Source: an uncultured Spartobacteria bacterium (GTDB lineage Bacteria > Verrucomicrobiota > Verrucomicrobiia > Chthoniobacterales > UBA6821). Taken from it: a stretch of 38,319 bases of DNA. The stretch spans positions 1 through 38,319 of the forward strand of contig CAIPWR010000068.1 in NCBI GenBank assembly GCA_903868795.1, in the 5' to 3' direction. Positions 1 to 38,319 of the stretch are shown here, in pieces. The translations under genes were made by a program, and so were the position numbers. The notes beneath the pieces are model-generated. The model was given only the letters and a program-made list of their open reading frames with translations, made no database searches and was not told where the DNA came from. Within the stretch, counting starts at the first letter, position 1. Each line of letters starts with the position of its first letter.

Positions 1-686
1 ATGTTGGTAAGTTTATGCCGCTTTTTCATGACGAGGGTTCCAAGGCCGGATCGCTCAAGCTCACGATCCAGAAGTTTTACCGAGTCTCTGGTGGGTCCAC
101 CCAGCATCGGGGAGTACTCTCTGATATTGTCCTTCCATCACCCACGGACACACCGGAGATCGGGGAGAGCTCCCTTCCCAATCCGCTTGCTTACGACGAG
201 GTGGATCCGCAACCCGTGAATAAATTTGCCTTCACTTCTCCTTTTATCGCGACTCTGAAAGAACGTTCAGCGGATCGAGTCTCCAAGGACCCCGAGTTCC
301 GGTACATCTCCGAGGACATGAAGCGCTTCCGAGAGAAGCTCGACCTTAACCAACTTTCGCTTAATGAGAAGATTCGCAAGGAAGAGCTCGCTCAAGAAAA
401 GATCCGCAAGGCAGACCGCAAGAAAGAGCGTAAACTCCATCCTGTCATCGAACCCGCGGCCTACGAGGTGTCACTTGACACCGTCGACAAACCCGTTCTC
501 CCCAAAGTCACCATCAAGAAGAAGCCTGCTGTGGAAAAAGTGAGTAAGGATCCTGACGCCGAGGAGGATGAAGCCGATACCGCGCAGACGCCCGATCCCA
601 TCCGTCATGAGGCCATCAACATCATTCAGGATTTGACTTCGGATATCCAAAACCTTCGCACTGCTAAAACAGCACAAGGTGGGTAG
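1..686 (+). CDS. prc: Tail-specific protease (Prc/Tsp, S41 family), C-terminal part
   Basis: The frame is open at the window's left edge (codons begin at base 3), so only the last ~228 residues are present. The segment GSLKLTIQKFYRVSGGSTQ followed by GVLSDIVLPS is the typical end of the S41 catalytic domain of periplasmic Tsp/Prc proteases. It is followed by a K/E-rich helical tail (about residues 90-160 of the fragment, SKDPEFRYISEDMKRF) matching the family's C-terminal domain (DUF3340). The family degrades misfolded or C-terminally tagged periplasmic proteins. The PDZ domain and catalytic Ser/Lys lie outside the window. Family assignment is confident; the start cannot be seen. Confidence 0.88.
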   Translation, partial: VGKFMPLFHDEGSKAGSLKLTIQKFYRVSGGSTQHRGVLSDIVLPSPTDTPEIGESSLPNPLAYDEVDPQPVNKFAFTSPFIATLKERSADRVSKDPEFRYISEDMKRFREKLDLNQLSLNEKIRKEELAQEKIRKADRKKERKLHPVIEPAAYEVSLDTVDKPVLPKVTIKKKPAVEKVSKDPDAEEDEADTAQTPDPIRHEAINIIQDLTSDIQNLRTAKTAQGG

Positions 687-808
687 CTTGGAGCGTTTTT
701 CTCTCGAGACTTCAATTCCTCCCGCCAAGGTTATCTACACTCTCTTAGGTGCATGATTGACAGGAGTAGGTTCGGCACATAATTCTTCTGATCCAATTTC
801 TTACCATC

Positions 809-1561
809 GTGAGCGACACCCCATCCCCGAACACCCCGCCGGCATCTGATTTACCTGCCGGTTCACCCTCCCCAGTGAAGCTTCCTCCGTTGAAGCTACC
901 ACCTAAGCCCGTTCCCACGGCTGGAGTGCCAACGCCTGCAATGGGATTGGTGCCTCCCGCGCCGCTGAAACCTCCGGCCCCTGCCGTCCCTGCTCCTGCT
1001 AGCCTTTCCACCCCGTCTCCAGCCCCTGTTTCTCCCTCCACAGGTGTGCCACCTAAGCCTCTGACTCCTTTAGCACCGCTGAAGCCTCTTGGTGGATCTC
1101 CCTCGGTTCCTCCCTCTCCAACGGGAGTACCTAATCCTCCTGCCGCACCAAAGCCTGTTACGACTCTCCCTTCGGTCAATGCTGCACCAGCTGCACCAGC
1201 TTCTACGGCACTCAAGCCTGAGCCTGTGACTCCCAGTGCCGCAGCAGCCAAGCCAATGCCCCAGGCAACGATCAAGCTGCAACCTGCGCCTGCTGCTGCC
1301 GCCCGCAAGGTCGGTGACACAGCCTCTCCTGCAGCAGCGTCGGCTCCTGCTGCTGCTACACCTGCTGCGGCAACCTCAGTTGCGAAACCAGCAGCCAAAA
1401 CTCCTGAACTCTCGGGAGATCTCGCTGAGTCTTCGGATGTCGAGTCTCATGAGGAGGAAGAGTCCTCTTCCTCGGCTGAGTTGCCTCTCCCATTCCTGAT
1501 TGCAGCTGCCGCCCTTGCTCTCATTGCTTTTGGCATCCAGCTCTGGACCTTTCTCGCATAA
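809..1561 (+). CDS. Pro/Ala-rich protein with C-terminal membrane anchor
   Basis: A 250-residue protein starting at GTG 809. Residues ~1-195 are low-complexity, dominated by Pro, Ala, Ser, Val and Lys-Pro repeats (LKPP, LPPK, APAP). A Ser/Glu-rich stretch (~205-222) follows, then one hydrophobic segment (~225-249) ending at the C-terminus, so the protein is probably tail-anchored with a long extended N-terminal arm. The function is not recognised. It lies 122 bp after the protease gene and 32 bp before thioredoxin, on the same strand. The Gly/Ala-rich minus-strand reading frame opposite it (745-1398) is a mirror of the GC-rich Pro/Ala codons. Confidence 0.65.
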   Translation: MSDTPSPNTPPASDLPAGSPSPVKLPPLKLPPKPVPTAGVPTPAMGLVPPAPLKPPAPAVPAPASLSTPSPAPVSPSTGVPPKPLTPLAPLKPLGGSPSVPPSPTGVPNPPAAPKPVTTLPSVNAAPAAPASTALKPEPVTPSAAAAKPMPQATIKLQPAPAAAARKVGDTASPAAASAPAAATPAAATSVAKPAAKTPELSGDLAESSDVESHEEEESSSSAELPLPFLIAAAALALIAFGIQLWTFLA

Positions 1562-1593
1562 CCAATTCTTTAATCCACCAATACTGACTGATT

Positions 1594-1917
1594 ATGGCTT
1601 CCGAACACGTCCTCGACCTCACTGATGCAACCTTCGATCAGGCTGTTGCTTCATCTCCCGTTTTGCTTGTCGATTTCTGGGCTCCTTGGTGTGGCCCTTG
1701 CCGCATGATTGCACCGGTCATCGAGGAACTAGGTAAGGAGCTCGCCGGCAAGGTGACGGTGGCCAAGGTGAATGTGGATGAGGCTGCTGGCGTTGCGGGA
1801 AATCATGGCATCACAGCCATCCCTACCTTGATGATTTTCCGTAACGGCGTTCTTGCCGAGCGCATGACGGGACTTGCCTCCAAGGCTGCTCTCCTCGAGA
1901 AGCTTCAGGTTGCCTGA
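1594..1917 (+). CDS. trxA: Thioredoxin
   Basis: A 107-residue single-domain thioredoxin. The redox motif WCGPC is at residues 32-36 (Cys33/Cys36), preceded by VDFWAP, with the conserved cis-proline in AIPTLMIF near residue 75. Length and lack of signal peptide match cytoplasmic TrxA, the general disulfide reductase fed by thioredoxin reductase. ATG start; no strong Shine-Dalgarno sequence, as for many genes here. It lies 32 bp after the Pro/Ala-rich gene and 50 bp before agmatine deiminase, so cotranscription is plausible. Confidence 0.95.
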   Translation: MASEHVLDLTDATFDQAVASSPVLLVDFWAPWCGPCRMIAPVIEELGKELAGKVTVAKVNVDEAAGVAGNHGITAIPTLMIFRNGVLAERMTGLASKAALLEKLQVA

Positions 1918-1967
1918 TTGTTGCTTCGCCAGAGGCTCTGATCTCCTCTTCATCAATTTCGGTTCGT

Positions 1968-3017
1968 GTGACGGACTCCGCCGCAACGCCATCTTCTCTG
2001 GGCTATGCCATGCCCGCGGAGTGGGAGAGACATGAGGCTACTTGGATCTCTTGGCCGCATGTGGATGGGCAGAGCTTTCCCGAGAGCTATGACCGGGTTG
2101 TGCCGACGCTGGTCAAGATGGCCGTCGTTCTTGCGGAATCTGAAATTCTAAGAATCAATATCTCCAACACTGATCAGGAGCGGGAGGTGAGGGGACTCTT
2201 GGCTGACAAAGCTCCAATGGAGCGAATCGAGTTCCATGCAAACCCGACGAATGAGCCATGGTGCCGGGATCATGGACCGATCTTTGTGAAAAGGGCCCAG
2301 TCGCCGACCTTGGCGATCAATGACTTTGGCTACAATGCGTGGGGAGGGAAGTATCCTCCCTTTGACTCCGATGATGTCGTCCCGACCAGGATTGCGCAGT
2401 CTTTGGGTTTACCTCTCTTTCATCCCGCATTCATTCTTGAAGGTGGATCGGTTGATCCGAATGGCGACGGGACTTTGCTGACCACTGAGTCCTGCCTGCT
2501 CAACCCCAACCGCAATCCCGCCCTCTCCAAGGAACAGATCGAGCAAGGTCTACGTGATTACCTCGGAGTGGAACAGATTCTCTGGCTTGGTGACGGAATC
2601 GAGGGGGATGATACTGATGGGCATGTCGATGACATCACCCGTTTTGTCGCCCGTGACACCGTGGTGACTGTGGTGGAGCCGAATCGAGCCGATCCCAACC
2701 ACCTCCCTCTGAAGGAAAACCTCGAGCGGCTGCGGGGAATGAAACTCCATGACGGGACGCCGCTCAAGGTGATCGAAATTCCGATGCCGCCCCGAATCGA
2801 CCGTGAGGGGATTCGTTTGCCGGCCAGTCATGCGAATTTCTACATCGCCAATGAATCCGTGCTGATGCCCTCATTCGGCGGCGACTCAGATGTGGAGGCG
2901 GTGGAGATCCTTGCGGAGTTTTTTCCAACACGAATGATCCGGCCTATTGATTGCCGTGAATTGATTTGGGGGCTCGGGGCTTTCCATTGCCTTACCCAGC
3001 AGCAGCCCGCGTCATAG
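1968..3017 (+). CDS. aguA: Agmatine deiminase (agmatine iminohydrolase)
   Basis: A 349-residue member of the agmatine deiminase / bacterial peptidyl-arginine deiminase family (guanidino-group-modifying fold). Visible marks are [16 protein letters not shown] near the N-terminus, EPWCRDHGP, the [14 protein letters not shown] loop, [10 protein letters not shown] with the catalytic His region, and the terminal HCLTQQ block containing the presumed nucleophile Cys341. The reaction converts agmatine to N-carbamoylputrescine plus ammonia in polyamine synthesis. The GTG at 1968 is the furthest upstream plausible start; ATG 2010 is an alternative. The usual GGGxxHC before the cysteine reads GLGAFHC, a mild variation. 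No carbamoylputrescine amidase gene is in the window. Confidence 0.9.
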
Positions 3018-3111
3018 TTCAGGAATCCTCTCCTGGCTAAAGTTTGGCGAAAATGTCTCGCATGGAAGCTTGCAAAAGCCCCTGCCGATGTCTGTGCTAT
3101 CATTTCCATTT

Positions 3112-5085
3112 ATGAATAACGCAATCCTTCAACTAGCTGCCCGCGATGCCCGCGGACTCGCCATCGACGCCGTCACCGCCTGCAAGTCAGGACACCTTGG
3201 TCTTCCCCTTGGTTCGGCTGACATCGGAGCCGTTCTCTTCGGTGAGGCTCTTCAGATCGACCCTGCTGCTCCCCGTTGGATCAACCGCGATCGTTTCATT
3301 CTCTCCGCCGGTCACGGCAGCATGTTCCTCTACGCATGGCTGCACCTTTCCGGATTCGACCTGTCACTCGATCAGGTGAAGAAATTCCGCCAGCTCCACA
3401 GCATCACCCCGGGTCATCCTGAGTTCCATGAGACTCCCGGTGTCGAGGCAACCACCGGCCCTCTCGGCCAAGGTGTGGCTAATGGTGTCGGGTTCGCGAT
3501 GTCCCAGAAGATGGCAGCGGCTCGTTTCAATACACCGCAGCACACGATCTTCAACAACCATGTCGTTGTTCTTTGCGGCGATGGCTGCCTGCAGGAGGGT
3601 GTCTCCGCCGAGGCCTCCTCGCTTGCTGGTCATCTTGGTCTCGACAACCTGATCGTTTTCTTCGACTCCAACAACGTCACCCTAGACGCCATGCTGAATG
3701 TCAGCCAGAGCGAGGATGTGGGTGCCCGTTACGCCGCTTACGGCTGGCATGTCCAGATGATCGACGGCCACAATTTGGACGAAATCCTTGCTGCCTTCAA
3801 CAAGGCCAAGTCCACCAAGGGCAAGCCTCACATGATCATCTGCAAGACGATCATCGGAAAGGGTATCCCTCAGGTCGAGGGAACCAATAAAGCCCATGGC
3901 GAGGCCGGAGTGAAATTTTCAGACGAAGCCCGCAAGGGACTCGGCCTCCCCGACGAGAAGTTCTTCATTTCGCCCGAGGTCACAGCTTACTTCGCCACCG
4001 TTAAGGCGAAGCGCGCTGAGGCGCACGCCGCTTGGCAGAAGGAGTACTCTGCTTGGCGCTCTGCCAATGCGGAACTTGCCGCCCTTCTCGATGCCGGTGT
4101 CGAGCAGAAGGTCCCCGATCTTCTTTCACTCATTCCTCCCTTCAAGCCCGATGAGACCCTGGCTACCCGTAAGGCCGGCAGCATCGTTCTTCAACCGATC
4201 TCCAAGGCAATGCCCTTGCTTGTCAGTGGAAGCGCCGATCTCTTCGGTTCCACTCTGAACTACATCGAAGGGGGAGGAGACTTCACTGATCAGAATCGTG
4301 AGGGTCGCAACATTCACTTTGGTATCCGTGAGCACGCCATGTGCGCGATCATGAACGGCTACGCCTACGATGGTATCTTCCGTATTGCCGGAGCGACCTT
4401 CCTTGTCTTCAGCGATTACGGACGTCCTTCCATTCGCGTAGCTGCGCTTTCCAAGCTGCCAACGACCTACATCTTTACCCACGACTCCGTCGCGGTTGGA
4501 GAGGATGGACCGACCCACGAGCCTGTTGAGACCGTTGCAGCTCTCCGCGCGATCCCTGGTCTCGATGTCATCCGTCCCGCCGATCCGGAGGAAACCGCCG
4601 GTGCATTCGCCGCCGCCATGGAGCACACGGATGGGCCGACACTTCTCGCGCTCTGCCGTCAGAATCTGCCGAACCTTAACGATATCCCCGTCGACGTGCG
4701 TCGCCAGGGTGTTTTCAAGGGTGCCTATATCGCCCATAAGGAAACGGCGCCTCTTGAGCTCATCATTCTTGCCTCTGGCAGTGAGTTGAATGTTGCTCTC
4801 GATGCCGCCAAGACTCTTGGCGCAGGAGTGCGTGTCGTCTCGATGCCTTGCATGGAGCGTTTTGAGCGTCAGGATGCCGCGTATCGAGAGCAAATTCTTC
4901 CTGCCAAGTGCCGCAAGCGTGTCTCCATTGAGGCTGGCATCTCGGATCCTTGGTTCCGCTACGTCGGTATCGATGGCAAGACCGTGGCTATTGATCGCTT
5001 CGGTCTGAGCGCTCCCGGAGGCACCGTCCTCAAGGAACTCGGCATGAGTGTCGAGAACCTGGTGGCCGTGGCCAAGTCTCTCTAA
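3112..5085 (+). CDS. tkt: Transketolase
   Basis: A full-length transketolase (657 residues from ATG 3112; a TTG at 3070 would add 14 poorly conserved residues). N-terminal thiamine-diphosphate domain: [38 protein letters not shown] and the GDG...N cofactor motif (GDGCLQEG...SNN). The middle pyrimidine-binding domain carries [14 protein letters not shown] and the [18 protein letters not shown] block, followed by the C-terminal domain. It transfers two-carbon ketol units in the non-oxidative pentose phosphate pathway. A GC-rich hairpin 30 bp downstream may terminate transcription. Confidence 0.95.
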
Positions 5086-5113
5086 GACTTCCTTCGGAAA
5101 TCTTCATCAGTTG

Positions 5114-5143
5114 CAAGCCGGAGGGGTGACTTCCTCCGGCTTG
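5114..5143 (+). terminator. Hairpin after transketolase, possible terminator
   Basis: An 11-bp perfect stem (CAAGCCGGAGG pairing with CCTCCGGCTTG) with an 8-base loop, 30 bp after the tkt stop. The following bases (TTGCT) are not a long T-run, so it may be a weak or partial terminator or an mRNA-stability element ahead of the permease gene at 5163. Confidence 0.55.
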
Positions 5144-5162
5144 TTGCTATCTTGGTATCGTC

Positions 5163-6092
5163 ATGGTTGCCATTGCCTGGTTCACGTTCAGCTTTCCCGA
5201 CTTTCAGTATGCTTTTCTGAGCATTCTGCTTGAGGGTTTGCCCTTCCTTCTCGGGGGGGCGATTCTTTCAGGTCTTCTGGAGGTGTTCTTGCCCCAGTCG
5301 CTGATGACACGCCTGCTTCCGAGGAATCCACGCGTCGCCATCGTGGTGAGTGGACTGCTCGGGGTGATTTTTCCTGTCTGTGAGTGCGGCATCGTTCCGG
5401 TGGTGAGGCGCCTTCTTAAGAAGGGTCTTCCTGTTTCCTGCGGAGTTACCTACATGCTCGCCGCACCAATCGTGAATCCGTTGGTGATCCTGAGCACGCT
5501 TGCAGCATTCCGCGGTCAGGGGGCTTGGGAAATGACCATTCTCAGGTTTGGACTTGGACTCGTGGTTGCCATCGTGGCGGGGTGGATCGTTAGCTTCTGC
5601 TCACCTGCTTCGATTCTGCGTCCGGGACTCATGAGTCCTGAGAATGAGCACGATCACCATCATGGCGGATCGGGAGGAAAGATAGATCGTCTTCAGAATG
5701 TCGCCTTGGTCGCCACGAAGGACTTTCTGGATGTCGCCGTTTTCTTCGTGATCGGTGCTGCTGCCGCCTCCCTTTTCAGTACGGCGGTGAATCAGGAAAT
5801 TATTCTGCCACTGGCAGCGAATCCCCCGCTGGCCATCGTTTCCCTGATGGGACTTGCTTCCGTACTCTCGGTTTGCAGCACGACGGATGCCTTTATTGCC
5901 GCGACGCTCACCACCTTCCCGATGGCTGCCAAGCTGGCCTTTCTGGTCTTCGGCCCGATGCTCGATTTCAAACTCCTCTTCCTCTACGGAGCTGCTTTCT
6001 CCAAACGCTTCATTATCTTACTCGCGCTCGGTCTATTTGTGGTGATTGCTCTTCTCTGTTGGAGACTCTCCGCCCTGAACCTTGCTTGGTGA
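5163..6092 (+). CDS. YraQ-family (DUF318) permease
   Basis: A 309-residue integral membrane protein with about eight hydrophobic segments. It carries the family hallmarks FPVCECGIVPVVRRLLKKG and YMLAAPIVNPLV in the first half and a repeat-like VCSTTDAF in the second, typical of the YraQ/ArsP-like predicted permease family. The central loop is His-rich (ENEHDHHHGG), suggesting metal binding. Substrate is not established; related ArsP proteins export organoarsenicals. The gene ends 7 bp before the DUF1980 gene, its usual partner, so the two probably form one complex or pathway. Confidence 0.85.
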   Translation: MVAIAWFTFSFPDFQYAFLSILLEGLPFLLGGAILSGLLEVFLPQSLMTRLLPRNPRVAIVVSGLLGVIFPVCECGIVPVVRRLLKKGLPVSCGVTYMLAAPIVNPLVILSTLAAFRGQGAWEMTILRFGLGLVVAIVAGWIVSFCSPASILRPGLMSPENEHDHHHGGSGGKIDRLQNVALVATKDFLDVAVFFVIGAAAASLFSTAVNQEIILPLAANPPLAIVSLMGLASVLSVCSTTDAFIAATLTTFPMAAKLAFLVFGPMLDFKLLFLYGAAFSKRFIILLALGLFVVIALLCWRLSALNLAW

Positions 6093-6099
6093 TCTCATC

Positions 6100-7044
6100 A
6101 TGAATCACTCACACTCATCTTCATTCTCCTTTAAGGGGCTCCGGGATTCCCTGTTGCTTATGCTCTGGGGAGGATTTGTGCTCTGGCTTTCTCTCTCGGG
6201 ACAGCTTTCCATCTACCTCCACCCCTCGCTTCAGCCTTACACAGCGGCTGCTGGTGTGGTTTTCCTTCTGCTTGCGATTTTTGGATTCCGGTCAGTTTTT
6301 CTCATCTCAACACAGACGCATCATGCGTGCGGTTGTGATCATCACGGCCATGATCCTGACGAGACTGAATCCCAGGAGCATCATCACCACGACTCCAGTG
6401 GTGGAGTGGGAGCCATGATTTTCAAGACCATCCTGCTCCTTCTCCCTCTGGCAATCATCGTCTCGGGGAAGGCCACCGCTTACTCGATCACCACGGTTCA
6501 GAATCGTGGTGTCGTCGATAACATCAATAACCTTCCCTCGGCTAAGGCTGGAGCAGCGGCGGCTTCCACTTCGGCCAGCAAGGGTGTGGCTCTCGCTGTT
6601 CCTGCTTCCAGTCCAGTCACCTCTTCGAGCACTCCTTCTCCTCAGACCTCTTCTTCGACGGACTCATCCTCTTCTTCTTCCTCCGGAGGTCCGATGCCGC
6701 TTCAGGTTATTGATATGCTCTATGCTGTACAGATGCCCTCGTATCGAGGTGAGTTTGAGGGCAAGGATGTCGAACTTGTCGGCCAGTATGTTCCCATGAC
6801 CACGGGCAATCCGAAGGGAGACCGCTTTCAGGCCATCCGTATGTTCATCACCTGCTGTGCCGCCGATGCCAAGCCGGTAGGTGTCACCGTGCAGTTCCCG
6901 AAGCCGATCAAGGTTTCCGAGATGGGATGGCTCAAGATCACAGGCAAACCGACCTTCCCCATGGAGGGAGGACGACGGACAGCCGTGCTTGAAGCAACCA
7001 AGGTCGAGGAATGTCCCGCTCCATCAGAGCCCTTTGTTTACTAA
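6100..7044 (+). CDS. TIGR03943/DUF1980 family membrane protein, partner of the permease
   Basis: 314 residues from ATG 6100 (TTG 6082 would overlap the permease). Two N-terminal hydrophobic segments (~17-62) are followed by a His-rich loop (HHACGCDHHGHD and EHHHHD), a third hydrophobic segment (~107-125), a Ser/Thr/Ala-rich linker (~145-195), and a conserved C-terminal domain with MFITCCAADAKPVG and GWLKITGKPTF. The order matches the TIGR03943 family encoded next to YraQ-type permeases. The role is unknown; the His/Cys content suggests a metal-linked function (inference). Its 3' end overlaps the next gene by 34 bp. Confidence 0.85.
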   Translation: MNHSHSSSFSFKGLRDSLLLMLWGGFVLWLSLSGQLSIYLHPSLQPYTAAAGVVFLLLAIFGFRSVFLISTQTHHACGCDHHGHDPDETESQEHHHHDSSGGVGAMIFKTILLLLPLAIIVSGKATAYSITTVQNRGVVDNINNLPSAKAGAAAASTSASKGVALAVPASSPVTSSSTPSPQTSSSTDSSSSSSSGGPMPLQVIDMLYAVQMPSYRGEFEGKDVELVGQYVPMTTGNPKGDRFQAIRMFITCCAADAKPVGVTVQFPKPIKVSEMGWLKITGKPTFPMEGGRRTAVLEATKVEECPAPSEPFVY

Positions 7045-8159
7045 CCCTAGCACTCCTCGCTCCGCATCTGATTCGCGCCGAGGAGAGTGCGATCAGTGAG
7101 GGATGGAAGAGTGCTCAACCCGGTTGGAGCTACGAGTTTCCCAGGGATCATGGACCACACCGCTTCTTCAAGACCGAGTGGTGGTATGCCACGGGCAACC
7201 TTGCCGATGAGCAGGGGCATGAATATGGCTTTCAGTTAACCTTTTTCCGCCAAGGTATCCGTCCCGGAGAGAAGCCTGCTAATGCTTCGCGTTTTCGGGT
7301 AATGGATCTCCCTTTCGCTCATTTCGCCTTCACGGATGTCTCGGGGAAGACCTTTCGCTATTACCAATGCTCGTCGCGGGGTGCCTTCGGTGAGGCAGGA
7401 TTCGGAACACCTGCCGGGAGTGGGGGATCTGGTGGTCGCATGGCCTGGTTGGAAGGCTGGCTCATGGAACAGCTTCCCGATGGCTCCTTCCACCTCAAGT
7501 CCCAGGGGAAGACTGAGACCGGAGTGGAAAGGTCGATTGATCTGGTATTGGTTCCAGATCGCCCTCCTCTCGTCCATGGGCATGATGGAATCAGCCCCAA
7601 GTCATCAGTTCCTGGTCATGCTTCCCACTACTACTCACTCACCAGGGTCCGAGCATCGGGTTCCGTGACCATTGATGGCAAGGTTCACAAGGTGGGGGGA
7701 CTTGTCTGGTTTGACCACGAATGGGCTACTAACTCTCTCGAAGCGGGTGAAGCAGGCTGGGATTGGTCCGGTCTTCATTTGAGCAATGGCGATGATCTGA
7801 TGCTTTTCCGAATCAGGAATGCAGAGGGGAAGACGGTCTTCCTCTCCGGGACCCTCCGCGATGCGCAAGGCGTGGTAACCAATCTCCATGATTTGGAGAT
7901 GACACCTCAAGGCACTTGGAAGAGTCCTCACACAGGAGGGCTCTATCCGTCTGGAATGGAAGTCAGCATTCCCTCGAGGAATCTTACTCTCACACTGACT
8001 CCAAAGATCCGTGATCAGGAACTTGTTCTCGCTCCGTTCGCCTACTGGGAGGGAGCCGTCAGAGGTGAGGGGAAATCAGGCAATCATCCCGTGACCGCCG
8101 AGGGATATCTGGAGTTGACTGGATATGGTGGAAAGGTGATCGGAGTGAACGGGAAGTGA
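7011..8159 (+). CDS. Exported AttH/CrtC-like lipocalin-domain protein
   Basis: A 382-residue protein with a signal peptide (SIRALCLLTLALLAPHLIRA). The mature part begins YEFPRDHGPHRFFKTEWWY, the signature of the AttH / hydroxyneurosporene synthase (CrtC) family: two lipocalin-like beta barrels. Further family motifs are GYQLTFFR-like GFQLTFFRQG, HYYSLTRVRASG and VWFDHEWATN. CrtC enzymes hydrate carotenoids, whereas most AttH-like proteins are uncharacterised and sit beside AttFG ABC transporters. Here no transporter or carotenoid gene is adjacent, so a carotenoid role is not supported. The start at ATG 7011 overlaps the DUF1980 gene by 34 bp, implying translational coupling. Confidence 0.82.
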   Translation: MSRSIRALCLLTLALLAPHLIRAEESAISEGWKSAQPGWSYEFPRDHGPHRFFKTEWWYATGNLADEQGHEYGFQLTFFRQGIRPGEKPANASRFRVMDLPFAHFAFTDVSGKTFRYYQCSSRGAFGEAGFGTPAGSGGSGGRMAWLEGWLMEQLPDGSFHLKSQGKTETGVERSIDLVLVPDRPPLVHGHDGISPKSSVPGHASHYYSLTRVRASGSVTIDGKVHKVGGLVWFDHEWATNSLEAGEAGWDWSGLHLSNGDDLMLFRIRNAEGKTVFLSGTLRDAQGVVTNLHDLEMTPQGTWKSPHTGGLYPSGMEVSIPSRNLTLTLTPKIRDQELVLAPFAYWEGAVRGEGKSGNHPVTAEGYLELTGYGGKVIGVNGK

Positions 8160-8182
8160 TCCCTGAGTGAGCCTCAAGGAGA

Positions 8183-8701
8183 TTAATCTCCAGTAAGCAC
8201 TCCGATATCGGGTAAATTTCGATACAAACCTGCGTGATCAAGTCCGTAGCCGACGACGAATTTGTCCGGGATTTCAAAGCCCAGATAATCGGCTGTGAGA
8301 TGCCGGGATGACTCCTTCCGGAGGAGGACGCAGGTGCGAACGGATGCTGCCCCAGTCTCCAACAACCGTTCCTTCAAAACTTTCAGGGTCAGACCGGTGT
8401 CGAGGATATCATCGACCAGGAGAAGATCCTTTCCAGTGATCCCATCTGGTATTCCAAAGGGAAGGGAAACAGAACCAGAACTGGCGGTTGCATCTCCGTA
8501 ACTCGAGGCCTTGATCGGAATGACCATGAGCGGGAGTTGAATTTCCCTCACGAGATCGGCGGTGAAGATCATTCCACCATCCATGACGGGCATGACACAG
8601 AGATCGCTTCCGGAAAGTTCCTTGGAGATCTGGACTCCAAGCTCTTCGACACGCCTCCGGATGGCGGCGCGATCAAGCAGGATTTCTGAAATGGGAGGCA
8701 T
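8183..8701 (-). CDS. hpt: Hypoxanthine phosphoribosyltransferase
   Basis: A 172-residue type I phosphoribosyltransferase. The PRPP-binding motif LLLVDDILDTGLTL is at about residues 102-115, with an early MDGGMIFTADLVREI and the C-terminal purine-binding part PDKFVVGYGLDHAG typical of Hpt. It converts hypoxanthine or guanine plus PRPP to IMP or GMP in purine salvage. The gene is convergent with the lipocalin gene, only 23 bp between stop codons. A 14-bp palindrome (GGAGATTAATCTCC, 8178-8191) overlaps the end of the gene. Its upstream side faces the long gene-free region. Confidence 0.93.
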   Translation of the reverse strand: MPPISEILLDRAAIRRRVEELGVQISKELSGSDLCVMPVMDGGMIFTADLVREIQLPLMVIPIKASSYGDATASSGSVSLPFGIPDGITGKDLLLVDDILDTGLTLKVLKERLLETGAASVRTCVLLRKESSRHLTADYLGFEIPDKFVVGYGLDHAGLYRNLPDIGVLTGD

Positions 8702-9142
8702 CTTTTAAATATGTCCGAATTTTTTCGAAATATAAACCCGGATTGTGCGATAGCGTGTAGTCAACACTTTTGGGTGCTTCACCTGGATGGTGACCTCAGA
8801 GATCGTTAAAATTGTTACAATGTTAAAAGGTTTACAAAGGACTGAATCCAATCATCCTGAATCGGGATTGCCTCCTCTTATACCGTTCATCTAGCGTCCA
8901 CCTTCGTTCGATGCTCCGATGCACCCTCATCTCCACGTTGTAACGCTTCAACCTTTCTAACGATTTTAACTGCTCGGGATTCCGACTGGATGGGTGCTAA
9001 TGCAAATTTTGGGATAAAACGGGATTATATCTCACCGAAACGTGGAGAACGCAGAGAATCAATCCAAAAAATTCATTAGAATTCAGAATACTGCCCCACC
9101 TTGGCAGATAACACTTACCAAGTGCAGATATGCCGAATGAGG

Positions 9143-9287
9143 TAATATGGAACTCAGGAACTCACGAAAAAGATGGGAAATTTAACCCACTTGCAGTGAT
9201 CCAGTCATCTTGACTTTCAGTTCATGCACATTGGGATCAGTCCACACACTTTTGACTTCTGTTCCTGATTTCCTGAGTTCCATATTA
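9143..9287. repeat. 18-bp perfect inverted repeat with 109-bp spacer
   Basis: TAATATGGAACTCAGGAA at 9143-9160 recurs exactly as its reverse complement at 9270-9287. The arms are too far apart for a simple terminator and no gene lies between them. This could be the ends of a small non-autonomous element or the arms of a longer RNA stem. Confidence 0.7.
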
Positions 9288-9457
9288 TTACTGATGCTTC
9301 TCTCTTCAGTCTCTTCACCAACTTGGTGCACAAGATTTCTCTGTTTCCATGATCCTATCGCAAAATCGGGGATCAAGTGACAAGCAGCGCTCTCGGTGTT
9401 GTGGAAGGTATTGGTTGCAGACAGATGAACCCCTACAGATTTTTGTTGGGCAAAACT

Positions 9458-9485
9458 CTGCGATCTCAGCGCCTCTGCGCGAGTT
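9458..9485. repeat. CTCTGCG-type dispersed intergenic repeat
   Basis: The stretch CTCTGCGATCTCAGCG followed by CCTCTGCGCGAG resembles a short repeat commonly seen between genes in Verrucomicrobiota and related bacteria (recollection, not searched). A degenerate opposed relative, CGTGGAGAACGCAGAG, lies at 9041-9056, so the pair may bound a ~445-bp decayed element. Confidence 0.45.
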
Positions 9486-9552
9486 CTTGTATTCTTGGAG
9501 AGCTATGTTGCTCCCCAAGAACGACAGAAAAACAGCAGATAACCTTAGGCGA

Positions 9553-11052
9553 TTACTGGAAGCCGAGGCGGGCGATCATGTTCAGGCCCAGAGCGAAGAG
9601 TGCGGCACCTAGGAAGACACAGACGGGTAGTGTCAGGACCCAGGCCATGAGGATATTGCGTACCGTGGCCATCTGGAGACCCGATCCGTTCGCTGCCATG
9701 GTTCCGGCTACTCCCGAGGAGAGCACGTGAGTAGTGCTGACGGGAAGCCCCAGCATGTCTGCAAGACTGATTGTGAACATGGCGACGAGTTCTGCAGCCG
9801 CTCCCTGACCATAGGTCATATGGGTCTTGCCGATCTTCTCTCCCACCGTGACCACGATGCGCTTCCATCCGATCATCGTGCCACACCCCAGCGCCAGTGC
9901 CACGGCCATCTTCACCCAGATGGGAATGAAGTTGGTCACGCTATTGATCGTGGAGGTGAGCATCTTGGCTTCCTTTTCCGCGGCGGGGGAGTTGAGTTGG
10001 TGGTTTCTTGCCAGCTTGGAGGAGACTGAGGAGATTAAATAGAGATCCGCCCTGAGGGAACCGCGATCCTGTTCCGGAATCTGGCTGAGTGATTTGAAAT
10101 TGCCCAGCTGTTGAAGGCTTCTGTTAGCAATCGTTTCCACCGACCAGAAAAGCTCCGGGGATGTTGAGTGATGGCCGCGCAGGAAGGTTGTGATAACATT
10201 CGCCGGATCATCTTTCACATAGTCCGGATCTGCCCCCTTTTCCTGCATGCTGCAGTAGGAGACGCAGGCTTGCAGTTGACTTCTGAGAGCAAGGAGTTCG
10301 CTTTCCGTGCTCTCGCTCTTGAGCGCGTAGGTTGTGGGGAGAATGCCGACCAGGATCAGCATGATGAGACCCATTCCCTTCTGACCGTCATTGGAGCCAT
10401 GTGCGAAGCTCACCCCGGTGCAGGTGAACATGAGTAGGGCGCGGATCCATCCTGGTGGTGGATGGCTTGCATCGGGTGCCTCATAGAGTTTCGGATTCTT
10501 GATGAGGATTTTCATCACGATCAGCAGGAGCGCCGCCATGCAGAATCCGATGACCGGTGAGATGATCAGGGCCATTCCGACTTCCTTGGCCTTGGACCAG
10601 TTGACGCCATCACCCCAGTAGTGGGAATCGCTCATGAGAGCGTTGGCGACACCGACACCGATGATCGATCCAATCAGGGTATGGGATGAGGATGCAGGCA
10701 GACCGAAGTACCAGGTGCCGACATTCCAGATGATTGCCGAGAGCAGTAGGGAAAAAACCATTGCGAATCCGGCTGATCCCACATGGATGACGAGTTCCAC
10801 CGGTAGGAGGTTCACGATGCTGAAGGCCACGGCTCCTGTGGAGGTGAGTACCCCGAGGAAGTTGAAGAATCCGGACCAAATGACTGCAGGGACTGCTGGA
10901 AGCGTGTGGGTGTAGATGACGGTGGCGACCGCATTGGCGGTGTCATGAAAACCGTTGGCAAACTCAAAGGCCAGGGCAAGAAGAAGAGCCAGTCCGAGCA
11001 GGGCCCAAGTTCCAAATCCGACTCCGGCAAATTCAGCTAAGAGCAAATGCAT
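9553..11052 (-). CDS. pit: PiT-family inorganic phosphate transporter
   Basis: A 499-residue membrane protein of the PiT (PF01384) family. The duplicated family signature is clear: FEFANGFHDTANAVAT near residues 29-44 and the second-half counterparts FAHGSNDGQKGMG and GLPVSTTHVLSSGVAGT. Between the two halves is a soluble insertion (~245-375, with LRSQLQACVSYCSM and SLRADLYLISS) as in longer bacterial Pit proteins. The family imports phosphate (metal-phosphate) with protons or sodium. It is divergent from the cyclic-nucleotide-binding gene, with 103 bp between the starts, so the two could share control sequences. Confidence 0.92.
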   Translation of the reverse strand: MHLLLAEFAGVGFGTWALLGLALLLALAFEFANGFHDTANAVATVIYTHTLPAVPAVIWSGFFNFLGVLTSTGAVAFSIVNLLPVELVIHVGSAGFAMVFSLLLSAIIWNVGTWYFGLPASSSHTLIGSIIGVGVANALMSDSHYWGDGVNWSKAKEVGMALIISPVIGFCMAALLLIVMKILIKNPKLYEAPDASHPPPGWIRALLMFTCTGVSFAHGSNDGQKGMGLIMLILVGILPTTYALKSESTESELLALRSQLQACVSYCSMQEKGADPDYVKDDPANVITTFLRGHHSTSPELFWSVETIANRSLQQLGNFKSLSQIPEQDRGSLRADLYLISSVSSKLARNHQLNSPAAEKEAKMLTSTINSVTNFIPIWVKMAVALALGCGTMIGWKRIVVTVGEKIGKTHMTYGQGAAAELVAMFTISLADMLGLPVSTTHVLSSGVAGTMAANGSGLQMATVRNILMAWVLTLPVCVFLGAALFALGLNMIARLGFQ

Positions 11053-11106
11053 CTCGAAAACTTAATGGGCATCGTGTCTCTACGGGAGCCCCTTTTTTCA
11101 GATTTC

Positions 11107-11119
11107 TGTTACAATTCCG
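11107..11119 (-). promoter_or_regulatory. Shared 13-bp motif CGGAATTGTAACA, copy 1
   Basis: The minus strand reads CGGAATTGTAACA, identical to the plus-strand sequence at 12409-12421 ahead of cheA. It lies in the 103-bp divergent region between the phosphate transporter and the cyclic-nucleotide-binding gene. It is a candidate regulator site (inference). Confidence 0.4.
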
Positions 11120-11155
11120 ACACTCTATGCCAAAGGCATCACAAATGCCTTGTCA

Positions 11156-11560
11156 ATGGCCGACTCTATCCCATTCTCTAAAAGAATGAATCCCGCCAAT
11201 CTTTTTTCACACGACTCTGACACGATCAATCTTGCTCCTGGAGAAACCCTTTTTACAGAGGGTGACAGCGGGGATTGCATGTATGTTCTGCTGGAAGGTT
11301 CGGTTGATGTCTTGGTTGGCGGGAAAAGCGTCGAGCAGTCCGAGCGTGGGGCGATTCTCGGCGAATTGGCCCTGATTGATCAGTCCCCCAGGACGGCCAC
11401 CATTATCGCCAAGGACTCTGCTAAACTCGCCAAGGTCGATGAAAGGCGCTTCAACTTCCTGATTAGTCAGAATGCCTTCTTTGCCACCCATGTCATGAAG
11501 GTCATGGCGGATCGTCTTCGCCACATGAACAAGCTTCAGGCTGAATCGGCGAATTCCTGA
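11156..11560 (+). CDS. Stand-alone cyclic-nucleotide-binding domain protein
   Basis: About 134 residues from ATG 11156 (TTG 11150 and ATG 11186 are alternatives). One CAP-type cyclic-nucleotide-binding domain fills the protein: FTEGDSGDCMYVLLEGSVDVLVGG followed by the phosphate-binding cassette LGELALIDQSPRTAT, with the conserved Glu and Arg needed to hold the cyclic phosphate. There is no helix-turn-helix, so it is a sensor or adaptor rather than a CRP-type regulator. It is followed 14 bp later by a Pycsar-effector-like membrane protein, and a class III cyclase is encoded 9 kb downstream. The start region holds ATGCC/GGCAT inverted repeats (11128-11150). Confidence 0.85.
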   Translation: MADSIPFSKRMNPANLFSHDSDTINLAPGETLFTEGDSGDCMYVLLEGSVDVLVGGKSVEQSERGAILGELALIDQSPRTATIIAKDSAKLAKVDERRFNFLISQNAFFATHVMKVMADRLRHMNKLQAESANS

Positions 11561-11574
11561 ATTTCATAACAGCC

Positions 11575-12195
11575 ATGAATGATCCGGGGGTGACACCTAG
11601 TGAGTCTTCCCTTGATGGGTTGATCGCATCCATTGACCGGCAGACCGATGAGGGAGCCGCGATGGCTTGGTGTCTTGAGTCGATCAAGGACATTCAGGGA
11701 ACTATTCGGGCCGTCGATGCGAAGATAGGCATCCTGCTCGCGGCCTTGGCTTTTCCCCTCAAGGATGTTGCCGAGCGCTATATTTCCGCGCATTCCACCG
11801 GTATCTCCATCGGCTCTGTCATCTTTACGCTGGCCATTGTCTCGTATGGACTAGGAATCCTTCTTTCCGTGCTCACGTTGGGTGGAATAGGTGGCTCCCA
11901 TTATCATGCGACCGGATCGGATCACTTCAATACTTTCTATGCCGCGGGGTTATTTCGCCTGAATTTTATGGATGCCTTGTTCCGGCGCAAGGAGGTGCGT
12001 TCGACCATGAGTGTTGAGAAGTTTGTCGATGAAATACCGAAGACCTGTGAGCGGATGCTCTTGGACCTTGCTTCTGAGATGATGCAGTTGGCTTATATCC
12101 GCGACCTTAAAATCCTCAGGCAGCGCTATGCATTCCTCTTCACGGGCATAGCTTTCCTACTTGGTTTTGTTGGATTTGCTCTCACGAAGGGATGA
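11575..12195 (+). CDS. Membrane protein resembling Pycsar effectors (DUF5706-like)
   Basis: 206 residues with three hydrophobic segments (about 47-62, 78-105, 184-204). The segment IRAVDAKIGILLAAL just before the first and the C-terminal YIRDLKILRQRYAFLFTGI resemble the D-x-K-x-G-I-L-L and final K...-TM pattern of the DUF5706 family, which includes membrane effectors of Pycsar (cyclic-pyrimidine) anti-phage systems. The middle is soluble (~125-180). It is encoded 14 bp after a cyclic-nucleotide-binding protein, so cyclic-nucleotide-triggered membrane action is a reasonable hypothesis. Unlike canonical Pycsar, no uridylate or cytidylate cyclase is directly adjacent. The family call comes from remembered patterns, not a search. 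Confidence 0.6.
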   Translation: MNDPGVTPSESSLDGLIASIDRQTDEGAAMAWCLESIKDIQGTIRAVDAKIGILLAALAFPLKDVAERYISAHSTGISIGSVIFTLAIVSYGLGILLSVLTLGGIGGSHYHATGSDHFNTFYAAGLFRLNFMDALFRRKEVRSTMSVEKFVDEIPKTCERMLLDLASEMMQLAYIRDLKILRQRYAFLFTGIAFLLGFVGFALTKG

Positions 12196-12283
12196 TTCTT
12201 CCAAGTTAGGTTTTTTGAAATTTAGGGTTGGGTGTTCCCAAGCGGAATCGTGAGGGGCATCTGGAACGGCATTGAATGACGGA

Positions 12284-12319
12284 TTGCCCAGTTCGTCAGC
12301 GTTTTTGCCCAGTTCGTCA
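12284..12319 (+). promoter_or_regulatory. Tandem 15-bp direct repeats, 21-bp period
   Basis: TTGCCCAGTTCGTCA occurs at 12284-12298 and again at 12305-12319, exactly 21 bp apart, i.e. two DNA turns on the same face. They lie ~120-155 bp upstream of the sigma-54-like promoter of cheA, where an enhancer-binding activator would sit. This suggests operator or enhancer sites (inference). Confidence 0.5.
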
Positions 12320-12408
12320 CATTTTTTTGTTTGGTGACTGATTTCGTTTGAGCAGGGTGTGGAGAATGACTACACCACGATCGCGTTATGAAGGTTGCTC
12401 GATTATTA

Positions 12409-12421
12409 CGGAATTGTAACA
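12409..12421 (+). promoter_or_regulatory. Shared 13-bp motif CGGAATTGTAACA, copy 2
   Basis: Identical in opposite orientation to 11107-11119. It lies 18 bp upstream of the sigma-54-like promoter of cheA. A related TTGTTACAAT is at 8812-8821. Confidence 0.4.
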
Positions 12422-12438
12422 ATAGGTGATTAGTGATT

Positions 12439-12455
12439 TCGGCACAAAAATTGCT
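12439..12455 (+). promoter_or_regulatory. Sigma-54-type -24/-12 promoter for the chemosensory cluster
   Basis: CGGCAC, five A residues, then TTGCT matches the RpoN consensus TGGCAC-N5-TTGCW with one mismatch and exact spacing (GG at 12441-12442, GC at 12453-12454). Transcription would begin around 12465, leaving a leader of roughly a dozen bases before the cheA ATG at 12478. Confidence 0.55.
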
Positions 12456-12477
12456 ATAAATATTTACTGATTTTTCA

Positions 12478-14781
12478 ATGCCTCCTTCAATTATTCCACC
12501 CACTTTTTCTCAGATCGTCGAGTTCCACGCGCAGTTGGCCATGGAGCTGGCCTTTGTCACTCCTGATCAGGACACAGGACTCCTTCCCATCAACAGCATC
12601 CTGATGGATCTGGAGGATAGCGTGCAGCAGGAGGCCCCGACGGAAATCACCTCCGCTGTTGCCGTGGCCAAGAATTGGATGGATCAGATCTTCGACGGCC
12701 CTGGCAAATTTTCCGCAGAGGCGATCACCAACCTGACTGCCTGGCACGAATGGATGTCACAGGCTCTGGCGGCATGGGAACGGGAGGAGGCTATGCCTCT
12801 CTTTCCGGCTGCTTGGATCACTCGAGACATCCCCGCATTGGCTTCCTCCATCCCTGTCGAGTCACCTGCCCCGGCCGCGGCGGTTTCATCTCCCGTGGCT
12901 GCAAGCGTTGAGGGAGAAGAAGTTGGCGATACTGCGATCGAGGAGATCGAGGAAAAGGCGATCGTCCTGAACCTCAAGGATGATGCCGATCTCCTGCATG
13001 AATTCCACGGTGAGTCGGTGGAGTTGCTTCAGAACATCGAGCAGGGTCTGCTTGTTCTTGAGGAAAATCCGTCCGATTCCAATACGATCAATTCCATTTT
13101 CCGAGCCTTCCATACTTTCAAAGGAGGGGCCGGCTTCCTTCACCTACATGCCCTTCAGGATCTGGCTCATGATCTTGAGTCCTTGCTCGACGCGGTGCGC
13201 CAGTCGAAACTTCAGATCAACTCTCCGATCATCAATATCATTCTGGCCGGATCCGATGCTCTGAAGCACTACACTCACGAGATTGGGCATCAGATCAATG
13301 GAGTCAATGCCGGAGAACCGATCGTTGTGCCGACTGCCCGGATTATCCGCAATGTAAAAGCCATCCTCAACGGCGAGCCACTTCCGGAAGAGACGGTTTC
13401 CAGTGCTGCCAATTCTGTAGAAGCAGAGGTGGAAGTTGTTGTTCATCAGAATACGGAGTGCGTGTCCGAATCTGTCGAATCCGCTCCGGTAGCCGGGAGC
13501 ACCCTTGCTGTTCCCTCCTCGGGGGAAAAGACCGAGCCCTCCCCGGAAAAAACCCTGGCCAAACAGGTTCCGCTGGTCACAAGGCCTGTGGAGGGGAAAG
13601 GGAAGCAAGTGGCCGTCACGGAGTCGGCGTCCGGTTTTGTGAAGCTCGAGACCTGGAAGCTTGACGCTCTTGTTGATCTGGTCGGTGAGCTCGTGATCGC
13701 CCAGTCGATGGTCGTTCAGGATCCCGATGTTCAGACCCTGGAGAGCCGGACATTAGCCCGCAGTCTTCGTCAGCTCAGCCGCACCACTTCCGAGCTTCAG
13801 CGCAATGCCATGTCGCTCCGCATGGTCCCGGTCCGTGCCGCCTTCCAGAAGATGACCCGACTCGTCCGTGATGTCGGGGTTCAGACCGGAAAACAGGTTC
13901 AGCTGATCCTTGAGGGAGAGGACACAGAGCTCGATCGCAATATTGTCGAGAAGCTGGGGGATCCGCTGGTCCATATGATCCGCAATGCCGTCGATCATGG
14001 CATTGAGATGCCGGAGGAGCGTGAATCCAAGGGCAAAGCACGTCTTGGAACAGTCCGCCTCTCGGCCTCCCATCAGCGCGGTGGTATCCTGATTCGTATT
14101 CAAGACGACGGGAAGGGGCTTAATGCCGAGAAGCTCCTAGCCCAAGGGATCAAGCGCGGGATTGTGAAAGAGGGCGCCGAACTGAGCGAGTCCGAGATTT
14201 TCAGCCTTATTTTTGAACCGGGGTTCTCGACGGCCGAAATCGTCAGCGATCTCTCGGGACGAGGTGTCGGTATGGATGTGGTGAAGCGGAATATCGAGAG
14301 CCTTCGTGGCAAGGTCGAGATTCAGTCGGTGATCGGTCAGGGATCCACGTTCAATATCCTTCTTCCCCTCACGCTCGCGATCATTGACGGCATGCTGGTG
14401 GGAGTAGGAGGGGAGCGTTTCATCATCCCGACGATCTCGGTCCGCGAGTCCTTCCGTCCAAAACCCGGCATGGTCAGCACCATTCACGAGAAGGGGGCAA
14501 TCGTCAGCGTCCGTGGCAAGCAGACGCCTGTCCTTCCTCTAGGCAAGCATCTCGGTATTCCGACGAAGGCGACTACTCCTGAGGAGGGGATCATGATCGT
14601 CGTCGAGTCGGGAGATGCCTCCCGTGCCATCCTGGTCGATGAACTCATCGGCAAACAGGAGGTCGTGATCAAGAGTCTCGGCGAAACGTTTAAACATCAG
14701 AGTCTCTTTGCCGGGGGCGCCGTGCTTGGTGACGGATCTGTCGGCCTCATCCTCAGTGTCGACACGCTTGTGAAACTCTAA
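12478..14781 (+). CDS. cheA: Chemotaxis histidine kinase CheA with extra N-terminal domain
   Basis: A 767-residue CheA. Order: an unusual helical N-terminal region (~1-105), an Ala/Pro/Glu-rich linker, an HPt domain (~168-275) with phospho-acceptor His212 in FRAFHTFKGGAGFL, a long low-complexity linker (~300-385), the dimerisation domain from ~387 (LETWKLDALVDLVGELV), the HATPase domain (N box MIRNAVDHGIE near 502; DDGKGL; GRGVGMDVV), and a CheW-like domain (~630-767). It autophosphorylates and passes phosphate to CheB, CheY and probably the receiver-fusion proteins. No clear P2 (CheY/CheB-docking) domain is seen. It is the first gene of the cluster, behind a sigma-54-like promoter. Confidence 0.95.
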   Translation: MPPSIIPPTFSQIVEFHAQLAMELAFVTPDQDTGLLPINSILMDLEDSVQQEAPTEITSAVAVAKNWMDQIFDGPGKFSAEAITNLTAWHEWMSQALAAWEREEAMPLFPAAWITRDIPALASSIPVESPAPAAAVSSPVAASVEGEEVGDTAIEEIEEKAIVLNLKDDADLLHEFHGESVELLQNIEQGLLVLEENPSDSNTINSIFRAFHTFKGGAGFLHLHALQDLAHDLESLLDAVRQSKLQINSPIINIILAGSDALKHYTHEIGHQINGVNAGEPIVVPTARIIRNVKAILNGEPLPEETVSSAANSVEAEVEVVVHQNTECVSESVESAPVAGSTLAVPSSGEKTEPSPEKTLAKQVPLVTRPVEGKGKQVAVTESASGFVKLETWKLDALVDLVGELVIAQSMVVQDPDVQTLESRTLARSLRQLSRTTSELQRNAMSLRMVPVRAAFQKMTRLVRDVGVQTGKQVQLILEGEDTELDRNIVEKLGDPLVHMIRNAVDHGIEMPEERESKGKARLGTVRLSASHQRGGILIRIQDDGKGLNAEKLLAQGIKRGIVKEGAELSESEIFSLIFEPGFSTAEIVSDLSGRGVGMDVVKRNIESLRGKVEIQSVIGQGSTFNILLPLTLAIIDGMLVGVGGERFIIPTISVRESFRPKPGMVSTIHEKGAIVSVRGKQTPVLPLGKHLGIPTKATTPEEGIMIVVESGDASRAILVDELIGKQEVVIKSLGETFKHQSLFAGGAVLGDGSVGLILSVDTLVKL

Positions 14782-14837
14782 CTTTTTCGAATCAACCCAC
14801 TCCAACGACCCTCCCCAACCAGTACCCAAAACTAACG

Positions 14838-15404
14838 ATGAGCACCACCTCCTTAGCTGTAGCCACCCCGAATCAAAATCATCAAGCGTCCAAGACAGGC
14901 CGTTACCTCACCTTCTCGCTCGGCAATGAGTCCTACGGCATTCCCGTTCTCAATGTCCGTGAAATCATCCGCCTCTGCCCGATCACCCCGGTCCCTAAGA
15001 TGCCTACCCATATCAAGGGTGTGATCAATCTCCGCGGCACCGTCATTGCTGTTCTCGATCTCCGCGCGAAGTTCCAGCTCTCCCAGGCCGACTATAACGA
15101 CCGTGCCTGCATCATCGTTGTCCAGTTGATCGGAGCCAATGGGGTGAAGACGAATATGGGAGCCATCGTCGACGCGGTCGAAGAAGTCGTGAATCTCAAC
15201 GAGGCGGCGATCGAACCGGCTCCCGACTTCGGTGGTTCGCCGAACAGCGAATATATTCTCGGAGTCACAACATCAGTGGGTGGAGTCAAGACACTCCTCG
15301 ATATTGAGAAGATCTTCCTCGATGACGCCTCGATCACACGATCGCTTCCCGAGGGGGCTCCGAAGCTCGCTGATGCTCAGCCTAATTCCGTGACAACCCA
15401 CTAA
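14838..15404 (+). CDS. cheW: Chemotaxis coupling protein CheW
   Basis: 188 residues with one CheW domain: [52 protein letters not shown] and [14 protein letters not shown] are the family landmarks. It links the receptor to CheA in the array. Residues ~160-188 form a non-conserved tail. It lies 56 bp after cheA. The leader before the ATG is CA-rich with no Shine-Dalgarno sequence and carries CAACGACCC, also found ahead of the receptor gene. Confidence 0.94.
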
Positions 15405-15475
15405 ACCATCTCAACCGTTTCGATCAAAACAAAGAACCCAACAAAAACCCCAACAAACCTCAACGACCCCAACTT

Positions 15476-17080
15476 ATGAATAACTGGACCATCGGCCGCC
15501 GGATCACCACCGGCTTCATCATTGTGCTGCTCATCACGGCAGCACTCGGAGGATTTGCCCTCTTGAAGACATTCGGATTGAAGCAGAACATCTTCGATCT
15601 TGGTGAAAACACCGTTCCGAGCCTCGAACTCGTCGCGAACACCAAGGCTGAGGTACAGAATCGCATGATCGCGATCCAGCAGCTCAATGACACCCTTACG
15701 CCCGAGCGCAGGGCTGAACTGACCAAGCGCTTGGCTGATGCTACGGAGAAGTCCGTTTCATTCCTTAAGAAGTATGAGTCGCTTCTTAGTGACGCCAAGG
15801 ACCGCGAACTCTGGACCCAGGAGACGAAGCTCAATGACGAGCTGACTCCAATCATTGCGAAGACGGTTGACCTGATTGCGAAGAATGGATCCGCAACGCC
15901 TCAGACCCAAGCCGCCGCAACAGCATCACTTGAAGATTGCCTGATCAAGGAGCTTGATCCCGCCTACTCAGCCCTCATCAATGCGGTTCAGGCCGACTTC
16001 GATTACAATGTTCAGCTCGGATCCACGGCCGCCACGACGGGTAAGAACAGTGCCGCCAGTGCTGTCCTCTTCATCAGCATCTCGATCGCCCTGGCGATTG
16101 CTGTGACCTTGGTAATCATCTGGCAGGTCACGACCGCAGTGAACAAGGCTCTTGGTGAGATCACAGCCAACCTCGATCGTGGTGCCCTTCAGACGGCCGC
16201 TGCTGCGCGTCAGGTTTCGATGGCCAGCAATCAGCTCTCTTCCGGAGCCAGCGAGCAGGCCTCTTCTGTTGAAGAGACCAGTACCTCTCTTGAGGAGATG
16301 TCGAGCATGATCCGCTCGACTGCTGACAATGCCCAGAAGGCGAAGGCCCTCGCCACCGAGGCTCGTGCCGATGCCCAGAACGGCACCAACACCATGGAGG
16401 AGATGATGGCCGCCATGACCGCGATCGACACCTCCAGTGCCGAGGTGGCCAAGATCGTCAAGAACATCGACGAGATCGCATTCCAGACTAACATTCTCGC
16501 ACTCAATGCCGCCGTGGAGGCAGCTCGTGCCGGTGAGGCTGGCGCTGGATTCGCCGTTGTTGCCGACGAGGTGCGTTCGCTTGCTCAACGCAGTGCCGCC
16601 GCCGCCAAGGAGACGGCCGAAAAGATCGAGGCCGCCATCGCAAACAGCCGTAGCGGTTCCCAGTGCTCCGTCCGTGTTGGCGAGTCGCTCAAGCAGATTG
16701 CCGAGAAGGTCGCCGCCACCGACGCCCTTGTTGCTGACATCGCCACTGCCGCCAACGAGCAGGCTCAGGGAATCCAGCAGGTTAATACGGCGATGGGTCA
16801 GATGGACAAGGTGACCCAGAGCAATGCTTCCAGCGCCGAGGAGAGTGCCAGTGCTGCCGAGGAGCTCGATGCCCAAGCCGAAACGATGAAGGATCTGGTC
16901 AGTCAGCTCCGTACCCTCGTCGGGGGGGCCTCCACGGGCGAAAGCGCCCCGGTTTCACGAGCTGTCTCAAAGAGTGCTTCACCGAAGGCAGCTTCTGCAT
17001 CTTCGGGCCGCAAGAGCTTTCCGATGCCAGGCGACGAGCTGTCTCACGGTGGGGATGACGCCAGCTTCCGGAACTTCTAA
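15476..17080 (+). CDS. Methyl-accepting chemotaxis protein
   Basis: A 534-residue receptor with TM1 (~10-30), a periplasmic four-helix-bundle-type sensor (~31-190, 4HB_MCP-like), TM2 (~192-216), then the signalling coiled coil. The hairpin tip [19 protein letters not shown] and [18 protein letters not shown] (~331-368) is canonical. After TM2 the protein passes quickly into the helical bundle; a complete ~50-residue HAMP domain is not recognisable. It is the only receptor in the cluster, so it is probably the dedicated input. The ligand is unknown. The tail is Ser/Ala-rich and ends DASFRNF, possibly a CheR-tether-like aromatic end (weak inference). Confidence 0.94.
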
Positions 17081-17112
17081 GAATCTGTAGTTCAGACCGA
17101 TCTTCTCTCTCA

Positions 17113-17955
17113 GTGCATTCGTTCCACGATGGTGCCCTGTCGGCACAAGCCTACAGGACCATCGTGGATCTGGTGTATGAGCACAGCCGGATCAACCTTG
17201 GTGAGGACAAGCAGACCCTTCTGTCCAATCGGCTTGGAAAACGCCTCAAACATCTGGGGATTGCTTCCTATGACGAGTATTGCGCGCTGCTGAAGTCCCC
17301 AGGTGCCCAGGAGGAGATCGAGCATCTGTTGGATCTTATCTCCACCAACCACACGCGCTTCTACAGAGAGCCGGATCACTTCACCTACCTGACCGAGAAG
17401 ATCCTTCCCGGCCTCATTCCCAAACTCCATGCGGAACGAGCCCCGCTACGCGTCTGGTCTGCTGCATCATCATCCGGAGAGGAGCCCTACACGCTGGCGA
17501 TCGTGCTTGCGGAATATCTGCGGGCTCATCCGACAGTGAACTGGAAAATCGAGGCCTCCGATATCTCACGCAGTATTATCGCCAAGGCGGAGAGAGCCAT
17601 CTATCGGATGGATGCTGTCGAACCTGTCCCTCTTGAACTGCTCAAACGGTATTTCCAAAAGGGGGTGGGAGAGTTTGATGGGCACTGCCGTGTCCGTCCC
17701 GAACTGAGGGAGAGAATCCGCTATGCAAGGGTCAATCTCTTCCAGCCTGACTATCCCATCTCCCCGAAGCAGCATGTCATCTTCTGCCGAAATGTGATGA
17801 TCTACTTCGACATTCCCTCTCGTGAAGCTGCGGTAAAGCGTCTCAGCAATCATCTTGTATCAGGTGGACATCTGATCGTGGGGCATTCGGAAAGTCTCAT
17901 GGGGGTGCGCCATGGACTTGTCTCGATCAAACAAGGGATCTATCAAAAGCCATGA
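17113..17955 (+). CDS. cheR: Chemoreceptor glutamate methyltransferase CheR
   Basis: 280 residues starting at GTG 17113. An N-terminal helical CheR_N domain (YEHSRINLGEDKQTLLSNRLGKRL) precedes the SAM-dependent methyltransferase domain with TRFYREPDHF, LRVWSAASSSGEEPYTLAIVL (the usual CSTGEEPYS loop, here with Ala and Ser in place of Cys and Thr), EASDIS, HVIFCRNVMIYFD and GGHLIVGHSESL. It methylates receptor glutamates for adaptation. The stop overlaps the cheB start (ATGA at 17952), indicating translational coupling. Confidence 0.95.
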   Translation: MHSFHDGALSAQAYRTIVDLVYEHSRINLGEDKQTLLSNRLGKRLKHLGIASYDEYCALLKSPGAQEEIEHLLDLISTNHTRFYREPDHFTYLTEKILPGLIPKLHAERAPLRVWSAASSSGEEPYTLAIVLAEYLRAHPTVNWKIEASDISRSIIAKAERAIYRMDAVEPVPLELLKRYFQKGVGEFDGHCRVRPELRERIRYARVNLFQPDYPISPKQHVIFCRNVMIYFDIPSREAAVKRLSNHLVSGGHLIVGHSESLMGVRHGLVSIKQGIYQKP

Positions 17956-19016
17956 TCCCAGCCAAGAAAGTCCGTGTTCTCGTGGTCGATGATTCTGCGC
18001 TGGCCCGTCGCGCGATCACTGATGCGCTCAAGCGCGATTCCGAGATCGAGGTTGTCGGAGGAGCCGTTGATCCCTACCAGGCCCGTGAGATGATCTTGGA
18101 GTTGGAGCCTGATGTGATCACGCTCGATCTCGAGATGCCGCGGATGGATGGACTCACGTTCCTGAAGATCCTTCAACAGCATCATCCACTGCCCGTTGTT
18201 GTTGTCAGCTCGCTCACGCAAGCCGGCTCCGCCAAGGCGATGGAGGCTCTGAATGCCGGAGCGATCGATGTTCTTGGGAAGCCCGATGGGAGCAGGAATC
18301 TGAACGAGATGGGCCACGTGCTTGCCTATCATGTGAAAGCAGCCGCTCGATCCAAAAAAAGGGTGAGGACGAAAAATCAGGAACCCGCACCTGCCGCGGT
18401 CACGACGCCAGCAATTCCCGTCGGGAAATACTCTCCACGCAGGATCATTGTCATCGGCTCCTCGACTGGCGGAGTGGAGGCCCTGAGGTATGTGCTTCCC
18501 CGCCTCCCTGCCGGACTTCCACCCATCGTCGTGGTTCAGCATATCCCGGCGAATTTCTCCAGAATCATGGCGCATCATCTCGATCAGCTCTGTCCCTATG
18601 AAGTCAGGGAGGCAGTCGATGGGGATGAACTACGTTCAGGTCTCTGTCTGGTGGCCCCCGGGGATTTTCATGTCACTCTCGTGCCTCATGGAATGGGATA
18701 TAAGGTGAGGCTCATGCAGTCGCCTCCGGTTCATCATTGCCGTCCTGCGGTCGATATTCTCTTCCGGTCAGCCGCCCAACATGCGGGTTCCCACGCCGTG
18801 GCAGCGCTGCTCACTGGCATGGGCGTGGATGGGGCCGCGGGAATGAAAGCACTTCAAACTGCGGGGGCCGAGACTCTGGCCGAGTCTGAGGAGAGCTGCA
18901 TCGTCTTTGGCATGCCTCAGGCCGCCATCAAGCTGGGTGCGGCGAACCAGATTGTTCCTCTCCCCCAGATGGCCTCATCCATTTTGGCGGCACTCGACAA
19001 AAATTCCAAAAAATAG
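17952..19016 (+). CDS. cheB: Chemotaxis methylesterase/response regulator CheB
   Basis: 354 residues: receiver domain (~5-125) with phospho-acceptor Asp59 in VITLDLEMPRMDG, a charged linker (~130-160), and the C-terminal methylesterase/deamidase domain with the catalytic Ser loop IGSSTGGVEALRYVLP, the His in VVQHIPANFS and the Asp in LTGMGVDGAAGM. It removes receptor methyl groups when phosphorylated by CheA. It overlaps cheR by four bases. All key residues are present. Confidence 0.95.
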   Translation: MIPAKKVRVLVVDDSALARRAITDALKRDSEIEVVGGAVDPYQAREMILELEPDVITLDLEMPRMDGLTFLKILQQHHPLPVVVVSSLTQAGSAKAMEALNAGAIDVLGKPDGSRNLNEMGHVLAYHVKAAARSKKRVRTKNQEPAPAAVTTPAIPVGKYSPRRIIVIGSSTGGVEALRYVLPRLPAGLPPIVVVQHIPANFSRIMAHHLDQLCPYEVREAVDGDELRSGLCLVAPGDFHVTLVPHGMGYKVRLMQSPPVHHCRPAVDILFRSAAQHAGSHAVAALLTGMGVDGAAGMKALQTAGAETLAESEESCIVFGMPQAAIKLGAANQIVPLPQMASSILAALDKNSKK

Positions 19017-19062
19017 CCCTAAGAATAGCCCTCTCAGTAACCCTTCTCCAACGCTTCATCAC

Positions 19063-19554
19063 ATGACGAGTTCCATCATCGTTACAGACGATCTCTCCGT
19101 GACATCGGGTCGCGCCCTTCGGGAAGTCTTTTCCAAGCAGCTCAAGCTTCAGATCCTTGAATCGCCAGACGAAGGCTCGCTATCTACTTTCGAGGGAAAG
19201 CTTCTGCACTCAGCCGTCTCCATTAATGGTGAGAAGATCTCGGGAACTGTGTTACTTCAACTTCCCGAAGCGCTTGCTCATCAAATCACCGAAATCATGC
19301 TGGGATCCGCAGGCGATGCTGAGGAGATTCGTGATGTGACTGGGGAAATCTGCAATATGATTGCCGGCAGGGTGAAAGCCGAACTTCATGCCTCGGGGTA
19401 TCCCGCAACACTCGGCACCCCGACTGTCTCCGTAGGTCAGCGTATCGCGCTCCAACAACGTGGTGAGGCGCGTCTCTCTTCCACCGATTGGTTGGTCGAA
19501 GGACATGATACCGGTACGTTAAATCTCCAAGTCCAAATCCGTATTATCGCATGA
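19063..19554 (+). CDS. cheX: CheX-like chemotaxis phosphatase
   Basis: 163 residues from ATG 19063. The frame is open further upstream to 18907, but that part is a shadow of the cheB end. The helix DVTGEICNMIAGRVKAEL (~92-109) carries the ExxN catalytic pair of the CheC/CheX/FliY family. A single such motif and the single-domain size fit CheX better than CheC. Members dephosphorylate CheY-P. It is coupled to the next gene by an ATGA overlap (19551), consistent with acting on that receiver. There is no CheZ or CheD in the window. Confidence 0.8.
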   Translation: MTSSIIVTDDLSVTSGRALREVFSKQLKLQILESPDEGSLSTFEGKLLHSAVSINGEKISGTVLLQLPEALAHQITEIMLGSAGDAEEIRDVTGEICNMIAGRVKAELHASGYPATLGTPTVSVGQRIALQQRGEARLSSTDWLVEGHDTGTLNLQVQIRIIA

Positions 19555-19946
19555 AACCCAAGATCCTGAGCGTTGACGATAGCAAGACCATCCGGATGCT
19601 TCTGAAGCGTCTCTTCACCCCGTTTGTCTGTGAACTCTTCGAGGCGGGCGATGGACAGGAGGGATTGGAAGTGGCTCTCCGTGAGAAGCCGAATCTGATC
19701 ATCCTCGATTATAATATGCCGGTGATGGATGGGGTCACCATGCTACGACACATGAGAGAGAATCCCGAATTCAAGAGGACGCCCGTGGTCATGCTGACCG
19801 CCGAGGCGAGTCCGGAGATCATCGGGACGGTTGCGCGGTTGGGAGTTAGGGACTATGTCACCAAGCCATTTGATGGTGAACAGCTCCTTGAGAAGGCTGC
19901 CCGGGTTATTACTCTGGAGCGTCGTCCAGTGACTCCCGAGGCTTGA
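19551..19946 (+). CDS. cheY: Single-domain response regulator, CheY-like
   Basis: 131 residues, a receiver domain only. Acidic pair in SVDDSKTIRM, phospho-acceptor Asp53 in IILDYNMPVMDG, Thr in MLTAEAS and Lys in DYVTKPFDG are all in place. The start overlaps the cheX stop (ATGA). With no flagellar motor genes nearby, it may act as a phosphate sink or signal to another partner rather than FliM (inference). Confidence 0.93.
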   Translation: MKPKILSVDDSKTIRMLLKRLFTPFVCELFEAGDGQEGLEVALREKPNLIILDYNMPVMDGVTMLRHMRENPEFKRTPVVMLTAEASPEIIGTVARLGVRDYVTKPFDGEQLLEKAARVITLERRPVTPEA

Positions 19947-19985
19947 TCTCCGATCACTTACCCGTCAAATAAGGACACCGTCACC

Positions 19986-21170
19986 ATGAGCGATAACGTT
20001 AGCATCACCGCAAACAATGAGGCCTCTGTGAAACCCGAGGAGGTTTCCGAGTCCCTCAAGAGTGCCGAGGTTCTTGTCGTGGACGATAGCCGCATGATGA
20101 GGGCTGGGCTCACCCGCTCGCTGAAGCAGTTGGGATTTACGAATATTTCGGAGGCTGTTGATGGAAGGGATGCCCTTGTCAAACTGGAGGAGAAATCCTT
20201 CGACCTGATGCTCCTTGATATGGAAATGCCTGAGATGAACGGCATGGAGGTGCTTGCGGCCATGAATCTCAATCCCAAGCTCGGTGGTGTTCCTGTCATC
20301 GTGATCTCCGGAAGCGATGAAATCGAAAAGGCGGTGCAATGTATCGAAGCCGGAGCCGAGGATTACCTCACCAAGCCTCCTCACCAGACCCTACTTCGCG
20401 CACGCGTCACCACTTCCCTTGAAAAAAAGCGCCTCCGTGATCTCGACAAGCTCCGTTTTGCTCAGCTTCAGGCCGAGAAAGAACTCGTCGAAATCGAGAA
20501 GGAGAAGTCGGAGAGACTACTGCTCAACATTCTGCCGGGAGCGATTGCCGGGCGTCTCAAGGGAGGAGAGAAGAATATTGCGAATGGTCACACTACGGTA
20601 TCGGTCATGTTTGCCGATCTTTGCGGGTTTACCGCTCTCTCCCGCAAGACGAATCCTGCGGATCTCGTCACCATGCTCAATGGAATCTTCACGGCTTTTG
20701 ACATCATTGTGGAAAAGCATGGAGTCGAGAAAATCAAGACGATCGGTGACTGCTACATGATGGTAGGTGGTTTGCCGACACACCGCGATGACCATGCCCA
20801 GGTGGTGGCAGCAGCCGCGCTTGAGATGGTGGAGGCCTTGGACAACCTCAACCGCCAGAATGGTACGGAACTTAAGATGCGCATCGGTATCCACACGGGG
20901 CCTGTGGTTGCCGGAGTCATCGGGAAGATCAAGTTCACCTATGACCTCTGGGGAGACACAGTCAATGTGGCCAGCCGAATGGAATCCTCGGGAATGCCTG
21001 GAATGGTTCATCTCTCAGAACAAACCGAGCAGGAATTACGCGGACACTTCCTGCTAGAGGAGCGTGGTTTTGTGGAGTGCAAGGGGCTTGGCCAAGTGAA
21101 GACCTTTTTCTTGAAGGGACACACAGAGGGGCATTTAGGAGGGACTTCGAACCCCGCCCTTTCTGTCTGA
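19986..21170 (+). CDS. Response regulator fused to class III adenylate cyclase
   Basis: 394 residues. Receiver domain (~25-145) with phospho-acceptor Asp78 in LLDMEMPEMNG, a helical signalling linker (~145-185, SLEKKRLRDLDKLRF), then a class III cyclase catalytic domain (~190-375). Catalytic residues are intact: metal Asp211 (FADLCGF) and Asp255 (IGDCYM), purine-specifying Lys251 and Asp320 (EKIKTIGD; YDLWGD), and transition-state Asn327/Arg331 (VNVASRME). The Lys/Asp pair predicts ATP as substrate, hence cAMP. The protein would turn CheA phosphorylation into a cyclic nucleotide signal. It lies 39 bp after cheY. Confidence 0.92.
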   Translation: MSDNVSITANNEASVKPEEVSESLKSAEVLVVDDSRMMRAGLTRSLKQLGFTNISEAVDGRDALVKLEEKSFDLMLLDMEMPEMNGMEVLAAMNLNPKLGGVPVIVISGSDEIEKAVQCIEAGAEDYLTKPPHQTLLRARVTTSLEKKRLRDLDKLRFAQLQAEKELVEIEKEKSERLLLNILPGAIAGRLKGGEKNIANGHTTVSVMFADLCGFTALSRKTNPADLVTMLNGIFTAFDIIVEKHGVEKIKTIGDCYMMVGGLPTHRDDHAQVVAAAALEMVEALDNLNRQNGTELKMRIGIHTGPVVAGVIGKIKFTYDLWGDTVNVASRMESSGMPGMVHLSEQTEQELRGHFLLEERGFVECKGLGQVKTFFLKGHTEGHLGGTSNPALSV

Positions 21171-21221
21171 TTGTTTCTTCGTACCTCTTCCAGGTTTTCT
21201 CTCCACTCAAAACTTCTTCCC

Positions 21222-22100
21222 ATGTCGAGCGATCAACAGAAAAACGCTTCTTCCGGAGTGATCATTCGTTTCTGGGGGGTGAGGGGATCGATCCCGACAC
21301 CTGGACCGTCGACAGTACGGTATGGAGGCAACACCACGTGTGTGGAGTTCCGTATTAACGGAGAGATTATCGTGATTGATGCCGGTTCTGGCATTCGCTC
21401 CCTTGGTGGAGCTCTCCTGAAGGAGTCTGCAGGAAAACCGATCCAACTGACCTTGCTCAACACCCACACTCACTGGGATCACATCCAGGGTTTTCCATTC
21501 TTTGCCCCTGCCTTTATCAAGGGAAACCAGATCCGCGTGATCGGTCGGAACTCCCAACCCGATGGACTCAAGGGGGTCTTTGAGAAGCAGATGGATGGCA
21601 CCCGCTGTTTTCCTGTCCCATTTGCTGTCTTGGGGGCAGAAATCGACTTCCAACATATCGAGAATGAAGCAGACCATCACTTCCAAATCGGCTCTGTGAA
21701 GGTTGAGGCATGTCCCACAAGTCATCCCGGGGGGTGTCTAGCTTATGCCTTTGAGACCGATCACGGCAGGGTGGTCTTTCTTTCCGACCATGAGACCGGT
21801 GGGGCGGATGAACCGAGAATTCTGGAGTTTATCAAGGATGCCAGATTGCTGATCGCCGACGCCCAATATGATTCCTCGGAAATCACCTCCCGTAGGGGGT
21901 GGGGGCATGGAAGTGTGGATGAAGTCGTTGATCTGGCCATCAAGGCCAAGGCTCAGGAACTCTACCTTTTTCATCATGATCCTACCCACGATGACGAGAG
22001 GCTTGATGACCTGTTGGCTCATGCCAGAGCCATTGCTAGCGATGCAGGTGCGGAGATGGTTATCAAAAGTGCCGTCGAGGGGATGGATATCCATCTCTAA
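21222..22100 (+). CDS. Metallo-beta-lactamase-fold hydrolase, possible phosphodiesterase
   Basis: 292 residues from ATG 21222 (a TTG at 21171 would add 17 non-conserved residues). The N-terminus FWGVRGSIPTPGP...YGGNTTCVEF and the metal site HTHWDH (His82, His84, Asp86, His87), followed by FLSDHETGG and a late FHHDP, mark the MBL-fold subgroup related to RNase Z and class II cyclic phosphodiesterases (COG1235-like). Lying between a cyclase and a cyclic-nucleotide-binding exporter, it could hydrolyse the cyclic nucleotide (inference). No family marker decides the substrate. Confidence 0.85.
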   Translation: MSSDQQKNASSGVIIRFWGVRGSIPTPGPSTVRYGGNTTCVEFRINGEIIVIDAGSGIRSLGGALLKESAGKPIQLTLLNTHTHWDHIQGFPFFAPAFIKGNQIRVIGRNSQPDGLKGVFEKQMDGTRCFPVPFAVLGAEIDFQHIENEADHHFQIGSVKVEACPTSHPGGCLAYAFETDHGRVVFLSDHETGGADEPRILEFIKDARLLIADAQYDSSEITSRRGWGHGSVDEVVDLAIKAKAQELYLFHHDPTHDDERLDDLLAHARAIASDAGAEMVIKSAVEGMDIHL

Positions 22101-22124
22101 ACACGATTTTTCATCTTCAATCTG

Positions 22125-22150
22125 TCTCTGTGACGATTTTGTCACAGAGA
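22125..22150. promoter_or_regulatory. 26-bp perfect dyad, CRP-like half sites
   Basis: TCTCTGTGAC, six bases (GATTTT), then GTCACAGAGA: a 10-bp perfect inverted repeat, 41 bp upstream of the ABC transporter start. It contains TGTGA-N8-TCACA, two bases wider than the classical CRP site. No T-run follows on either strand, so an operator is more likely than a terminator, although an mRNA hairpin is possible. Confidence 0.5.
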
Positions 22151-22191
22151 GGAGTGTGGATTGTTGCTCCTAACCGGCTAGATTCCCAACG

Positions 22192-24363
22192 ATGTTTGCT
22201 CAGTCTTTTTCAGACTCTCTTTTTCTGCTCGGAAGTTACAATCAACTTCTCAAGAAGTACCGCAGGGAGTACGCGATTGTTGTTCTGGGAATTGTCACCC
22301 AAGTTGCCTTCTTTATCCTCTATCCGCTGGTCTTCAAATACATCTTCGACAAAGTCATTCCCTACAAGGATTTCACACTTTTGGCCGAGGTCGTGATTGA
22401 AGTGATCGTCCTGATGGTTATTTGTGCCGGAGGGGCGTATCTGCAGACGAAATACATGGCTAAGGTGGGTGGGCGAGTGCTGGCCGAACTTCGGCTTGGC
22501 ATGGTCAAAAAATTAGGTTCTCTCCCTTCCGGTTTTTATGCCTCCGTCGATACGATCGATCTGCTGTCTCGTTTCTCCAGTGATATGGATCGCCTTGAGA
22601 ACTCGATGACCCGCGCGCTTCCCTCGATGGTAGAGACCTTCCTCATCATGCTTGGTTGCTTGATCACGATTGCCACCATCGATTGGCATCTGGCCATTGC
22701 TGCGGCCATTCTTCTGCCGATCGGTTTTTTGGGGAATGCGGTGATGGGTCCTAAGGAGGACCAACTGAACAGCCAGAGTCGTCAGTTGAAGAACATGATG
22801 CTCTCCTCCGTGGAAGACTTCATTAATTCCTGGTTGCTGATCCGGGCCTTCAACGACAAGAGGCATATCAAGGGGAGATTTGATTCCACCAATAGCTCTT
22901 ACACCGAGCGGTCCTCCGACTACTCCTACTACATCAATATCTCCCCGGTCTTTTCCGAATACGGGGTCAGCGTTAGCCTCGCCATCATCGTGGTTCTGGG
23001 CGCGATCTTTGCGATCAAGGGGCAGTTGACCGTCGGAGCCTTTATCGGATGCTTCGCCCTTCTGCGAAAGGTGGCTGACGGCTCTGCAAAGACCGCCAAG
23101 TCCTACTCGGGTTTCATCAATGCCATCAGGCCGTTCCGAAGAATTCAAAAGCTCCTTTCCGAGGAGGCAATGTCCCAGGAGAAACACGATGCAGTAGAGT
23201 TGCCGCCCTTGAGTCACGAAATCAAGTTCGAGGAAGTCAGCTTCGGCTATGTTCCTGCGAAGCTGATCCTGGACAAAATAAATCTCTCTATCAAGGCAGG
23301 CACCTCCGTGGCCCTGGTTGGATCGAGCGGTTCCGGTAAAAGCACCACAACCAAACTGGCGATGCGAATTCTTGAACCCCAGTCGGGTTCAATAACATTC
23401 GATGGGGTAAGACTGACTGACAGCACGATCGATTCTTTACGTCGTCAGTGCAGTGCCGTTCTTCAGGAGAGTCATCTTTTTCGGGGAACAATTGCCGAGA
23501 ATATCAGATTTGGAAAACACAATGCCTCCATGGAGGAAGTGATCGAAGCTGCAAAGAAAGCTCAAATTCACGAACTTGTTCAGCAACTCCCCGAAGGCTA
23601 CGAAACGATCGTGGATGAGCGGGGAAGCTCATTGTCAGGTGGTCAGAGGCAGCGCATCGCCATTGCCCGTGCCTTCATTCAGAACCCTTCCATTCTCTTC
23701 CTTGACGAGCCGACATCCATGCTGGATCCAATCACGGAGTCTTCGGTGAACGAGGCCTTTATGGAACTCTCCAAGGGGCGCACCGTCATCATGGTGACCC
23801 ATCGTCTCGCCTCCGCTCGTCATTTTGATAAGATTATCGTGATCGACCAAGGGAAGGTTGCTGAAGAAGGGAGTCATGAAGAACTCATGGCACTTGGAGG
23901 GAAATATCGTGCTCTTTGGGACAAGCAGCACGGGTTCAGCATCAGTCCCGAGGGGTACATCAAGGTGACTCCGGAACGCCTCCGCTCCATACCGATCTTC
24001 TCGTCGCTTGATCAAACGGCACTGGAAGGTCTTGCGCGCGAGTTCTCGACAGAGACTTTTGAACCGGGAGTGACCGTGATTCAAGAGGGAGCCAAGGGAG
24101 ACAAGTTCTACATTGCGGTCCGAGGCAGTCTTCAGGTCCTGAAAAAAGGCCCGGATGGCGTGGATAAGCCAATCGTTGTCCTAAGTGATGGAGATCATTT
24201 CGGTGAAATCGCCCTCCTCAAGTCGGTCCCACGTACCGCCTCTCTCAAGACCCTGGCACACACCAGTTGCCTGAGTCTAAGCCACGAGCGCTTCAGCAGA
24301 CTTGTGGAGTCTCAGCCCGCACTCCTGAAGGCACTTGAAGAAAGTATGGCTGCAAGGAAGTAG
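22192..24363 (+). CDS. ABC exporter half-transporter with C-terminal cyclic-nucleotide-binding domain
   Basis: 723 residues. Type I exporter membrane domain (~20-330), nucleotide-binding domain (~345-580) with Walker A GSSGSGKST (377-385), signature LSGGQRQR (~481), Walker B ILFLDEPTS (~502) and switch VTHRLAS (~536), then a CAP-like cyclic-nucleotide-binding domain (~599-723) with phosphate-binding cassette FGEIALLKSVPRTAS. ATPase residues look intact. It probably works as a homodimer exporting an unknown substrate, with the extra domain gating transport by a cyclic nucleotide such as that from the upstream cyclase (inference). No peptidase domain is seen. Confidence 0.92.
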   Translation: MFAQSFSDSLFLLGSYNQLLKKYRREYAIVVLGIVTQVAFFILYPLVFKYIFDKVIPYKDFTLLAEVVIEVIVLMVICAGGAYLQTKYMAKVGGRVLAELRLGMVKKLGSLPSGFYASVDTIDLLSRFSSDMDRLENSMTRALPSMVETFLIMLGCLITIATIDWHLAIAAAILLPIGFLGNAVMGPKEDQLNSQSRQLKNMMLSSVEDFINSWLLIRAFNDKRHIKGRFDSTNSSYTERSSDYSYYINISPVFSEYGVSVSLAIIVVLGAIFAIKGQLTVGAFIGCFALLRKVADGSAKTAKSYSGFINAIRPFRRIQKLLSEEAMSQEKHDAVELPPLSHEIKFEEVSFGYVPAKLILDKINLSIKAGTSVALVGSSGSGKSTTTKLAMRILEPQSGSITFDGVRLTDSTIDSLRRQCSAVLQESHLFRGTIAENIRFGKHNASMEEVIEAAKKAQIHELVQQLPEGYETIVDERGSSLSGGQRQRIAIARAFIQNPSILFLDEPTSMLDPITESSVNEAFMELSKGRTVIMVTHRLASARHFDKIIVIDQGKVAEEGSHEELMALGGKYRALWDKQHGFSISPEGYIKVTPERLRSIPIFSSLDQTALEGLAREFSTETFEPGVTVIQEGAKGDKFYIAVRGSLQVLKKGPDGVDKPIVVLSDGDHFGEIALLKSVPRTASLKTLAHTSCLSLSHERFSRLVESQPALLKALEESMAARK

Positions 24364-24411
24364 AGAAGTTGTATCTCTTAAACATTCCGGTAGTTATTTA
24401 GGGAATCATCC

Positions 24412-25587
24412 ATGACTCCTGCATCCATTCTCGTAGTCGACGATAGTGCGACCATGAGGCGAGTTCTGATCCAGTCGCTTGAAAAGATCGGCTTTCCGAC
24501 AATTATTCCGGCCTCAAGCGGAGAGGAGGCTTTGGAAATTCTCTCCAAGAATCCTATCGACCTTGTTGTTCTCGATATCGAGATGCCTGGAATGAATGGA
24601 CTTGCAGTCCTATGGATGATGAAGCGGGATCCTCTCTTGAAAGAAATCCCGGTGATTGTCATTTCCGGAGCCGAGGAGCTGGATACCGCGGCAACCTGCA
24701 TCGAGGCGGGGGCGGAAGACTACCTTCATAAGCCCTACAATCCCACGATCCTGAGGGCTCGGGTCGAATCCTCACTGGAGAAGAAGCGCCTGCGTGATCT
24801 TGATAGGCTCAGGGTACTCGAAATTCAGCGTGAAAAAGACCTTCTTGAGAAAACACAAAAGCGTCTTGCGAAGGAACTCGAAGATGCCGCCCAGTATGTT
24901 CGCAGCATTCTGCCCAATCCTGTATCAACTCTCTCTCACACCATTGACTGGCACTACGAGCCAACCGGAGAACTAGCAGGGGATTCTTTTGGTTATCACC
25001 ACATTGATGACGACCATCTTGCTATCTACCTTCTTGATGTCTGTGGTCACGGTGTGGGTGCTGCGCTTCTATCCGTCAGCGCCATCAATGCCATCAGAAC
25101 CTCTGGAATCAATGGTGTTGATTTCCTTGAGCCCTCGGCAGTTCTGGAGGGTTTGAACGAGGCGTTTCCGATGGATCGCAACAACGACATGTATTTCACC
25201 ATTTGGTATGGCGTTTATCATGTTCCCACCCGCACTCTTCGCCATGCGAGTGCCGGCCATCCTCCAGCATTGCTTCTACATCCCGAAGGCGGGATTCAGG
25301 AAGTAAACGAACCGGGAATGATCACTGGTCTCATGCCGGGAACGAGATACAAGTCATCGTCTTTGGAGATTCCCTCCGGTAGCAAACTCCTCGTGATCTG
25401 TGATGGTACCTATGAAGTGAAAAAAGACGATGATGCATGGTTAGAGTTTTCGGAATTTAAGGAGTTCATGGAAAAGCACGGGCGAAAGGAGGATGCCTTT
25501 CAGCAGCTCTTGGGGTGGGTTCGCTCCATGAACGGTCCCGGTCCACTGTCCGATGATTTCTCAATCATCAGGATTCACTTTATCTGA
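24412..25587 (+). CDS. Response regulator fused to PP2C/SpoIIE phosphatase (RsbU-type)
   Basis: 391 residues. Receiver (~5-120) with phospho-acceptor Asp55 in VVLDIEMPGMNG, a helical linker (~120-170) nearly matching that of the cyclase fusion (SLEKKRLRDLDRLR), then a SpoIIE-like PP2C domain (~175-391) with QYVRSILP, the metal-binding GELAGDSFGY and YLLDVCGHGVGAALLS, and the terminal SDDFSIIRI. Such proteins dephosphorylate anti-anti-sigma factors in partner-switch pathways; no such partner is in the window. It is the last gene of the cluster, and its stop overlaps the convergent GH3 gene by 13 bp. Confidence 0.92.
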   Translation: MTPASILVVDDSATMRRVLIQSLEKIGFPTIIPASSGEEALEILSKNPIDLVVLDIEMPGMNGLAVLWMMKRDPLLKEIPVIVISGAEELDTAATCIEAGAEDYLHKPYNPTILRARVESSLEKKRLRDLDRLRVLEIQREKDLLEKTQKRLAKELEDAAQYVRSILPNPVSTLSHTIDWHYEPTGELAGDSFGYHHIDDDHLAIYLLDVCGHGVGAALLSVSAINAIRTSGINGVDFLEPSAVLEGLNEAFPMDRNNDMYFTIWYGVYHVPTRTLRHASAGHPPALLLHPEGGIQEVNEPGMITGLMPGTRYKSSSLEIPSGSKLLVICDGTYEVKKDDDAWLEFSEFKEFMEKHGRKEDAFQQLLGWVRSMNGPGPLSDDFSIIRIHFI

Positions 25588-28148
25588 AGACTTCCTAGCT
25601 CTGGGGATTGCTGGTGCTTGGGTGGTATGGCTTCAGGCAATGGTGACTTAGGGGGTGTGGCTTTTGGTAGCAGGGCTTTCATTCGGATGTCGCGTTCAGA
25701 GAATCCCATCTCCACAAAGACTGGTCCCTCGGGCATGACCCAGCTATTCTTGATGGGATGCCAGTACATGAGCGAGGTATCGGGGAGGGGAATGGCGACT
25801 ACTTTGGATTCTCCTGGATTCAACTCGACCCGTTGAAAACCCTTCAGCTCCCGGAGAGGTCTTGGAGTCGATTCCCTTGGTAGGCTGATGTAGAGCTGAA
25901 TGACGCTGGCTCCGGATCGGGTGCCTTTATTTGTCATATTCACGGAGATGCTGTGACCCTCTGCGGTGGGATTCACGGAGAGAGAAGAGAGAGAAAAACT
26001 CGTGTAACTCAGTCCAAAGCCGAAGGGGAAGAGCGGTTCATGCCCTTCTCGGTCATACCCTCGGTATCCGTAAAAGATTCCCTCTTTGTAGTTCACGATG
26101 GGCCAGTCTTTGCCCGCTTGAAATCTCCCCGGATACTCCCCGAAGGAAGGGTTTTCCTCGATCGATCGGTCAAAGGTACAGGGAAGATGTCCGGAGGGGT
26201 TGGCATCGCCGAAGAGGATCGATGCGAGAGCTGTCCCGGCACTCTGACCGAGGTACCAGGTCTGGAGGACGGCAGGAACCTTGTCGATCCACTCCTTCAT
26301 ATCGACAGCACCACCTCCGCTCAGAACGACGATGGTTCGTGGATTGGCCTTGGCAACCTGCTCGATGAGTTGCTGCTGTGCAACCGGAAGGGCAAAACCA
26401 CGATCGTAGCCCTCTCCCTCGACTTCGGGATTGAGTCCCACGCAGACGATGGCTGCATCCGCGATCTTTGCTGGATAGAGTCCCGTGGCCTCCTTGGGAA
26501 TCATCCTGATCCCGACTAAGACACGACCGCTCCCGCGGCCAACCTCGCTGGCAGTGACCCGAAGCGGAACAGAGACTCCTTTTTCCAGAGTCATCACGTA
26601 GCTCTCGGGATTCCCAATCTCACGGTCGCCGAGACGTATCTCGGGATGACCGATCGCGAGGAGTTCATAGTTGCCCGAGCTAGGCACCTCGATCTCGGCA
26701 TCCCATGTCACGCGGGCTTCCTGATCTTTGGGGACACCCTCTGGCGGAGAGCGATGCGTCCACGAGATCTCGATCCTTTTCCCCTTGCTCATGGTGACCT
26801 TGGTGAAATTTGCTTCGGTGACACAGGTCATCCTTCGCACATTCACAATGCGGGGAGGTTCCGGGATTTCCTTTCCCAACTCAAAGAAGTTGGAGAGAGA
26901 AAAAGGGGTGCTCAGAGGCATCGGTGCGTAAAAGACCGATGTCCCCTTGGGAAGAGCCTCTCTTATCCCTTGAAGAAAACTCACCTTACGGAAGGGCTCG
27001 ACCCCACCGCTCCCTCCACCGACGGCGGGTGTATCCTGCGCATTCGGTCCGTAGACGACGACATGCCTGAGGGATTTACGATCCAGGGGAAGCAGTGTCG
27101 GGGAATTCTTCAGCAGGACGATCGACTTGGTGGCCACATCGAGTGCCAAGGCGGAGTTCTCTTTGGAATCGAGCGGAAGGTCTTTACGTTCTTGCTTCTC
27201 ATCAAGGAAGCCCATGGAGACGGCCATCCTGAGGAGTCTCCTGACGGCCTGATCAATCTGCTCCTTGGAGAGTTGCTTCTCATCCAATGCCTTAAGAACA
27301 CTCTCCTTCGTGACGTGATAGCCCATTGGCATTTCCAGATCGAGGCCCTTGCTAACTGAATCCGCCGACTGGGTAGCCCACCAATCCGACATGACAATGC
27401 CGGGAAAGGCCCATTCTTGTTTTAGGATTCCATTCTGAAGACGGTCGTTGCCTGTGCTGGGGAAGCCATTAAGCTTGTTATAAGCGGACATGACGGCCCA
27501 GACACCTCCTTCCCGAACAGCCTTCTGAAAGGGTTGGAGATAGATCTCCCGAAGGGTCTGTTCGTCCATCAGCGACTCGATTTCCATGCGACGCCACTCC
27601 TCGTCGTTGCCCACAAAGTGTTTCACCGTGGCGACGACTCCCTGGGCCTGAATTCCACGGATCCACTGAGAAGCCATCTCCCCGGTGAGGTAGGGATCCT
27701 CTCCATAATACTCGAAGTTACGGCCGTTCAGCGGAGTGCGGGCGATATTCACTCCCGGGCCTAGTTGGATGTGGATGCCTCGTGCTCTGGCTTCTCGTCC
27801 GATTGCCGCGCCATACTCGTAGGCTAGTTTCGGATCCCAGGTTGCAGCTAGAGCGATACCGCTGGGGAACGAGCAGGCAGGCCCATGGGCCCGGATCCCC
27901 TGCGGACCATCTGCCATAACCAGTTTGGGGATTCCAAGTCTCGGAACGGACTCCGTTGACATCCCATCAAAGCCATCACCTGAGAGTAGGCTGATCTTCT
28001 CATCCTGCGTCAGCTTGGAGAGGAGTTGATCGACTCTTCTCTCGACGACCTCACCGGGGTACTTTGATGGAGCGGCGGAAGGGGGCGTTTCGGCTACAAG
28101 CCCCGAGGAGATCAGGAGCAGGATGAAAAACGCTCCGCGACGACTCAT
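25575..28148 (-). CDS. Secreted GH3 beta-glucosidase-type glycoside hydrolase
   Basis: 857 residues with a signal peptide (GAFFILLLISSGLVAET). GH3 N-terminal barrel: GDGFDGMSTESVPRLGIP, MADGPQGIR, VKHFVGNDEE, and nucleophile Asp255 in GIVMSDWWATQS. The GH3 C-terminal domain (~330-650) is split by an inserted beta-rich region resembling PA14 (~420-560). A fibronectin-III-like domain (~700-800) follows, and a Pro-rich tail ends the protein. It likely hydrolyses terminal beta-linked glucose or xylose in the periplasm or outside. It overlaps the CbiX-like gene by four bases. Confidence 0.93.
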   Translation of the reverse strand: MSRRGAFFILLLISSGLVAETPPSAAPSKYPGEVVERRVDQLLSKLTQDEKISLLSGDGFDGMSTESVPRLGIPKLVMADGPQGIRAHGPACSFPSGIALAATWDPKLAYEYGAAIGREARARGIHIQLGPGVNIARTPLNGRNFEYYGEDPYLTGEMASQWIRGIQAQGVVATVKHFVGNDEEWRRMEIESLMDEQTLREIYLQPFQKAVREGGVWAVMSAYNKLNGFPSTGNDRLQNGILKQEWAFPGIVMSDWWATQSADSVSKGLDLEMPMGYHVTKESVLKALDEKQLSKEQIDQAVRRLLRMAVSMGFLDEKQERKDLPLDSKENSALALDVATKSIVLLKNSPTLLPLDRKSLRHVVVYGPNAQDTPAVGGGSGGVEPFRKVSFLQGIREALPKGTSVFYAPMPLSTPFSLSNFFELGKEIPEPPRIVNVRRMTCVTEANFTKVTMSKGKRIEISWTHRSPPEGVPKDQEARVTWDAEIEVPSSGNYELLAIGHPEIRLGDREIGNPESYVMTLEKGVSVPLRVTASEVGRGSGRVLVGIRMIPKEATGLYPAKIADAAIVCVGLNPEVEGEGYDRGFALPVAQQQLIEQVAKANPRTIVVLSGGGAVDMKEWIDKVPAVLQTWYLGQSAGTALASILFGDANPSGHLPCTFDRSIEENPSFGEYPGRFQAGKDWPIVNYKEGIFYGYRGYDREGHEPLFPFGFGLSYTSFSLSSLSVNPTAEGHSISVNMTNKGTRSGASVIQLYISLPRESTPRPLRELKGFQRVELNPGESKVVAIPLPDTSLMYWHPIKNSWVMPEGPVFVEMGFSERDIRMKALLPKATPPKSPLPEAIPPKHQQSPELGSLQIK

Positions 28149-28990
28149 GCCGGCAAAGCTTCGGTGCCGGAAGTCAGCGGGTTGATTGGGTGAGGCGTAT
28201 CATCGAAAGCCTTTACCTGATCCAGGATGACACCAGCCATCATCGGGTCGGTTCCGATAGCGCTGCCGTAATAGAGTTCCTTTCCATGCAAGTGATGGGG
28301 GTTGGATTTGAAGACTTCGGACTGACTTGCCGCTGGACCCACCTCCTCGCGGATTCCAAGCAAAACGGGAATGTCCTGATAGCTGTGCAGTCCATCGCTA
28401 ATGAAGAACGGGATGACCACCACGTGTTTTTGTGTCGTCATCGTGGCCCAATCACTGATCAAGGGAGCCTCCTCCATGTAGGTCGGTAGCACCTCGGCAT
28501 AGAGCCCCATCTGGGAGAGAAGATGACCCTGGGTCTTGGCGGCCTTGGCGGAGTTGTCGTTGAGATTCGTTCCGTGACCCACGATGAGGAGACTTGTTTG
28601 CCCTGTCGGGATTCCAGGTGCTGTTTCCTTGGCACGCTTCAGGAGAACCTCGGTCATGGAGGGGTGATTGCCGACAGGTTCGCAGTAGCGGATCGTCATG
28701 CCATTGCGGCGGGTGATCGGTCCATCCAGTTCAAGTTCCCTAGGGATCACGGTCTGGGTGAAGTACCCCTCGCTGATAAAATTCGGGACGATGTAGACGT
28801 CGTGTGAGGAGACCGAGTGAAGGATTTCCCGCATGGAAGGTTCCTCTTTCCAGAAACAGCAGAGGACCTGATCAAAGATTCCCTGATCACGGATGGCGTC
28901 GGCGAGACGCTGGTTTGGCTCGCTGGAGTCGGGATTCGTCGTTGATCCATGACCGACGATCACAAGTGCTGTGTTGGGATATTTCTCCAT
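28145..28990 (-). CDS. CbiX/SirB-like sirohydrochlorin chelatase, two-domain
   Basis: 281 residues containing two CbiX-type half domains: VIVGHGSTTNPDSS (metal-binding His14) with VYIVPNFISEGYFTQTVIP, and LLIVGHGTNLNDNS with HVVVIPFFISDGLHSYQDIP. The tandem form resembles class I chelatases that insert Co or Fe into sirohydrochlorin for cobalamin or siroheme. The terminus is acidic with no extra cluster motif. Oddly it sits between two glycoside hydrolases, coupled to GH3 by an ATGA overlap and 56 bp after the fucosidase. No tetrapyrrole gene is nearby. Confidence 0.85.
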   Translation of the reverse strand: MEKYPNTALVIVGHGSTTNPDSSEPNQRLADAIRDQGIFDQVLCCFWKEEPSMREILHSVSSHDVYIVPNFISEGYFTQTVIPRELELDGPITRRNGMTIRYCEPVGNHPSMTEVLLKRAKETAPGIPTGQTSLLIVGHGTNLNDNSAKAAKTQGHLLSQMGLYAEVLPTYMEEAPLISDWATMTTQKHVVVIPFFISDGLHSYQDIPVLLGIREEVGPAASQSEVFKSNPHHLHGKELYYGSAIGTDPMMAGVILDQVKAFDDTPHPINPLTSGTEALPA

Positions 28991-29046
28991 GTGACGGAGG
29001 ATTGCTTTGAAAGCGTATTATCGCAAGGCGATCCTCATCCATTCAT

Positions 29047-30825
<1,779 letters not shown>

Positions 30826-30838
30826 GGCAAAAATTAAC

Positions 30839-30992
30839 CCAGATTTTGCATTAGGAGGAGCAGAAATGGATAAAAGGTGGGGGCGCGGGAGTCAGCTCTT
30901 GAGAAGAGACCGTCGAGCCAGGGGCGTTTTTTTGGAGCGAGAGCGATTTTGAGTGTGCGTTTTCTGGCGTGGGTTGAGATCCAAGCACCTAA
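30839..30992 (-). repeat. Duplicated ~153-bp upstream element, copy A
   Basis: Nearly identical to 38154-38306: one single-base indel, a few substitutions, and an 84-bp perfect core (30887-30970). It lies immediately upstream of the fucosidase start, just as copy B does for GH97, and probably holds a common promoter and operator. It contains CTCTT-GAG-AAGAG and TTTGCATTAGGAG. The IS5-like element is inserted at its distal edge. Confidence 0.85.
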
Positions 30993-32003
30993 GGAAGCGC
31001 TGATCAGAGCGGTTTTTCAAAAGGTTGGCTGATTTTTTGGTTATCCCTCGGCGGGGAAGAGTCAGGGAGTTGGCATTTTTTGGCCCAGAGACACCCGATG
31101 ACGGTATCCATTCCCTACCAAGAGGGGTATTTTCGCATCGATCTATGCCATTTGGGCCCTACGGAGCATCCGTCCTGCCATGACCAGATTAGCTAGGGCA
31201 AAGAGGCTGTGAAGTTGGGCGAGATTTTTCCTCAGCCCCCGGTATCGAACCTTCCGGTATCCGAAGAGGTTTTTGATGATGTGGAAGGGATGCTCCACCT
31301 TGGCTCTTACCTGAGCCCTCCGGCGCTCCCATTCCCTTAACAGATCCTTCTTCAACCCCTCAGCCATTGCCTTCAGGCGTCCCTTCTTCTGGGTCACCAT
31401 CCACTCGATCCCGCTCCCTTCAAACTCCTCCCTCTTCTCAACTCCGGTGTATCCCGCTGTGCACCAATCCCGACTCCGCGTCCGCCCCAATGTGGGCCTT
31501 CATCCCGAAGTACCACTGCTTGCCCTTGCGGGTCTGATGCATCTGCGGATCCCTCCGGCCCTCAGAGTTCTTGGTTGAGGAGGGGGCATTGATGATGGTG
31601 GCATCCACGATGGTTCCCTCCTTCATCATCAGCTTCTTGGCCTTCAGGTGTTCCCCGATTTGCTCAAAGATCGCTCTGGTCAGGTCGTTCTCCTCCAAAA
31701 GATGCCGGAACTTCAGCAGCGTCGTCGCATCAGGCACGCTCTCCCCTCCCAGATCCACTCCGATGAAGTTCCTCATGGCCTGACTGTCGTAGATCGCGTC
31801 TTCAAGGGCTTCGTCCGCCAGTCCGTACCACTGCGACAGGAAGTAGATCCTCAGCATCCTCTCAATCCCGATCGGCGGTCTTCTCTTCTCTCCCTTGGGA
31901 TAACACGGCTCGATCAACCCAATGAGCCTACCCCAGGGAACCACCTTTTCTTTATCCCGCTTAGCAACACTACGCAGGGCCTCTCGATTAAATCAGCGCT
32001 TCC
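30993..32003 (-). mobile_element. Decayed IS5-family insertion sequence
   Basis: About 1,011 bp bounded by perfect 12-bp inverted repeats (GGAAGCGCTGAT at 30993-31004; reverse complement at 31992-32003). The flanking CTAA at 30989-30992 and 32004-32007 is a 4-bp target duplication of the YTAR type used by IS5. It encodes an internally deleted, frameshifted transposase. It lies at the far edge of the duplicated upstream element. Confidence 0.82.
31143..31944 (-). pseudogene. IS5-family transposase, disrupted
   Basis: Two overlapping frames make up the remnant. The 5' part (31944-31438) has VPWGRLIGLIEP, GIERMLRIYFLSQWYGL, VPDATTLLKFRHLLE, the first catalytic Asp in EGTIVDATIINAP, and YFGMKAHIGADAESGLVHS. 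The 3' part (31490-31143) resumes at AGYTGVEKREE and holds the final Glu region RAKVEHPFHIIKNLFGYRKVRYRG. Compared with intact IS5 transposases about 30 residues around the second catalytic Asp (normally before DAGY) are missing, and the frame shifts at the junction. The usual N-terminal ~20 residues have no ATG. It is almost certainly inactive. Confidence 0.85.
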
Positions 32004-32034
32004 CTAACAACCCATGGAATAACCAAAAGGCGCC

Positions 32035-32116
32035 TAGCGGTGGTGGGACTTGAAACGACACACCTTTCGGTACTAGACCCTAAATCTAGCGCCTCTGCCA
32101 GTTTTACCATTCGAGC
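32035..32116 (-). tRNA. tRNA-Leu(UAG)-like remnant
   Basis: The minus strand has a type II tRNA outline: D-loop AAACTGGCAGA, an intact anticodon arm CTAGA-TTTAGGG-TCTAG (anticodon UAG), a variable arm ACC-GAAA-GGT, and TTCAAGT as the T-loop. The T-stem has two mismatches, and the 5' acceptor half does not pair with the 3' half ACCACCGCT, so it is probably a pseudo-tRNA. Position 38 is G. It lies ~30 bp from the IS5-like element. Confidence 0.55.
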
Positions 32117-32181
32117 TGAAATCGAGCCGTGTAATTTACTGCGGCGAAGGATTCCCGCAATTGTAAAAAATCTTTAATCTC

Positions 32182-33783
32182 TTATTTTTGAGGAGAGGGG
32201 AGAGGTGTTGGCGTTGGTGAAGAGAGAGGGAATGCATCTGTGCGGAATGGAGTCACAGGGAGCCCTTCTTTTGAAAAGAGGTTGCACTCGGGGGCGTTTT
32301 CCCAAGCATAGCGGACGGCGACTGGCACAGGCACTTTATCACTCCAGACTTCGACGGTATTTGTGCCGAGAACTTTTGCTTCAGCTGGCTGCCACTCACG
32401 ATCTTCTCCAGAGATAGCAAAACCGAGAACCTTTGCTGAATCGTAGGGGTAGAGGGAGCTATCAAAGCAATCGAACTGGAGAGTCGCCTTGTTGCCAGTG
32501 ATTGTGATGCTTTTGAACATGGGGCTTTGATAAGGAATTTTGATCCCATACTCCTTGGCAAGTGCGACACGGGCGATGCGGGCAGCCACATCGGCTTTGC
32601 GATGCGGATGGATATTGGAGGCTTCGCCTTGGTCGATGGTGACTGCCTGGCCTGTGTTTGGTAATGCAAGTGACTTTGTCTGAGCCTCGCGGATTTCGGC
32701 CCATCCTCCTTGGAAAGGAGTCGTGCGTGAACCATCATTGAACTTGGGAAGTTGTAGCCAGTAGAAAGGGAAATTTCCCTGACCCCACTCGGCACGCCAT
32801 TGCGTAATCATCAAGTTAAAGAGAGGGGCATAATCCCAAGGACAACCACGGTCGGACTCACCCTGATACCAGAGGACTCCTTTGATACCATATCCAATGA
32901 GGGGGTGGAGCTGGCTGGCAAAGGCATTGCCGGGTCGCTTCTGACTTTGCAGCCAATGGATCGTGGGGATATTGGGTTGAGGAGGCATTGGCTTGTGATC
33001 CATTTTGGCTTTGTCACAGGCGGCTTTCCAATCGGCAAGAGTCTTATCGTCGGCTGCCTTGCCATTGTCAGGAAGGAGTGTCGCCTCCTTCCGAGCGGCA
33101 TCGGACAATCTCAATTGGAAACGAGGATCGTGATCGAGTACGGAACGACGAATCCATGCCGTGATCTCCGAGCCACCCCACGCATTGTTGATCATTCCCA
33201 CGGGAACCTGGAGTGTCTGTTGGATGTATCGGCCAAAGAGGAACCCAACCGCACTGAATTTTCCAGCGGTCTCGGGAGTTGCAGCGACCCATTTTCCAGG
33301 AAAATCGGTCTGCATTTCCTGGGTTCCTCGGTCTGCTGGAATGCTGATAAATCGAAGAGAATCGTCATGGGTAGTGAGAGCATCTAAATCACCGTTCCAA
33401 GAATTTTTGAGTCCAAAGGCCATGTTGGATTGCCCTGAGCAGAGCCAAACTTCCCCAACGAGAACATCCTGAACTTCAATCTTTGTCGAACCGGTGATTG
33501 TCAGTTTTTGCGGTGTTGCATTGGCTAGTAGAGGATCGAGCTTCACTATCCACTTGCCATCTACACCTGCCACGGTTGTCTTAGTTTGTCCTGCAAACCC
33601 TACAGTGACTTTGGTGCCTGGAATGTCCCATCCCCAGATCGGATCGGCCTGTTTCTGCTGAAGCACCATGTGATCGCCGATGATGCTTGGAAGTTTGAGC
33701 GAGGGAGTGGTCTCGACAGTGTATGCTGAACCAAGGGCTGTCAGTAGTAAGGAGGCGAGGAGGATGAAGGAACTTTTTTTCAT
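32182..33783 (-). CDS. Secreted sialate O-acetylesterase family esterase
   Basis: 533 residues with a signal peptide (SFILLASLLLTALGSAYT). An N-terminal beta domain (PSIIGDHMVLQQ...PIWGWDIPGTKVTV) is followed by the SGNH/SASA esterase domain: VWLCSGQSNMAFG with nucleophile Ser119, PVGMINNAWGGSEITAWI, and GVLWYQGESDRG. The catalytic His is probably in ASNIHPHRKADV. The family removes O-acetyl groups from sialic acids or from plant and algal polysaccharides; in a locus with fucosidase and GH97 the natural ester is uncertain. It ends with a Pro/Thr/Ser-rich tail. It starts 39 bp after the BNR_4 gene, apparently in one operon with GH97. Confidence 0.92.
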   Translation of the reverse strand: MKKSSFILLASLLLTALGSAYTVETTPSLKLPSIIGDHMVLQQKQADPIWGWDIPGTKVTVGFAGQTKTTVAGVDGKWIVKLDPLLANATPQKLTITGSTKIEVQDVLVGEVWLCSGQSNMAFGLKNSWNGDLDALTTHDDSLRFISIPADRGTQEMQTDFPGKWVAATPETAGKFSAVGFLFGRYIQQTLQVPVGMINNAWGGSEITAWIRRSVLDHDPRFQLRLSDAARKEATLLPDNGKAADDKTLADWKAACDKAKMDHKPMPPQPNIPTIHWLQSQKRPGNAFASQLHPLIGYGIKGVLWYQGESDRGCPWDYAPLFNLMITQWRAEWGQGNFPFYWLQLPKFNDGSRTTPFQGGWAEIREAQTKSLALPNTGQAVTIDQGEASNIHPHRKADVAARIARVALAKEYGIKIPYQSPMFKSITITGNKATLQFDCFDSSLYPYDSAKVLGFAISGEDREWQPAEAKVLGTNTVEVWSDKVPVPVAVRYAWENAPECNLFSKEGLPVTPFRTDAFPLSSPTPTPLPSPQK

Positions 33784-33822
33784 GGAGGGAGAGACGGGAG
33801 TAATATCAACAGGTTTACAGCT

Positions 33823-36108
33823 TTACTGAAAATCAGGGGTCGTGGCAAGATGCCAGGATTTCCCGACATCGCCAGAGGCAAGAATCGTAAAATCGGTGTC
33901 TGATCCATGCGTGTCGGGCCAAATGATGGAACAGAAATCATCCTGTTCTTTACTATGAGCCTGCACGTTGTATTCGCTGTCGCAATAGCCCACGAAAAAA
34001 CGATTGCTCTCAGGATTGTAACTGACTCGATGATGCCAGACTCGGTACCCATTGCACCCAGGCACCACCAGAGGTTGCTCTTGATTCCATACTTCCGTTC
34101 CCGCAGGTTTTGAGAGAACTGCGAGGCGGTGATTGTAGTAATCGGTGTCGGAGCGAACGATGCAAAGAAGATTATCGTTCAGGTCACAATTCAACGAAGG
34201 ATAGCTGCACCTTGTTAAGTCATTAGATGTTGGTGATTTCTTAATATAGAAGGGAGTGCTCCAATGAGTGATGTCACTTGGTGTGATTGTATGCGTGTAA
34301 GACAGAGGCTCGCAATGACCAGAAATCACGACATGGAGATTGCCTTTGCTATCAATCGTCATGGCTGACCAATTGTGTGGATCCATACGCGATCCGCCGT
34401 AGCCTATGAAAACAGGGGAACTGAGTTTCAGTGTTTTTCGATTATAGGAGATCACATAGGTAGGCATACCTCCATTGGCCCGCATCGTTTCGGTGGCGCT
34501 TCCCTGACCACCTTTGCTCGTCACAAAAGTCATCGTATTGGCAGGATGATTTGATGGGACAGGAGGCTGCTCAGCCCTCCACTTAGCATCCCCTACCAGC
34601 GTCCAGGGAATCGGCCCAGGCAGATTAGGGAGGTAGGCATAGACCACATAGATCATGTCACCTTTTGAAATGACAAAGTTTCCACCGCCGGAATGAACGC
34701 TTCCAGTGAATGAGAAGTCAGAAAACTTCACCGGCTTTGGAATGACCAGCGATCCGTCCTTCTGCTTTTCAGGAATAAAGAGATTTCCCTCTCGTACGAT
34801 GACAGGAGGATGATCGAGCGCGTCCTGGTTAAAGGAATCGACATTCTCAAAATCACACTGCGTGGGCAGTTTGTAGAGACTCCACGGTTTACCGAGAGAT
34901 GTTGCATACAGAAGCAGTGTGGATCGAAAACGCGCATCCTCTTTTCCTGGGCTGATACGCTGCGTGACATTCACCAGCAGATAGACGGCCCCACTCCGAT
35001 CAAATCGGACTTTGGGTTCACATCGGCCCGAGCCAAATCCGATTCCCTTCCATTTTTGCTGGAGGGCATAATCTCGCAGTACGGAGGAAAAATCGGTTTC
35101 CTGCCAGACACCTTTGTTATCCAGCGAATCAAGGGAGTAGTTATTGCGAAGATAAACTTTGCCTTGTGGATCAAAGCTGACGGCCCCTGGGTGGTATCGC
35201 GGGTGATAGCCATAGAGTGCTCGCGCACCAGAAAAGTAGGGCTGGTGGATCAGAGGTGCGCCCGATATCAAATTCCGTGAGACCTCTGGACCATCATGAT
35301 TCATCTTGGCAAAGGAGCCGTACTCTCCACCTCCGATAAACAAGAGATCGTTGTTGGCTAAAGATGATGCAACTTTGATCTGTTCTTTATCGGACAAGAT
35401 ATTTGGAAGTAAAACAATCCTGTTGATGAATAGTACGGTTCTGGGATCGGGAGAACGATTCATGCATTTGCTGAAGAAATAGAGTCCTTGGATATTATTC
35501 CATCCTGCGGGTTCGCCGATTTTTTCAAACTCTGAGAAGGGGAAAGTGAATGCTTTCCATCCCGTCCAATTCACAGTGAACTCTTTGCTCCAGTAGCTCG
35601 GCGAGGGAGAGTTTTTCTGCCCCTGAATCAATGCGGGTGTCGCCGTTGTGGCCGTTTGGACTCCCAGCGTGATGATGTCGCCTGTGGCTTTTTCGGAATA
35701 GAGCGAGAGCCGAATCGCTCTAAAATTTTTCCAATCGCTAGGGACTGCGGGACTTTCGACGGTAGGATAGCGTGGTAGGTCGTGCCATTCGAGGGAAGCT
35801 GTGCCATTCAGGAGATGATTGGTAGAGATTTTTACTCCTTCGTAGAGATCTGATAGAGTGAGATGAGGGGTTGTCCAGCCAGGGCCGATGGTTCCTTTGG
35901 CATAGAGATCGAATTCCTTTTTCTTGCTGTCGAGAAAAGCAAAAGGTGCCGTCACCCAGATACCTGGAATCGTTGTGTCAATAAGGAGAGGACTTACTGA
36001 GGTTAGCTGGGCGGTCGGGTTCGTTACCAAAGAATCCACGCCCCATCCGTAAGGCATTGCCAAAGTTGCCAACAGGAATGCACTGGCAAGTGCCGTAGCC
36101 CTATTCAT
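33823..36108 (-). CDS. Secreted BNR_4 repeat protein with N-terminal carbohydrate-binding-like domain
   Basis: 761 residues: a signal peptide (ALASAFLLATLAMPYGWG), a beta-sandwich-like region (~40-235, with WHDLPRYPTVESP and GWKAFTFPFSEFEKIGEPAGWNNIQGLYFF), then a BNR_4-type beta propeller (~250-761) with FIGGGEYGSFAKMNHDGPEV, HNWSAMTIDSKGNLHVVISGH, SYPSLNCDLNDNLLCIVR and a closing SGDVGKSW Asp-box-like turn. BNR_4 propellers occur in polysaccharide lyases (e.g. PL24/PL25 ulvan lyases) and sialidase-like proteins; the activity is not decided here. It lies 20 bp after GH97 and 39 bp before the esterase. Confidence 0.82.
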   Translation of the reverse strand: MNRATALASAFLLATLAMPYGWGVDSLVTNPTAQLTSVSPLLIDTTIPGIWVTAPFAFLDSKKKEFDLYAKGTIGPGWTTPHLTLSDLYEGVKISTNHLLNGTASLEWHDLPRYPTVESPAVPSDWKNFRAIRLSLYSEKATGDIITLGVQTATTATPALIQGQKNSPSPSYWSKEFTVNWTGWKAFTFPFSEFEKIGEPAGWNNIQGLYFFSKCMNRSPDPRTVLFINRIVLLPNILSDKEQIKVASSLANNDLLFIGGGEYGSFAKMNHDGPEVSRNLISGAPLIHQPYFSGARALYGYHPRYHPGAVSFDPQGKVYLRNNYSLDSLDNKGVWQETDFSSVLRDYALQQKWKGIGFGSGRCEPKVRFDRSGAVYLLVNVTQRISPGKEDARFRSTLLLYATSLGKPWSLYKLPTQCDFENVDSFNQDALDHPPVIVREGNLFIPEKQKDGSLVIPKPVKFSDFSFTGSVHSGGGNFVISKGDMIYVVYAYLPNLPGPIPWTLVGDAKWRAEQPPVPSNHPANTMTFVTSKGGQGSATETMRANGGMPTYVISYNRKTLKLSSPVFIGYGGSRMDPHNWSAMTIDSKGNLHVVISGHCEPLSYTHTITPSDITHWSTPFYIKKSPTSNDLTRCSYPSLNCDLNDNLLCIVRSDTDYYNHRLAVLSKPAGTEVWNQEQPLVVPGCNGYRVWHHRVSYNPESNRFFVGYCDSEYNVQAHSKEQDDFCSIIWPDTHGSDTDFTILASGDVGKSWHLATTPDFQ

Positions 36109-36128
36109 TAGGTTTTTTTCTGATCCTA

Positions 36129-38117
36129 TCAGCTCTTGGGAACAATCCTGATTGCCATGCCTCCATTGGCAGGAATATCGGCTTGGATCATCGAATGACT
36201 ATCTACGGTTTTCTCTATGATTTTGACTGCGTGCTCTGTGGGGAGTTTTGATGGATCGGCAGCATCTACCGGATCATCTTCAAAAATCTTTGCGGAATAA
36301 TTCTTCCCCTTGGGGAGAAAATCGAGAGCGATCTCAAATTTGCGATTCTCTGGTGCAATCGCCCCTAAAAACCAATCTTCTCCTTTGCGACGGGCCACGA
36401 CGACTCGTTTCCCAATCTCGCCCTGGAGCACGCGGGTTTCGTTCCAAGTTGAGGGGAGATGATCCCAATAATCGAGAGCCGCTTCGTCCAAAATGCTCTT
36501 CGGAGAGCCGTACCAATACATGCACGACCAAGGATTGAAAAAAATGGTGGAGATCGCGAGTTGATGGGCCTTCGTATTTTTCAGCCGCTTTTCATTCCAG
36601 CAATAGGTGTGATCGGCTGGCCCCGTCAGGAAGCGACTGAACGGAAGCGTGGCATTATGCGTCGCTGTTGGCATGGTCTCATCGCCACCAATTCCTTCAA
36701 CCTCCATCAAATTGGGGTAAGTGCGTTCATAGCCACAGTTACGGAATTCATCATGCATATCAACCATCAGGTGATGAGCCGCTGCCTTACGGATCGCCTC
36801 GTGATCGAAGGCTTGCCAATACTGGCTGCCGACAGAGACAAAGCCATACTTCACCCCCTTGACTCCCCACTTTTCATAGAGGGGAAGAATCTGATCAAGT
36901 TGCTTGTCCATGTGCATGTGGTTCACATAGAGAATCACGCCGATTCCATTGGTATTGCCATAGTCAATGACCTCCTGAAGATTGAGTGATTTCTGAAGAT
37001 GTGGAGCAACTGCGCTGGCATCAGAATGAGGATCGACTTCAGGGCCATACCATCCGGCATCGTAGAGGAGATATTTCATTCCATGCTTCACTGCAAAATC
37101 GACACAGGCCTTCCCTCCCTCCGTCGTGAAGGAAGTTTCACGCATGACATTTCCTGGCTTGATCCAAGAAGTATCGGCTAGGGCGCATGGTTCATTGAGA
37201 TTGAGAATGAGGTAATTGTGTTCGAGTAGTTTGCTTGGTGATTCCGCCACCATCACGACGCGCCAGGGTGTGCTGAATGGAACGCGTCCCATGACCTCGC
37301 CATCGAGAGCCACGCCATCGCGATTCCGCTCGGCATCGAGGAATGCCTCAAGGGTGTTTGGAGAGGTTTTGGAGAGGCGGAATTTCGTGCGTGCGTAGTT
37401 GGCGGTATAAGCCTCGGTGAGAGATGTATAGAGATGGTCGTCGATCTGAACCGTCAATGGTCGCTCGGCTCCGGGTGAGATCTTGCTCAAAGAAATCTTG
37501 CTGTGAGTGTAATCTCCTTGCGCACTATTGATCGCCCAGGCGGGATAATCCCCAGCAAAAGCGAACTGAGTCGTCTCCATCAAGATGTCCACCACAGGGA
37601 GATTGTTCTCCTCCGGCAAGGTGTAGCGGAAAGCCACTCCCTCATCGTAGGCTCGGAAGGTGATGTTCATTTGGCTAGCACTCCAGGTGGGGCCAGCAAG
37701 CTGCATCTCCACAGTCATCTCATTATAGTGATCGCGAATCTCAGAACGCTCTCCGTTCACCGGCTTCCAGGAGGTATCGACGCTCTTTGTCTTCTGATCC
37801 AGAAAACGGAAGTTATGAGTCATGCATCTGTCCCTCTGTTCTAGCCCTAAGCGGGATTCGACAATCACAGGCTTGCCTTCATACGACACGCGATAGACGG
37901 GACAGCCATCATCTTTTCCAATCGGCTTCAAATCGAAATCGACGACAAGTTTCCCGTTAGGGGATTTCAGTTGGAGCGAAACCGGAGAAGGCGTTGGCGT
38001 TGGTGTCGGGGAGGGGTTGGAAGCCGGAGCCCCGGATAGTAGAAAGCAAGGCATCAAAAAAAATCCAAAAACAGAAAAGAAAAAATATAGAGGGCGGAGG
38101 CGGATCGATGTATTCAT
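36129..38117 (-). CDS. Secreted GH97 alpha-glycosidase
   Basis: 662 residues: an N-terminal hydrophobic signal region, a Pro-Thr/Ser linker (PTPTPTPSP), the GH97 N-terminal beta domain (LKSPNGKLVVDFDL, PVIVESRLGLE), the (beta/alpha)8 barrel with MKYLLYDAGWYGPE, GVILYVNHMHMD, GVKGVKYGFVSVGSQ, VDMHDEFRNCGYERTYPNLMEVEG, and a C-terminal beta domain. Retaining GH97 enzymes have a nucleophile Asp in the VK-x-D motif; here it is Gly425 (KYGF), as in inverting alpha-glucosidases like SusB. An inverting mechanism is therefore suggested. It is first in the GH97-BNR_4-esterase block, directly downstream of copy B of the duplicated element. Confidence 0.92.
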   Translation of the reverse strand: MNTSIRLRPLYFFFSVFGFFLMPCFLLSGAPASNPSPTPTPTPSPVSLQLKSPNGKLVVDFDLKPIGKDDGCPVYRVSYEGKPVIVESRLGLEQRDRCMTHNFRFLDQKTKSVDTSWKPVNGERSEIRDHYNEMTVEMQLAGPTWSASQMNITFRAYDEGVAFRYTLPEENNLPVVDILMETTQFAFAGDYPAWAINSAQGDYTHSKISLSKISPGAERPLTVQIDDHLYTSLTEAYTANYARTKFRLSKTSPNTLEAFLDAERNRDGVALDGEVMGRVPFSTPWRVVMVAESPSKLLEHNYLILNLNEPCALADTSWIKPGNVMRETSFTTEGGKACVDFAVKHGMKYLLYDAGWYGPEVDPHSDASAVAPHLQKSLNLQEVIDYGNTNGIGVILYVNHMHMDKQLDQILPLYEKWGVKGVKYGFVSVGSQYWQAFDHEAIRKAAAHHLMVDMHDEFRNCGYERTYPNLMEVEGIGGDETMPTATHNATLPFSRFLTGPADHTYCWNEKRLKNTKAHQLAISTIFFNPWSCMYWYGSPKSILDEAALDYWDHLPSTWNETRVLQGEIGKRVVVARRKGEDWFLGAIAPENRKFEIALDFLPKGKNYSAKIFEDDPVDAADPSKLPTEHAVKIIEKTVDSHSMIQADIPANGGMAIRIVPKS

Positions 38118-38153
38118 GGGGAGTTTACTTGTGACTGGACTATTAGCATAAAT

Positions 38154-38306
38154 CCAGATTTTGCATTAGGAGGAGCAGAAATGGGTAAAAGGAGGGGCGA
38201 GGGAGTCAGCTCTTGAGAAGAGACCGTCGAGCCAGGGGCGTTTTTTTGGAGCGAGAGCGATTTTGAGTGTGCGTTTTCTGGCGTGATTGGTAATCCAAGC
38301 TCCTAA
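38154..38306 (-). repeat. Duplicated ~153-bp upstream element, copy B
   Basis: Second copy of the sequence at 30839-30992, in the same orientation, 37 bp upstream of the GH97 start. In this copy TTTGCATTAGGAG (38160-38172) is mirrored exactly by CTCCTAATGCAAA (38300-38312), so the element is framed by 13-bp inverted repeats. It could be two operator sites of one regulator or the ends of a MITE-like unit. The window ends just beyond it. Confidence 0.85.
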
Positions 38307-38319
38307 TGCAAAGAATTTG

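What the first reader, a model, noticed from the sequence alone, without database searches (positions are those of the whole stretch)
30839..38306. The same ~153-bp sequence stands in front of two separate glycan-degradation blocks
Copies at 30839-30992 and 38154-38306 have an 84-bp perfect core, same orientation, and lie 14 and 37 bp upstream of the GH29 and GH97 genes, which are unrelated in sequence. This points to a duplicated promoter/operator cassette giving coordinated expression, or to a small element that carries promoters. As direct repeats 7.3 kb apart, they could also recombine to delete the GH97-BNR_4-esterase block.
Basis: seen in the sequence. Interest (0 to 1): 0.65.

Follow-up and report, generated by a model that had tools for sequence, protein, structure and literature searches.

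The report
Two leftover ends of a transposon
The sequence repeated in front of two sugar-digesting-enzyme genes is not a purpose-built switch but the tail end of a common jumping gene (an IS1380-family insertion sequence), which may or may not help turn those genes on.

Summary
The repeat is real: 154 and 153 bp, 94% identical, with an 85-bp perfect core. It is not an intergenic promoter cassette. Read on the minus strand it is the last ~50 codons of a transposase gene plus the right terminal inverted repeat of an IS1380-family insertion sequence. A congener holds a complete 1,389-bp copy whose 452-aa transposase passes NCBIfam's IS1380 cut-off (247 bits against 180). Copy 2 runs to the contig end, probably because the multi-copy IS broke the assembly. 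Copy 1 is a remnant cut off by a 1,011-bp IS5-family element with CTAA on both sides. Past 15 right ends in this genome and congeners, the next gene is convergent in 10 and co-directional in 5; apart from these two cases no neighbour is a glycoside hydrolase. No sigma-70-like promoter lies in the repeat. IS1380 elements are known to carry outward promoters and mobilise DNA beyond their 3' end (PMC9330008), so an effect on GH29 and GH97 is possible but unshown. Side result: codons TGC-TTT-GCA-TTA-GGA, 130-140 bp inside the right end, mirror the terminal repeat and are the strongest synonymous-constraint peak in the transposase gene.

The parts
30838..30992 (-). Copy 1: right-end remnant of an IS1380-family element (IS positions about 1236-1389 of 1389: transposase 3' coding end plus right inverted repeat); truncated
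   Evidence: 83% identical to the congener full-length IS over positions 1236-1389; aligned right ends
38153..38319 (-). Copy 2: right end of an IS1380-family element running off the contig end; open reading frame KFFALGAWITNHARKRTLKIALAPKKRPWLDGLFSRADSLAPPFTHFCSS
   Evidence: 86% identical to full-length IS positions 1223-1388; tblastn 82% over transposase residues 403-452
30845..30857 (-). Terminal inverted-repeat core of copy 1 (CTCCTAATGCAAA on the minus strand)
38160..38172 (-). Terminal inverted-repeat core of copy 2 (CTCCTAATGCAAA on the minus strand)
38300..38312 (-). Internal copy of the repeat core inside the transposase gene (TTTGCATTAGGAG, codons for FALG), inverted relative to the terminal one
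   Evidence: synonymous constraint
30993..32003 (-). IS5-family element, 1,011 bp, transposase broken into two frames (ORFs 31438-31944 and 31143-31490), ends GGAAGCGCTGAT/ATCAGCGCTTCC, flanked by CTAA (30989-30992 and 32004-32007); copy 1 ends at it
   Evidence: NF033581 IS5 transposase hits; ends and flanks
29047..30825 (-). GH29 alpha-L-fucosidase, starts 12 bp past the IS right end of copy 1
   Evidence: PF01120
36129..38117 (-). GH97 glycoside hydrolase, starts 35 bp past the IS right end of copy 2
   Evidence: PF14508, PF10566, PF14509

Best explanation
The two copies are the right ends of two separate insertions of one IS1380-family insertion sequence. Both landed just upstream of minus-strand glycosidase genes, with the transposase gene pointing at them. 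Copy 2 belongs to an element whose remainder is off the contig; copy 1 is a remnant that ends at an IS5-family insertion. The identity between copies is transposon identity, not a shared regulatory design (shown by homology). By analogy with ISEcp1 and ISPme1, the end could supply an outward promoter or read-through transcription to GH29 and GH97 (inferred, unshown).
For: A complete congener element (L127) has a 452-aa transposase scoring 247 bits on NF033539 IS1380, cut-off 180, and 144 bits on PF13701. Both window copies align to its last ~155-166 bp up to the terminus. All 14 aligned right ends stop being alike at about the same base, after CTAATGCAAAATYTGG. Many congener copies sit at contig ends 115-141 bp inside the element, the mark of collapsed multi-copy repeats. 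The own genome also holds left ends at C71 and C60 and an internally deleted copy at C146.
Against: No complete copy is assembled in the window's own genome, so whether copy 2 is full length is not shown. No target duplication joins an assembled left end to either window copy (flanks differ). The complete congener copy (L127) does not show matching flanks either.
Confidence: 0.95

Rival explanations
1. IS1380 end as acquired promoter: the right end carries an outward promoter and was kept upstream of GH29 and GH97 because it drives them, as ISEcp1 does for bla genes; copy 1 is a promoter-bearing stub of the kind described for blaOXA-232. This adds a function to the best explanation rather than contradicting it.
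For: Geometry is right: the IS 3' end is 12 and 35 bp from co-directional start codons. Outward promoters are documented in IS1380 elements, and a ~200-bp ISEcp1 stub kept as a promoter is reviewed in PMC9330008.
Against: No sigma-70-like site within the repeat on the minus strand, though promoters of this lineage may differ. 10 of 15 right ends face the 3' ends of genes.
Confidence: 0.3
2. Duplicated host promoter/operator cassette for coordinated control of glycan degradation.
For: Only the position in front of two hydrolase genes.
Against: The sequence is transposase coding DNA. The third own-genome copy adjoins a convergent short-chain dehydrogenase gene. Only three copies exist in the assembled genome, none at the window's GH3 gene or the genome's other GH29-like genes.
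Confidence: 0.02
3. The GH97-BNR_4-esterase block between the copies is an IS1380-mobilised transposable module (IS plus downstream DNA), with copy 1's right repeat used as far end.
For: IS1380 elements mobilise DNA adjacent to their 3' end (PMC9330008). The block lies on the 3' side of copy 2 and ends at a genuine right repeat (copy 1). Close homologues of GH97 are missing from the 15 congeners searched.
Against: The required 5-bp duplications cannot be checked, since the left end of copy 2 is off the contig. Copy 1 contains ~155 bp of IS, more simply a separate insertion.
Confidence: 0.08

Closest known systems
IS1380-family insertion sequences (NCBIfam NF033539)
   Same: Transposase family, terminal inverted repeats at both ends, about 1.4 kb in the congener copy
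   Different: Own repeat sequence (CCCARATTTTGC...); an internal, DNA-level-conserved copy of the repeat core in the transposase gene, for which the one literature search run found no description
ISEcp1 upstream of blaCTX-M, and ISPme1 transposable modules (both IS1380 family; PMC9330008)
   Same: 3' end of the IS directly upstream of a co-directional gene
   Different: Neighbours are glycosidases, not resistance genes; no promoter detected; mobilisation not shown
MITE-like IS derivatives
   Same: The ~153-bp stretch is bounded by 13-bp inverted repeats; a separate 277-bp element at 8737-9013 has IS1380-type ends and a 5-bp duplication
   Different: For the repeat itself no target duplication defines it as a unit; relatives of it continue past the internal repeat core into the transposase gene

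Membership tests
IS1380 insertion sequence | Transposase above the curated IS1380 cut-off | tested here: met
   NF033539, 247.4 bits against 180, for the congener copy L127; window copies align to its last 40-50 codons
IS1380 insertion sequence | Inverted repeats at both termini | tested here: met
   Left CCCAGATTTTGCGATAG, right CTAATGCAAAATTTGGG in L127; window copies carry the right repeat only
IS1380 insertion sequence | Short target duplications (4-5 bp) | tested here: inconclusive
   Not matched for L127 and not testable for the window copies; 5-bp ATAAA duplication seen for the related mini-element at 8737-9013
Promoter/operator cassette | Copies placed upstream of co-directional genes of one function | tested here: not met
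   10 of 15 right ends convergent; neighbours include RlmN, GcpE, NrdR, PPDK, T2SSE, HisA
Promoter/operator cassette | Recognisable promoter in the repeat | tested here: inconclusive
   No sigma-70-like site in either copy; other promoter types not covered by the scan
IS1380 transposable module (TMo) | IS plus adjacent 3' DNA bounded by one pair of target duplications | not testable with these tools
   Left end of copy 2 lies beyond the contig end
MITE | Short unit with terminal repeats and its own target duplications, no coding capacity | tested here: not met
   Copy 2 continues past the internal repeat with transposase-like sequence to the contig end; the only duplication at the inner end of copy 1 is that of IS5

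The most novel reading that the evidence does not exclude
In a wide subgroup of IS1380 elements the transposase gene contains a third, inverted copy of the terminal repeat (TGCTTTGCATTAGGAG, codons CFALG), about 130-140 bp inside the right end and held at DNA level, probably as a second transposase-binding site of the right end. It may also act as a pseudo-end or weak spot that leaves ~150-bp right-end stubs like copy 1.
Probability: 0.35. Interest if true: 0.5.

Novelty: new member of a known kind. Interest (0 to 1): 0.3.

Why it matters
It removes a tempting but wrong reading (a shared regulatory cassette for glycan degradation) and replaces it with an ordinary cause: transposon ends. It is a reminder that identical intergenic repeats next to contig ends are often the 3' ends of insertion sequences. 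If the internal repeat is a real transposase site, it would give a testable clue to how IS1380 elements, which spread beta-lactamase genes, organise their right end.

Tried and rejected
Stand-alone MITE: considered because of the 13-bp inverted repeats at both ends of the 153-bp unit in copy 2, rejected because copy 2, C146 and congener copies continue past the internal repeat into the transposase gene. Extension of copy 1 to 31037 (tblastn): rejected, those bases are the IS5 end. Empty-site comparison: no close GH29 or GH97 orthologue in 15 congeners. A long-range RNA hairpin between the internal and terminal repeat: predicted, but only z -1.84 against shuffles. A tRNA-like stretch suspected by eye beyond the IS5 element (about 32010-32130): not found by ARAGORN or Rfam.

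Full report
Observation. The two copies are present as described: 30839-30992 and 38154-38306, same orientation, 94% identical, with an 85-bp perfect core at 30887 and 38201. They lie in front of the minus-strand GH29 gene (29047-30825) and GH97 gene (36129-38117), both confirmed by Pfam. A third, partial copy is in contig C146 of the same 169-contig, 2.77-Mb genome. The window is the whole of contig C68 and ends 13 bp after copy 2.

What it is. In C146 the repeat, read on the minus strand, is part of a C-terminal transposase sequence (AYNLMSLFRQLVLQSS...FALGAWITNHARKRTLKIALAPKKRPWLDGLFS) that matches PF13701 weakly. Searches of 15 same-genus genomes found the element in five by DNA and six by protein. 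G006:C53 holds a complete copy (L127): 1,389 bp, 452-aa open frame, left end CCCAGATTTTGCGATAG, right end CTCCTAATGCAAAATTTGGG. NCBIfam places the transposase in IS1380 (NF033539, 247 bits, cut-off 180). Window copy 2 aligns to IS positions 1223-1388 and copy 1 to 1236-1389. The repeat is therefore the transposase 3' end plus the right terminal repeat.

Why the borders look as they do. Copy 2 runs to the contig end; congener contigs likewise end 115-141 bp inside the same IS, as expected of a collapsed multi-copy repeat (inference). Copy 1 stops at 30992 because a 1,011-bp IS5-family element (30993-32003, ends GGAAGCGCTGAT/ATCAGCGCTTCC, CTAA on both sides, transposase split in two frames) sits there. 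Sequence beyond the far CTAA is not IS1380, so copy 1 was already cut there or was cut by recombination between IS5 copies (inference). The own genome also has two left ends (C71, C60) and one internally deleted copy (C146).

Does it act on GH29 and GH97? The geometry (IS 3' end 12 and 35 bp from co-directional start codons) is that of ISEcp1-bla. A review states that IS1380 members carry outward promoters, mobilise DNA adjacent to the 3' end, and that a ~200-bp ISEcp1 stub was kept as a promoter for blaOXA-232 (PMC9330008). Against a general promoter role: of 15 right ends with readable flanks, 10 face the 3' end of the next gene (SDR, RlmN, GcpE, NrdR, serine acetyltransferase-like, PPDK, nitroreductase, T2SSE, HisA, one unnamed) and 5 are co-directional (GH29, GH97, an S24 peptidase, the rnpA region, IGPS). 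P(5 or fewer of 15) is 0.15 under an even split, so there is no enrichment for gene starts. No sigma-70-like site was found in the repeat. A promoter effect remains possible, unshown.

Side result: an internal copy of the terminal repeat. The 13-bp TTTGCATTAGGAG occurs inverted at both ends of the unit in copy 2. The inner copy is the codons for FALG in the transposase gene. In L127, TTA is used for 1 of 44 leucines, at this site. Over 28 full-length transposases below 85% nucleotide identity to each other, the codons of CFALG give the highest five-codon synonymous-conservation score in the gene: 10.6 against a mean of 2.8, sd 1.4, and 6.1 for the next best separate stretch. All 12 sequences with leucine at that site use TTA (2.7 expected). 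The best inverted match downstream lies at 130 or 140-141 bp in 20 of the 28, although in about half of those the match is no better than that of many other stretches of the same gene. In some elements the internal variant also follows the left-end variant (L110: TTTGCAGTTGG in both). Five rearranged copies (copy 1, L135, L137, L138, L139) break at IS positions 1232-1249, next to this site at 1230-1242; at least L135 and L138 could be explained by short matching repeats, and the clustering was noticed after the fact. Caveats: the relatives are phylogenetically linked, so the scores are inflated, and binding is untested.

Verdict. Ordinary: ends of an IS1380-family element, a new member of a known kind. 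The internal repeat is the only part that might interest a transposon specialist.

Noticed in passing
window 8737-9013: A 277-bp mini-element with IS1380-type ends (CCCGGATTGTGCGATAG ... CTAATGCAAATTTTGGG) flanked by a perfect 5-bp duplication ATAAA (8732-8736, 9014-9018); contig C134 of the same genome holds a sequence with the same kind of left end (L163). Another left-end-like motif lies on the minus strand at 9360-9371.
   Followed up: partly
L127 and relatives, IS positions 1230-1242; window 38300-38312: DNA-level-conserved internal copy of the IS1380 terminal repeat inside the transposase gene, the strongest synonymous-constraint peak in the gene.
   Followed up: partly
L135, L138: The IS1380 right end is followed directly by the end of the IS5-family element (TTTAATCAGCGCTTCC, ATAAATCAGCGCTTCC), suggesting that the TTAA in the IS5 end is a favoured IS1380 target in this genus.
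   Followed up: partly
L165 (contig C71), last 40 bases: The left part of an IS1380 copy is interrupted by another IS1380-type end (TTAAACCCAAAAATTGCATTAGAAG), i.e. nested elements.
   Followed up: no
G000, contigs C76, C66, C2, C148, C155: The window's genome holds several GH29-like genes, more than any congener searched.
   Followed up: no
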